The translations under genes were made by a program, and so were the position numbers. A DNA stretch of 52,569 nt, from the NCBI GenBank assembly GCA_018882895.1, contig VERF01000012.1, positions 1 to 52,569 on the forward strand. Direction: 5' to 3'. The notes under the pieces were generated by a model that saw only the letters and a list, made by a program, of their open reading frames with translations, searched no databases and had not been told where the DNA came from. Positions 1-52,569 of this stretch are shown piece by piece. Numbering within the stretch: the stretch's first letter is position 1; every line of letters begins with the position of its first letter. The stretch comes from Candidatus Kapaibacterium sp. (lineage in GTDB: Bacteria; Bacteroidota; Ignavibacteria; Kapaibacteriales; Kapaibacteriaceae).

Positions 1-175
1 CCGCCGCGCAGCGGCTTCCCGCGAAGCGTCCCGCCGCAAGGCTTCCCGCCGCGCAGCGGCTTCCCGCGAAGCGTCCCGCCGCAAGGCTTCCCGCCGCGCA
101 GCGGCTTCCCGCGAAGCGTCCCGCCGCGCAGCGGCTTCCCGCGAAGCGTCCCGCCGCAAGGCTTCCCGCAAGGCG
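1..175. repeat. GC-rich tandem satellite, 15-bp degenerate unit, 45-bp higher-order period
   Basis: The first 175 bases are built from 15-bp units such as CGCAGCGGCTTCCCG, CGAAGCGTCCCGCCG and CAAGGCTTCCCGCCG. Three units make a 45-bp period starting at 1, 46 and 91; the third period lacks one unit (91-120) and a further copy starts at 121. Units hold short palindromic cores (CCGC..GCGG). The array is cut by the window edge, so its true length is unknown. Because the unit is a multiple of 3 it reads open in some frames, but there is no start codon or gene signal, so I treat it as a non-coding satellite upstream of the fic gene. Confidence 0.85.
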
Positions 176-202
176 TATATTGCGCCAATACGGGAACTAA
201 TC

Positions 203-1600
203 ATGCCAATAAAACTCATAGATGACCTCTCGGAGCGTATTGTTTACGAAATAGCGCGCCATACCGATGGAGTTAGTGTTGATCTGCTCCACGGTGTGTT
301 AGCCGAGGTGGCCAGCCGCAGGACGTTGCAGAGGCGGCTTGGTGATCTTTTGACAGCGGGAACTATTGTTGCCACGGGAAGGGGGCGGGGCACCCGTTAC
401 CGTCGGGCAGTTGCGTATGCACCTGCGCCTGCAGAGCCCCTCGTGGTAGCCGAGCCGATTCCGGCACCTGAGTATGTACCGCTGTTTACTGGTTCACATG
501 ATATCGTGGAGTACGTGCGCCGTCCGCTGTACCTACGTACTCCGGTCGGGTATGAGCAGTCCTTTCTCGACGCGTACGTTCCGAATGATACCTACTACCT
601 GTCGGCAGATCTGCGTGAGCATTTTCATAGGATCGGACGAACCGGTGAAGAGCTGCATCCGGCAGGTACGACTGCCAGAAGGCTGATTGATCGACTCTTG
701 ATCGATCTTTCGTGGGCATCAAGTCGGCTGGAAGGAAACTCGTATTCACGCCTTGAGACGCAGAGGCTAATCGAGTTCGGACAGCTGGCTGAAGGCAAGG
801 ACGTGCGTGAAGCGCAAATGATCCTAAACCATAAACGGGCCATCGAATTCTTGGTGGCCGACGCTACCGCGATGACGCTCAATAAGCAAACGATCCGAAC
901 GCTGCACGCCCTTCTGTCCAGGGATCTTTTGACCGATAACCGCGATTGTGGTAGGGTGCGCAGCGAGATCGTCGAGATATCGGGATCGGTATTCTACCCG
1001 CTCGGCGTTCCGTTGGCGATCGATCCATTGCTAGAACTCATCCTACTCAAGGCCGATAGGATCACGGATCCTTTCGAACAGTCCTTCTTTCTCATGGTCC
1101 ATGTGCCGTATCTGCAGCCGTTCATCGATGTGAACAAGCGCGTTTCGCGGTTGGCTGCTAACATTCCACTGATCCGACATAATCTTTGCCCCTTGTCATT
1201 TATCTATGTGCCGGAACGTGCCTACATAGAAGCCACGATAGGCGTCTATGAGCTCCGACGCACGGAGCTCTTGCGCGACGTGTTCATCTGGGCCTACGAG
1301 CGCTCCTGTCAGAGCTATGTGGCCGTGCGGAATCGTCCCGAGGTATATCCCGATCCACTCGGTATGCTGCATCAAGCGACTCTTACTGAAATCGTTGGCG
1401 AGATCATACGAAACAACATGCCTGCCGATGAACCCACGATCCGACGCGTTGCCGCATCGCATGCCGAAAAGCCATCTGATGTTGAAGACCTCAATCGCCT
1501 TACGCATCGCGCCTTTGCCAGTATGCATGACGGAAACTGTGCTATGTATAAGGTCAAACCCCGCGAATACTTGAGATGGAAGGAGTGTTGGAACGGGTAA
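203..1600 (+). CDS. Fic family protein with N-terminal winged helix and degenerate Fic motif
   Basis: This 465-residue protein has an N-terminal winged-helix-like region (about residues 8-68) and a Fic core (about 100-400). An inhibitory-helix motif of the (S/T)xxxE(G/N) type is seen at 173-179 (SSRLEGN), which in class II Fic proteins blocks ATP binding. The catalytic loop at 305-316 reads QPFIDVNKRVSR against the family pattern HxFx(D/E)GN(G/K)RxxR: the catalytic His is Gln and the first Gly is Val, while Phe, Asp, Asn, Lys and both Arg remain. Fic proteins usually move AMP from ATP to a target hydroxyl; with Gln in place of His that activity is doubtful, and the protein may act as a regulator or by other chemistry. 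The ATG at 203 is the first plausible start; its ribosome site is weak. Family call is firm, function is not. Confidence 0.85.
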   Translation: MPIKLIDDLSERIVYEIARHTDGVSVDLLHGVLAEVASRRTLQRRLGDLLTAGTIVATGRGRGTRYRRAVAYAPAPAEPLVVAEPIPAPEYVPLFTGSHDIVEYVRRPLYLRTPVGYEQSFLDAYVPNDTYYLSADLREHFHRIGRTGEELHPAGTTARRLIDRLLIDLSWASSRLEGNSYSRLETQRLIEFGQLAEGKDVREAQMILNHKRAIEFLVADATAMTLNKQTIRTLHALLSRDLLTDNRDCGRVRSEIVEISGSVFYPLGVPLAIDPLLELILLKADRITDPFEQSFFLMVHVPYLQPFIDVNKRVSRLAANIPLIRHNLCPLSFIYVPERAYIEATIGVYELRRTELLRDVFIWAYERSCQSYVAVRNRPEVYPDPLGMLHQATLTEIVGEIIRNNMPADEPTIRRVAASHAEKPSDVEDLNRLTHRAFASMHDGNCAMYKVKPREYLRWKECWNG

Positions 1601-1615
1601 TGCGTTCCTTTCGTA

Positions 1616-1634
1616 ATTTGGAATCAGTCCAAAT
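1616..1634. promoter_or_regulatory. Dyad operator candidate upstream of feoA
   Basis: ATTTGGA and TCCAAAT form perfect 7-bp inverted arms with a 5-base spacer, ending 6 bases before the feoA start codon. Position and symmetry suit a dimeric repressor controlling feoAB, for example a Fur- or DtxR-type metalloregulator. The regulator identity is inference. Confidence 0.45.
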
Positions 1635-1640
1635 AAGAAA

Positions 1641-1871
1641 ATGACGTCGCTTCACACATGTCCGGTCGGGACGAAATGCAGAATCCTGTCGATTGACGGT
1701 GAGCAGAGCTGTGTGCGCCGTGTGATGGAGCTCGGCCTTGTGCCCGGCGTGGTATGCACTGTCGAACGGCGGGCACCGTTTGGTGGGCCGATCGAGATAT
1801 CGACGGGGATGACGCGTCTGGGCGTGCGCCTGGGCAGTGAGCTTCGCATCATGATCGCGGGCGCCGAATGA
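1641..1871 (+). CDS. feoA: FeoA ferrous iron transport accessory protein
   Basis: A 76-residue SH3-like FeoA protein with the typical pattern of an early Cys/Arg-rich strand, a central MELGLVPG turn and a C-terminal run ending in LGSELRIMI. FeoA is a small cytosolic partner of the FeoB ferrous-iron channel. It overlaps feoB by 4 bp (ATGA), showing translational coupling. It starts 40 bp after the fic gene, but the dyad just upstream suggests its own regulated promoter. Confidence 0.93.
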   Translation: MTSLHTCPVGTKCRILSIDGEQSCVRRVMELGLVPGVVCTVERRAPFGGPIEISTGMTRLGVRLGSELRIMIAGAE

Positions 1872-3712
1872 GCGCCCCCTTGCGAGTAGCCGTCGTCGGT
1901 ACTCCGAACGTCGGCAAGTCGACGTTGTTCAATGAGCTGACCGGGCTGCAGCAGAAGGTGGGGAATTTCCCGGGGGTCACCGTTGAGCCCCTTATCGGAC
2001 GCATCACCGAAGGGGGCGAAACGGTCGAACTCATCGACCTGCCCGGCATCTACGGGTTTTCTCCGACCTCTGAAGATGAGAAGCTCACGGTCGATGTACT
2101 TCGTGGACATCATGGTTCGATCCCGGCGCCCGATGCGGTGCTTCTTGTGATGAATGCCGCAAGTCCGGATAAATGCCTGGTGCTGTTCAGTCAGCTGGCC
2201 AGCACCGGACTGCCAGTCGTGGTAGCCTCCACAATGGTTGATACCGTGAAGGCAGGGGGCGGAACCTTCGATGATATCGGTCTTGGACATCGACTTGCCG
2301 TGCCGGTCGTGCCCGTGGTTGGACGCAAAGGCATTGGAGTGGGCGACCTGCGAGATACGCTCATGCAGCATGCGTGGACAATCCCCGAGGCCACACTTGA
2401 TGCATCGGCATCGATCGAGGACCGCTTCGCGTGGGCACATGAGGTCTCCTCCGAGGTCTTGTTGGCCCCTCGACGTGACAAGCGCACGGAACGTCTTGAT
2501 GCGGTTCTGCTTCATCCCGTCTGGGGAACGCTCACCTTCCTGATCGTGATGGGGCTCTTCTTTCAGTCCATCTTCACATGGGCGCAGCCCCTGATGGACC
2601 TTATCGATTCAGGGGTGGGAATGCTGCAGTCGGCAGCAAAGGATCGGATCGACCAGCCCCTTCTCCAGTCCTTTGTAACCAATGGTATCATCGGCGGCGT
2701 GGGTTCAGTTATCGTGTTCCTGCCGCAGATCCTGCTTCTGAATCTTCTGGTGACATTTCTCGAAGAGTGCGGATACCTTGCCAGGGCGGCCTTTCTGGTG
2801 GATCGCGCCATGGGGCTTTTTGGCCTGCAAGGTCGAAGCTTCATTCCGCTGCTGGGCTCATTCGCCTGTGCCATCCCGGGCATCATGTCGGCCCGCATCA
2901 TCCCATCGTATCGTGACCGGATGGCCACCATCATGGCCACGCCGCTCATGACGTGTTCGGCACGCTTGCCGGTGTACCTGCTGCTGATCAGTGCGATCAT
3001 CCCTGCCACATCGGTCATGGGCGTGGTGTCTCTGCAGGCACTGGTGATGGCGGGCCTCTACGGCGCCGGCGCGCTAAGCGGTTTGCTCATCGCCCTTGTG
3101 CTGAAGCGCACGCTCTTTCGGGGTGGCGTTGTTCCGTTCCTTATCGAGTTCCCACCGTATCGTCTACCGTCGGCCAAGAGTATTGGGGTGACGATGGTGA
3201 ATCGCAGTATGGACTTTCTCAAGACGGCCGGCACGGTCATCCTGGCCTTCAGCGTGGCCTTGTGGATCCTCACCGAACTGCCACGGGCTGATGTACCTGA
3301 AGGCACGACAGAGATCGAGGCCTCGCGACTACAGATCGAGCAATCCTATGCGGCCGATCTTGGACGCACTCTGCAGCCGGTGTTCGCACCGTTGGGATTC
3401 GACTGGCGGCTGACCTTGGGAGTGCTCAGCTCCTATGCAGCGCGCGAGACATTCGTCAGCGCCATGGGCCAGATCTACGCAGCTGATGTGCACGAGACGG
3501 ATGCGCCACTTCGCAAGGTCCTGAGTCAGCGATACAGCATCAGTGTTGGCCTTTCGCTTTTGGCCTTCTACGTCTTTGCGTTGCAGTGCATCAGCACCAT
3601 GGCCATCATGAAGCGTGAGACCGGCTCGTGGAAGTGGCCTGCGTTGGCCTTTGTCATTACGTTTGTGCTTGCCTACGGTTCGGCATGGATCGTTGGTATC
3701 CTGAGCTCGTAA
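1868..3712 (+). CDS. feoB: FeoB ferrous iron transporter with variant G4 motif
   Basis: A 614-residue inner-membrane Fe(II) transporter, shorter than E. coli FeoB (about 770). The N-terminal G domain shows G1 GTPNVGKST (11-19), G2 around GNFPGVTVE and G3 DLPG (57-60). G4, normally NxxD, reads TMVD at 122-125. The membrane part has the FeoB core signatures FACAIPGIMSARI and TCSARLPVY and about eight to ten hydrophobic segments. The Asn-to-Thr change lies at the guanine-specificity position; FeoB proteins with Ser or Thr there have been reported to hydrolyse ATP as well as GTP, so this one may be an NTPase. Coupled to feoA by a 4-bp overlap. No FeoC is seen. Confidence 0.95.
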   Translation: MSAPLRVAVVGTPNVGKSTLFNELTGLQQKVGNFPGVTVEPLIGRITEGGETVELIDLPGIYGFSPTSEDEKLTVDVLRGHHGSIPAPDAVLLVMNAASPDKCLVLFSQLASTGLPVVVASTMVDTVKAGGGTFDDIGLGHRLAVPVVPVVGRKGIGVGDLRDTLMQHAWTIPEATLDASASIEDRFAWAHEVSSEVLLAPRRDKRTERLDAVLLHPVWGTLTFLIVMGLFFQSIFTWAQPLMDLIDSGVGMLQSAAKDRIDQPLLQSFVTNGIIGGVGSVIVFLPQILLLNLLVTFLEECGYLARAAFLVDRAMGLFGLQGRSFIPLLGSFACAIPGIMSARIIPSYRDRMATIMATPLMTCSARLPVYLLLISAIIPATSVMGVVSLQALVMAGLYGAGALSGLLIALVLKRTLFRGGVVPFLIEFPPYRLPSAKSIGVTMVNRSMDFLKTAGTVILAFSVALWILTELPRADVPEGTTEIEASRLQIEQSYAADLGRTLQPVFAPLGFDWRLTLGVLSSYAARETFVSAMGQIYAADVHETDAPLRKVLSQRYSISVGLSLLAFYVFALQCISTMAIMKRETGSWKWPALAFVITFVLAYGSAWIVGILSS

Positions 3713-3730
3713 CGAATTGACGGGGTTTGT

Positions 3731-4330
3731 ATGAGGACCGACAGACCGAATCTTGACCGTGCGCGAAGTTTCACACGTCGGGTAGGCCCCCTGGCCATGG
3801 GCGTTGGTCTTGTTGTGACACTGCTTTCACTGCCCGCATTTGGAAGCGCGCTGGCAACCGCGCAGCCCCTTGCCTTGGGCCTCGTTCTGCTGCTCTTCGG
3901 ATGGGCTGCCTATGCACGCACAGAGAGTATGCAGGGGCGCATGGCACAGTGGGGTGTTACGCTCGTATTCTGTGCAGGGGGCGCATGGAGCCTCATGCAG
4001 TGGGTGCCGGTGCTGTGGGGACCGCACAATGCCGATCTGGGCAGCAACATCATGCTGCTTGCCGTCTGGCTGACCATGGGTCCGGCACTGTTCGTCCCCG
4101 GTCTTCTGGCAGCGGTGCGTCCGGGTTGGACGCCGCTGATCGTGATCCCGGCAATTCTGTCATTGTCGTTTGCCGCAGCACTCGGTTTCGGCATTGCCGC
4201 CATGCGTGGCCTGCCCGGAGCGGAATCGCTCAATGCAACCGAGCGGATCGTTGCCTTGAGTCTATCGGCAGCCAATGCGGCGTTTCTGGTTATAGCAGCA
4301 CGCCACGCAAGAGCAGAGTGGCGATCGTAA
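3731..4330 (+). CDS. Hypothetical multi-pass membrane protein
   Basis: 199 residues with about five or six hydrophobic helices (for example VGPLAMGVGLVVTLLSLPAF near residue 20 and LIVIPAILSLSFAAALGFGI near 140). No family recognised. It follows feoB by 18 bases on the same strand and may be co-transcribed, but nothing in it ties it to iron. Its last 41 bases overlap the 3' end of mgtE on the other strand, a tail-to-tail overlap. Confidence 0.7.
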   Translation: MRTDRPNLDRARSFTRRVGPLAMGVGLVVTLLSLPAFGSALATAQPLALGLVLLLFGWAAYARTESMQGRMAQWGVTLVFCAGGAWSLMQWVPVLWGPHNADLGSNIMLLAVWLTMGPALFVPGLLAAVRPGWTPLIVIPAILSLSFAAALGFGIAAMRGLPGAESLNATERIVALSLSAANAAFLVIAARHARAEWRS

Positions 4331-5669
4331 AATAGATGAGGATCCCCGTCACGTCGCTGAACGTGGCAACAAAGGGAGCGCTCGATGCAGCCGGATCAAA
4401 ACCAAGCCGCTTGAGTAGCAGCGGCAGCATGGAGCCGGCAAGCGTGCCGGCCATGACGATGCCGATGAGCGATATGGCGATGACTGAGGCGATAAGGGGC
4501 GTATTGGTTGGATTGTACGAGCCATCCACCATCTGACCGATCATGATGCGGGCAAAGCCCAGTATGCCAAGGATGAGTCCCAGAACAAAGCCTGCGGCGA
4601 GCTCCCTGCGCATGATCTGCCACCAATCCGAGAGCGTCACTTCGCCAAGGGCAAGCGCACGTACGATAAGCGTGGCGGCCTGTGAACCGGAGTTGCCCCC
4701 GGAAGAAATGATAAGGGGCAGAAACAGCGCCAAGATCACGGCCTGGTCGATCGTAGCCTCGAAGGCCGACATTGCGGTGGCCGTTAGGAAGCCCCCTACG
4801 AAGAGAACAACAAGCCATGTTGCGCGCTTGCGAATCAGCTCGGCCAGAGGAACGTCGATGTACGTGTCATCAAGCGCCTGCACGGCGCCGAACTTCTGCA
4901 TCTCTTCCGTGGCCTGCTCCTCGGCAATGTCCAGCACGTCGTCAAGCGTCACGATGCCCAGCAGCTTCTTGTCGATGTCCACCACAGGTAGCGCAAACCG
5001 GTCGGTGCGCTTGAATTCCTTGACGGCGGATTCCTGGTCGTCTGTGGCCAGGAGCGACTCGAAGCGATGGTCCATGACGTCCGAGATCATCCGGTCAGGG
5101 GGCGAGAGCAGCACTTCACGGATGTGAATGTCATCTACCAGTGTCCCGTGCTCAGTAACGTACACATAGTTGAGCGTCTCGGAATCCTTGCCGTAGTTGC
5201 GGATGTGATCCAGCGCCTGCTGCACCGTCCAGTGCTTCTTTACGATCACGTAATCCGGCGTCATCAGACGGCCAACCGAGTCTTCGGGCCAGTTCAGCAG
5301 GGCCAAGGCGACGGCGCGCTCTTCGACGTTCAGTGAGTTGATGAGCTCGGATACGACGTTGCCCGGCAGGTCCTCGAAGAGCTGCGTCCGGTCGTCGGGC
5401 GACATTTCGTTGAGCAGTGCACCGACCTCTTCACGGGCCATGTCGTGCAAAAGCTCCTGCTGCGTATCGAAGTCCGAATACGAGAACGTCTCGGCCGCTA
5501 CGTGCTTGGGCAGGAGGCGGAACACCACGACGCGACTCTCCTCGCGCAGGCCTGCCACAAGGTCTGCAAGCTCCACCGGATCCCACTCTATGCACACCTC
5601 ACGGATGGTCGCGAAATCACGCGCGGCCACCAACTCTTCGATTTCGGGTGCTAAGAGACGTCCAACCAT
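4290..5669 (-). CDS. mgtE: MgtE magnesium transporter
   Basis: 459 residues in the usual MgtE order: an N-terminal superhelical MgtE_N domain (about 20-120), a CBS pair (about 130-255) that senses cytosolic Mg2+, a connecting helix, and five hydrophobic segments (about 285-455) with conserved GGNSGSQAAT near the pore. It mediates Mg2+ uptake across the inner membrane and closes when Mg2+ is high. It is the last gene of the minus-strand run, 24 bases after the second ABC permease, so it may be co-transcribed with the export genes. Confidence 0.95.
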   Translation of the reverse strand: MVGRLLAPEIEELVAARDFATIREVCIEWDPVELADLVAGLREESRVVVFRLLPKHVAAETFSYSDFDTQQELLHDMAREEVGALLNEMSPDDRTQLFEDLPGNVVSELINSLNVEERAVALALLNWPEDSVGRLMTPDYVIVKKHWTVQQALDHIRNYGKDSETLNYVYVTEHGTLVDDIHIREVLLSPPDRMISDVMDHRFESLLATDDQESAVKEFKRTDRFALPVVDIDKKLLGIVTLDDVLDIAEEQATEEMQKFGAVQALDDTYIDVPLAELIRKRATWLVVLFVGGFLTATAMSAFEATIDQAVILALFLPLIISSGGNSGSQAATLIVRALALGEVTLSDWWQIMRRELAAGFVLGLILGILGFARIMIGQMVDGSYNPTNTPLIASVIAISLIGIVMAGTLAGSMLPLLLKRLGFDPAASSAPFVATFSDVTGILIYFTIATLLLRGVLL

Positions 5670-5693
5670 GCGGCAAGTTACGAGTGCCGCCCC

Positions 5694-6938
5694 TTACTCG
5701 TACCGAAGCGCCTCTATTGGGTCGAGCTTGGCTGCCCGCCACGCCGGATACATGCCAAAGGCAAGACCAATAATGGTGCAGATGACGATGCTGAAGATCA
5801 CCGTAGCAGTGGGGAAGACATAGGTGATCGATGGCATGGCCTCGCGCAGCAGCTCCGTCACGCCCCATGATGCCGCGATACCGCCGAGCATTCCAAAGGT
5901 GCCCCCGAGCTGACATAGCGTGATGCTCTCGACAAGGAACTGCCTGATGATCCAGCGTCGACGTGCTCCCAATGCCTTGCGAACGCCGATCTCGCGGGTT
6001 CGCTCCTTTACAGATACGAGCATCATGTTCATGATGCCGATGCCGGCGGCCACCAGAGCGCCCAGACCGCTGATCCAGGCAACAGCGAGGATGGCGCTGG
6101 TGAAACCGGAAAACTGACCCGAAAGTGCATCGTTGGCATCGATCTCGAAGTTGTTTTCCTCCCATGGCTTGACGCCTCGCAGGGCACGCATGATGCCAGT
6201 AGCCTCATCCTTGGTCTCCATGAGCATCAGCTTGTTGATGGCCTTGACGGAGATGTCGACGCTTGCGTCCCATTCCCAGGTGTAGTATTTGTTGAAGACC
6301 GTGATGGGGATGAGCACCCGGTTGTCCTGACTTTGTCCCAAGACGCCCCCTTTCTTTGTCAGCACGCCGATGACTAGGAAGGACTGATTCTTGAGTGTGA
6401 TCAACTGGCCAACGGGGTCGACCTTCGGAAACAGCGCCGCCACGACGTCCTGACCGATGATGGCAACCGGACGCGAGGTGGCAACCTCCGACTCCGTAAC
6501 GGGGCGACCGGCAGAGACCGAGACGGCGTTGACGACGAAGTACATTTCGTCGATGCCGATGAGCGTAACATCAGGATTGGTGGACTCTTGGCCGGACTTC
6601 ACCGTCATGCCGGGATTCTGATTGCTGATGGCGATCTGATTCGTGCTCGACATTCGATCACGAAACTCCTTGGCCTGCATATACGTGATGTTCTTACGCC
6701 TGCGCATCTTGGCCCAGTTCGTCCCGAAGTTTATCGTCGGGGTTCGCTGGATGAGCAAAGAGTTCTCTCCAAGATCCGCAAGCTGACCGCTGACGGCCCG
6801 GCTGAGGGTACTCATGATCGACGTTGCGGCGATGATCGCAAACACGCCGATACCCACACTGAGCAGTGTGAGACCGGAGCGCAGCTTCTGCGAGCGCACC
6901 GCATCAATGGCGATCGAGACCGATTCGAGCGCGTTCAT
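5694..6938 (-). CDS. MacB-type ABC transporter permease (second of a pair)
   Basis: 414 residues: one N-terminal membrane helix, a large periplasmic MacB_PCD domain (about 45-270) and an FtsX domain with three C-terminal helices containing the hallmark RTREIGVRKALGARR. The open frame extends further upstream, but the ATG at 6938 overlaps the stop of the preceding permease as ATGA and matches the family N-terminus ([21 protein letters not shown]). It pairs with the 420-residue paralogue upstream and the single ATPase, which suggests a heterodimeric mechanotransmission ABC system of the MacB type working with the adaptor and outer-membrane factor of the same operon. The substrate cannot be told. 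Confidence 0.92.
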   Translation of the reverse strand: MNALESVSIAIDAVRSQKLRSGLTLLSVGIGVFAIIAATSIMSTLSRAVSGQLADLGENSLLIQRTPTINFGTNWAKMRRRKNITYMQAKEFRDRMSSTNQIAISNQNPGMTVKSGQESTNPDVTLIGIDEMYFVVNAVSVSAGRPVTESEVATSRPVAIIGQDVVAALFPKVDPVGQLITLKNQSFLVIGVLTKKGGVLGQSQDNRVLIPITVFNKYYTWEWDASVDISVKAINKLMLMETKDEATGIMRALRGVKPWEENNFEIDANDALSGQFSGFTSAILAVAWISGLGALVAAGIGIMNMMLVSVKERTREIGVRKALGARRRWIIRQFLVESITLCQLGGTFGMLGGIAASWGVTELLREAMPSITYVFPTATVIFSIVICTIIGLAFGMYPAWRAAKLDPIEALRYE

Positions 6939-8197
6939 TGCTCGTACCTCAGGGCTTCGACCGGATCGAGGCGCGAGGCCTTCAGGGCCGGGAGCAGCCC
7001 GGCCAGCAGGCCGATCACGACGGATACTGAGATGGCGATCATCAAAAGGTCGACCGGGATGACGGGGCTTACCACGCTGGCCCAAGCCTGATCGAGCAGG
7101 TCGACGGCAACAAATCGTGCAGCTCCCACGATGAGCTGTGCGATCGGGAAGGCGATCAGAGCGCCGATCACGCACAAGAAGGAGGATTCGATGAGAAACT
7201 GCAGCAGGATCGAGCCACGGCGCGCACCAATGGCCTTGCGGATGCCGATCTCGCGCGTGCGTTCGGTAACCGAGACGTACATGATGTTCATGATGCCGAT
7301 CGAGCCGACGACAAATGCGAGAATGGTAAGCCCCATGCCAACGGTCCAGATGCCGATTCGAATGTTCTTGACCTGTTCGTCGAAGGCTTGCATTTCGTTG
7401 ATTGAAAAGTCATTGTCCTGGCCCGGCTCAACGTTCCGGATGGAGCGCATGTGGCCGATGGCCTCGGTACGGACAATGTCGACCATTCTTTCGCTTCCCG
7501 TCTTGATCCCGATCGAAACGCTGCGCTCGAACATGCCAACGGTCGACCGAAATGACTCAAGCGGGATCACCACCTGATTGTCAACAAAATCCATGAAGAG
7601 AAAGCCGCGCTTCTTGATCACTCCGATGATACGGTAGGGCTCAGAGATGATCTTGATCGACTGGCCAATCGGATCCTCGCCGGAGAATAGACTCTTGGCA
7701 ACACCCTCTCCAAGAATCACGACCTTGGCACTCTGATAATCTTCGATGGAAGTGAAGAAGCGACCGCTGTTGAGTTCGGCAGAGGATGTCTTACCATATT
7801 CGGTCGTTGTGCCCAGGATGCCACAGCGCAAACTCGTATTGCCGCGCACGACCGAGCCGCTCCAGAGGCGTACCACTGGCATGACGCTTTCGGCAGACTC
7901 CATGCGTTGACTCAGAAGCTCGGCCTGACGCAGCGTGATGTCCTTTCGTGCTTCCATTAAACGCCAGTTGCCCCCTCCGCTCCAACTCCACTTGTCGATA
8001 TAGATCATGTCCTTGCCGATGATCGAGATCGTCTGCTCCCAAACGGCATCCAGTCCGCCGATGGTCCAACCCATGACCACCACAAGCACAACGCCGACGA
8101 CGATGCCGGCTGTGGTGAGGATCGACCGGAGCAGGTTCATGCGCAGCGATTCGACCGCGATGCGCAACGACTCGCCGATCTCGGATGTTTTACGCAT
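6935..8197 (-). CDS. MacB-type ABC transporter permease (first of a pair)
   Basis: 420 residues with the same layout as its downstream paralogue: N-terminal helix, periplasmic MacB_PCD domain, and FtsX domain with [19 protein letters not shown]. It overlaps the ATPase gene by 8 bp and the next permease by 4 bp, so all three are translationally coupled. The two permeases diverge strongly in the periplasmic part, which fits a heterodimer rather than a recent duplication. Confidence 0.92.
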
Positions 8198-8885
8198 CGG
8201 GATTCACCTTGTCGGACTCGATGCGACCATCGCGAAGACGTATGATGCGTCGGGCATGGCGGGCGACGTCCTCCTCGTGCGTAACAAGGATGACGGTGTT
8301 GCCGCCCTCCCAGAGACTGCGGAACAGCGCCATGATGTCATGCCCGGTCTTCGTATCAAGATTCCCCGTCGGCTCGTCGGCAAGGATGATGGAGGGGGCT
8401 GTCACGATCGCACGAGCGATGGCCACGCGCTGACGCTGTCCGCCCGAGAGTTCGTTCGGTCGGTGCGTCATCCGATCCGACAGCTGCACCTTCTCAAGGG
8501 CCTGTTTGGCACGGTCCTGACGTTCGGCCTTGCCTACTCCGCTGTACACAAGTGGCAACTCCACATTCTGCAATGCAGTTGCGCGTGGCAGAAGGTTAAA
8601 GGTCTGAAAGACAAAGCCGATCTCCCGATTGCGGATCTCGGCAAGGTCATCATCATTCATCTCGCGCACGTCCTGACCGTTGAAGAAGTACGTGCCGGCC
8701 GTGGGCGTGTCCAGACAGCCAAGCATGTTCATGAGCGTGGACTTTCCGGAGCCGCTCGGACCCATGATTGCCACGTACTCATTGCTCCCAATCGTCAGCG
8801 ACACATCGCGCAGGGCATAGACTTCCTCGTTGCCCATCTCATAACGCTTTACGAGGTTGGAGATCTCGATGATGGGGCGATTCAT
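8190..8885 (-). CDS. ABC transporter ATPase, MacB/LolD family
   Basis: 231 residues with all ATPase motifs: Walker [11 protein letters not shown]-loop in the NREIGFVFQ segment, signature [14 protein letters not shown], Walker [10 protein letters not shown] and a switch His in [10 protein letters not shown]. This size and sequence style belong to the LolD/MacB-N/FtsE group that drives FtsX-type permeases. It lies between the adaptor (4-bp overlap) and the two permeases (8-bp overlap), so it surely serves them. Confidence 0.95.
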
Positions 8886-10174
8886 TGCGCCTGCCTCAGA
8901 GCACGGTATCTCTCGCGTCGAGCGGCAGGGTCCTCAACGGTAACCTTCGCACCCGGCGTCAGCAGCTTGCTGATGGCCTCATACGGGCTGCTCACTACCT
9001 TGTCTCCGACCTTCAGTCCGTTCATCACCTCGAGGTACCCTTGGTCGCTGATGCCCGTTGTGACGGGTCGAGCTGCGACCTGACCGTTGTTGACAACCCA
9101 GACGATGCTCTGTGGTCGCTTTGATTTGACGGCAGCGGCTTTGCGATCGGTCTTGCGGTAATCCTCTGTATCAGGCGTTGAGGCAGCGGCCTCCTGCTGC
9201 ATGGTTACTGACTGGATCGGAACTGCCAGGACGTTGGATTTGGTCTCAGTCTCAATGTCGACCGAGCATGACATTCCCGGACGCATCCGATGTTCGGGAT
9301 CGATGATCCTGATGCGGACCTGGAAGTTGACGACTTCCTCCTGCGTGCCCTGACCGGAAACGATCGGAGAGTGCGAGATCTCGTACACAAGTCCGCGCAG
9401 CTCAACGTCGGGGAGCGCGTCGACCTTGATGCGTGCCGTGTCTCCTACGTTGATCTGGGCGACGTCGTTTTCGTCGACCTGCACCCATGCATTCATCGTC
9501 GACAGATCGGCGATGCGAAGGATCTCGGTACCCTGCATCTGAGCAGTCCCTACAACCTTTTCGCCGTTCTCAACGCCCAGATACGTCACGACACCTGACA
9601 TTGGAGCTGTTATCGTCGTGCGGTCAACGTTGACCTGTGTTTCGCGCAAAGCCCCCTTGGCACGCTCATAGTCGGCCTGCGTCTGTGCCAACCGTCCGGC
9701 AGCCGACTGAAAGGCAGCGCTTGCGCGGTCGAAATCCTCGCGGGAGGCAAACTGCTTCTTATACAACTCGGTGGCGCGCTTCAGATCGGCTTCCGAGCGG
9801 TCATACTCGGCCTTGGCCACCGTGATGGCCATGCGCGATGCTTCCGCGGCAGCCCGCGTCTGCACGAGCATCGACTGCATCATGTCGGGACGTATGCGAA
9901 CAAGTATCTGACCCGTCTTGACGGTATCGCCATCGCGCACGCCGAGGTAGACGATCTCGCCGCTGGCCTCAGAGGACATCTTCACCATTACTTCGGGCTG
10001 GAGCTTGCCGATGGCGCTGACACTCTGCGTGATGGTGCGCGTGGCAACGGCCTCGACGCTCACCAGAACCGGTGCCTCCGTGCGATTGGACAGCAGCCAC
10101 AGCATCGTCGCGATAAAGGCCACCATCACCACGATGATGACGATGAGCAGGCGCTTACGGGATTTCTTGGCCAT
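8882..10174 (-). CDS. Periplasmic adaptor (HlyD/MacA family) of ABC export system
   Basis: 430 residues with an N-terminal membrane anchor (about 5-28), a split biotinyl-lipoyl domain, a coiled-coil hairpin rich in Ala, Arg and Glu (about 95-190), beta-barrel and membrane-proximal domains. Such adaptors link inner-membrane MacB-type transporters to TolC-like exit ducts. A GTG at 10180 overlaps the upstream stop, but the ATG at 10174 sits 9 bases after a perfect AGGAGG and is preferred. Close homologues are usually annotated efflux RND transporter periplasmic adaptor; here the ABC genes next door say it is MacA-like. Confidence 0.93.
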
Positions 10175-10176
10175 GG

Positions 10177-11544
10177 TCACTTTCCTCCTGACATGCCGGT
10201 TGCGAACTCAAGGGATGCAACGGCTGAATGATATGCATAGACGGCCGTCACCCTGTTGATCTGTGCCGTGATGAGCTGGTTGTTGGCGTTCTGCAGTTCG
10301 ATGATGGTTGCGGCTCCGGCATTGAATCGGTCACGCGCAGCATCGGCGTTGTTGGTGGCAAACTTGATGGCACGCGACGAGATCTCAACGCCTCGTTCGG
10401 CCAACTCCAACTGTGCGAATGAATTTCGCAGGTCAGTGCGGATCTGATTACGCACGCGCTCTGTTTCGAGCTCGTTCTGTGCGCGGTTGAGTTCGGCATC
10501 GGCCACACGTGCCTGCGTAACGAACTGGTCGAACACAGGGATGCGGATGAAGAGTCCGGCAAAGACCTGACCCTGGCGGTCGAAGTCGGCGATGACGAAG
10601 TTCCGCCATGTATAACCACCGTTGGCTGTGATCGTCGGGTAATACCCGGATCGCGCACTGGTGATGGTCTGATCGGCTGCTTTGGTGCGCTCGAGTGCAG
10701 ACTGAAGATCGGCTCGGCGTGACATGGTGATCTCGGACAGCTCCGATTCTGGACCCATCTTCTTCCGGTAGGCGGCAATGTCTGCCTCCGTCACATCAGG
10801 CGACACGGACTTTTCATCGATATCGATCTCCTGCATCGCGTCTACGTTCATGGCGTTGAGCAGCTGCGCACGACCGGCGATGACGTCGTTCTCTGCTTGC
10901 ACGAGGGCGACGTCGATGTTGCCCAGCTCGGTCTCCTGCGACGTCACATCCTGTGACCGACCAACTCCCGCATCGAACAGCGCACGCGCCCGCTCGAGCG
11001 TGGCCGCTGCAAGGGCCCTGCTTTCACGTCGGGAAGTGAGGATCTGCTTTCTGCGAAGGAGTTCGATGTATTGCCGCGTGATCGTGAACCGCGTCGCCCC
11101 CTTGTTAAATCTTATGTCACTCGAGGCAGCATTCATCGTCAGCTTGGCTGCATCGAAATCAGCCTCACGCTGAAAGCCGTTGAACAACGTGAGGTTCATC
11201 GAGCTGTTCAGTCCGTAGGTGTTGGGAAGGGGCTGACCGGTGATCGGAACACCATTGACGATCGAGAACTGCGGACGCAGGTTCGTGAGCTGACGATTGT
11301 AGTTGGCGTTGATGTCCAACGACGGGAGATAGGCTCCGAAAGCCGCTGTCAGCCTCGAGGCCGCCTGATTGGCACCGGCCTGAGCACGTCGGACGTCGAT
11401 GCTGCGCTCCAGGCCAATGGCAATGCACTCCTCAAGGGTCAAACGTCGGCCCGTGCTCATTTCCTGTGCGACGGCCGCAGCGGTCACCAACGTTATAAAT
11501 GCGATCAGCGCCGCGATTCGGCCAAGTGTGCGGATGTGTTTCAT
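10177..11544 (-). CDS. TolC-family outer membrane factor
   Basis: About 455 residues with a cleavable signal peptide (hydrophobic IAALIAFITLVTAAAVAQ) and two OEP repeats with long amphipathic helices, ending in the typical NANNQLITAQINRVTAVYAYHSAVASLEFATG. It forms the outer-membrane duct of the tripartite export system. The frame is open for over 130 codons upstream but that part has no protein-like character; the ATG at 11544 starts a clean signal peptide. Stop and next start are 2 bases apart. Confidence 0.92.
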   Translation of the reverse strand: MKHIRTLGRIAALIAFITLVTAAAVAQEMSTGRRLTLEECIAIGLERSIDVRRAQAGANQAASRLTAAFGAYLPSLDINANYNRQLTNLRPQFSIVNGVPITGQPLPNTYGLNSSMNLTLFNGFQREADFDAAKLTMNAASSDIRFNKGATRFTITRQYIELLRRKQILTSRRESRALAAATLERARALFDAGVGRSQDVTSQETELGNIDVALVQAENDVIAGRAQLLNAMNVDAMQEIDIDEKSVSPDVTEADIAAYRKKMGPESELSEITMSRRADLQSALERTKAADQTITSARSGYYPTITANGGYTWRNFVIADFDRQGQVFAGLFIRIPVFDQFVTQARVADAELNRAQNELETERVRNQIRTDLRNSFAQLELAERGVEISSRAIKFATNNADAARDRFNAGAATIIELQNANNQLITAQINRVTAVYAYHSAVASLEFATGMSGGK

Positions 11545-11615
11545 GGGCAAGCCAGAGTGATCAATGCCAACGCACCGCTTTAGACTCTCGCCCGAGCGGA
11601 AGGTTTCGCGTCGCG

Positions 11616-12575
11616 TTAACGGGACTTCTTTCGACGTGGTTTCGCATTCTGTGCCGGACTCTTTGAGGGGGCGGCATTGAAGGACTCGCTGCGCCACCGG
11701 CGGGATGCATCGGGCGAACGAATCTCCACAAGGCTCATGGTCGACGTGGTATGATGCCGACCTGTCGTGCTGCGAGACTGGCCCGATTGGATCTTGAATC
11801 GGACCTGCTGAATGATGAAGCTCGACAGGGGAATGCCAAGCCCCCTGTCGATCACGAGTCGACAGTACTCGGCAACCGATCCAACAGATGTTACATTCAG
11901 TCGGCTGTCGGGCACGTCCACACCTCCGAATGCCGTGGATGTGTACTGGATCCAAGAGGCCTTGCGGCCCAACGTATCAAAGTGGTCGCCCACGCGCCAG
12001 AACACCTGCTGCCTGATCTCGGGAGCGGGGATGCCGTTCTCGGGAACAAAGATGGTGTCGGACGATATCCAGCTTTGCTGCTGACGTCCGCAGGCCGTGT
12101 CGAGGATAGGCAAGCGAAGTGCTTGAAACAGTCCACCCGGAGCCGCCATTGCACGGCTGCTGTCGTCGATGCTTGCTTGGATGCGACGACCCAGACTGTC
12201 GATGACCAGGCGCACGACGCGCTGCATCCATGGGTGACTTCGGCGCTCGGAGGAGTCCTTGCCGCTGCGTTGTCGCTCCCGGAATGCTTCCAGGCGCATC
12301 GTAAGGTGGTAGAGATCACTGACTACCGAGTCGCAAACGATGCGCAGGCCCTCATATCGCCACTTCTCAACAACGTCGAAGCTCGGCACCATGATACTGT
12401 CACGTGACTCTATCCGATAGAGCAATGTGTCTGCCGCGGCAAACCGGTATCGGTAGCAGATGGTATCCCTTCCAAGGATGATCTGACGTCCGCCCGGACG
12501 AATCTGCATCTGCGCCTGCAAAGGGGCAAGGCAGCTCAGCAGGATGATTGCGAACGCAAGGAGACGACTCATCAT
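11616..12575 (-). CDS. Hypothetical secreted protein (beta-rich, DUF6263-like build)
   Basis: 319 residues starting with a signal peptide (SRLLAFAIILLSCLAPLQAQ). The body alternates short beta strands (for example TICYRYRFAAADTLLYRIES) and ends in a very basic tail (PRRKKSR). It has the same general plan as the 291-residue protein just upstream in the operon, and both loosely recall the DUF6263 type of periplasmic protein; that link is a guess from pattern. Starts 6 bases after the preceding stop. Likely periplasmic. Confidence 0.75.
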   Translation of the reverse strand: MMSRLLAFAIILLSCLAPLQAQMQIRPGGRQIILGRDTICYRYRFAAADTLLYRIESRDSIMVPSFDVVEKWRYEGLRIVCDSVVSDLYHLTMRLEAFRERQRSGKDSSERRSHPWMQRVVRLVIDSLGRRIQASIDDSSRAMAAPGGLFQALRLPILDTACGRQQQSWISSDTIFVPENGIPAPEIRQQVFWRVGDHFDTLGRKASWIQYTSTAFGGVDVPDSRLNVTSVGSVAEYCRLVIDRGLGIPLSSFIIQQVRFKIQSGQSRSTTGRHHTTSTMSLVEIRSPDASRRWRSESFNAAPSKSPAQNAKPRRKKSR

Positions 12576-12581
12576 ATTCGA

Positions 12582-13457
12582 TCATCGCCTCGGACGTTGA
12601 ATGATGACCACACGCATCCGGGCGTTACTCGGTACGGCAAGATCCTCCGCACCACCGGCAGCTCTGAGCGTCATTGAGTTGTCGAGTTCCAGCTCACTGC
12701 GCACAGGAAGCCCCGTGCGCGAATCGATGAGTGCTTTGGTGCGCATAACGCCATCTCCCGAGACGTCGATGTTCATTCCCGAAACGGCCAATCCGCCATG
12801 GATGCGCATCGATGATGATTCTCCTTCAATGACCCAGCACTTGAATCCGAGCGAGTCCACGATGCGAGAGAATCGTTCGTGAAGTTCGATCGACGTAACG
12901 ATCGAACCTTCGCCCTGAGGGGCAGGCATGGTGTCGGTCATCTCCGAAATCCACCGATCGCCGGGGCGGACGCGTTCCTTGGGAAACTGCATGACGATAC
13001 GATCGAACACACGCATGCTGTTGAGTATCGCCAGGCCGGCATCGTTGCTGCTTGCGAAATTGAGGACGCGTCCGGTCGGATCACACGTGACCGTTGCTGT
13101 GAGCCCCTTACCGTCGTTGACCCTGAGAGCTGAATCCATGCTTGGCATGCGCTCGTCGGAACGCGCACGCGTGCGCAATCCGCCATTCTCGGACGTGAAC
13201 TTCAGCGTGCTGCGTCCGAGGGTAACGTCGGTGACCGATATCGCAATATCGAGGTCGGTCATAACTGCATTTGCCGACGAGCCCCCTGCAGCATCTACAT
13301 CCTGTTCCAACGTGGAACTGATGCTGTATCGGTACGTTGTGCTTGGCTTCAGCGATAGGCGCATCAGCACGTCGTCATCGGTCCGGGTACGTTCCTGCAA
13401 AGCAAGCATGCTGACGCTGCAGAACAGGAACACGGAGCCGTGGACGAATCGGATCAT
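12582..13457 (-). CDS. Hypothetical secreted protein, DUF6263-like
   Basis: 291 residues with an N-terminal hydrophobic export signal (FVHGSVFLFCSVSMLAL). It contains the pattern LSLKPSTTYRYSISSTLEQ early, then a GRVLNF turn, a VMQFPKERVRPGDRW segment and a late GLPVRSELELDNSM strand, the order I associate with DUF6263-like proteins that start with a substrate-like Y.Y repeat. Function unknown. It lies 6 bases after typA and 6 before the next gene, so it is co-transcribed with both. Confidence 0.75.
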   Translation of the reverse strand: MIRFVHGSVFLFCSVSMLALQERTRTDDDVLMRLSLKPSTTYRYSISSTLEQDVDAAGGSSANAVMTDLDIAISVTDVTLGRSTLKFTSENGGLRTRARSDERMPSMDSALRVNDGKGLTATVTCDPTGRVLNFASSNDAGLAILNSMRVFDRIVMQFPKERVRPGDRWISEMTDTMPAPQGEGSIVTSIELHERFSRIVDSLGFKCWVIEGESSSMRIHGGLAVSGMNIDVSGDGVMRTKALIDSRTGLPVRSELELDNSMTLRAAGGAEDLAVPSNARMRVVIIQRPRR

Positions 13458-13463
13458 GCCGCA

Positions 13464-15302
13464 TCACTCCAAGGAGGCTGCTTCACGTTTCTTCGCACGT
13501 TGGCGCATGGTCGTGTCGAGAATCTTCTTGCGCAGCCGCACCGAAACGGGCGTGCATTCAAGAAGTTCATCGTCTTCGAGAAACTCGATGCACTGCTCAA
13601 GTGACAACTGACGTGGTGCTTCCAGGCGCACAAGTCCGTCGGACCCGCTGGAGCGCATGTTCGTCAGATGCTTCATTCGGCAGGCGTTCACGCTAAGATC
13701 TTCTTCGCGGGCATTTTCACCGATGATCATTCCTTCATACACGGGCTGACCCGGTTCGATGAAGAGAATGCCCCGTTCCTGAACCATTTCCAGTGCGTAG
13801 GCCGTCGACGGGCCCGTTTCCATTGATACGAGGGCGCCGCGCAGACGTCCGGAAATCGCCCCCTTATAGGGCTGATACGAGTCGAAGGTATGGTGGATGA
13901 TGCCCTGACCGCGCGTGGAGGTCAGAAACTCCGTCCTGAATCCAATGAGACCTCGTGCCGGTACGAGAAACTCGCACCGAACGCTGTCGTTGCTCGGCGT
14001 CATGGCGGTCATCTCACCCTTGCGGCGACCTAGACTTTCAATGACGGTTCCTACGTGATCTTGCGGTACATCCACGGTGACGTGTTCGATTGGTTCGAGC
14101 ATGGTGCCACTCTCGTCGCGGCGGAAGAGAACCTCCGGACGCGAAGCAGCAAATTCGTAGCCCTCACGACGCATTGTCTCGATGAGAATTGCCAGCTGGA
14201 GCTCGCCTCTGCCTGACACCTTGAAGACATCCGGCGAATCGGTGTCCTCCACCCGCAGCGAAACGTTGTTGCGTAGCTCCTTGTAGAGCCTCTCACGGAT
14301 CTTCGGCGTGGTAACGAACTTGCCCTCCCGACCGGCAAGGGGCGAGGTGTTGACCATGAAGTACATGGCAATGGTGGGCTCTTCGATGTTCACATACGAC
14401 AGAGGTTCGGTGCGTGAACTGTCGGCGATGGTCTCACCGATGTACACATTCTCAAATCCCGACAGAGCGATGATCTCACCAGCTGTTGCCGTGGTGGTCT
14501 CTGCGCGGGTGATACCCTCGTGCACATACATCTTTGTGATGCGGGCCGACTCACGCGTTCCATCTGGTTTGATGAGGTTGACGTTGTCGCCCACCTTCAC
14601 AGCCCCCTCGATGATGCGTCCAACGGCAATACGTCCTACGTAGTCCGACCAGTCAAGTGCCGAGATGACCATAGCAAATGGCACGTCGACGTCCACCGTC
14701 GGCGGTGGGATGTGCTTGACGATGGCTTCGAAAAGGGGCTCAAGGGAATCTGTCTCGTCGGTAAGATTCATCTTGGCAAGACCCAGCTTCCCAATCGCAT
14801 ACACGATCGGGAAGTCCAGCTGCTCATACGATGCCCCGAGGTTGATGAAGAGTTCCATCACCTCATCGAGCACCTCGGCTGGGCGAGCATCGCCGCGGTC
14901 GATCTTGTTGATCACCACAATGGGCTTGATCCCCATGTCGAGTGCCTTGCGCAGCACGAAGCGTGTCTGCGGAAGCGGGCCTTCGGCCGCATCGACCAGC
15001 AGCAGTACGCCGTCGACCATCGACAACACCCGCTCGACCTCACCGCCGAAGTCGGAGTGACCCGGCGTGTCCACGATGTTGATCTTGATGTCCTTCCAAC
15101 GCACGGCCGCATTCTTGGCCATGATGGTGATGCCGCGTTCGCGCTCGAGGTCATTCGAGTCCATGACTCGCTCGGCTACGACCTGGTTTTCGCGAAACAT
15201 CCCACTTTGCCTCAGCATATGATCGACGAGTGTCGTCTTGCCGTGGTCAACGTGTGCAATGATGGCGATGTTGCGAAAATCCTCTCTTTGCTGAAGAGCC
15301 AT
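13464..15302 (-). CDS. typA: Translational GTPase TypA/BipA
   Basis: 612 residues, close to the usual 607-615. Shows G1 [10 protein letters not shown]2 with RGITI, G3 [12 protein letters not shown]4 NKID, then EF-Tu-like domain 2, two EF-G-like domains and the TypA-specific C-terminus (RLRKKILD near the end). TypA binds the ribosome and supports large-subunit assembly under stress and cold. A GTG at 15332 is possible, but the ATG at 15302 has AGGA 4 bases upstream and matches the family start. A TAnnTTTG box lies 30 bases upstream. It heads the long minus-strand run ending in mgtE. Confidence 0.97.
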
Positions 15303-15331
15303 GTTTCCTGTAGCCGGTTTTTGGATAGCCA

Positions 15332-15339
15332 CAAAGATA
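15332..15339 (-). promoter_or_regulatory. Bacteroidota-type -7 box (TATCTTTG) for the typA operon
   Basis: On the minus strand TATCTTTG matches the TAnnTTTG -7 consensus of the Bacteroidota housekeeping sigma factor. It would start transcription about 20-25 bases before the typA ATG. No clear -33 TTTG is seen. Confidence 0.5.
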
Positions 15340-15353
15340 CGGGAGGATAGGGT

Positions 15354-15465
15354 ACGGATTACGGAGGACGGATTACGGAGGACGGATTACGGAGGACGGA
15401 GGACGGATTACGGATTACGGATTACGGATTACGGATTACGGATTACGGAGGACGGATTACGGATT
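15354..15465. repeat. Heptamer array, 16 units of ACGGATT/ACGGAGG
   Basis: Sixteen perfect head-to-tail 7-bp units, eleven ACGGATT and five ACGGAGG, with no imperfect unit. The last unit ends 3 bases before the ATG at 15469. The same units in reverse complement flank the other side of the gene (15912-16002). Confidence 0.95.
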
Positions 15466-15468
15466 ACG

Positions 15469-15906
15469 ATGTCACGCTTTTGTTGGCTTGCTGCTCATAT
15501 ACATCTACAAATGCACGATCCCGACATCATCTTCACAGATCCTGGTCAGGGTGAACTACAGAAGTTATCTGTACAGTTTGCCCGAGAAGCACGCAGGCTG
15601 GCTCTTATGCTGATCAAACAATCGGCGATCGAAAGATCATCGATTGATCAGCTTTACAGATCCGCAATGTCCGTTGGAGCGAATGTGCGCGAAGCTCAGT
15701 TTGCCGAATCAGCAAAGGACTTCCTTCATAAGCTTAAGGTCGCCGAGAAAGAACTAGCCGAATTTTACTTCTGGCTTGGTGCACTGCACTCTGAACCACA
15801 GCTGATATCGCCAGATCAAAGCGAGACTTCGCAAGAATTGGCTCTCAGGACTAAAAAACTACTGGCTTCAATCATCACTTCAATGAAGCGTAAACTCTCT
15901 TCATGA
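15469..15906 (+). CDS. Four-helix bundle protein (S23/IVP family) inside inverted heptamer arrays
   Basis: 145 residues. The pattern SAMSVGANVREAQFAES, then DFLHKLKVAEKELAEFYFWL, is the hallmark of the S23 four-helix-bundle family, first known from intervening sequences in 23S rRNA genes and related to the Avd accessory protein of diversity-generating retroelements. The biochemical role of free-standing members is unknown, though nucleic-acid binding is likely. The start is chosen at 15469 because the repeat array stops exactly 3 bases before it, as at other genes here; an ATG at 15511 gives a 131-residue protein nearer family length. Neither has a clear ribosome site. Different GC and flanking repeats suggest a mobile cassette. 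Confidence 0.85.
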   Translation: MSRFCWLAAHIHLQMHDPDIIFTDPGQGELQKLSVQFAREARRLALMLIKQSAIERSSIDQLYRSAMSVGANVREAQFAESAKDFLHKLKVAEKELAEFYFWLGALHSEPQLISPDQSETSQELALRTKKLLASIITSMKRKLSS

Positions 15907-15911
15907 AAGGT

Positions 15912-16002
15912 CCTCCGTAATCCGTCCTCCGTAATCCGTCCTCCGTAATCCGTCCTCCGTAATCCGTAATCCGTCCTCCGTAATCCGTAATCCGTCCTCC
16001 GT
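15912..16002. repeat. Heptamer array, 13 units of CCTCCGT/AATCCGT (inverted copy of the upstream array)
   Basis: Thirteen perfect 7-bp units (seven AATCCGT-type alternating with CCTCCGT) that are the reverse complement of the units at 15354-15465. It begins 5 bases after the stop of the four-helix gene and runs into the stop codon of the lipoprotein gene on the other strand. Together the two arrays could pair as a stem of about 90 bp. Confidence 0.95.
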
Positions 16003-16004
16003 AA

Positions 16005-16541
16005 TCAGAAATAATTCGACTCATCTCTCCAGCGCACGATCTTCCAGGGATCGGTTGTGGAGGGGCGTTCGACCAGGAGGTTCACACGGCCCTGGGCGCG
16101 GAGGATGTCGGCCGGGTTGAAGGTGATCGTGAGATTGAATCCGCGGGAGATGTTCTTAGCCAAACTGTCGCCTTCGGCAACTACCACGTCGTTCCAGACA
16201 AGGTCGAGTTGCTGGGCGGCGGTGAACAGGCCGTTGGTGGCCAGCATGTCTTCATCGCGGCCCCACGTGACGTCGATGCCTTGGTCGTAGTTGCGGTACA
16301 CGAACGTGAAGTTGCGCGCCAGAAGGCGGCCGTAGGTTAGCGTATCTCGAAACAGGTACGCGTAGCGAAAGTTCTGAAACAGTCCCTCAATGGTGCGCTG
16401 GTCACCAAGGACGTTATCGCCCCCTGACTCATCAAGAGAGGGGGCGAATGGATTTACGCATGATGTGCCGGCGATGATCAAGCCGCCGAGTAGTGCTGCG
16501 GCGATGGCCGACCACGATCGTGATGTAAGCCGCCGTGTCAT
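16005..16541 (-). CDS. NTF2-like putative lipoprotein
   Basis: 178 residues. The N-terminus has Arg residues, a hydrophobic run and a Cys (GGLIIAGTSC) that may be lipidated, although the box is not ideal. The rest resembles a SnoaL/NTF2-like fold: a helical LFQNFRYAYLFRDTLTYGRLLA segment followed by strands and a last WKIVRWRDE strand. A second protein with the same ending lies at 24281-24880, so this is a small paralogous family. Envelope-located, function unknown. Its stop codon is formed next to the heptamer array. Confidence 0.7.
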   Translation of the reverse strand: MTRRLTSRSWSAIAAALLGGLIIAGTSCVNPFAPSLDESGGDNVLGDQRTIEGLFQNFRYAYLFRDTLTYGRLLARNFTFVYRNYDQGIDVTWGRDEDMLATNGLFTAAQQLDLVWNDVVVAEGDSLAKNISRGFNLTITFNPADILRAQGRVNLLVERPSTTDPWKIVRWRDESNYF

Positions 16542-16556
16542 GCCGGGGCCGGTTGC

Positions 16557-16874
16557 TTAGAACAGGCGCAAGCCCAGGAACATGGCTATGCTGGTGAAGA
16601 AGGCAATGCCGCCTGCCCAGCCGAGGATTGCAGCACCGGACGGACGATGCACGCTGGTGCCAAGGGCACCAAAGAGCATGCCCAGCAAGCCCGTGATGAT
16701 ACCGCCAACAACGTCGTGCCATCCCATGGCGCGCTGCAGGGACACTGCTGCGACAACGACAAGCACGCCAACGGCGATGCCCATCAGACGTGTTGCGAGA
16801 GTGTCATTCACATGGTCGGCCTCGTGGGCGTGACCGTGTTCGTGTCCGTGCTCGTGTGTTGCGTCGTGTGACAT
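16557..16874 (-). CDS. His-rich small membrane protein
   Basis: 105 residues. The N-terminus has a run of HEHGHEHGHAH followed by three hydrophobic helices (about 30-50, 58-75, 83-103). The His tail suggests metal binding, as in zinc or nickel handling proteins, but the membrane part is not one I recognise. The start at 16874 has GGAG 7 bases upstream and excludes a longer frame. It ends 15 bases before the lipoprotein gene, so both may share a transcript; a near-consensus -7 box (TATCTTCG, 16913-16920 on the minus strand) lies upstream. Confidence 0.7.
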   Translation of the reverse strand: MSHDATHEHGHEHGHAHEADHVNDTLATRLMGIAVGVLVVVAAVSLQRAMGWHDVVGGIITGLLGMLFGALGTSVHRPSGAAILGWAGGIAFFTSIAMFLGLRLF

Positions 16875-17042
16875 GGTCGTACTCCGAATGTTCATCGTGG
16901 TGGGGACTGCTGCGAAGATAGTCACCGGAACATCAATTCATGAGACGCATATCGGAGTCATCCCCTGACGGGTGTCATCATTTGGCGGGCGTGCAAACGA
17001 GAGTTTCGAACAGTTCATTCACCAACCTGTTTGGAGCTCGTT

Positions 17043-20000
17043 ATGCGACGTCTTGCCCTCGCGCTCTGCTCGCTTTTGATCTTCGCCGCGAACGCACCGG
17101 CGCAGATCTCCATTCCAAGAACATTTACGTATCAAGGCGTCCTGACAACTCCCAATGGAGATGCAGTGCCCAATGGTCCGTATGAGATCACAATCCGACT
17201 TTATGGCCAGCCAAGCGGAGGCAGCGCACTGTGGGAAGAGGTGCATACCGTCTCGACCCTGAACGGAGTGTTCGACATTGTGATGGGGCGAACGGTCCCA
17301 CTTACCCTGACCTTTAATCAAGAGTACTGGCTAGCCGTCGAGGTAGCCACCGAAGGCGAGATGATCCCGCGTACACGTCTAACAGCTGTGCCGTATGCCC
17401 TGTATGCCGATAGGGCACGAGTGGCCGACAGCGTGTCGATCTCCGCCACGGGCGTCGTAAGGAGCATCAATGGGGTCGATGGCGACCTTGTTCTTGAGGG
17501 CCAAGGTGCCACGACGATCGTTCAGACGGGAAAGAAGTTCACGATAAGCACCCCCGAGGCCGTGCAGCGGATCACGTCACTCGACGGATCGATCGTTGTT
17601 CGACTAACCAACGGAAACGATGTTGATATCGCGATCAAGTCGGTCGACCCTTCTCTGATCCAACGAGCCGGCGCCAACAATGGCGAGGCCCTTGTCTGGG
17701 ACGCCACCACATCCTCATGGCGTCCGAAGCTGATCACGGGTAATGTGACCGACGCTCTGAGAAGGGGCGATGCAGCCGGTGGTGATCTCACGGGCACGTA
17801 TCCGGATCCGCTGATTCGCGAGGGTGCCGTGACAACCGAGAAGATCGCTTTGGATGCCGTGACGACATCGCGCATTGCAAATGGCGCGATTACGACGCCG
17901 AAGATCCAAGATGGAGCCGTTTCGACGCTGAAGATCCAGGATGGAGCCATCACCACCGAGAAGGTGCAGGATTTTGCCATCACATCAACAAAGATGTCGC
18001 AGATGCCCCTTACCCCGGGATCATATGGCTCAAACAACTCGGTACCAGTGATAAACGTCGACAAAGCCGGACGCATCACGGCGATCCAGTCGGTGCCCAT
18101 CGATAACACGCAACCCTTCGGTCCGGCAGGCGGCGATCTTGTTGGCGTATACCCCGATCCCGAGCTCCGGGCAACGGGTGTCGTGCCGGGAACATATGGC
18201 AACAGAACATCTGTGCCACAGTTAACGATCGACACGAAGGGACGCATCACGCAAGCACAGAGTTGGCAGATCCGCCCCGAGTCGCTCGAGCAGTCGGACA
18301 TTCTCATGACGGGACCGATCGACAGCCTGAATCTGCAGATCAAGCCTGCCACGATCGGCACGGATGAACTCAAGGATGTGCCCGGCCTGCCGCTGGTGGC
18401 CCAAGGTAATGCTCTAACGTCGGCCGTGATCACGGTCGACCGAGACGGACGCGTGCGCGAACTCTCGTCGATACCCATCCTGGCCATGAGGCCCGGAGAT
18501 CCGGCAGGGGGCGACCTGATGGGGAACTATCCCAACCCGAGGATCAACTTCAACGTTGTTGGCGGTGACATCATCACGGCCATCAATTTGGAGGATTCGC
18601 TTCTGATTGACGGGGCGCGCATTGAGCCCCCTATAACGATACCGGCCTCGGACATTCAGGCCAGCGGACGTCTCGATTCACTGAACCTGCAGATCAAGGC
18701 CGGCACCGTCAACGGAGCCGAGTTGGCCAATCTTCATCCGTCAGCCATCGGTCCGGTTGGCAGCATCTCGCAGATCCCCGTCGTAAGCATTGATGTAGAC
18801 GGCCGAGTGACGGGACTCTCGGCCGTGACGCTCAACGCTATCAAGGTCGGCGACCCGGCAGGGGGCGACCTGACGGGGACGTATCCGAACCCAACGCTCA
18901 ACGTCACCACGTCGGGCAACACGATCATCAATGCCATCAATAACAGCAGTACGACCACGGTGATCGACGCGTCGAAGATCGAGATGCCGGGCACGTTGGC
19001 AGCGTCTGACCTGAGCGTTACAGGGCCGCTCGACTCGATGAATCTTCAGATAAAGGCATCGACTGTGAACTCGAACGAGCTGATGGACCTGCATGCCGCG
19101 CCCATCGGCCCGATTGGTTCAACGTCTACAACCCCGGTCTTAACGATCGATCGGGACGGACGTGTTGTCGCACTCAGTTCGGTAACCATCTCCGGCACCA
19201 CGCCCGGTGGTCCGGCAGGGGGCGACCTGACGGGCACATATCCGAATCCGACCCTGATCAACACGGGTGTCACTTCGGGCACCTATGGCAACACGAGCGC
19301 CGTGCCGCAGATCACTATCGATCCCAAGGGGCGCATCACCAACGTCAACAACGTTGGCATCACCCCGGTCATGGCCGCAGGATCGGATATGACGGTCACC
19401 GGAATCATCAACTCGATGAACCTCCAGCTCAAGAGCAACACCGTTGGTAGTGATGAACTCGCATCCACCACCGTAACGCCATCAACCTATGGAACTGCCA
19501 CACAGGTGCCACAGTTCACGGTCGATGCCGATGGCCGTATCACCAATGCCCAAAACGTCACGATCTCCGGCACCACACCCGGTGGTCCGGCAGGGGGCGA
19601 CCTGACGGGGACGTATCCGAACCCAACGATCAACATCGCTGCGGCCGGCCCCTCCATCATAAACGCCATCAACAACTCCTCATCGATGACCGTCATCGAT
19701 GCCTCAAGGATCGAACATCCCGGAACAGTCACGGCGTCGGACCTGACGGTGACCGGCCACTTGGATTCCATGGACCTGCAGGTAAAGTCCGGACGCATCG
19801 GCTCGGCCGAGCTGGCGGACCTGCACATGGGCTCCATCGGACCCGTTGGTTCGGCGTCGACCGTTCCGGTTGTGACCATTGATGCCGATGGCCGCGTGAC
19901 CGCACTCACCTCGACAACTATCACTGGCACAACGCCGGGAGGAGCCGCAGGGGGCGACCTGACGGGCACGTATCCAAATCCGACACTGGTGACAACCGGC

Positions 20001-22493
20001 GTGGGCGCCGGCAGCTACGGAAACAGCTCACAGGTTGGCCAGTTCACGGTCGACACCAAGGGGCGCCTGACAAGTGCATCGAATGTCACGATCGTTCCGG
20101 TAACGGCGGCCGGCACCGACGTGACGGTATCCGGCAACATCAACACGATGAATATGCAGCTCGGCACCGCAGTGGTTGGCCCCACGGAGCTGGCATCCAC
20201 CAGCGTCTCGAGCGGAACGTATGGATCTGGCACACAAGTGCCTCAGTTCGTCGTCGATGCTGATGGACGTCTGACGAGTGTAACGAATGTTACGATCACG
20301 GGAACAACCCCGGGCGGAGCAGCAGGGGGCGACCTTACGGGTACGTATCCGAATCCATCACTGATCACCACCGGCGTTACAGCAGATCAATACGGAACAC
20401 CTTCTGCCGTGCCGCAGATCACGGTCGACTCAAAGGGCCGAATTCTCGCAGCATCGAACCTGACGATCGTTCCCGAATCTGTCATCGCCTCAGATGTGAT
20501 CGTGGCAGGCAACATCAACACGATGAACCTGCAGCTGGGTACCGGCGTGGTCGGATCACCCGAACTGGCCTCATCCGGCGTGACAGCGGCAACATATGGC
20601 ACCACGACGCAGATCCCGCAGATCACCATTGATAGTGACGGCCGTATCACCAATGCCACCAACGTTACCATCTCTGGCACAACACCGGGAGGTGTAGCCG
20701 GTGGCGACCTTACGGGAACGTATCCGAATCCAACTCTCGTGCTGACCGGTGTGGCAGCCGGTTCCTATGGCAACGATCATCAGGTGGGTTCGTTCGCCGT
20801 TGATGCCAAGGGCCGCCTGACCACGGCTTCAAATGTCACGATCGTGCCTGTGACGGCAGGTGGCTCAGATGTTACCGTGTCCGGCAACATCAACACCATG
20901 AACCTGCAGCTCGGTAGTAGCGTCGTTGGCCCGACAGAGCTTGCATCGACAAGCGTCACGCTGGGCACGTACGGATCGACAACGCAGGTTCCGCAGTTCA
21001 CCGTTGACGCCGACGGGCGACTGACCAGCGCAACGAACGTGACGATCTCCGGTACCACACCGGGCGGAGCGGCAGGGGGCGACCTGACGGGAACATATCC
21101 GAATCCAACATTGATCACCACCGGCGTCAGTGCCGGCACGTATGGCACCTCGAGCGCAGTGCCGCAGTTCAGCGTCGATGCGAAGGGACGTCTGACCTCG
21201 GCCTCGAATGTGACCATCGTGCCGGCCACGGCCGCCGGATCGGATGCCACGGTTTCAGGCAACATCAATACCATGAATCTTCAACTCGCACCGGATGTCG
21301 TAGGATCAAGCGAGCTTGCCTCCACATCTGTCAGTAGCGGTACTTACGGTACGTCTACGCAGGTTGCTCAGTTCACCGTTGATGCCGACGGTCGCATCAC
21401 GAACGCCACCAACGTCACGATCTCCGGTGCTGCACCATCGGGTCCGGCAGGGGGCGATCTTACCGGCACGTATCCGAACCCATCCCTGATCACCACCGGC
21501 GTCGGTGCCGGCACGTATGGCACCACGAGCGCAGTGCCGCAGTTCAGCGTCGATGCGAAGGGACGTTTGACCTCGGCCTCGAACGTGACCATCGTGCCGG
21601 CCACGGCCGCCGGATCGGATGCTACGGTATCGGGCAACATCAATACGATGAACCTGCAGCTTGGGGCTGATGTGGTCGGTTCGGCAGAGCTGGCTGCGAC
21701 AGCCGTCTCCAGCGGCACCTATGGTACGGCAACTCAGGTACCTCAACTAACGGTCGATGCCGACGGCCGTTTGACAAACGTCACAAACGTTACGATCTCC
21801 GGCACCACACCGGGCGGTTCTGCCGGTGGCGATCTATCAGGCACATATCCAAATCCCACAGTGAGTCGCATTCAGGGCCGCACGGTATCAACCCTGGCTC
21901 CGGCATCGGGCAATGTTCTTACGTGGAACAGCACCTCGAGCTCATGGGAACCGGTCGCGCCATCTTCGTCGAGCTCGCCGACAGGCGCTGCCGGAGGCGA
22001 CCTGAAGGGCACATATCCGAATCCAACGGTGCAGAAGATCCAGAATAAGCTCATCGACTCGAGCATGACCCTGTCGAATCAGGATGTGCTGACGTGGAAC
22101 GACACGACGCAGAAGTGGACCAATACCAAGAAGGGCGAACTCCCGACGGGCGTGTATCTGCGAGAGGGTACTGTGATCGACGTCGGACTGACGCAGACGC
22201 CTGTTGGTGAGTTGAACAACCTCGTCATTCCAGAGGCCGGTCTGATCCGATTCGTCAACTCAACCGTTCAGACCGATGTGACCGGCTTTGCCGGCGGCTC
22301 TGATGGTCGACTTCTGATCGTGTTCAACGGCTCCGGTAAGCAATTGAAGTTCTTCAGCAATGATGGACGTTCAACCACGGCGAACCAGCTTGAGCTGTTC
22401 ATTGCCAGCCGGACGATCAACACGAATGGTCTGATCATGTTCGTGTATATCGCCTCGCTGCAGCGCTGGGTAGAGATCACCCACAATAACTGA
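17043..22493 (+). CDS. Giant secreted repeat protein with 13 AGGDLTGTYPNP motifs
   Basis: About 1816 residues with a signal peptide (LALALCSLLIFAANAPAQ). An N-terminal domain of about 110 residues (ISIPRTFTYQGVLT through RTRLTAVPYALYA) is the kind found at the start of many FCB-group secreted or tail-fibre-like proteins. Then come 13 copies of AGGDLxGxYPNP, spaced about 120 residues, each followed by blocks with VPQxTVDxxGRIT and NTMNLQL. The C-terminal 110 residues (from PTGVYLREGTV) form a distinct beta-rich cap. The plan suggests a long surface fibre or adhesin; no sorting signal is obvious. The ATG at 17043 has GGAG 6 bases upstream. It leads a three-gene operon. Neighbouring units are up to about 95 percent identical in DNA, so copy number may vary. 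Confidence 0.88.
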   Translation: MRRLALALCSLLIFAANAPAQISIPRTFTYQGVLTTPNGDAVPNGPYEITIRLYGQPSGGSALWEEVHTVSTLNGVFDIVMGRTVPLTLTFNQEYWLAVEVATEGEMIPRTRLTAVPYALYADRARVADSVSISATGVVRSINGVDGDLVLEGQGATTIVQTGKKFTISTPEAVQRITSLDGSIVVRLTNGNDVDIAIKSVDPSLIQRAGANNGEALVWDATTSSWRPKLITGNVTDALRRGDAAGGDLTGTYPDPLIREGAVTTEKIALDAVTTSRIANGAITTPKIQDGAVSTLKIQDGAITTEKVQDFAITSTKMSQMPLTPGSYGSNNSVPVINVDKAGRITAIQSVPIDNTQPFGPAGGDLVGVYPDPELRATGVVPGTYGNRTSVPQLTIDTKGRITQAQSWQIRPESLEQSDILMTGPIDSLNLQIKPATIGTDELKDVPGLPLVAQGNALTSAVITVDRDGRVRELSSIPILAMRPGDPAGGDLMGNYPNPRINFNVVGGDIITAINLEDSLLIDGARIEPPITIPASDIQASGRLDSLNLQIKAGTVNGAELANLHPSAIGPVGSISQIPVVSIDVDGRVTGLSAVTLNAIKVGDPAGGDLTGTYPNPTLNVTTSGNTIINAINNSSTTTVIDASKIEMPGTLAASDLSVTGPLDSMNLQIKASTVNSNELMDLHAAPIGPIGSTSTTPVLTIDRDGRVVALSSVTISGTTPGGPAGGDLTGTYPNPTLINTGVTSGTYGNTSAVPQITIDPKGRITNVNNVGITPVMAAGSDMTVTGIINSMNLQLKSNTVGSDELASTTVTPSTYGTATQVPQFTVDADGRITNAQNVTISGTTPGGPAGGDLTGTYPNPTINIAAAGPSIINAINNSSSMTVIDASRIEHPGTVTASDLTVTGHLDSMDLQVKSGRIGSAELADLHMGSIGPVGSASTVPVVTIDADGRVTALTSTTITGTTPGGAAGGDLTGTYPNPTLVTTGVGAGSYGNSSQVGQFTVDTKGRLTSASNVTIVPVTAAGTDVTVSGNINTMNMQLGTAVVGPTELASTSVSSGTYGSGTQVPQFVVDADGRLTSVTNVTITGTTPGGAAGGDLTGTYPNPSLITTGVTADQYGTPSAVPQITVDSKGRILAASNLTIVPESVIASDVIVAGNINTMNLQLGTGVVGSPELASSGVTAATYGTTTQIPQITIDSDGRITNATNVTISGTTPGGVAGGDLTGTYPNPTLVLTGVAAGSYGNDHQVGSFAVDAKGRLTTASNVTIVPVTAGGSDVTVSGNINTMNLQLGSSVVGPTELASTSVTLGTYGSTTQVPQFTVDADGRLTSATNVTISGTTPGGAAGGDLTGTYPNPTLITTGVSAGTYGTSSAVPQFSVDAKGRLTSASNVTIVPATAAGSDATVSGNINTMNLQLAPDVVGSSELASTSVSSGTYGTSTQVAQFTVDADGRITNATNVTISGAAPSGPAGGDLTGTYPNPSLITTGVGAGTYGTTSAVPQFSVDAKGRLTSASNVTIVPATAAGSDATVSGNINTMNLQLGADVVGSAELAATAVSSGTYGTATQVPQLTVDADGRLTNVTNVTISGTTPGGSAGGDLSGTYPNPTVSRIQGRTVSTLAPASGNVLTWNSTSSSWEPVAPSSSSSPTGAAGGDLKGTYPNPTVQKIQNKLIDSSMTLSNQDVLTWNDTTQKWTNTKKGELPTGVYLREGTVIDVGLTQTPVGELNNLVIPEAGLIRFVNSTVQTDVTGFAGGSDGRLLIVFNGSGKQLKFFSNDGRSTTANQLELFIASRTINTNGLIMFVYIASLQRWVEITHNN

Positions 22494-22512
22494 TCCGACA
22501 CAGGAGACCATC

Positions 22513-23436
22513 ATGATACATCAAGCATATCTGACCACGACGCTCACGTGTGTGGGTATGGCAATCACTCTTGTGATGGCCAGCCCCCTGACAGCGCAGC
22601 ATTCGGTTCGAAAGTACCTCATCTCCAACGGTGGTAATGCCGCCACATCGGTCAACAACACCTTCAATGGGTCTCTCGGCCAGCCGGTCATCGGTATCGT
22701 TCAACGTCATCCGAAGCATCTCGAACAAGGCTTCTGGTATGGTGCCAGCCGGATTCATGATGCCAACGGATGGCACACCACGGTGACGCTTCCGCAGATC
22801 ACCGGACGTAATGGCCAGACCATTGAGATACCGATCACCATGGTGTCGACCCAGAAGATGTTCGTTGCGGGCGTCAAGCACTGGACGGCCAGGATCCGCT
22901 TCAATAAGTCAATGCTTGAGCCTCGTGATCTGACCACGATCGAAGAGGCGGACAAACACTACATCGTCACCCTCAAAGGAAGAGCAACGGATACCATCCA
23001 GCGACTTGCTTCCTTTCGGGCATTTGTCCGCCTTGGCAATGACACGGCCACCGATCTGACGTTTGAGTCATTCACGTGGGATGAACCCTCACGCATGCGC
23101 ATCTATGCCGAGAACGGATTGTTCACGGACCTGAGCATTTGCAAGGCAGGTGGACCTCGACTGACCGCCGTGGCTGGCCATCCAATCCTGCGGGTGATGC
23201 CTCAGCCGATCACGGACAAGGGAGAAGTGATCTGTGACTTCGGTCAGGCCGAAGACATCCAGGTTGTGATCTACGACGGAAATGGCACCGCTGTGCGGGA
23301 GCTGTTCACCGGCAGCGTGCCGGCAGGCGAGTTTCGGTTGCCGTTTACAACCATGGATCTGGCGGCCGGACCGTATGTGATGTCCGTGCGCACGCGCTGG
23401 CATTCTGTGGCTGAGCAATTCATCATCGTACGATAG
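22513..23436 (+). CDS. Secreted protein with T9SS-like C-terminal sorting domain
   Basis: 307 residues with a signal peptide (ending MASPLTAQ). An N-terminal strand pattern ISNGGNAATSVNNTFNGSLGQ to EQGFWYG is common in FCB secreted proteins. A middle domain with cohesin-like strands (VAGVKHWTARIRFN) follows, and the last 80 residues (HPILRVMPQPITDKGEVI to SVAEQFIIVR) match the type A T9SS sorting domain plan of a Pro-containing first strand, D/N-G turn, GxY and final VR. AGGAG lies 6 bases before the ATG. 19 bases after the giant repeat protein; the two may be exported and displayed together. Confidence 0.8.
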   Translation: MIHQAYLTTTLTCVGMAITLVMASPLTAQHSVRKYLISNGGNAATSVNNTFNGSLGQPVIGIVQRHPKHLEQGFWYGASRIHDANGWHTTVTLPQITGRNGQTIEIPITMVSTQKMFVAGVKHWTARIRFNKSMLEPRDLTTIEEADKHYIVTLKGRATDTIQRLASFRAFVRLGNDTATDLTFESFTWDEPSRMRIYAENGLFTDLSICKAGGPRLTAVAGHPILRVMPQPITDKGEVICDFGQAEDIQVVIYDGNGTAVRELFTGSVPAGEFRLPFTTMDLAAGPYVMSVRTRWHSVAEQFIIVR

Positions 23437-23445
23437 GAGAATCCA

Positions 23446-24249
23446 ATGATCACACGAATCAGCACCGCTTGCCGATTGCTTCCGGCCATCGTCTCCTTGC
23501 TTGTCTCCGCAGTGGCGATCACAGCACAAACGCGTCCAACGCTCATGTACGAGAAGATCCGTCTCGGCCTTGCGGCATCGGTCGATCAACGCTTCCTTCA
23601 GGCTGACTTTCCGTCACTGCCCAAGGTGCCGACGTGCTGTCTCGGCTTCGGCAACGAACAGAAGACCGGCTATTCGATCGATGCCGTCGTAGAGGTCCCC
23701 CTATCAATGGGCGTCACCCCATATCTGCGTGCTATGTATACGCAGTTAGGGGGCGACTTCTCGACTGATGAGAAGTTATGGGCATACAACGGGGAGCTGA
23801 CCTCGCGTGAGCTTACTGTTCGACATGACATATCGGCAACCGTACATGCCGTGTTCATTGAACCGGGAGCCAGCTTCAACGTCCTCGGCTTCGACATTGG
23901 ACTTGGCATCCAGTGCGGGTACATCACAGGAACGTCGTTCACGCAGAAGGAATCGATCGTTTCGCCGAATACAATCACGTACGTCGACGGATCGCGCGAA
24001 CGCAACATCCAGTCGGGTTTCCTTTCGGACGTGCGGCACGTCCAATTCGGCGTCAACGCCGGCATTGGTTACGACTTCACGATCCCCAACATGCCGGAGC
24101 TGTCGGTTGGTCCGGAGCTTCAGTACACGTTTGGCATCACGGACATTCTCTACAACACCAATTGGCGCACGAACGTACTTCGGCTGGGCCTAGCCGTGAA
24201 GTATGCCATCGATCTGCCGCCAACCTATCACGAGCGATACGGACGCTGA
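23446..24249 (+). CDS. Outer membrane beta-barrel protein
   Basis: 267 residues with a signal peptide (ending SAVAITAQ) and alternating polar/hydrophobic strands typical of an eight- to ten-stranded barrel (for example PYLRAMYTQLGGDF and LGIQCGYITGTSF). Short segments resemble the N-terminal barrel of the OmpA-family protein at 27025-28968 (FTQKESIVSP against FVQRESVVSP), so the two barrels are related. AGGAG precedes the ATG. Third gene of the operon with the giant repeat protein; it may anchor or export its partners, but that is inference. Confidence 0.8.
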   Translation: MITRISTACRLLPAIVSLLVSAVAITAQTRPTLMYEKIRLGLAASVDQRFLQADFPSLPKVPTCCLGFGNEQKTGYSIDAVVEVPLSMGVTPYLRAMYTQLGGDFSTDEKLWAYNGELTSRELTVRHDISATVHAVFIEPGASFNVLGFDIGLGIQCGYITGTSFTQKESIVSPNTITYVDGSRERNIQSGFLSDVRHVQFGVNAGIGYDFTIPNMPELSVGPELQYTFGITDILYNTNWRTNVLRLGLAVKYAIDLPPTYHERYGR

Positions 24250-24264
24250 CGGGCGGGTGCGCGC

Positions 24265-24280
24265 CCCACGGCTCCGTGGG
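24265..24280. terminator. GC-rich hairpin between convergent genes
   Basis: CCCACGG and CCGTGGG form a 7-bp stem with a 2-base gap, directly next to the stop codon of the minus-strand lipoprotein gene and 16 bases after the plus-strand barrel gene. There is no T run, so termination is only suggested by its place between converging genes. Confidence 0.35.
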
Positions 24281-24880
24281 TCAGTTTGAAAGCTGGCCTC
24301 TTAGAAGCGACCAGGTTGACTCGACGGTGTCACCTGGTCGCTTCGCATCGCGCCAGCGCGAAACACTCCACAGTCCGCTGCGCTCGGGTGTCACGGTCAG
24401 AGCCATTGTGCCGGTGAGAAGCGACGGCAGGGCGGTGATGTTCAGTCGTACCGTCAGTTCGTAGTCGCTTACCCACACCAGGGAGTCGGGCGAGGAGAAG
24501 GCGACCTGCGTGTTCGAGAACACAAGGCTTGGCCGCTGATCAACCGGCAAGCGGCTGATCATGCTCAGGAACGCCTGTCGCTCGCGGTCGGCATTCCATG
24601 ATGAGAAGACGGCCTGGTAGCGTGCGCCAACCTCTGCCGATGGTTCATAGGCATACGTCATGCTGCTTCGCGACGGATCGGCCAGAGACAGCATGAAGTT
24701 CTGCGTGTTCTTCTCGATGACGGCATTGCGCAGATTGTCGACCACGATGAGCGGGCTCGTCGGCGGCTCATACGTTCCGCGATCGCCCGAAGGCTCCTCA
24801 GGTGTGCGCGTTGCACAGCCCCCTGAGATGATCAGCAGCACGATGAGAATCTCATGAAGGGGGCGCCACAGAGTCTTCAC
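24281..24880 (-). CDS. NTF2-like lipoprotein
   Basis: 199 residues. The signal ends in a good lipobox (IISGGC), so the protein is probably a lipoprotein. After a Pro-rich linker come DNLRNAVIEKNTQNFMLSLADP and later strands ending in SGLWSVSRWRDAK, the same plan as the protein at 16005-16541. The GTG at 24880 overlaps the stop of the methyltransferase gene (GTGA) and has GGAGG 4 bases upstream. Last gene of the recR-methyltransferase-lipoprotein run. Confidence 0.75.
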   Translation of the reverse strand: MKTLWRPLHEILIVLLIISGGCATRTPEEPSGDRGTYEPPTSPLIVVDNLRNAVIEKNTQNFMLSLADPSRSSMTYAYEPSAEVGARYQAVFSSWNADRERQAFLSMISRLPVDQRPSLVFSNTQVAFSSPDSLVWVSDYELTVRLNITALPSLLTGTMALTVTPERSGLWSVSRWRDAKRPGDTVESTWSLLRGQLSN

Positions 24881-25641
24881 GGGGCCTCCTTCTCGGCGAT
24901 CAGAATGATGCGATCCGACACGTCCGGCTGAAAGACCTCGCCATGATATGAGCCGAAGGCGCGAGTAGGCCGCAGCCCAACCATCTGCATCATCTGTCGC
25001 AGGTCTTCGGGAGTGTACATCCAGACGCGCTCTTCGAAGGTATGCTCGGCTGAGCATGGATCATTGATGGTGATCCGTTTGCGCACGTAGGGCTCTTCGA
25101 TCCACCGTTCCTGGATGACCGTGGTCTGCCCGATCATCGTCATGGATTCCGGAACCAGAGTGCGCCGCAGCACGTCGGCATTGAAGAAGTCCATCACAAA
25201 GCGCCCGTCCGCAGCAAGGTGATGCTCAACCGCCGCCAGGGCAGCCACGTGCTGCTCGTGCTCGTCGAAGTATCCGAAGCTGGTAAACAAGTTGGCGATC
25301 AGCGCATAGGATTTCGACGGGTAAGGTCCGCGAATGTCGCCAACAACATACCGGGCATTGGCGTGCGCGTTCATGCGGCGCGCATATCCAATGAGATACT
25401 CCGAGTAGTCCAGACCCGTTGTGATGTAGCCCCGTTCGGCCAGGGCGACCGTATGACGTCCGAAGCCGCAGCACAGATCAAGGATCTCAGCTCCGTGCGG
25501 GATGTGCATCGTGTGGTCGATCAGCTGCACAACCTGCCGTGCTTCTTCATCGCTGCGATGTCGGTACAGCTCCATGTACCACGGCGATTCGAACCACGTT
25601 GCGTACCAGGGGCGAGCACCGGAAGTTGTTGGCGTGGTCAT
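24877..25641 (-). CDS. Class I SAM-dependent methyltransferase
   Basis: 254 residues with motif [12 protein letters not shown], then GLDYS (acidic residue for the ribose), a [25 protein letters not shown] motif IV region and a late [12 protein letters not shown]. Family is clear; substrate is not, although the layout recalls methyltransferases acting on small molecules. Coupled by 4-bp overlaps to recR before it and by GTGA to the lipoprotein after it. Confidence 0.88.
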
Positions 25642-26231
25642 ACGACGGTCCGACCCTCGAAGGCACGCGCCAGGGTTGCCTCATCGGCAAACTCCAGATC
25701 CGACCCCATCGGCACGCCGCGCGCGATGCGAGTAACGCGAATGGAAAGGGGCGAGGCAAGCTTGGCGATGTACTGCGTGGTGACCTCGCCCTCGACCGTT
25801 GGGTTGAGGGCAAGGATGAGTTCCTCGACGCCGGGTCCGAGTCGCGCAATGAGTTCTTTCATGCGCAGATCATCCGGTCCGATGCCGTCAAGGGGGCTGA
25901 GGGCTCCGTGCAGGACATGGTACCTACCTCGGAAGTCGCCCGTCCGCTCGATGGCCATGACGTCGGACGGTTGCTCAACGACGCAGATCATCGTTCCCAA
26001 GCGTTTCTCGGACGAACAGATCCCGCACACCTCCACGTCCGTGAAGGTCTGACACACACTGCACTCGCGCACGCGTGCGCGCATCTCCACAAGAGCCGTG
26101 GCGAAATGCTCCACGTCTGAAGTGCTCTGCCGGAGCAGGTGAAAAGCCAAACGTCGGGCTGTCTTCTTTCCGATCGTGGGCAGGGAAGCAAAGAGTTCTA
26201 CGACGCGTTCGATCGATTCTGACGGGAGCAT
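25638..26231 (-). CDS. recR: Recombination protein RecR
   Basis: 197 residues, close to the usual 200. Shows a helix-hairpin-helix ([18 protein letters not shown]), the four-Cys zinc finger [16 protein letters not shown], and a Toprim domain ([12 protein letters not shown]). RecR loads RecA at gaps with RecF/RecO. The frame is open upstream, but the ATG at 26231 gives the family N-terminus. A TATTTTTG box ends only 4 bases before this ATG, so the message may start at or next to the start codon. Overlaps the methyltransferase gene by 4 bp. Confidence 0.96.
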
Positions 26232-26235
26232 GACG

Positions 26236-26243
26236 CAAAAATA
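26236..26243 (-). promoter_or_regulatory. -7 box (TATTTTTG) 4 bases before recR
   Basis: A perfect TAnnTTTG box on the minus strand ends 4 bases before the recR ATG. With the usual distance of about 7 bases, transcription would begin at the start codon, giving a leaderless message. This position is inferred. Confidence 0.45.
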
Positions 26244-26272
26244 CCACCTGCTTGGCCCCCTGTCTGCCGTAA

Positions 26273-26282
26273 TTTCGCGAAA
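26273..26282. promoter_or_regulatory. Palindrome TTTCGCGAAA between recR and pspA
   Basis: A perfect 10-bp palindrome in the divergent region between recR and pspA. It overlaps TAATTTCG, a one-mismatch -7 box reading towards pspA. It could be an operator for envelope-stress control of pspA; no regulator is encoded nearby. Confidence 0.3.
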
Positions 26283-26340
26283 CAAAAACGCGGGTCAGCC
26301 GTCGACGCCGCATCGCCTCCGATACTCAAAAGGAACTCCA

Positions 26341-27024
26341 ATGGGAATCTTTTCACGCATCGCCGACCTGTTCCGTGCAGGAGCTAATGACGCTCTGGAC
26401 CGTGCCGAGGATCCGGAGAAGATGCTCAAGCAGGCGGTTCTGGACATGGAGGAATCCGTCAACCAGACCACGCTGGCTGTTGCCAACGCGATCGCCAATG
26501 AGCGCGGACTCGAAAAACGCATTACGGCACAGAAGGCCGAGAGTGCCAGCTGGCAGGAAAAGGCCATGCAGGCTCTCAATGCCGGACGTGACGACCTTGC
26601 CCGTGCGGCTCTTGAGAAGAAGGCTATTGCCGACAAGAACGTGGCCGAACTGATGCCTACGCACGAGCAGGCGCGCGCAACCACGGCCAAGATCCGTGAG
26701 CAGCTTGATGGGATCAAGCGCAAGCTCGACGAGGCACGCTCGCGCCAGAGCACACTGATCGCCCGCTCACAGGCAGCCAAGGCTCAGGCGCAGATCGCCA
26801 AGTCGGCCGCGGGAATCGGCACGGACGCTTTCAGCAAGTTCGATAAGTATGAAGCCAAGATCGAAAAGCTGGAAGCCGAAGCATCTGCCTTTGAGCAATT
26901 GGCTGGCGAGAACACGCAGCTTGACGAAGAATTCCGAAAGCTCTCGTCGACTGGTAAGGTCGATCAGGACCTGCTCGAACTCAAGCGTCAGATGGGCCTT
27001 CTGGAGCCTCCCAAGGAGGGCTGA
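26341..27024 (+). CDS. pspA: PspA/IM30 family protein
   Basis: 227 residues. Starts with the PspA amphipathic helix MGIFSRIADLFRAGAND and continues as long coiled-coil helices with ALDRAEDPEKMLKQAVLDMEE, the family hallmark. PspA forms ESCRT-III-like assemblies on the inner face of the membrane and protects it under stress. AAGGA lies 7 bases before the ATG at 26341; the longer open frame is not needed. Its stop codon abuts the stop of the convergent OmpA gene with no base between. Confidence 0.95.
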   Translation: MGIFSRIADLFRAGANDALDRAEDPEKMLKQAVLDMEESVNQTTLAVANAIANERGLEKRITAQKAESASWQEKAMQALNAGRDDLARAALEKKAIADKNVAELMPTHEQARATTAKIREQLDGIKRKLDEARSRQSTLIARSQAAKAQAQIAKSAAGIGTDAFSKFDKYEAKIEKLEAEASAFEQLAGENTQLDEEFRKLSSTGKVDQDLLELKRQMGLLEPPKEG

Positions 27025-28968
27025 TCAGCGCACGCGTATGCGGATGCTTCTGTTCAGGAAGCGTCCCTGCGGAGTGTCATCGCTGTACGGCGACGACTGC
27101 GTCGAGGTCGAAAACACAAAAGACTTCGAAGTAATCGACCGAATGAACGCTTCGGTGTTGTCTGCGCGATCGGCCGAAAGCTGCCGATTGCGTTCCTGGG
27201 AACCCAGCACGTCGGCGCTTCCTTCGATGGTGATCGTCGAACCAGCCGGGATCTGCTCGGCAAGCTGACGCAAAAGCGTCTTTACGTCGTCGCTGAGATC
27301 GGCGCTGTTGTAGTCGAAGCGTAGCGTTGCCACAAACCCGTCCAAACTCAATGTGATGCGCCGACGTTGGAGCGATGCTCCATCGATCTTCATGGTGCGC
27401 TCGGCGAATTGTCCGCCGGCCGAGGATGACGCAGAGATCTTTGAAGGGGGCTCACCCGAGTTGTCGAGCCGAACCACCACAGGCATTGATACGGTTGCAT
27501 CGAGTGACCTGACCACCGTGTCGCGCGAGTTGATGGTAATAGTCTGCTGCTCCGGCCTCTGATCTGGCGCACCACCGACGTATCGAGAGGCGACGGTGGC
27601 TACACCGCGGAGCTCAGCAAACTCTTCAGTGAGAACGAACCTCTGCAGCGGAGCATTCTGAACTACGATGTCAACGCGTCGGTTCTCGGCGCGTCCCCCC
27701 GGCAGATCAGCATTGGATGCAATGCGTGGCGAGATCGTGGCCGCCGTGGTGACCGACCCCGCAGGCACGCCGATGGAGATGAGGGCGCTTCGCACGGCCT
27801 CGGCCCGACGTTTAGCAAGCGCCACACCCTCGGGTTCGGTAGCAGGGCCGCTGGTGGCACCTTCAACAACCACGCGGGCCGAAGGGTTTGCCGCCACAAT
27901 AGCCGCTATGCGCCCAAGGATCCATGAGTGGGCATCGACAGCGTCAGTGCTCATCGACGAGATGTCGCCATCGCGACGATACGTTGATGGTATGACGGCA
28001 GCGGCACTGTCGAAGAACACGGCATTCACGATCGGTGTGGATGCTCTCAGCACGTTGCCGGTGACGATCTCTCCGGAGAAGGAGCGCGGTGTGAGTTCAA
28101 GACTTGGCGGGGCAAATGCCGGCTGCTGCATTGGTTGTTCGACGATGAGGGCAGGTGGCGGAGGCGGTGCCATCGGCGGTGTGCGCGTGAGCGACATTCG
28201 CAGTGCCACGTCGAGCCTTATGGTAAGGGGCTTCCACGGCGCATCGGTGAGCACATCGTTGAGAGCATAGTCGAGACTCACGCGCGGTACCAGTGAGAGC
28301 CGCTCGGACAGGGGAATGAAGGACTCAAGGGCTGATGACAGGAAGAACAGCAATGAAGAGCGGGTCTGCAGAGCCCCCTGACGGATCACGCGCTCCTGCA
28401 CAGGTTGGCCGTTTTCGAAGAATACGCCTGTTGGCGGACTCACCACCGACTCTCGCTGTACAAACGAGGCCGTCATTGGCAGGGCAATACGCGGCCCGAT
28501 GCTCAGGCCCAGTGTACGCTGCTGCAGCGTGCCGATCAGAGGCATCTGAAGTTGCGCTGCGATGTCGAGGTTCGAAAGTGTGGTGGCCAGCACATAGTCC
28601 GTTGTCAGCGTCACTTCGTTGCCAGTCGCACTGTCACGAAGCGGATACGTATTCGTGCGCGAGAAGTCCCCGCTGCGGTCTGTCAGACCAACTTCGAGTC
28701 CGAAAGCGCCCCAGGTCGACATAGGGATCTCCAATGCCAGATAGCCCCCTGTTCCGAGACCCGAGCCCGACGAGAGTGTGCCGCAGTCGATCATCCCTCC
28801 GGCGTTGCTGAGCGTGCCTGAGTGGGATGTGTTCGACAGGCCCCCACCCAGCCGGATTGCCAGTGTCTCGATGCGCTGGATCTGAGCGCATAGAATCGTT
28901 GAGCTGATAAGGAGTCCGAAGACGCTGGTGCGAAGCATGCGCAAAGATAGGGGGCGTGATTTTACCAT
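27025..28968 (-). CDS. Outer membrane protein with beta-barrel and two OmpA-like domains
   Basis: 647 residues: signal peptide (LRTSVFGLLISSTILCAQ), an N-terminal barrel of about 230 residues, a Pro-rich linker (PPMAPPPPP), a first OmpA_C-like domain (about 310-440, with EGATSGPATEPEGVALAKRR and ENRRVDI), a beta-rich spacer, and a second OmpA_C-like domain at the end (RFDYNSADLS, EGSADVLGSQERNRQLSADRA, NRSIRIRVR). OmpA_C domains bind peptidoglycan; a tandem pair is unusual. The ATG at 28968 gives a basic n-region but overlaps the preceding stop by 7 bp; 28938 is the other possible start. Confidence 0.9.
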   Translation of the reverse strand: MVKSRPLSLRMLRTSVFGLLISSTILCAQIQRIETLAIRLGGGLSNTSHSGTLSNAGGMIDCGTLSSGSGLGTGGYLALEIPMSTWGAFGLEVGLTDRSGDFSRTNTYPLRDSATGNEVTLTTDYVLATTLSNLDIAAQLQMPLIGTLQQRTLGLSIGPRIALPMTASFVQRESVVSPPTGVFFENGQPVQERVIRQGALQTRSSLLFFLSSALESFIPLSERLSLVPRVSLDYALNDVLTDAPWKPLTIRLDVALRMSLTRTPPMAPPPPPALIVEQPMQQPAFAPPSLELTPRSFSGEIVTGNVLRASTPIVNAVFFDSAAAVIPSTYRRDGDISSMSTDAVDAHSWILGRIAAIVAANPSARVVVEGATSGPATEPEGVALAKRRAEAVRSALISIGVPAGSVTTAATISPRIASNADLPGGRAENRRVDIVVQNAPLQRFVLTEEFAELRGVATVASRYVGGAPDQRPEQQTITINSRDTVVRSLDATVSMPVVVRLDNSGEPPSKISASSSAGGQFAERTMKIDGASLQRRRITLSLDGFVATLRFDYNSADLSDDVKTLLRQLAEQIPAGSTITIEGSADVLGSQERNRQLSADRADNTEAFIRSITSKSFVFSTSTQSSPYSDDTPQGRFLNRSIRIRVR

Positions 28969-29489
28969 GTCATGCGCAGCGATAGTGCCAATGATTGCGA
29001 AGGTGTGGGTCCGACATTCAGACTTAGCTGCTGGCCCGTATCGAAAGAATAGAGTTCAGCGCCAACGTATGCATCGACGGCGGCAAGGGCGTAGGTGATC
29101 AGAAAGACCACTGCCGACATGTCCCGGTTATCGCGAAACACTTCGCGACGTCGAAGCAGCAAGTTTACCGTTGACGCGCCGGCCCCTTCGGAAACGGCCT
29201 TGTCGTACTCTGCCGATGCGGTGGAGTATTCGGAGTTGTTCTGAAAGAACAGCACAGCAGAGACGGCCGCAGTGCCGGTGAAGAGGGGGATCTTCCAGTA
29301 GTTTTCGGTGTAGGCCTGCCCGAGTCCGGGCAGGATGAGCGAGGCAAGGACCGCTGTCTGGGTAGACTTGCCCGGACGTATTGTGGTGGTGTCCGGACCC
29401 TTTGCCGTATCAGCAGGCTGTGCCATGACGGCTCGCGTCAGGGCAAAAGAGAGTCCAACGACGGCACCAAAACGCGTCAGGGAACGCAT
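28962..29489 (-). CDS. DUF5683-like membrane protein
   Basis: 175 residues. Signal or anchor at the N-terminus, then KSTQTAVLASLILPGLGQAYTENYWKIPLFTG, the recurring core of DUF5683 envelope proteins in the FCB group, a mid-chain helix with FRDNRDMSAVVFLITYALAAVDAYVGAEL, and a barrel-like C-terminus. Function unknown. Its start overlaps the RidA-like gene end by 13 bp and its stop overlaps the OmpA gene start, so the three are coupled. Confidence 0.82.
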   Translation of the reverse strand: MRSLTRFGAVVGLSFALTRAVMAQPADTAKGPDTTTIRPGKSTQTAVLASLILPGLGQAYTENYWKIPLFTGTAAVSAVLFFQNNSEYSTASAEYDKAVSEGAGASTVNLLLRRREVFRDNRDMSAVVFLITYALAAVDAYVGAELYSFDTGQQLSLNVGPTPSQSLALSLRMTW

Positions 29490-29944
29490 GCAATGACCTC
29501 GATCTCCACCCGTGCATCCTTCGGTAGCCGAGCCACCTGCACGGCACTGCGAGCGGGGCGATGCGCGCCCATCATTTCGGCGTACACGGTGTTCATCTCG
29601 GCAAAGTCTCCCATGTTGGTCAGGAACACCGTGGCCTTGACCACCGACGTCAGGTCCGCCCCCTGCGAAGAGAGAATGGTGCGAATGTTCTCGAACACCT
29701 GCCGTGTCTCGTCGGTGATGGTTCCGCTTACCATGGTGCCATCTGCTCGCAGTGGGATCTGACCGCTGAGAAACAGCATGCGTCCGGAGCATTCCACACC
29801 ATGGGAGTAGGGACCGATCGCGGGAGCTGCTCCTTCTGCGGTAAAGGGGCGAATGTTTGTTGTGCTCATGGAAGTACAAGAGTTGATGAAGAGTGCCATG
29901 CCAAGGACCGGCACGATCATCACTGATCGTAGGCTAGGTTTCAT
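29477..29944 (-). CDS. RidA-family protein with lipoprotein signal
   Basis: 155 residues. The C-terminal 130 match RidA (YjgF/YER057c/UK114): GPYSHGV, FLSGQIPL, ARSAVQVARLPKDARVEIEVIA, keeping the Arg and Glu that bind the substrate carboxylate and water. RidA hydrolyses reactive enamines/imines and is normally cytosolic. Here a 25-residue extension holds a basic start, a hydrophobic core (VMIVPVLGMALF) and INSC, a lipoprotein-like signal. The start at 29944 overlaps the previous stop (ATGA), which supports it; an internal ATG (MSTTNIRPF) would give a standard cytosolic RidA. Both forms could be made. Confidence 0.88.
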   Translation of the reverse strand: MKPSLRSVMIVPVLGMALFINSCTSMSTTNIRPFTAEGAAPAIGPYSHGVECSGRMLFLSGQIPLRADGTMVSGTITDETRQVFENIRTILSSQGADLTSVVKATVFLTNMGDFAEMNTVYAEMMGAHRPARSAVQVARLPKDARVEIEVIACVP

Positions 29945-30267
29945 GGCTCGGTTGAATCGCGATTGATGATGAACACTTCCTCGTCGGGCCGCACATAGCC
30001 ATAGCGCTCGCGGGCAAGGCGCTCGATCTCGGTCCGGTCAGTCTCAAGGACCCGGATCTGGCGGCGCAGGCTATCGGAGGTCGCACGGAGCGCACCAAGG
30101 TGCCCTTCAAGGGTCTCGGTCTCCGACATCAGCGTGAGGCGCGTCAGCAGACCATAGTTCGAGAACAGAGCAAAAGCAAGCACGGCGGCTGTCAGCACGA
30201 TGATGGTGATGAGCCGCTTGCGCGTCATAACGCGCTGCTGCAGGGTATTGGCTGACGTCTTGGCCAT
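29941..30267 (-). CDS. FtsB/DivIC family septum formation protein
   Basis: 108 residues: a short basic cytosolic start, one membrane helix (LITIIVLTAAVLAFALFSNYG) and a periplasmic coiled coil with LETDRTEIERLARERYGYVRPDEEVF, the classic FtsB/DivIC ending. Such proteins join FtsL and FtsQ in the divisome to trigger septal wall synthesis. Coupled to the RidA-like gene by 4 bp. Confidence 0.9.
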   Translation of the reverse strand: MAKTSANTLQQRVMTRKRLITIIVLTAAVLAFALFSNYGLLTRLTLMSETETLEGHLGALRATSDSLRRQIRVLETDRTEIERLARERYGYVRPDEEVFIINRDSTEP

Positions 30268-30288
30268 CAGTACGGTTCGGTGATGGGG

Positions 30289-31554
30289 TTATCGCAGGAT
30301 CAGGCGCTGAACCAGCGATGCGTCCCGTCGCTTTCCAACCAGCATGTAGACGCCGGCCGGCATCTCGTGCAGATCGAGCCGAACGTTTCCTTCGGAGATG
30401 GGCAGTGACCCTGTGAGGCATTTCCCGGAGGCATCGAAGAGTTCGGCAGACTGCACGTCGGACCCGAGGTTAACGTTGGCGACGGCACCCGTCAGAGCAA
30501 GCCCCCTATCGAGATCGCCCGCACGCGGGTCTTCTTCAACGGCCGTGAAGTTGTTGAGATCGAAGGCATAGATTCCGGAAGTATCCTTCTTGCCCTCGGT
30601 GATGTTCAGGGCCATCACAGCCCATCCCGTTTCAATGGCCATGATCGACGGGCTCGCTGCTGCGCGCGTGGCAGGCAGCGGATAACCCCATCGCACCCAT
30701 TCATTGTCGTCGGGATCGAGTCGAAACATCCGGTAGCCCGAGTCGGCCGTGATGGCAAAGAGCTGTCCAATGTGTGAATCAACATCAAGCGTGGCCGGGA
30801 TCGATCCGCCGGGAAGATTCCAATTGCCAACCTGTTCGAGTGTTCCCTTTGCCTGATCGAGCCGCACGACTCCGCGGGCAGAGGCCGCAAAGACCTCATC
30901 GTTGCGCACGTGAAGTTGGCCGAGTCCCTCGGCGGGAATGGACTTCCACGTGGCACCCTTGTCGGTTGTGTAGGAAAGCTGACGTCCGGCGACGTTTGCC
31001 ACCATCGACGTACTTGTGATCACCATTTCACGGATCGGTTCGGAGGATGGCCCTTTGAGGGTCGTGAGCGTTTCGCCGATGCGATGTATCACTGAGCCAT
31101 TCTCGCTGGTCATATACCAGTCGAAGCCTGATGCAACGCCGCACGTGGGACGAGCTACGTCGAGAATTGAGTCAACCTTTTCCCAGTTGGTTCCCCCTTG
31201 TGAGAAGTACACCAGGGCCTTGCGCGCACCCGCCTCGTAGGTGATGGCGAAACTGATGCCGGCAGAGAAATCAAAGAAGTCGCACAGCTCACCCTCTAGA
31301 TTCCTGAGTGTATCGAGTGTGACGCCGTGGTCGATGGACCGAAGAGCGACCTTATCGAAGACCACCAGTGCACCCGTTGCCAAACGCACCTTCGGCGCCG
31401 GTCCGGGAAGCAATTGACTTCGATAGCTCCACGGTCGGTCTTGGGCATTCAGCACACCTGCACTGCTGATCAGCAGCACGGACGCAGTGATCCATGCCTT
31501 TAGAAGCGCAGAGGCAAGGACGCCATAAAGAGGGGTTTCGGGACGAGGTCTCAT
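30289..31554 (-). CDS. Secreted protein with T9SS type A sorting domain
   Basis: 421 residues: signal peptide (ending SSAGVLNAQ), a body of beta-propeller-like strands with repeated SDKGATWKS and NWEKVD turns that recall sialidase/BNR Asp-box repeats, and a C-terminal domain of about 75 residues (AELFDASGKCLTG, LHEMPAGVYMLVGKR, QRLILR) typical of type IX cargo. It is likely exported across the outer membrane and anchored. The ATG at 31554 has GAAGGA 6 bases upstream; an in-frame ATG at 31575 lacks this. Confidence 0.85.
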   Translation of the reverse strand: MRPRPETPLYGVLASALLKAWITASVLLISSAGVLNAQDRPWSYRSQLLPGPAPKVRLATGALVVFDKVALRSIDHGVTLDTLRNLEGELCDFFDFSAGISFAITYEAGARKALVYFSQGGTNWEKVDSILDVARPTCGVASGFDWYMTSENGSVIHRIGETLTTLKGPSSEPIREMVITSTSMVANVAGRQLSYTTDKGATWKSIPAEGLGQLHVRNDEVFAASARGVVRLDQAKGTLEQVGNWNLPGGSIPATLDVDSHIGQLFAITADSGYRMFRLDPDDNEWVRWGYPLPATRAAASPSIMAIETGWAVMALNITEGKKDTSGIYAFDLNNFTAVEEDPRAGDLDRGLALTGAVANVNLGSDVQSAELFDASGKCLTGSLPISEGNVRLDLHEMPAGVYMLVGKRRDASLVQRLILR

Positions 31555-31605
31555 GTCATGTCCTTCGCTAGCCATTGAACGGCCGGCAATCTACGGACTT
31601 GCGTA

Positions 31606-34047
31606 TTACGGATTCTCGGGCCAATCGTGCTTTGGGTAGCGTCCCTTCATCTCTTTTCGTACCGCTTGGTAGGATCCGCTCCAGAATCCGGCCAGGTCGC
31701 GGGTCTTCTGAATCGGCCTGTCGGCGGGCGAGAGCAGCTCGATGGTCAGCGGAACGTTGCCATTGGCCACCGTTGGCGTGCGCTTTACCCCCAGCATGAA
31801 CTGCAGGCGGACCGCGGCAAGGGGCTGGTCGGGATTCGCGTAATCGATGGGGACTTCGCGTCCTTTCGGCGGCTTGTAAAACTCGGGAGCACATCGGTCG
31901 ACAAGGGTCTTCGCTTCCCGCGAAAGCATCTCCCGAAGGGGGCGTGCAAGGTCGAGTTTCTGAAGGTCGGCCATCGAGCGCATACCCACTAGGAGCGGCG
32001 CAAGCCATTCCTGGATGGTCACCGAGAGGGCTTCGTCGGACATATCCGGCAACTGGGCGCCGGTGTGCTGACGCGTAAATGCAACGCGATCGCGAAGTCT
32101 CTCCGCCCCCTCGCTCCAGGGCAGATTCTCGATGCCACGCCTGGCAAGCTCCCGCGCAAAGGCCATGGCGAGCTCGTGCGCATCGGCCTTTGCATTGGCC
32201 TTTGTCTCAACAACGATCGCACCGAGCATGGTGGCCGTGCGCGCCACGATACGTCCATCTCGATCGTTCCAGCCGGTCTCGACCTGTTCCACGAGGTCGT
32301 CGGCAAACACCGTGCGCAGGGTTGCCAAGCTGAGTGGCGCAGCGATGGCGATGCGCGGTTCGGAGGCCGACCCGTCGAGGTCGGCCACGGCCAGCCATTC
32401 TGAGCGCGCAAGCGGATCTGCCTGCATGATCGAGGCGGTGCGTCCGTTGCGGAGGAGAAATCGTGCATCGCCTTTGCTGCGGGCGATGCGCTCGGGGTAG
32501 GCAAGGGCAATGAGCACCCCTTCAACGTCATCATCAACAATGGCCGACGCAGGCGCACTTGCTGAATGGGGCTTGCGCAGCGCCTGCTGACGTTTGCGTG
32601 CATGGGCAACAGCGGCGCGGTCGGCGTGGCCATCGCCAGCCCCCTGCAATGCATCGAGACGTCGGCGAACATCACACAGGCGTTCGCCCTTCAGGAGGTC
32701 TCGCTCGCCAACAATGGCAGCGATACCCGAGGCGCGATGCCAGTCGATGCCAAGCTCCTGCGAGCGCACGAGCATGTGTGCAATGCGCGGATGCGTTCCA
32801 TAACGCAGCAGCTCGCGTCCGTGTGGCGTAATGGCATGCGAGGCGTCAAGAGCACCCAGCTGACGCAGCAGCTCGCGTCCCTGGGCGAGATTCCCGGCAG
32901 GGGGCGCCTCCAACCAGGGCAGATCCATGATGTCCACCCCAAAGCTTGCCACCTCCAGGATCAGACCCGAGCAGTCGGCTACGAGGATCTCGCTGGTGCG
33001 GCGCTCAGGCAGCTGGCTGTGCTCCTTCTCCGTCCAGAGTCGTATGCAGCGTCCGGGCGCAGTGCGTCCTGCGCGACCTTTTCGCTGCTCGGCTGCGTCT
33101 TTCGAAACGCTGACCGTTGTCAGATGGGTCATGCCCGATCTCGGGTCGAAACGGGGCTCCCTCGAGCGCCCTGCGTCGATCACGGTGCGCACACCATCAA
33201 TGGTGATCGACGTTTCAGCGATCGCCGTTGACAGGATGATGCGCCGAATGGTCGAGGCCGGACGCAGCACGGCGTCTTGCGCGTCGGCCGCGAGTTCGCC
33301 ATGGAGGATCATCACCTCGGCAGCATCAAGCGAATCGGGTCGGCCAAGGAGCACCTCCTGCGTGCGATGGATCTCGGCCTGACCCGGCAAGAAGCAGAGA
33401 ATGTCGCCCGATTCATCGCGGATCGCATCGCGCACCGCCGCTGCCACAAGCTCGTGAAGGGGCTTGTCGGACGCACTACGCAGGTATGCTGTCTCAACCG
33501 GGAAGGTTCGTCCTTGACTCGATACATGTTCGGCATCCGGCATGATCGTAGCAAAGTTTAGCGTTCCGATCGTGGCCGACATTACCATCACGCGCAGATC
33601 ACTTCGCAGCAGCGCGCGTGAGGTAAGCGTCAACGCAAGCCCCGTATCAGCATTGAGAGAGCGTTCATGAAACTCATCGAAGATCACCAGCCCAACACCT
33701 GTCAGGTCCGGGTCGCGCGCCAGCTGACGCGTCAGCACACCTTCGGTGACCACCTCGATGCGAGTCCTCTGGCTCACTGCCGTCTCCAGTCGCATGCGAT
33801 ACCCGACGGTCTGTCCCACCGACTCGCCGAGCAGCGTCGCCATCCGCCGCGCCGCAGCCTTTGCCGCCAGACGTCGCGGCTCGAGCATCACGATCTTCTT
33901 GCCTTCCAGCCACGCCTCATGCACCAGCGCCAGCGGCACCATGGTCGTCTTTCCCGCACCCGGCGGCGCCTCCAGAATACACGGCACATTCCGCGACAGC
34001 ACGTTGCGGATGTCGTCGAGGACAGAATGGATTGGCAGGGAAGGCAT
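31606..34047 (-). CDS. hrpB: ATP-dependent helicase HrpB
   Basis: 813 residues, near the 809 of E. coli HrpB. Walker A APPGAGKTT (about 24-32), motif II DEFH, motif III SATI, motif VI region with QRKGRAGRTAPGR, then helicase-associated and HrpB C-terminal domains (WSGSYQAVRKEMKGRYPKHDWPENP ending). HrpB is a DEAH/DExH-type RNA helicase of unclear cellular role. Upstream lie 16-bp tandem repeats (34057-34088). Confidence 0.95.
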   Translation of the reverse strand: MPSLPIHSVLDDIRNVLSRNVPCILEAPPGAGKTTMVPLALVHEAWLEGKKIVMLEPRRLAAKAAARRMATLLGESVGQTVGYRMRLETAVSQRTRIEVVTEGVLTRQLARDPDLTGVGLVIFDEFHERSLNADTGLALTLTSRALLRSDLRVMVMSATIGTLNFATIMPDAEHVSSQGRTFPVETAYLRSASDKPLHELVAAAVRDAIRDESGDILCFLPGQAEIHRTQEVLLGRPDSLDAAEVMILHGELAADAQDAVLRPASTIRRIILSTAIAETSITIDGVRTVIDAGRSREPRFDPRSGMTHLTTVSVSKDAAEQRKGRAGRTAPGRCIRLWTEKEHSQLPERRTSEILVADCSGLILEVASFGVDIMDLPWLEAPPAGNLAQGRELLRQLGALDASHAITPHGRELLRYGTHPRIAHMLVRSQELGIDWHRASGIAAIVGERDLLKGERLCDVRRRLDALQGAGDGHADRAAVAHARKRQQALRKPHSASAPASAIVDDDVEGVLIALAYPERIARSKGDARFLLRNGRTASIMQADPLARSEWLAVADLDGSASEPRIAIAAPLSLATLRTVFADDLVEQVETGWNDRDGRIVARTATMLGAIVVETKANAKADAHELAMAFARELARRGIENLPWSEGAERLRDRVAFTRQHTGAQLPDMSDEALSVTIQEWLAPLLVGMRSMADLQKLDLARPLREMLSREAKTLVDRCAPEFYKPPKGREVPIDYANPDQPLAAVRLQFMLGVKRTPTVANGNVPLTIELLSPADRPIQKTRDLAGFWSGSYQAVRKEMKGRYPKHDWPENP

Positions 34048-34056
34048 TGGGGACTA

Positions 34057-34088
34057 AGGTACGGAGTGATGGAGGTACGGAGTGACAG
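34057..34088. repeat. Two 16-bp direct repeats upstream of hrpB
   Basis: AGGTACGGAGTGATGG and AGGTACGGAGTGACAG are adjacent and match at 14 of 16 positions. They contain the ACGGAG and GAGTGAC strings seen in the heptamer arrays and may be a decayed array. Confidence 0.7.
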
Positions 34089-34106
34089 AAGGCAGGAAGC
34101 CAGTCA

Positions 34107-34138
34107 TTTGGATTGAATTGCCACGTTCTCTACCTTTG
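34107..34138 (+). promoter_or_regulatory. Full Bacteroidota-type promoter (TTTG-N20-TACCTTTG)
   Basis: TTTG at 34107-34110 and TACCTTTG at 34131-34138 are 20 bases apart, the full -33/-7 arrangement known from Bacteroidota. It is the only site here where I see both elements. It points into a short non-coding stretch ending in a terminator. Confidence 0.5.
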
Positions 34139-34144
34139 TCTCCG

Positions 34145-34202
34145 GACAGGGGAGACCCCGGTCGGCACTGGGCTTCGGTTTTACCGAGGCCTTTTGTTTT
34201 TT
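34145..34202 (+). ncRNA. Candidate small RNA of about 58 nt
   Basis: A full promoter upstream and an intrinsic terminator at 34171-34202 enclose a segment with no open frame. The predicted RNA has a GGGG-AGA-CCCC hairpin (34149-34159) and the terminator hairpin. The 3' end overlaps the last codons of the DUF3800 gene on the other strand, so it could act in cis on that message. It may instead be the leader and attenuator of a plus-strand gene lost when the island arrived. Inferred from signals alone. Confidence 0.4.
34171..34202 (+). terminator. Intrinsic terminator
   Basis: GGCTTCGGT pairs with ACCGAGGCC (9 bp, one G-U) around a 3-base loop, followed by TTTTGTTTTTT. It reads on the plus strand, where no coding gene ends, which is why a small RNA is proposed. 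Confidence 0.75.
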
Positions 34203-34930
34203 GGCAATATGATAAGTCCTACACCATCCACTTGACCATCTTCCGACATATTGAACTTGCCATGAATGACTTCATAAGCTCTATTTCGCTGGTCTGGTCG
34301 CATTACCCTGATACCGATGGGGCGGGCAATTAAATCTGCCAGCTGTAGCCCCGCAGAGTTGTTTTTTTTGTCGGCAATCACAACATCATAAAATCGTGAT
34401 CGATCCGCGAAGTACGGCTGAGCAGCAACACGGCGAAACTCCAATTCGAGTTCCGCATCTTCTGATTTACCCCTCGATTCAAACACGATATGTGTCAGAG
34501 TGTCCACGGTAGCTGGAATCAACTTGTCAATCAGATTCAGGCCCTGCGACATTGCGATATGATAGAGATTCTCGTGCTGAAACGATGACTCTTTTAGTCT
34601 CAGCTTATCAATAACAACGGCTATCACCCGCATCGGGACAGCACTGCATATACTGTTGAGATCAGCGATGAATTCTTCTATTCGATGATTGTGGTAAAGT
34701 GATGAGAACGGGCCTTGCCGCTTGCGGATGTCACGTTCGTGAAGAACAACGCAGTCGTGTCCAAAGTATCGAAACTTCAGGTCGTTCAGGAGCGGAGCAA
34801 CATCAGACAGGTATTGGTCCTTTCGAAAGACACAAAAAGCGAGCACAAATACGGAGTAGCTAGAATCGGAATTGTTTATACCATGGTCACCGCTCTCATC
34901 GACAAAGACAATGTATTCGCTGTAGGTCAT
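34181..34930 (-). CDS. DUF3800 domain protein
   Basis: 249 residues with the DUF3800 N-terminal motif FVDESGDHG (acidic residues as in RNase H-like folds) and the C-terminal NNSAGLQLADLIARPIGIRV. DUF3800 proteins are suspected nucleases and are frequent in mobile and defence regions; activity is unproven. The ATG at 34930 begins just before the domain; the longer frame runs back through the higB remnant and is unlikely. Lower GC than the neighbours. Confidence 0.85.
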   Translation of the reverse strand: MTYSEYIVFVDESGDHGINNSDSSYSVFVLAFCVFRKDQYLSDVAPLLNDLKFRYFGHDCVVLHERDIRKRQGPFSSLYHNHRIEEFIADLNSICSAVPMRVIAVVIDKLRLKESSFQHENLYHIAMSQGLNLIDKLIPATVDTLTHIVFESRGKSEDAELELEFRRVAAQPYFADRSRFYDVVIADKKNNSAGLQLADLIARPIGIRVMRPDQRNRAYEVIHGKFNMSEDGQVDGVGLIILPKNKRPR

Positions 34931-35055
34931 GTGTGAGGATGATCCAGTCTGTGATAATTGACTGGTATAACTTAGGTCCGAGTCAGGAGCTGAACTGGTG
35001 GCGATTAGCAAACTGGTCCAGCGGGTGTGCGAATCCGGATAACAGAACAATGTGA

Positions 35056-35184
35056 TGTTCCCCAAAAGGGAACTGTGTTCGAAACCGTCTCGTTGTCTGG
35101 ATCAACTATGAGCTCGGACTCGAGTACATCAAGTTCATCGGAACGTATCATGACTATGACTCCATCAATGCGGATAGCATCTAC
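35056..35184 (+). pseudogene. Decayed HigB toxin remnant
   Basis: The frame directly upstream of higA encodes RLVVWINYELGLEYIKFIGT and YHDYDSINADSI, the C-terminal half of a HigB (RelE-fold mRNA interferase) toxin. Before it, a TGA at 35053-35055 and a scrambled PKGNCVRN where HigB has FNIxGNxYR show at least one stop or frameshift and a small insertion. The N-terminal half is not recognisable up to the DUF3800 start at 34930. The remnant reads in frame into higA without a stop. Confidence 0.75.
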
Positions 35185-35541
35185 GTGATCACAAAGCCAA
35201 TCAAATCCGAGCGAGACTACGAGCATGCAATCAAGCGTGTCGAGGAACTCAAGGAACTTCGGTCGAACCGGGAGCGAAATGACGAGCTGGAGCTCCTTTC
35301 GATTCTCGTCGAACACTATGAATCAAAACGTTTCCACGTTGAGAAGCCGACTCCGATAGAAGCTATTCGATTTCGCATGTCCCAGTCGGGACTGAGAGCC
35401 AAAGATCTCGTGTCATACATCGGTAGCCCATCAAAGGTATCCGAGGTTCTTTCCGGCAAGCGAGGCCTAAGTATCTCAATGATTCGTAACCTCTCGCGTG
35501 GACTGCGCATACCTGCCGAGATCCTCTTGGGGGATTCGTAG
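35185..35541 (+). CDS. higA: HigA-type antitoxin, orphan
   Basis: 118 residues from a GTG start. The N-terminal region ITKPIKSERDYEHAIKRVEEL is the HigA lead-in that binds HigB, and the C-terminal helix-turn-helix (GLRAKDLVSYIGSPSKVSEVLSGKRGLS) binds the operator. The partner toxin upstream is broken, so this antitoxin stands alone and may act as a repressor or as protection against related toxins. The real start may be different, as the frame is open into the HigB remnant. Confidence 0.85.
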   Translation: MITKPIKSERDYEHAIKRVEELKELRSNRERNDELELLSILVEHYESKRFHVEKPTPIEAIRFRMSQSGLRAKDLVSYIGSPSKVSEVLSGKRGLSISMIRNLSRGLRIPAEILLGDS

Positions 35542-35563
35542 ACGATAGACATTCCATTGATTC

Positions 35564-35592
35564 AATAGCCCCGGGCCTTGGCCCGGGGAACG
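35564..35592. repeat. REP-like palindrome, copy 1
   Basis: A 29-bp element whose core CCCCGGGCCTTGGCCCGGGG folds into a 9-bp GC-rich hairpin with a 2-base loop. An identical 29-bp copy lies in inverted orientation at 39924-39952. This type is like RAYT-associated REP sequences. Confidence 0.85.
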
Positions 35593-35636
35593 CCAGATGA
35601 TGTCACGTTTTGGTCACTTGGCCGCACGAGGATTGT

Positions 35637-35795
35637 ATGAACACACCATACATCATCGTGATTGCCGGCCCCAACGGTGTTGGCAAGTCAACGTTCGCCA
35701 AATGGTACCTCAAGGGTCTACCGGACTGCGATATGATCGTCGATCCGGATGCGATTGCTCGTGAATTGACAGACGTACCGATTTGCGATCCGTAG
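35637..35795 (+). pseudogene. Truncated zeta-toxin/AAA kinase-like gene (N-terminal 52 residues)
   Basis: Starts with MNTPYIIVIAGPNGVGKST, a strong Walker A of the zeta-toxin/COG4185 kinase group, continues to IVDPDAIAREL and ends abruptly. The family is normally 180-200 residues, so about three quarters are missing. GAGG lies 5 bases before the ATG. A short unknown gene follows. Confidence 0.75.
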
Positions 35796-35845
35796 ATTCG
35801 ATCGGTCATTCCGCAATTTCGTCACCATTTACCAGGGAGCATGTC

Positions 35846-36157
35846 ATGAGTGGAGTCTCTATGATGGATTTGCCAAACTTCCCGAAGAAATCACCAGAGG
35901 ACGCGGTGGACTCGCTGAGAAATGACCTGCTTTCCGGAGACATTGAGAGGGCGCGTGTTGCAGCTGCCTTCGTACGTTCCAGTTATGACGTGCGCGATCA
36001 GTATCGGCGCAATGGGCTTTCGCTGGTCATTGGCATAGATGGCCAGATGCAGGAAGTCGACCCTGACTCGCCCCTTTTACCGGATCTGTCATCACTCGTA
36101 CCAATCGTAAAGAGGCTCTTCCCCTTACCTGCTGAAGAAGAACCACCAGGGATGTGA
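35846..36157 (+). CDS. Hypothetical protein, possible partner of the lost kinase
   Basis: 103 residues, acidic, no signal peptide or membrane helix; helical segment SPEDAVDSLRNDLLSGDIERARVAAAFVRSS. Not recognised. GGGAG lies 6 bases before the ATG. Its place directly after a truncated zeta-like kinase suggests it may be the antitoxin half of a broken pair; this is inference from position. A heptamer array begins 3 bases after its stop. Confidence 0.55.
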   Translation: MSGVSMMDLPNFPKKSPEDAVDSLRNDLLSGDIERARVAAAFVRSSYDVRDQYRRNGLSLVIGIDGQMQEVDPDSPLLPDLSSLVPIVKRLFPLPAEEEPPGM

Positions 36158-36160
36158 AGA

Positions 36161-36195
36161 GACGAGTGACGAGTGACAAGTGACGAGAGACGAGT
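36161..36195. repeat. Heptamer array, 5 units of GACGAGT type
   Basis: Five 7-bp units (GACGAGT, GACGAGT, GACAAGT, GACGAGA, GACGAGT), 35 bp in all, beginning 3 bases after the preceding stop. The reverse complement is the basis of the long array at 39968-40079. Confidence 0.9.
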
Positions 36196-36230
36196 AATTT
36201 TGTAATTCCGTAATTACGTAATCATTAATT
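36195..36230. repeat. Octamer-like repeats TAATTnnG
   Basis: TAAT recurs at 36195, 36203, 36211 and 36219 with an 8-base step (TAATTTTG, TAATTCCG, TAATTACG), ending 7 bases before the DUF1569 start. Shorter and less perfect than the heptamer arrays. Confidence 0.65.
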
Positions 36231-36237
36231 GCCTCCC

Positions 36238-36696
36238 ATGCCCCTTCCTGATATCTGGTCCGACGCCTGCGTAACCGAACTCCATCGGCGCATTGATTCA
36301 CTGACTCCATCAACGCAGCCCAAGTGGGGCACAATGAATGTGGCTCAAATGCTGGGGCATTGCTGCATGCCGTATGCACAAGCACTTGGGGACGACACCC
36401 AGAAGTCTGCGTGGTACATCCGATTGGTGCTACAACTCTTTTTCAAGAAGAGCATGACCAATGAGGTGCCGTATAAGCCAAGTATGCCCACCAACCCGGC
36501 CTTCATTATGCCGGCAGATAGCGAGTTCGAACCGAACCGCGATCGGTTGAAGGCTTACATCCGTCGCTTTGCCGATCAGGGTCGTGCCTCATTTGAAGGA
36601 CGCAATCAGCTTTCACTTGGGAAGCTCTCAGCCACCGAATGGAACAATCTGATGTATAAGCATCTAGATCACCACCTCAGACAGTTTGGGGAGTGA
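36238..36696 (+). CDS. DUF1569 (DinB-like) protein
   Basis: 152 residues. PKWGTMNVAQMLGHCCMPY with its His and the late MYKHLDHHLRQFGE match the DUF1569 branch of the DinB-like four-helix metalloprotein fold, whose His residues bind a metal. Function unknown. The ATG at 36238 is preferred to a TTG at 36229. It lies inside the outer pair of inverted heptamer arrays, and a separate AGGTTAC array starts 3 bases after its stop. Confidence 0.82.
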   Translation: MPLPDIWSDACVTELHRRIDSLTPSTQPKWGTMNVAQMLGHCCMPYAQALGDDTQKSAWYIRLVLQLFFKKSMTNEVPYKPSMPTNPAFIMPADSEFEPNRDRLKAYIRRFADQGRASFEGRNQLSLGKLSATEWNNLMYKHLDHHLRQFGE

Positions 36697-36699
36697 GAC

Positions 36700-36725
36700 A
36701 GGTTACAGGTTACAGGTTACAGGTG
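36700..36725. repeat. Heptamer array, 3 units of AGGTTAC
   Basis: Three perfect AGGTTAC units plus a partial one, beginning exactly 3 bases after the DUF1569 stop codon. I did not find an inverted partner array in the window. Confidence 0.85.
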
Positions 36726-36748
36726 TTTCCACGTAGCGGCGCGGCGAT

Positions 36749-36853
36749 GTAGGGGCGAGACGCAGTCTCGCCCGTAAGCCGATGGGGCGCATGGATTCCC
36801 GCTTTCGCGGGAATGACGGAAGCAAACAGGCGAGACATGCGTCTCGCCCCTAC
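36749..36853. repeat. Composite REP-like element with 15-bp inverted ends
   Basis: The ends GTAGGGGCGAGACGC (36749-36763) and GCGTCTCGCCCCTAC (36839-36853) are perfect inverted repeats. Inside are three hairpins: 36753-36773, 36795-36814 (ATTCCCGC/GCGGGAAT, a string common in intergenic repeats of many bacteria) and 36829-36848. A 105-bp non-coding element, probably a small non-autonomous repeat. Confidence 0.8.
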
Positions 36854-36867
36854 CGTTGTAATTGTCC

Positions 36868-36902
36868 AAAACCCAAAACCCAAAACCTAAAACCTAAAAC
36901 CC
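36868..36902. repeat. Heptamer array, 5 units of AAAACCC/AAAACCT, 3 bases from the gcvP stop
   Basis: Units are AAAACCC, AAAACCC, AAAACCT, AAAACCT, AAAACCC, 35 bp in all. The stop codon of gcvP (minus strand) starts 3 bases away. The inverted array of equal length lies 3 bases before the gcvP start. Confidence 0.9.
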
Positions 36903-36905
36903 GCC

Positions 36906-39764
36906 TCAGGCATATTCCTCAATCGACGGGCACGTGCAGATCAGCACGCGGTCTCCATGGGCGTTGTCGACGCGGCCGATGGATGGCCAGAACTTCCGGT
37001 CGCGCACCCAAGGGAGGGGGAAGGCCGCGGTCTGACGTGAGTACGCGTGCTCCCATGTGTCTGCCGTGACAACGAACATGGTGTGCGGTGCGTTCTTGAG
37101 CGGGTTGTCCTTGGCATCAATCGTGCCGGTGCAGACATTCTCAATTTCGGTACGGATCGACAGAAGCATCTCAATGAACCGGTCGAGCTCGGCCTTGCTT
37201 TCGCTCTCCGTCGGCTCGATCATGATGGTGCCGGCAACGGGGAAGCTGAGCGTTGGTGCGTGATATCCGTAGTCCATCATACGCTTGGCCACATCTTCGG
37301 CTTCGATGCCCCCTCGCTGCTTGAACTCACGCAGGTCCACGATCATCTCGTGAGCGCAGCGTCCGTTGGTGCCGGTGTAAAGGATCGAGTAGTGACCTTC
37401 GATGCGGCTCTTGATGTAGTTCGCATTCAGGATCGCGCGCTTGGTGGCGTTGGTAAGCCCCTCGGAGCCCATCATGCGGATGTATGCCCACGAGATGAGG
37501 AGGATCGATGCTGAGCCCCATGGAGCGGCCGATACCGGACCGACATTGCTCACGTCGATCGGGTTGATGACCGGATGCGATGGCAGGTAGGGGGCGAGCT
37601 CTGCTGTGCAGCAGATCGGACCCATTCCCGGACCGCCCCCTCCGTGAGGGATGCAGAACGTCTTGTGCAGGTTCAGGTGACACACGTCAGCGCCGATGGC
37701 ACGCGGAGATGTCAGCCCCACCTGTGCATTCATGTTCGCGCCGTCCATGTAAACGCGTCCACCATGCTCGTGTACGATGGCGCAGATGTCCTTGATGGCT
37801 TCTTCAAACACGCCGTGGGTTGACGGGTAGGTGACCATCAGGGCGGCAAGGTTTGCCGAGTGTGCTTCGGCCTGGGCCTTGAGGTCGGCCACGTCCACGT
37901 GACCGTGTGCATCGCTCTTGACCACGACAACCTTCATGCCGGCCATGACGGCTGAGGCGGGGTTGGTACCGTGAGCCGACGAAGGGATGAGCACCACGTT
38001 GCGGTGCTGCTCGCCCCGTGCATGATGGAAGCCACGAATGGCCAACAGTCCGGCATACTCACCCTGGGCTCCGGCATTGGGCTGAAGGGAGCAGGCGTCA
38101 AAGCCAGTGATCTCGTTCAGCCACGTGCTGAGCTCGGAGAAGATCCGCTGATAGCCTTGCGTCTGCGACGTTGGCGCAAACGGATGCACGCGGTTGAAGG
38201 CCGGCCACGTGATGGGGATCATCTCGGCTGTGGCATTGAGCTTCATCGTGCACGAGCCGAGGGAGATCATCGAATGCGTCAGTGACAGGTCCTTGTTCTC
38301 CAGACGCTTCATGTAACGAAGCATCTCGTGCTCAGTGTGGTAGCTGTTGAACACCGGATGCGTCAGGTACGTCGACGTGCGAACGAGCCCCGCCGGCAGA
38401 CCGCTCGGGGCGGTCGCAATCAGGTCGTGAACCGACGGAGCACTAGCCCCCTTGGCAGCGGCAAACACATTCAGCAGAGCCTGCACATCGGCAACCGTAG
38501 TTGTCTCGTCCAGCGAGACGCCAACGCACGTGCCGTTGGGGAAGTAGCGAAGATTGATGGCAAGGGGCTCGGCAGCGCCACGCACGGCCGCTTGATCGGC
38601 GTTGATGCAGAGCGTGTCGAAGAAGGCTTCCGGACAGAGCGTGTAGCCCATGGCCTTCACGCCGGCGGCCAGCGCCGATGTGAGCGTGTGCACGCGGTTG
38701 GCGATGCCACGCACGCCATCGGGTCCGTGATAGACGCCATACATGGCCGACACGTTGGCCAGCAAGGCCTGGGCGGTGCAGATGTTGGATGTTGCCTTAT
38801 CACGACGAATATGCTGCTCGCGGGTCTGCAGTGCCATGCGCAGAGCAAGGTTACCTTGGGCATCGACGCTGACGCCGATGATGCGTCCGGGCATGATGCG
38901 CTTATAGGCCTCACGCGTTGCCATGAAGGCTGCATGCGGTCCACCATATCCAAGCGGTACTCCAAATCGCTGCGCCGAACCAACGGCCACATCGGCTCCG
39001 AACTCACCCGGCGGGACCAGGTGCGTCAGCGCCAACAGGTCCGTACCAACGGTCACCAAAGCGCCCCCTGCATGAGCACGCTCGCAGAACTCTCGATAGT
39101 CGCGTACCTCTCCGTCTCCGGCAGGGTACTGCACGTAGGCGCCGAAGATCGACCCGTCGAACTGCGCCGACTTCCAATCTCCAACCACAATGTTGATGTT
39201 CAGCGGAAGCGCACGCGTGCGGATCACCTCGAGCGTCTGCGGAAAAACATTTGAATCAACGAAGAACGTTTCGGCATTCTTGGCCGCTCCAGTGCGAGCC
39301 GCATAGACCATGTGCATGGCCTCGGCAGCCGCCGTGGCCTCGTCCAGCAGAGATGCGCCGGCAATGTCCATCTTCGTCAGATCCGTGACGATCGTCTGGA
39401 AGTTCAGTAGACTCTCGAGTCGACCCTGAGCGATCTCGGCCTGGTACGGCGTGTATTGCGTGTACCATCCCGGATTCTCGATCAGGTTCCGCAGGATCAC
39501 CGGCGGCGTCACGGTGTCGTAATAGCCCATGCCGATGTACGACTTCGCCGGCGTGTTCATTGCGGCAATGCCCTGCAGCTCGGCAAGCATCTCGATCTCC
39601 GTCAACGGTGACGGTAGGTCAAGGGGCCTTTCAAGCCGGATCTTGGCCGGCACAGTCTGCTCAACAAGCTGGTCAATGCTCGACGCATCAACAGCCGCAA
39701 GCATGGCCTGAATGTCGGCGTGGGAAAGTCCGTGATGGCGGTGTTCGAAGATGTCAGAATGCAT
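36906..39764 (-). CDS. gcvP: Glycine dehydrogenase (decarboxylating), P protein, single chain
   Basis: 952 residues, the full-length homodimeric form rather than the split GcvPA/GcvPB pair. The PLP-binding Lys lies in [21 protein letters not shown]; the N-terminal half has the typical [36 protein letters not shown]. It decarboxylates glycine and passes the aminomethyl group to lipoyl-GcvH. No gcvH or gcvT is in the window. There is no Shine-Dalgarno sequence: the 35 bases before the 3-base spacer are a heptamer array. The whole coding region is framed by inverted arrays. Confidence 0.96.
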
Positions 39765-39767
39765 GTC

Positions 39768-39802
39768 GGGTTTTGGGTTTTAGGTGCTGGGTTTTGGGTT
39801 GA
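39768..39802. repeat. Heptamer array, 5 units of GGGTTTT type, 3 bases from the gcvP start
   Basis: Units are GGGTTTT, GGGTTTT, AGGTGCT, GGGTTTT, GGGTTGA. It is the inverted counterpart of 36868-36902 and has the same length. On the G-rich strand four GGG runs could form a quadruplex. Confidence 0.88.
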
Positions 39803-39805
39803 AAA

Positions 39806-39863
39806 CGTCGTCCTGGCGCAAGCGGGGACCGATTCCGTCGTCCTGGCGCAAGCGGGGACCGAT
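39806..39863. repeat. Two 28-bp direct repeats
   Basis: Two identical 28-bp copies, starting at 39806 and 39836 (30-base step), share the core CCTGGCGCAAGCGGGGACC. No open frame. It looks like an intergenic dispersed repeat doubled in tandem. Confidence 0.85.
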
Positions 39864-39923
39864 CGTCAACATTTTCGCGCATGGATTCCCGCTACGGAGT
39901 GACTTCACTTGTCACTCGTCACT

Positions 39924-39952
39924 CGTTCCCCGGGCCAAGGCCCGGGGCTATT
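39924..39952. repeat. REP-like palindrome, copy 2 (inverted)
   Basis: Exact reverse complement of 35564-35592. It sits inside the GTCACTC heptamer tract, splitting a short part (39907-39923) from the long array (39968-40079), so it probably inserted after the tract formed. Confidence 0.85.
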
Positions 39953-39967
39953 AAGGACGATCCGTCT

Positions 39968-40079
39968 CTCGTCTCTGGTCTCTCGTCACTCGTCACTCGT
40001 CACTTGTCACTTGTCACTCGTCACTCGTCACTTGTCACTCGTCACTCGTCACTTGTCACTCGTCACTCGTCACTCGTCA
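39968..40079. repeat. Heptamer array, 16 units of CTCGTCA type
   Basis: Sixteen uninterrupted 7-bp units, mostly CTCGTCA with CTTGTCA, CTCGTCT and CTGGTCT variants. The last unit supplies the stop codon of the heavy-metal-binding protein gene (40077-40079), and a partial unit reaches into its last two codons. Same family, inverted, as 36161-36195. Confidence 0.92.
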
Positions 40080-40412
40080 CTCGTGCGTCTTGTCGCGATA
40101 CCGGCAGCAGTCGGGGAGCTTGCTGTAGGCTTCGTCGTTGCCTTTGACGTTTTCGACGTCGTAGCCGGCATCGGCAATGACCTTCTTGATCGCTTCGGGT
40201 TTGGTCTTTGCGTCATCATAGACGGCGGTAAAGACCTTGGTCTTCTTGTCCCATGCTGCGTCCTTGACGCCGTCGATCGACTCTGCGGCTTTGACGATGC
40301 GCTTCTTGCAGGAGCCGCAGTTGCCGGAGACGTTCAGCGTGACCTTTTGCTCGGCAGCGAAGGCAAGAGCAGGGAGGATGAGCAGGGAAAGAACAAGCGT
40401 GCTGAAACGCAT
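40077..40412 (-). CDS. Secreted heavy-metal-associated (HMA) domain protein
   Basis: 111 residues: signal peptide (STLVLSLLILPALAFAA), then an HMA fold with the metal-binding GNCGSCKKRI (CxxC) and the usual VKDAAWDKKTKVFTAVYDD and IKKVIADAGYDVENVK elements. Probably a periplasmic Cu(I) or Hg(II) binding protein like MerP or a CopZ exported to the periplasm. A -7 box TATATTTG lies about 57 bases upstream. The C-terminus (CCRYRDKTHE) adds two Cys, and its last codons are made of heptamer repeat, so the end may be altered. Confidence 0.87.
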   Translation of the reverse strand: MRFSTLVLSLLILPALAFAAEQKVTLNVSGNCGSCKKRIVKAAESIDGVKDAAWDKKTKVFTAVYDDAKTKPEAIKKVIADAGYDVENVKGNDEAYSKLPDCCRYRDKTHE

Positions 40413-40468
40413 ATGTACCTCGTGTGATTTTTGGTGAACCGAAAGGGCCAATGGTGACGATTCGGGCG

Positions 40469-40476
40469 CAAATATA
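40469..40476 (-). promoter_or_regulatory. -7 box (TATATTTG) for the HMA gene
   Basis: A perfect TAnnTTTG box on the minus strand, placing transcription start about 50 bases before the HMA start codon. Confidence 0.45.
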
Positions 40477-40479
40477 GCG

Positions 40480-40495
40480 TCGGCAAAATTGCCGA
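40480..40495. promoter_or_regulatory. Dyad operator candidate between HMA gene and RND operon
   Basis: TCGGCAA and TTGCCGA are perfect 7-bp inverted arms separated by two bases, ending 10 bases before the RND adaptor start and just upstream of the HMA -7 box. It could coordinate both divergent units. No regulator gene is near. Confidence 0.45.
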
Positions 40496-40505
40496 AGTTT
40501 GCACA

Positions 40506-41585
40506 ATGACTACCCGACGCATTGCCATTCTCATCGTCCTTGTGGTCTTGGCGACCCTGGGCGTTTACCGCTGGCGCACCACACAAGGCGCGGCCGAACC
40601 GGGAAGTTCCCGGCCGGCCCCCGGCAGCGGTCCGGGCGGGCCTCTGCAAGCCCCCTCCGTGCAGGCCATTGTGCTGGACCAAAGCGAATTCACCGACGAG
40701 GTGGCGCTCACCGGTCAGGTCGTGGCCGACCAGTCGGTGGAGGTGCGGCCGGAGATCAATGGCCGAATTGCCGCGATCTCGTTTCGGGAGGGGGCTGACG
40801 TGCGTGCCGGACAGGTTCTGGCCACGCTGGTGGCCGATGATCTGGTGGCTCGGCGTCAGAAGCTCGAGCAGCAGCGCCAATTGGAGGTCAGGCGCGTCGA
40901 CAGGTTGCGATCACTCAAGGCCCTCAATGGCGTGTCGGCCGAGGAACTCGAGACCGCCGAAACTCAGGCCGCCATCAGGGTGGCCGAGATCGCCGAAGTC
41001 GATGCGCAGATCGCGCGCACGCAGATCCGCGCCCCGTTTGCCGGGCGTGTGGGCTTGCGCGCGTTGAGCCTCGGCGCGGTGGTCGGACCGAATTCGTTGC
41101 TCACAACACTCACCTCCGTCGGCACACTCAACATCGACGTGGCCCTTCCAGAACGATACGTGGGCACCGTCTCTGTAGGCAGCACGCTGAACTTGCGCCT
41201 GCGTGGCGCCGATACGTCGCGGCGAACCGCCTCGGTGGTAGCCATTGAGCCCCTTCTCGATGAGAGATCGCGCACGCAACGCATCAGGGCCCGACTCAGC
41301 TCTGCCACGGGGCTTGCCAGCGGCATGTTCGCCGATGTGCTGCTAAGGCGCGAAACGATCCGCAATGCCATTATGGTGCCATCCGAAGCGGTGGTGCAGG
41401 ACATGAACGGCGCCACGGTGTTCCGCCTGCGCTCCGGCCGCGCCGAAGCGGTGCTGGTTGGCATCGGAGCGCGCACGATGACGCAGGTGCAGGTGACCTC
41501 GGGTCTGGCCGCCGGAGATACGATCATTACCAGCGGCATTTTGTTCGTCAAACCCGGCAAGCCGGTCAAGGCCACGGTGCAATGA
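40506..41585 (+). CDS. RND efflux periplasmic adaptor subunit
   Basis: 359 residues: N-terminal anchor (IAILIVLVVLATLGVYRW), Pro/Gly-rich linker, lipoyl half-motifs (VRPEINGRIAAISFREGADVRAGQVLATL), a coiled coil, a TQIRAPFAGRVGLRALSLGAVV return and a barrel. It fits the AcrA/MexA-type adaptors for HAE1 pumps, linking the RND pump to the outer-membrane duct. Stop overlaps the pump start by 4 bp. Confidence 0.93.
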   Translation: MTTRRIAILIVLVVLATLGVYRWRTTQGAAEPGSSRPAPGSGPGGPLQAPSVQAIVLDQSEFTDEVALTGQVVADQSVEVRPEINGRIAAISFREGADVRAGQVLATLVADDLVARRQKLEQQRQLEVRRVDRLRSLKALNGVSAEELETAETQAAIRVAEIAEVDAQIARTQIRAPFAGRVGLRALSLGAVVGPNSLLTTLTSVGTLNIDVALPERYVGTVSVGSTLNLRLRGADTSRRTASVVAIEPLLDERSRTQRIRARLSSATGLASGMFADVLLRRETIRNAIMVPSEAVVQDMNGATVFRLRSGRAEAVLVGIGARTMTQVQVTSGLAAGDTIITSGILFVKPGKPVKATVQ

Positions 41586-44500
41586 ACATCAGCGTCCTGT
41601 CAATTCGACGTCCGGTGACGGCCATCGTCATCAGCATCCTTCTGGTGGTCATGGGGCTGGTGGGGGCATCGTTCCTTGGTATCCGTCAGTTCCCGAATGT
41701 CGATCCGCCCAACATCACCGTTACGACCACCTACACGGGCGCCAATGCTGATGTGGTGGAGTCACAGATCACCGAGCCCCTTGAAGAGTCGATCAACGGG
41801 ATCGACGGGATTCGCTCGCTTACTTCGACCAGTGCCGATGGACGTTCTACCATCACGGTGGAGTTTGAACTTGAGCGAGATCTCGAGCAGGCCGCCAACG
41901 ACGTGCGCGACCGCGTCGAGCGCTCCAAACGGCAGCTGCCGGCCGACGTCGATCCGCCCGTGGTGTCAAAGGCCGAATCGAATAGCAATAATGTGGTGGT
42001 GATGACCGTGCAGGGACGCGATCGTTCGCTGCCCGACCTAAGCGCGTATGCCGCCAACGTGTTGAAGGAACGCCTGCAGACGATCACCGGTGTGGGATCG
42101 ATCACCATCTGGGGTGAGCGCAAGTATGCCATGCGCATCGTGATGGATCCCAAGCGACTGGTTGCCTACGGCCTGACGCCGAATGACGTGCGCCAGGTGC
42201 TGGCGCGCGAGAACGTGGAACTCCCGGCCGGACGTCTTGAGGGCGCCTCCATGGAACTGTCGCTGCGCACACTTGGACGTCTTTCGACGCCTGAGGACTT
42301 CACAGCTCTGATTCTGCGAGATGATAACGGTGGCGTGGTGCGCCTCGGTGATGTGGCCCGCGTGTACCTTGGCGCCGAGAACGAGCGCACGGTGCTTAAG
42401 CGTGACGGAGTGCCGATGGTGGCTCTGGCCATTTCGCCGCAACCTGGTGCCAATCAGATCGAGATCGCCAATGAATTCTACCGCCGCTATAACGTCCTGC
42501 TGGCCTCGGCCCCCAAGGGCATCGAACTGAAGATCGCCTTTGACAATACGCGATTCATTCGCGGTGCCATCAGCGAAGTGCAAGAGACGCTTGTCATCGC
42601 CTTTGCCCTGGTGGTGCTGATCATCTTCCTCTTCCTGCGCTCCTGGCGAGCCACGATCATCCCCGTTGTGGCCATTCCGGTATCGCTCATAGCCTCGTTC
42701 TTCTTTGTGTGGCTTGCAGGGTTCTCCATCAATCTGCTCACACTCCTTGGTGTGGTTCTGGCCACGGGCCTGGTGGTGGACGATGCCATTGTGATGATGG
42801 AGAATATCTACAAGCGTATCGAAGGGGGAGAAGATCCCGGTTCGGCCGGTGAGAAGGGGGCAAGCGAGATCACATTCGCCATCATCTCCACTACCATCAC
42901 GCTGGCGCTGGTGTTTCTGCCGGTGATCTTTCTGCAGGGCATTACCGGACGTCTCTTCCGGGAGTTTGGACTGGTGGTGGCCTCATCGGTGCTGATATCG
43001 GCGCTCGTCTCGCTCACACTTACGCCCATGATGAGTACGGCCATCCTGCGCCGCACCGAAAATGAGGGTCTGCTGCACCGACTCACCGAACCGTTCTTTG
43101 TCTGGCTCACATCGGCCTACGAGCGCTCGGTGGCCTCAATCGTGCGTCGCCCCCTGCGTGCCGTCATCATCATGGCGCTTGCCGTGGCCACCTTGTTCGG
43201 TGTTGGCAGTCAGCTCAAGAATGAACTTGCGCCCCTAGAGGACAGATCGGTGATGTCGATGAATATCACCGGACCCGAGGGGACGACCTATGACAGAATG
43301 AATGTGATCATCGACACGCTCCGGCAGCGCATCGAGCGGGCCGTGCCGGAGCGCAGGTTCGTGCTCACCGTCACCTCGCCGTTCTTCCTCTCCGGAGGTA
43401 GCAACGCCGGCTTTGTGCGGCTGATCCTGGTCGACCCCGAAGAGCGCAAACGCTCGCAGATGGCCATTGCCGGAATGCTCACCAAGATGATGCGCGATGC
43501 TACCGAAGCCCGCACGGTGGTCATACAGGAGCAGACGATCTCTACCGGACAGCGTGCCGGACTCCCCGTGCAGGTGGTGGTGATGGCACCGGACATTGAG
43601 GCACTGCGTCAGGTGCTGCCCAACGTGCTCGACGAGGCACAGAAGGAGGGGGCGTTCAGCGTGGTGGATGTGAATCTGAAGTTCACCAAGCCGGAGGTTG
43701 ATGTTACCGTCGACAGGGCCAAGGCGCGTGCCCTTGGCGTGAGCGTAACGGACGTGGCCTCAACCATTCAAGCCGGCTTCTCGGGTCAGCGCTATGGCTA
43801 TATCGTCCGCGACGGAAAGCAGTACCAAGTGATCGGCGAGCTGGAGCGTCTGTCGCGCGCCACACCCGACGCGGTGCGGGAGGTGACGGTGCGTTCCTCC
43901 ACAGGGGCGATGATACCGCTGGTAGATCTGGTCACCCTGCAAGAACGTAGCGTGCCGCCGCAGCTCTATCGATACAACCGCTCGGTGAGTGCTACCATCA
44001 GCGCCGGCCTGTCTCCCGGGTCGACCATTGCAGACGGCATCACGGCCATGGAGCGTGTGGCCGGCAAGACGTTGGATGGACGCTTCACCACGGCGCTGAC
44101 GGGCGCTTCGAGAGATTACGCCGAGAGTTCCTCATCCTTGCTCTTTGCCTTTGTGCTGGCTCTGGCCCTTGTGTACCTGGTGCTGGCGGCACAGTTCGAA
44201 AGCTGGATCGACCCGCTCACAATCATGCTTACCGTGCCCCTTGCATTGTCCGGCGCGGTGATCTCTCTGTGGATCACGGGCGACACGCTGAACATCTTCT
44301 CACAGATCGGTAGCATCGTCCTGATCGGCCTTGTTACCAAGAACGGCATCCTCATCGTGGAGTTTGCCAATCAGCGGTTTGAGCAGGGGGCTGACTATGC
44401 GCAGGCTGCGCTGGAGGCGGCATCGCTGCGTTTCCGGCCGATCCTGATGACGTCGCTGGCCACCATCCTGGGCTCGGTGCCGATCGCCTTCTCCCTCGGT

Positions 44501-44644
44501 GCGGCCAGTGAAAGCCGCGTCGGCATGGGTGTGGTGGTCGTGGGTGGAATGGCCATTTCGACACTTCTGACGCTCTACGTCATCCCGTCACTCTACGTCG
44601 TGATGTCACGCCGCAAGTCGCATCGCGGAGGTGCTCATGCGTAG
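41582..44644 (+). CDS. RND family multidrug efflux pump (HAE1)
   Basis: 1020 residues with 12 predicted helices in two halves and two large periplasmic loops. The proton relay residues are in place: the Asp pair in TM4 (GLVVDDAIVMMENI) and the Lys in TM10 (GLVTKNGILIVEFANQ). Starts with the usual NISVLSIRRPVTAIVISILLVVMG. It exports drugs, bile-like compounds or lipids using proton motive force; the substrate is not predictable. Coupled to the adaptor and to the duct gene (8-bp overlap). Confidence 0.96.
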   Translation: MNISVLSIRRPVTAIVISILLVVMGLVGASFLGIRQFPNVDPPNITVTTTYTGANADVVESQITEPLEESINGIDGIRSLTSTSADGRSTITVEFELERDLEQAANDVRDRVERSKRQLPADVDPPVVSKAESNSNNVVVMTVQGRDRSLPDLSAYAANVLKERLQTITGVGSITIWGERKYAMRIVMDPKRLVAYGLTPNDVRQVLARENVELPAGRLEGASMELSLRTLGRLSTPEDFTALILRDDNGGVVRLGDVARVYLGAENERTVLKRDGVPMVALAISPQPGANQIEIANEFYRRYNVLLASAPKGIELKIAFDNTRFIRGAISEVQETLVIAFALVVLIIFLFLRSWRATIIPVVAIPVSLIASFFFVWLAGFSINLLTLLGVVLATGLVVDDAIVMMENIYKRIEGGEDPGSAGEKGASEITFAIISTTITLALVFLPVIFLQGITGRLFREFGLVVASSVLISALVSLTLTPMMSTAILRRTENEGLLHRLTEPFFVWLTSAYERSVASIVRRPLRAVIIMALAVATLFGVGSQLKNELAPLEDRSVMSMNITGPEGTTYDRMNVIIDTLRQRIERAVPERRFVLTVTSPFFLSGGSNAGFVRLILVDPEERKRSQMAIAGMLTKMMRDATEARTVVIQEQTISTGQRAGLPVQVVVMAPDIEALRQVLPNVLDEAQKEGAFSVVDVNLKFTKPEVDVTVDRAKARALGVSVTDVASTIQAGFSGQRYGYIVRDGKQYQVIGELERLSRATPDAVREVTVRSSTGAMIPLVDLVTLQERSVPPQLYRYNRSVSATISAGLSPGSTIADGITAMERVAGKTLDGRFTTALTGASRDYAESSSSLLFAFVLALALVYLVLAAQFESWIDPLTIMLTVPLALSGAVISLWITGDTLNIFSQIGSIVLIGLVTKNGILIVEFANQRFEQGADYAQAALEAASLRFRPILMTSLATILGSVPIAFSLGAASESRVGMGVVVVGGMAISTLLTLYVIPSLYVVMSRRKSHRGGAHA

Positions 44645-45950
44645 GCACACGTTGGCGTTGCTCGCCTTTGCCGTGGCGGTACTGCTGGCCCCCTTCATGA
44701 TGCATGCACAGCGACTCGGCATGAGCGATGCGGTCCGCGAGGCCATGCAGAAGAACTTTCGGCTTACCATTACGCGACTTGACTCTGCGGCTGCCAGCGC
44801 CCGCGAGCGCATGGGAGCGTCGGGACTCTATCCGAGCCTCGACGTAGCGGCCAATGGGCTGACGGGGGAGAACAACATCTCGCAGCGCACGGCCAGCGGC
44901 GTGAATATTGATCGCGCCGGTGCCGGCTTCACCAACATGAACGCCAATGCAACGCTGCAATGGACACTGTTTGACGGATTCCGCATGGTGGCCATCGACG
45001 AGCAAATGTCGCGCATGGCCGACGCCCAGCGCGAGGCCGCACGCGGTGCCTATGCCCGCGTGATCGCCGACGTGATGACGCGCTATGCCGCCGTGGTGGC
45101 GTCCGAGCATGCCCTCGACGGAGGCAAGGCGGCACTTGGTCTTGCAGAACGTCGACTTGACTTGGCGCGGCGTCGACTCCAAGTTGGGCAGGCCTCGCAG
45201 GTGAGCGTTTCTCAGGCCGAGATCGACCGCAATGCTGTGGCCTCGCTCCTGGAACGTCAGCGCACATCGCTACGTGTTGCGCGCACGGCTCTCGCAGTGC
45301 TGATCGCACGTGATCCGGCCGATACGTTTGCGGTTGACACGGGGCTTGCCATGCCCCAGCTTGACGATGCAGCGGTTCTCGAAGCGGCGATGCTGGAGCG
45401 CAATCCGGAGCTACTTGCCGCCGAACAGCAAGTGCTTGCAGCACGTGCCGAGGAACGTCAGGCCTCGGCATCACTGTGGCCGCGCATCGACGCAGTGGGT
45501 GGCTATGGCATGACCAACAACAGTACCGAAGCAGGCTTCATTCTTGAGAATCGTACCACTGGCTGGAACGCCGGGCTGCAGATGCGCTTCAATCTCTTTC
45601 GTGGCTTTGCCGACCAGCAGGCGGGTGAATTGGCACGAGTTGAGACTCTCAGACGCAAGGCCGAGATCGACGATCTGCGCTTGCGCATGCGCGGCGAGTT
45701 GGCCGCAACGATCGAACGCTCCAGCACCGGAGAGCGGCTGCTCTTGCTTGAGCGCTCAACGCTTGCCGCGGCGCGGGCAAATGCAGAGGTAGTTCTGGAA
45801 TCTTACCGGCAGGGGCTGGTGAGCGACCTCGACGTGCGTCAGGCCCAACAGTCGCTGGTGGAGATCACCACGCGCATTGCTCAGCTAGAGTTCGAGGTCT
45901 ATTCCTCAGGCATTGAGGCGCTGCGACTTGCCGGGCGACTTGTCCGCTAA
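44637..45950 (+). CDS. TolC-family outer membrane factor of the RND system
   Basis: 437 residues with a signal peptide (LALLAFAVAVLLAPFMMHAQ) and two OEP repeats of long helices (ARRRLQVGQASQVSVSQAEID; LESYRQGLVSDLDVRQAQQSLVE). The ATG at 44637 has GGAGG 6 bases upstream; a GTG at 44631 is less likely. It overlaps the pump gene end by 8 bp and completes a tripartite pump. Confidence 0.93.
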   Translation: MRRHTLALLAFAVAVLLAPFMMHAQRLGMSDAVREAMQKNFRLTITRLDSAAASARERMGASGLYPSLDVAANGLTGENNISQRTASGVNIDRAGAGFTNMNANATLQWTLFDGFRMVAIDEQMSRMADAQREAARGAYARVIADVMTRYAAVVASEHALDGGKAALGLAERRLDLARRRLQVGQASQVSVSQAEIDRNAVASLLERQRTSLRVARTALAVLIARDPADTFAVDTGLAMPQLDDAAVLEAAMLERNPELLAAEQQVLAARAEERQASASLWPRIDAVGGYGMTNNSTEAGFILENRTTGWNAGLQMRFNLFRGFADQQAGELARVETLRRKAEIDDLRLRMRGELAATIERSSTGERLLLLERSTLAAARANAEVVLESYRQGLVSDLDVRQAQQSLVEITTRIAQLEFEVYSSGIEALRLAGRLVR

Positions 45951-45971
45951 GCCCCCTTGGCGCTTGATCCG

Positions 45972-45979
45972 TATTTTTG
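45972..45979 (+). promoter_or_regulatory. -7 box (TATTTTTG) for fumC
   Basis: Perfect TAnnTTTG box, giving a leader of about 50 bases before the fumC ATG at 46038. Confidence 0.5.
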
Positions 45980-46037
45980 CCCGCCGATCAGGGCACTTCA
46001 ACGAACACTACGTCACCAACACAACACAGGCCGAGTC

Positions 46038-47429
46038 ATGGCAACACGCATTGAACGCGACACGATGGGCGAGATCGCCGTCCCTTCCACAGCATACTAT
46101 GGGGCACAGACCGCCCGCTCGCTGATCCACTTCGCGATCGGTGAAGAACGTATGCCGCGTGAGGTCGTGCAGGGTATGGCCATCCTCAAGAAGGCTGCCG
46201 CGATGGTTAACGCCGACCTCGGAGTGCTGAAGCCCGAGACCATGCAGCTGATCGTTGCTGCCTGCGATGAAGTGATCGACGGTAAACTCTTTGAGCATTT
46301 TCCGCTCAGCGTCTGGCAGACCGGTTCCGGTACGCAGACCAACATGAACGTGAACGAAGTGATCGCCAACCGCGCCATCGAGATGGCAGGGGGCGAGCTG
46401 GGCTCGAAGAAGCCCGTGCACCCGAACGACGATGTGAACAAGTCGCAGAGCTCGAATGATACCTTCCCGACGGCAATGCACATTGCTGCGGCCATCAGCG
46501 TTACGTCGCGCCTTGTGCCGGCCGTGACGGCTCTGCGCGATACGCTTGCTGCCAAGGCCGACGAGTATAAGGGGCTCATCAAGAGCGGTCGCACGCACCT
46601 TATGGACGCTACGCCCATCACACTGGGTCAGGAGTTCTCGGGCTATGTGCAGGCACTCACAAACAACCTCAAGCGCATCGACCAGGCCCTTGCGGGCGTG
46701 TACGAGCTTGCTCTTGGCGGCACAGCCGTCGGCACGGGACTCAACACGCATCCCGAGTTTGCCGTGCGCTCGGCGGCGAAGATCGCAGAGCTGACGGGAC
46801 TGCCGTTTACGTCGGCCCCAAACAAGTTCGAATCGCTTGCTGCGCATGACGCGCTCGTGTTCCTGCACGGCGCTCTCAAGACGCTTGCCGCATCCCTCAT
46901 GAAGATCGCCAACGACGTCCGCTGGATGTCATCGGGTCCACGCTGCGGTCTTGGCGAGATCTCCATCCCCGAAAACGAACCCGGCTCGTCGATCATGCCC
47001 GGCAAGGTAAACCCCACACAAAGCGAGGCCATGACCATGGTGGCGGCGCAGGTGATGGGCAACGACGTGGCCGTGAACATTGGCGGCGCATCGGGCAACT
47101 TCGAGCTGAACGTCTTCAAGCCCGTCATCATCTACAACGTCCTGCAGAGCGTGCGACTTCTCGCCGACACGTGCACCATGTTCAACGAACACTGCGCCGT
47201 GGGCATCACACCGAACGTGGATCGTCTGGAATACTACAACCGCAACACGCTCATGCTGGTGACGGCCCTGAACCCGCACATCGGCTACGACAATGCCGCC
47301 AAGATCGCCAAGACCGCGCACAAGAACGGCACCACACTCAAGCAGGAAGCTCTCGCCCTTGGCCTGCTCACCGAGGAACAATTCGATGAGTGGGTACGCC
47401 CTGAGGACATGCTGGGGCCGAGCTTGTAA
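46038..47429 (+). CDS. fumC: Fumarate hydratase class II
   Basis: 463 residues, close to E. coli FumC (467). Shows [17 protein letters not shown], the [13 protein letters not shown] segment, the [20 protein letters not shown] region with the catalytic His, and the superfamily signature [16 protein letters not shown] with the catalytic Ser loop. Converts fumarate to malate in the TCA cycle without iron-sulfur clusters. The upstream open frame is not protein-like; the ATG at 46038 gives the family start [13 protein letters not shown]. Confidence 0.97.
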
Positions 47430-47474
47430 GGGGGCTTGCCCTTGCAACTGCTGGGATTATGCCATAGTAGCGCT

Positions 47475-47492
47475 GACTCACACTTGTGAGTC
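47475..47492. promoter_or_regulatory. Palindrome GACTCACA-CT-TGTGAGTC
   Basis: Perfect 8-bp inverted arms with a 2-base spacer, about 11 bases before the -7 box of the acetyltransferase gene, in the -33 region. A repressor site is likely; termination of fumC is the other option but no T run follows. Confidence 0.45.
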
Positions 47493-47502
47493 TTGATGGA
47501 AA

Positions 47503-47510
47503 TATTTTTG
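47503..47510 (+). promoter_or_regulatory. -7 box (TATTTTTG) for the acetyltransferase gene
   Basis: Perfect TAnnTTTG box 16 bases before the chosen ATG, predicting a leader of about 10 bases that begins near the GGAG ribosome site. Confidence 0.45.
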
Positions 47511-47526
47511 TGTTGAAGGAGTGTCG

Positions 47527-48030
47527 ATGATGTTTACCTTCGGTACGTTGCTTGATGATGCATCGAAATTGAACGAAATCATGGTGACTCACTTGCGATC
47601 TATGCAAGAGACTTACGGAGACATTGATCCTAGGCTTGTTGGCGATCAGCAGAGTGTAGCCCTTTACTGGCAGAAGGTTACTGCTAAGCGTCATCGTTTA
47701 TTGACGATGATTGTCGACGAGCAGGTCGTCGGATTCATTCTCGCCACTCCTTCCCGCTTAAGCGAGGGTAATATTTGGGAAATCCGTGCCCTGTACATTC
47801 TAGCGTCACATCAAAGACACGGTATCGGGCGCCAATTGCTGGCTAGCCTTCGTGGTGTCCTTGCTGAGGATGGCGTTGAAGTGCTTGATATTCTGGTCCA
47901 TTGCAAGAACGTTAAGGCCCGAACTTTCTTTATTGCATCAGGTGCAAAGCCTACTCAGTGTATTTCTATGTCAGATTCAGCTTTGGGGCACGTTGATACC
48001 GTCTTATTGCGATTACCAGTTGACGCTTAG
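47527..48030 (+). CDS. GNAT family N-acetyltransferase
   Basis: 167 residues. The acetyl-CoA site reads IRALYILASHQRHGIGRQLLASL (pattern Q/RxxGxG/A), preceded by a VGFILATPS strand. Acts on an unknown amine. GGAG precedes the ATG at 47527; GTG at 47521 overlaps that site and is less likely. From here on the DNA is AT-richer than before, suggesting acquired genes. Confidence 0.88.
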   Translation: MMFTFGTLLDDASKLNEIMVTHLRSMQETYGDIDPRLVGDQQSVALYWQKVTAKRHRLLTMIVDEQVVGFILATPSRLSEGNIWEIRALYILASHQRHGIGRQLLASLRGVLAEDGVEVLDILVHCKNVKARTFFIASGAKPTQCISMSDSALGHVDTVLLRLPVDA

Positions 48031-48344
48031 GTTTAACATCCGTATCCGCCCGAGCAACTTCATGTTGCGTCTTAATGATACATAAAACTCGCTGATCTCA
48101 ATGCAGCTCTCGTGCAGCTGCCGATAGTATCGCCGAACAGTATTTCTGCTAAGCCAAAAAGGCAAGCTGCCTGTTTGATGGGGCAGCCTGCCGATATTGG
48201 TGAAGTACTTGTTTGTACATGTGGTGCGGAATGGTTTTGCCAGCCATGCGGACTCCATGTGAGCGAATCCGCAAAGAAGCGACCATAGACACGTGCTCAC
48301 CACCATGATGGGGTCAGTAATGGCCGGAATCTACACCAACTGAC
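48031..48344. other. Gene-free stretch between convergent genes
   Basis: No convincing gene. It holds an imperfect inverted repeat (GGCAAGCTGCC at 48161-48171 with GGCAGCCTGCC at 48182-48192, one mismatch, 10-base loop) that could help end transcripts arriving from either side. A 97-codon minus-strand frame here has no ribosome site and overlaps the acetyltransferase end. Confidence 0.5.
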
Positions 48345-49802
48345 CTAACGGGCAGTCAGCATCTCTCCCAGAGTTTCATACGAAATGATCTCTCCGCCCG
48401 AATAGACTGTGCTGAAGGACTGAAGTGTGAGTTTGAATTGCCGCAACTCCCGGGTGGTTGGCTTGCTGAAACGGTGCTTGTGGACAAACTCGACAAAGAC
48501 ACCAAACCGGTGCTTTGTGCGCAGGTCTTGTCGACGTCGGACATACCGCAGCATGTTACCAATGGTCTGTTCGAACAAGTCTTCGTCCTGTTGCGCCCTC
48601 GCATCGATGAGTTGCCATACACTCAATGATATGTACGTCTGACGTTTGGTTGATGTCTCCCTGAGTTGGGATTTGAAGTGCTGATACTGCTTCTTGGGAC
48701 GCCCTCGTCGCGGGGTAGGGTGCGATAACAGTTGCTGAAACGACCGGCAGTAGGCTTCGACCATTCCAAGCCACGCATCCAACTCGTTGACCTGTGAGTA
48801 GAGCCGCGGATAGCGTCGAATGTCTGCAACGAGCTCTGTGGCATGCTCGATATGACCTGATAACATTTGACTTCGAATGGCAACATCAGTGCAGGTCAGC
48901 CAATTCGAAGACCCCGGTTTGTAGACCGTACGAGCAGACAGCGCATGCTTCTTTGCGTCTGTCAGCATGCCCAGTTCGAGACTCGTCACGGCCGTCATCA
49001 GATCAACTTCGGCACGGGGCAGGGGAGATGATTTGAGTTCACCGAGCATCGCCTCGAAGTCTCCGATCACCTGGTACGCCGTTAGCCTCATACGTGACAC
49101 AGAAACCCTGAACCATGGCTCTCTATGGTGTTGAAGTGCCCTCGAACAGGATTGTAGGAATGAGTGCCACTTGATACGAACCTCCTGGCTGCGTGCGTTC
49201 GATGCACGCACCGTTGCGTACAGCGTATCATGCTGCGATCTCAACATTGCTTCCATGTGGACCGCCTTTAGGCACTTCTCCAACTCGTTGGCATACACCA
49301 TCGCTTTCGAGCGTGAACCAAACTGCGAATGATACAGAACGAGATGTCGCAGCGCGGAAATGCACAGTCCCTGCCACTCGGCAGGGATGATATCACCATG
49401 CCGAATTCCCTTTCGAAGGTGAAAATGCGCGCCATCGGCAAGGCCGCTCTGAGCGAGATACATACCGATAACCAGAGAACGTACAGCTTGAAGCTGCGAG
49501 CGAAATGTCTTATCGCCCGAGCTCGATGAAGGGTCAGTCAGCAGCAGAAGATTTTCGAGTCTGTTTACCGTACGATCAATGAGATTGGTGAAGGTTTTGT
49601 CGTGGCGAGAATCCCCCTCATGTACGGAATAGAGCGATGCCTTCGCGTCCTTCGATGTGATTGCCGGATCTAGCGCCAGCTTGTAGAGCGTGTAACTCTT
49701 CGTTGCACTGCCCTCTATGGGCTCATTGAAAACTTCTATGGTTTTGAATCGACGCTGGGCAACTATGCCTGCGAGCGTCTGTAAATACTCATATGTGGTC
49801 AT
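48345..49802 (-). CDS. Hypothetical helical-repeat (solenoid) protein with AT-hook-like motif
   Basis: 485 residues, almost wholly helical by sequence, with TPR-like periodicity (for example ALRHLVLYHSQFGSRSKAMVYANELEKCL and MLSGHIEHATELVADIRRYPRLY). The N-terminal YTLYKLALDPAITSKDAKASLY to DRTVNRLENLLLL resembles the start of a broad family of unknown proteins in Bacteroidota that I recall only by pattern. Near residue 370 a PRRGRPKKQ string matches the AT-hook core (RGRP), which suggests DNA contact. No signal peptide: cytosolic. Divergent from three exported proteins; a sensor or regulator of them is my inference. A complete search result could change this. Confidence 0.7.
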   Translation of the reverse strand: MTTYEYLQTLAGIVAQRRFKTIEVFNEPIEGSATKSYTLYKLALDPAITSKDAKASLYSVHEGDSRHDKTFTNLIDRTVNRLENLLLLTDPSSSSGDKTFRSQLQAVRSLVIGMYLAQSGLADGAHFHLRKGIRHGDIIPAEWQGLCISALRHLVLYHSQFGSRSKAMVYANELEKCLKAVHMEAMLRSQHDTLYATVRASNARSQEVRIKWHSFLQSCSRALQHHREPWFRVSVSRMRLTAYQVIGDFEAMLGELKSSPLPRAEVDLMTAVTSLELGMLTDAKKHALSARTVYKPGSSNWLTCTDVAIRSQMLSGHIEHATELVADIRRYPRLYSQVNELDAWLGMVEAYCRSFQQLLSHPTPRRGRPKKQYQHFKSQLRETSTKRQTYISLSVWQLIDARAQQDEDLFEQTIGNMLRYVRRRQDLRTKHRFGVFVEFVHKHRFSKPTTRELRQFKLTLQSFSTVYSGGEIISYETLGEMLTAR

Positions 49803-49916
49803 AAATATGATGCATTAGTGATGAGGAAAAATCGGGTCTTTGTGAATGATGTAAAAAACACGACATCGCCATTATTGTTTCAACCTGAGTTCATAACTTG
49901 TAATGGGAGAAACACA

Positions 49917-50120
49917 ATGGAGTATTTATTAGCAATACTTGTATGGCTGGGAATCTTTGCCCCGGGTCAGCAAATTACTTCAAGCCAATATGACCAGGCG
50001 TTGCAGTCAAATGCCGCCATCATCCAGCAGGTGATGTCAGACTCGTTGTCGAGTCAACAAGCGGTTGCTGCCTTCGGCGAGTCAACAAAGATCATCGTTA
50101 TCGATCCATTGAGCCGTTAA
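49917..50120 (+). CDS. Small exported or membrane peptide, 67 residues
   Basis: MEYLLAILVWLGIFAPGQQ gives a hydrophobic N-terminus, followed by a polar Gln/Ser-rich stretch (TSSQYDQALQSNAAIIQQVM) and an end of TKIIVIDPLSR. GGGAG lies 8 bases before the ATG; a longer in-frame start at 49818 would bury the hydrophobic part and is rejected. Unknown family. It may be a membrane-anchored or secreted signal peptide. 22 bases before the Cys-rich gene, so they share a transcript. Confidence 0.6.
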   Translation: MEYLLAILVWLGIFAPGQQITSSQYDQALQSNAAIIQQVMSDSLSSQQAVAAFGESTKIIVIDPLSR

Positions 50121-50142
50121 AAATCACAAGAAAGGAATAGAG

Positions 50143-50805
50143 ATGAAAAGAGCAGTACTACTCGCATTCATAGCAACTGCAGCATTATGGGCGGCAACTA
50201 CCAGCGTGAATGCTCAATCTGGTTGTCCTGGTCAGGATCCATACAACTGCAATGGATGCACCAAGGACAGTGTTTACCGATTTCGGGTTTGCATCGGACC
50301 GGTGACAGATACAATTGACGTGACGATGTGCACGCAGTATGCTACGAATCAATTCATCAGCAATCCCTGCACAAATTGCATCAGGCCGTTGGATGCGATC
50401 ACGTGGGTCCGGAAGGTATGTGTCCCGCCATCGTTGGCTGCAGTTGGAATAGATACAATATACCGAGCGATAGTAAAGGCCACGTCCCTCTGCTGTTTAC
50501 AGAGTTACATCCCTGCGGCAATTCCGCTCTGCGGGCCTGGCGTCGACACATGTAGTCCCCTTAGTAATGCATACTGTCACATGGTTGGCTTACCCAGCTG
50601 CGTATCTCGGTCTGGTAACTGTTGGCAGTCATGTACAGACCGATGCAGGGATTTCTGCTACGTTGAGCGCAGGTATTGTAGAACCCCATCGGGTGCCTGT
50701 TCAGAATGCCCACGCATATATTGCAAAAGGCAAGCGGATTGCCCACAAGGATGTGTGCTTGTCAATTGTGATACTCTGATTGATCAACTCGGATGTTGTC
50801 CGTAG
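50143..50805 (+). CDS. Cys-rich secreted protein
   Basis: 220 residues with a signal peptide (AVLLAFIATAALWAATTSVNAQ) and 27 Cys in the mature part, many in CxxC, CC or CxxxC spacing (NCWQSCTDRCRDFC; CLLQ-type CC pairs), so it is very probably a disulfide-bonded extracellular protein. The first half has strands around VYRFRVCIGPVTDTIDV. Unknown family. Second gene of the right-end operon. Confidence 0.75.
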   Translation: MKRAVLLAFIATAALWAATTSVNAQSGCPGQDPYNCNGCTKDSVYRFRVCIGPVTDTIDVTMCTQYATNQFISNPCTNCIRPLDAITWVRKVCVPPSLAAVGIDTIYRAIVKATSLCCLQSYIPAAIPLCGPGVDTCSPLSNAYCHMVGLPSCVSRSGNCWQSCTDRCRDFCYVERRYCRTPSGACSECPRIYCKRQADCPQGCVLVNCDTLIDQLGCCP

Positions 50806-50818
50806 GAGGCCTGCAAAC

Positions 50819-52569
50819 ATGGTAAGAATCCAATCACGAATCGTCTGTCTGTGCCTCGTTGTCGTAGGTGCTGTCGCATCATCGATCGCTCAGGGTCTCG
50901 GTTTTTCGCTCGTCTTTCAGAGAGCCTCACTTGGTGCGCAAGATTTGTTTGGGCGGGCAACAATACGAAGTGATTCGCTCGACTCCTATCTCATTCTGGC
51001 ACCTACAACACCGCGCCGAATGCTTCGCAGTTACGACCGAGGGAATTCCTTTGAATATGCTTGTAGCCCCAGCGATTATTTGACGGTTGAGGACTATTCT
51101 GCTCTCATGTTATGGGGTGATGATAGGTCAGCCATAACTGGGACATCTCGTGGTAATGTTATGGGCGCATTAGCAAGTAGCAATCGCACCATCAACTTCT
51201 CTAATTCGGTCAATAAACCGTCTGATGCGCTACCTGAAGTTAGAACATATCAGTCAGGGATCGCCGTGATACAGGGGGATTACACTCTCGACGGCGGAGT
51301 GTCATGGAAGCGTTTCAAACAAAGTATGTCGCAGGTCATATACGACCGCACATGGGGATTCGTTGGAATCGGGAAACAAGGCGAATGGTGCTCGTATAAC
51401 GTAGACACTGACGAATGCAAAACACTTCCGATGATTCCATCAAAATATCGGTATCTGCGTTCGACGTCGGGCGGCACACTAATCGGATTCACAGATTCCA
51501 CTATTGGCTGGTTGCGTCCGGGTGATTCGACCCTTGTTGAACGGAAACGCTTCTCTGTCCCGGGTGTTGCCGATGCTGTGCCTTTGCAGATTGTTTCTCA
51601 TGTAACGTGGCGTGGCAACATGTTCTTTTGCCTAGCAATAATCGGAGGTTCATGGTACCTCTTATCGGTCGGCGAGGATTCGGTCCGGATTCAGCAGCTA
51701 AAACCGTCAAAGGGGAAGGGTAGTTTCCTATTGGGAAGTTTTGACGAACCAGGATTCCTGATCACCGAGCTTGACGATTTCGGGCACCCAGGACAGAACT
51801 TCCTTTACGACCGAAACGGTGTATTGGTAAGTCGGCCTGAAATTCAACGGCACATAGGCTTCCCGCAACGGGCTTACACGACTTGGTCAGATAGCGCCAC
51901 GTATGTTCTTGAGGTCCAATCTGGTGATCCGAACCCCTGCCACTTATACCGCATCGATCATGCAACACCGGACCGCGTAGAACATGTTGGAAAGGTGTTT
52001 GCCGGCGACGCGGAAAGTGTATATCAACCAATGGGTGTTTGTGTTCTTGATACATTGAACGGATCGCTCGTCGGCCGAGACGCGAGGGGAGCATTGCATG
52101 AATACACCACTGACGGTGAGATGCGAGGATTTCTGATCTATGGACGAGCAGGAATCCCACCTCAACAGACGGCGGAACTATCCATTGACCACAGTGTTCC
52201 ACAGCTGATCACAACGGATTCTGTGTTTGTGATTGGTACTGATGCCGTAAACATTGGAATACGTACCGGACGGATGTACGGCTGGATATGGAATCGGATG
52301 AACCCACCGACAATGCTCCAGCGCGCTTCGGATAGGACATTCTATTTCGGTCGGCATGACATTATTCATGCATCATACGACGGTGTTCCACTGGATACCA
52401 TCGAGGTTGCACTGCCCGGTGAAAATCGTGATAGTGTTGGCTTGCTGAGTGACATCGTCGAGGTCGACAAACAGAAGCTGGTCGTGGCCCTGCGTGGATA
52501 CAATAAGCGCACCTACGATGGCGACCCCTTACTCACCGTGCGAGGTGGAATTGCCTACACGACGGACCG
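50819..52569 (+). CDS. Large secreted protein, 3' end outside window
   Basis: An open frame runs from the ATG at 50819 to the window edge with no stop (583 codons). AGGAGG lies 9 bases before the ATG. The start RIQSRIVCLCLVVVGAVASSIAQ is a signal peptide. The body has repeated beta strands and turns such as DGGVSWKRF and WYLLSVGEDSVRI, like a beta-propeller with Asp-box-type turns as in the protein at 30289-31554. A T9SS sorting domain may lie beyond the edge. Third gene of the right-end operon, 13 bases after the Cys-rich gene. Confidence 0.75.
   Translation, partial: MVRIQSRIVCLCLVVVGAVASSIAQGLGFSLVFQRASLGAQDLFGRATIRSDSLDSYLILAPTTPRRMLRSYDRGNSFEYACSPSDYLTVEDYSALMLWGDDRSAITGTSRGNVMGALASSNRTINFSNSVNKPSDALPEVRTYQSGIAVIQGDYTLDGGVSWKRFKQSMSQVIYDRTWGFVGIGKQGEWCSYNVDTDECKTLPMIPSKYRYLRSTSGGTLIGFTDSTIGWLRPGDSTLVERKRFSVPGVADAVPLQIVSHVTWRGNMFFCLAIIGGSWYLLSVGEDSVRIQQLKPSKGKGSFLLGSFDEPGFLITELDDFGHPGQNFLYDRNGVLVSRPEIQRHIGFPQRAYTTWSDSATYVLEVQSGDPNPCHLYRIDHATPDRVEHVGKVFAGDAESVYQPMGVCVLDTLNGSLVGRDARGALHEYTTDGEMRGFLIYGRAGIPPQQTAELSIDHSVPQLITTDSVFVIGTDAVNIGIRTGRMYGWIWNRMNPPTMLQRASDRTFYFGRHDIIHASYDGVPLDTIEVALPGENRDSVGLLSDIVEVDKQKLVVALRGYNKRTYDGDPLLTVRGGIAYTTD

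Follow-up and report, generated by a model that had tools for sequence, protein, structure and literature searches.

A lone S23/IVP gene enclosed by inverted arrays of 7-nt repeats, probably one copy of a widespread mobile cassette

In a 52,569-nt stretch of DNA from Candidatus Kapaibacterium sp. (hereafter the window), we identified a lone S23/IVP gene lying between inverted arms of 7-nt repeats. This feature is probably one copy of a widespread mobile cassette, in which a pentamer of the S23 protein would bind the repeats and the bound ends would be joined into a new target. The cassette is a relative, outside rRNA, of the S23-encoding intervening sequence (IVS) of 23S rRNA. At the level of sequence, we could demonstrate the association of gene and arms in six phyla, arms of mostly five units outside the window's genus, presence and absence of the cassette at the same locus, and the loss of 10–328 bp of the target.

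The whole cassette occupies positions 15354..16006 of the forward strand. It is located between typA/bipA (13464–15332, reverse strand, with a match to TIGR01394) and, on the far side from typA, a small ORF (16005–16541, reverse strand). The left arm (15354..15468, forward) starts with 16 contiguous exact heptamers at 15354–15465, each ACGGATT or ACGGAGG, which are followed by ACG and by the first ATG of the S23/IVP gene (15469..15906, forward). Five bases after the TGA stop at 15904–15906 come 13 contiguous exact reverse-complement units, CCTCCGT or AATCCGT, at 15912–16002, and with its partial units the right arm spans 15910..16006 on the reverse strand. The initial annotation had reported 16 and 13 units and no degenerate ones, and our exact count agrees (0 degenerate units in either arm); its suggestion that the arrays are young or actively maintained fits. 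It had also given distances of 3 bases to the ATG and 5 bases after the stop. Both are right if the gene starts at 15469, but the relatives of the protein align from the ATG at 15511, which is probably the true start codon, and the gap to the left arm is therefore about 42 bp. The inverted arrays, described there as perfect, are so unit by unit, but they do not make one long palindrome. The best ungapped match between the arms is 92 % over 97 bp, and since each arm arranges the two unit variants in an order of its own, the arms are not exact mirror copies and were probably lengthened separately.

Tandem Repeats Finder placed the two arrays at 15353–15468 and 15910–16006. In a run test they appeared at period 7 and its double 14, with none at periods 3–6, 8–13 or 15, and given this exclusivity they are not due to chance. 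In 10 typA loci of the genus, the flanking DNA of the sister genomes resumes at 16007, right outside the right arm, and on the left side conserved sister DNA resumes at or before 15341. Replacement of the target at the window site was seen roughly, against one diverged sister.

Elsewhere in the window, Tandem Repeats Finder found a few arrays of other periods, namely 12, 15–45 and 375. An ORF of 1820 residues (17031–22493) has internal 375-bp repeats at 20798–21864. Two different heptamer units, at 36161–36195 and 36698–36724, flank a small ORF (36229–36696) and are not inverted copies of each other. Arrays of CCAAAAC and GGGTTTT, at 36866–36902 and 39768–39800, face outward around the long ORF 36906–39764, presumably encoding the glycine dehydrogenase GcvP. 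We also noticed REP-like hairpins with GGCGAGAC/GTCTCGCC and CCCGCTTTCGCGGG stems between two heptamer arrays (36725–36865), and two copies of a 30-mer (39806–39863) beside a 122-bp heptamer array (39963–40084).

The S23/IVP assignment made from the letters alone was confirmed by matches to PF05635 (E 4.6e-12, 46.5 bits against a curated cut-off of 33.8) and TIGR02436 (E 2.8e-16, 59.7 bits against a curated cut-off of 24). No Pfam domain other than S23 was found in the protein, and in particular no transposase domain. The predicted structure is a four-helix bundle (pLDDT 91) whose matches at E 0.001 or better were five chains of PDB 2rld, the best match, and the next matches were chains A–E of 2gsc. 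The S23p of X. campestris is a homopentamer ring according to the available sections of PMC4990558, and by analogy with its solved relatives 2rld and 2gsc the protein of the window presumably forms a pentameric ring as well.

To follow the layout across genomes, we searched a collection of 84,980 species with an alignment of seven S23 proteins and kept the best 80 of at least 561 relatives. The seeds were mostly armed (five inverted, two one-sided), and the 80-locus set therefore stands for their subfamily. An array was called where a period-7 run lay within 300 bp of the S23 gene. Such arrays were present on the left side in 48 loci, on the right in 50 and on both sides in 38, and in 37 they were inverted and matching. 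The corresponding numbers for period 8 were 2, 2, 1 and 1, period 6 gave one array on the left, and periods 5 and 9–12 gave none. Among 461 control ORFs in the same DNA, 31 had an array on the left and 29 on the right, but only one was enclosed by inverted arrays, and among ORFs under 200 residues none of 190 was. The enrichment (37/80 vs 1/461) has a Fisher p of 1e-33, and clustering at 60 % identity with unarmed members preferred left 8/24 vs 1/461 (p 9e-11). The clustering, like the test of heptamer relatedness given below, excludes six loci whose translations were short. Four of the 80 genes are less than 150 bp away from the end of their contig, and arms that could not be seen for this reason were scored as misses. 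The self-match at lag 7 beside S23 genes was 0.40 and 0.39 vs 0.29 in control flanks, other lags being flat except multiples of 7, and it still reached 0.35 and 0.37 vs 0.29 in the 20 S23 loci for which no array was called.

The 37 enclosed loci belong to Bacteroidota (24), Cyanobacteriota (6), Bacillota (4), Chlamydiota (1), Armatimonadota (1) and Elusimicrobiota (1); the inverted-heptamer layout is not local but recurrent across six phyla. Where heptamer arrays are as frequent as in the genome of the window, with 25 of them in 254,635 sampled bases, one might suspect that slippage had produced such an expansion by chance beside an ordinary gene. However, S23 genes of six phyla show the layout again, with heptamers that differ, a period of 7 and inversion on both sides, and the two enrichments just given rule such an expansion out, leaving it practically no probability. 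Using the same seeds, a search of the class returned 30 loci, 11 with inverted arrays (two of them from the genus itself), 7 with arrays on one side and 12 with none. From plasmids, 10 of 17 matching records were examined: seven had arrays on both sides, two on one side and one on neither, and six were found by reading to be inverted. In two cyanobacterial loci, L091 and L112, we noticed that the same AATTACG array recurs many times around S23, for the most part in a single orientation, within a gene cluster that also encodes a helicase and a DNA methyltransferase.

Not all S23 genes behave in this way. The initial annotation had proposed to compare S23 genes with random genes for flanking heptamers, and the expected excess exists in the searched subfamily, but among canonical S23 genes (the top Pfam matches of the phylum, 23 of type A and 6 untyped) 0/29 had inverted arms and 2/29 had one-sided ones. 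The two types are defined by motifs which split S23 into the canonical type A and a type B, with one change between them on a FastTree tree for the 137 motif-fitting rows; the other 20 of the 157 sequences in the tree match neither motif and were excluded from the type count. The tree was built without the genus loci L037–L039, the class loci L262, L273 and L282, and rows with in-frame stops. Most arms belong to type B, and the armed copies of type A are three in the window's genus plus the Calothrix plasmid gene L356, typed by eye. The 157-sequence tree requires 33 or more changes of the armed state; arms have therefore often been gained, lost or decayed below the threshold.

The arms themselves are of a rather uniform build. 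Across the 37 enclosed loci, none of which is from the window's genus, five units make up the arm in 52/74 cases and four units in 10/74, and this is no effect of the cut-off because arms of three units would pass the threshold. A core of 4–5 nt repeats at a pitch of 7 nt with spacer bases that vary, a pattern more suggestive of binding sites set in a row than of fresh slippage. There is an overlap between the right arm and the stop codon or gene end in 17/37 loci, and in 9/37 no gap separates the left arm from the start codon that our script picked. The position of the left arm would suit sites of autoregulation, where the S23 ring binds five repeats of its own mRNA and mobility is incidental. 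Five units next to a five-chain protein also suit it, and there is a precedent in TRAP, a ring of 11 subunits with 11 triplets (abstract of PMC4027176). Autoregulation, however, leaves unexplained both the inverted arm at the 3′ end and the presence and absence of the whole unit with edges at both arms, and we consider it improbable as the purpose of the arms.

Evidence for a mobile cassette, as the initial annotation had proposed it to be, comes from cyanobacterial plasmids, in which we found five cassette sites with matching loci that lack the respective cassette; two of the sites have such a partner in the same strain. On plasmid A of Nostoc C052 (L097), a 422-bp cassette with its arms at the edges replaces 188 bp that are seen in two other plasmids of that strain, D and B, and in a C057 plasmid. 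A DNA cytosine methyltransferase gene has given up 328 bp to the cassette in L090 and L093; as L360 and L361 have the replaced part within an open gene that is annotated as such, the cassette must be the newcomer. Measured against plasmid 1 from that strain and two others, plasmid 2 of Aulosira (L094) has exchanged 25 bp for its cassette. In L095 and L096, the cassette lies between cas2 and cas1, with 61–75 bp replaced and extra array copies inside. The S23 gene is on the opposite strand within these regions (L095 2512–4603, L096 2593–4349), cas2 and cas1 are adjacent in two plasmids without the gene, and the right arms are weak, being 31-bp runs just inside the edge that were recognised by eye and then at a lower threshold. 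Finally, the Calothrix locus L356 carries a different S23 gene with GGGTGTA arms in a 518-bp cassette that replaces 10–11 bp, at a point within the L094 gene block that differs from the L094 insertion point.

At all five sites the point where homology stops and the outer end of the arm are no more than about 7 nt apart, with the exception of the right side of L353, L357 and L359, where homology resumes later. In these plasmids, a combination of an S23 gene with inverted heptamer arms is shown by sequence comparison to be a mobile cassette; mobility of the copy in the window would follow by extension. The left junction of L090 has one host CAATTCG identical to the arm unit CAATTCG, and at the L097 junction the host shares AATT only. 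We searched the 37 enclosed loci for target site duplications and detected none: the longest direct match outside the arms was 4.14 vs 4.10 in shuffled sequences, with 213/500 shuffles as high. Inverted matches outside the arms of these loci did not exceed the shuffles either.

The loss of target sequence also bears on whether the feature could act at the level of RNA. In that case the arms would fold in the transcript and RNase III would remove the loop, the insertion being tolerated as in 23S rRNA. The predicted fold of the 665-nt cassette does pair the two arms with each other, and the Coxiella IVS combines S23p, inverted ends, excision by RNase III and heptamers. However, the 328 bp of methyltransferase gene missing in L090 and L093 could not be restored by excision. 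Moreover, the window gave no Rfam match at the gathering score, the cassette lies outside an rRNA gene, and tRNA or rRNA context around 20 unarmed S23 loci amounted to one tRNA in all. An RNA-level intervening sequence is thus an unlikely account of the window feature, and we return to the mobile cassette.

Arrays are not confined to the cassette. Gene-less arrays are common in the genome of the window, in cyanobacteria and in Prevotellaceae, and 83 arrays more than 600 bp from S23 were found in the 840,763 bp of the 80-locus DNA. They come from 34/80 loci, with 41 arrays in Bacteroidota, 29 in Cyanobacteriota, 12 in Bacillota and 1 in Fibrobacterota, and several repeat the unit of the neighbouring S23 arms. 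Five Prevotellaceae genomes with CATTGA arms have 22 to 116 overlapping pattern hits, with 0 for the reversed control, and in three Prevotellaceae loci arms of 31–32 bp around a 16-nt loop form tight gene-less pairs. The initial annotation had held that arrays without the gene would end the cassette idea. They do occur and limit it, but the idea still stands because the paired loci with and without the cassette have their edges at the arms.

Gene-less arrays would also fit a different view, in which the host has microsatellites or hairpins independently of S23 and the S23 gene merely lands in them, so that the arms are its target. This would agree with the lack of covariation between the heptamer sequence and the relatedness of the S23 proteins (Mantel test on 42 non-redundant loci, 304/2000 permutations as high), and also with sister genomes that carry gene-less inverted arrays at the same typA site. 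However, at the usual threshold no period-7 array is present in 11/12 comparison loci of the plasmids, and the only ones in the remaining locus, L356, are the two arms that belong to its own S23 cassette at another point of the block. In the class, 20 sampled genomes with S23 yielded 1 array in 649,029 bp, yet 18/30 class S23 loci have an array within about 300 bp. The arms are also stereotyped at five units. Landing in pre-existing host repeats seems rather unlikely to us on these grounds, and we prefer arms that travel with the cassette. A relation between the presence of S23 and the genome-wide density of arrays in the class was rejected, since the 18 genomes without S23 had 0 arrays in 286,443 bp against the single array in those with it.

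The genus of the window was inspected more closely. The window's own genome has seven S23 genes, and in 6/7 of these loci period-7 arrays of several heptamers lie within 1.5 kb, inverted on both sides in three. A Pfam search, which is independent of the arms, found S23 in 6/11 genomes of the genus. The 28 S23 loci of the genus (L037–L039 not entered) are enclosed by inverted arrays in 10 cases, flanked on one side in 6 and without arrays in 12. In a sample of partial DNA, genomes with S23 had 37 arrays in 507 kb and those without it 0 in 305 kb, but a simple link was rejected after whole-genome searches: pattern hits are present in 6/6 genomes with S23 and in 1/5 without, the exception being G008, with no S23 found and 77 hits (12 with the reversed-pattern control). 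G001, which has S23, gave just 8 hits vs 3 in the reversed control. On the typA tree of the genus, the contrast comes down to three independent changes of S23, of which two point the same way and one is a tie; with sampled as with corrected states p is 0.5, which is not significant.

The typA site of the sister genomes shows how variable the units are. G009 has inverted AGGTTTC arms around 113 bp, with no S23 gene between them. G002 (L103 3290–3690) has, by eye, a heptamer array and an apparent octamer array (GTAATTCA/GTAATTCC) around a hairpin, and G008 has a short intergenic region without arrays. With one arm of heptamers and the other of octamers, the G002 site displays an apparent change of unit length. 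As the units at this site vary among sisters, their turnover is faster than the divergence of the S23 lineages, which is in line with the missing covariation of heptamer and lineage. This turnover is the main difficulty for a simple element with fixed ends, and it would fit recognition of the spacing rather than of the sequence.

How could such a cassette move? We propose that each subunit of the S23 pentamer ring recognises a single repeat core on one DNA strand; read from its 5′ end, either strand starts with the same sequence. The ring-bound ends might then be joined into a broken or single-stranded target via short matches, with cutting and synthesis left to host enzymes. Pairs of arms without the gene would most simply be non-autonomous or decayed copies, and in the genus of the window the arms would have been lengthened and spread. 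Binding of five repeats by the pentamer and its part in mobility are what we infer from these features, and the protein may count its own end repeats, five repeats corresponding to five subunits. It is also possible, if somewhat doubtful, that the cassette represents a general class of elements that replace their target and whose ends are set by number and spacing, with five 7-nt repeats per arm, one per ring subunit on one strand. The heptamer microsatellites of cyanobacteria and Prevotellaceae, and perhaps those of Xanthomonas and Beggiatoaceae, would then be its non-autonomous remains, and the IVS of 23S rRNA would be copies whose position lets RNase III render them harmless.

Two long-standing puzzles, the S23/IVP proteins and the heptanucleotide arrays, were kept apart in the literature we surveyed and are here tied together. 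The link gives S23/IVP, so far a protein without an assigned function, a concrete DNA partner, suggests where many bacterial 7-bp repeats are likely to come from and makes the intervening sequences of rRNA part of a larger class. If five repeats do match five subunits, the end of the element would be recognised by counting, and replacement of the target without duplication points to a route of mobility other than that of a classic transposase.

Several known systems share part of this layout. REP/REPIN sequences with RAYT, and MITEs, combine a gene and inverted end repeats with gene-less pairs in the same genomes. The cassette is similar in its inverted ends and gene-less pairs, but differs in having no Pfam transposase domain and no detected target duplication, and its ends are 7-mers set by their number, with a sequence that varies from locus to locus. 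With insertion sequences and MITEs it shares the presence and absence with edges at inverted ends (five cyanobacterial plasmid sites) and lacks the target site duplication (37 loci). The Avd protein of diversity-generating retroelements has the same fold as S23 (4dwl, and 8ub7, a DGR ribonucleoprotein); both structures were among our matches at E 0.035 and above, beside other helical proteins. A reverse transcriptase as the partner of S23 was rejected, as PF00078 had 0 matches in the window's own genome, the same profile being positive in 3/14 control genomes. The ring of TRAP, by analogy, suggests that an S23 ring might work with a subunit number equal to the number of repeats.

The heptanucleotide arrays of cyanobacteria are known under the name STRR. 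Like the arms of the cassette, STRR, the TAACTGA repeats of Beggiatoaceae (PMC4679880) and the GGGAATC repeats of Xanthomonas (PMC4692102) are intergenic 7-bp arrays, as far as the available sections describe them. According to those of PMC4692102, the Xanthomonas repeats form 70 and 75 convergent pairs in two genomes, the Nostoc repeat GGGGA(T/C)T has few inverted pairs and no plasmid copies, and the repeats are without a general tie to mobile elements. The terms "S23" and "four helix" are absent from the main texts of both papers.

The closest relative is the IVS of 23S rRNA. Among the matches listed in our search of the open-access literature, none ties S23 to heptamer arrays in general, and an S23-encoding IVS is never presented as a general class outside rRNA. 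The initial annotation knew of no described class with this layout, which was nearly right, but the S23-encoding IVS comes close, and that of Coxiella burnetii even has heptamers before its start codon. In the available sections of PMC4990558, this IVS has inverted ends, replaces a tetraloop and is excised by RNase III; three or two GACAGAT heptamers and a degenerate one precede the S23p start codon and are treated as strain variation, and S23p itself is probably not made in vivo and expendable. The IVS lies in rRNA and is removed by RNase III, whereas the window cassette lies outside rRNA, and the Coxiella heptamers are reported there on one side only, whereas the cassette has arms on both. 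As far as these sections go, the two nevertheless share a lone S23 ORF, inverted ends that form a stem, replacement of a piece of the target and a sporadic distribution, and the Coxiella heptamers, whose number varies between strains, have their counterpart in the heptamer arms of the cassette.
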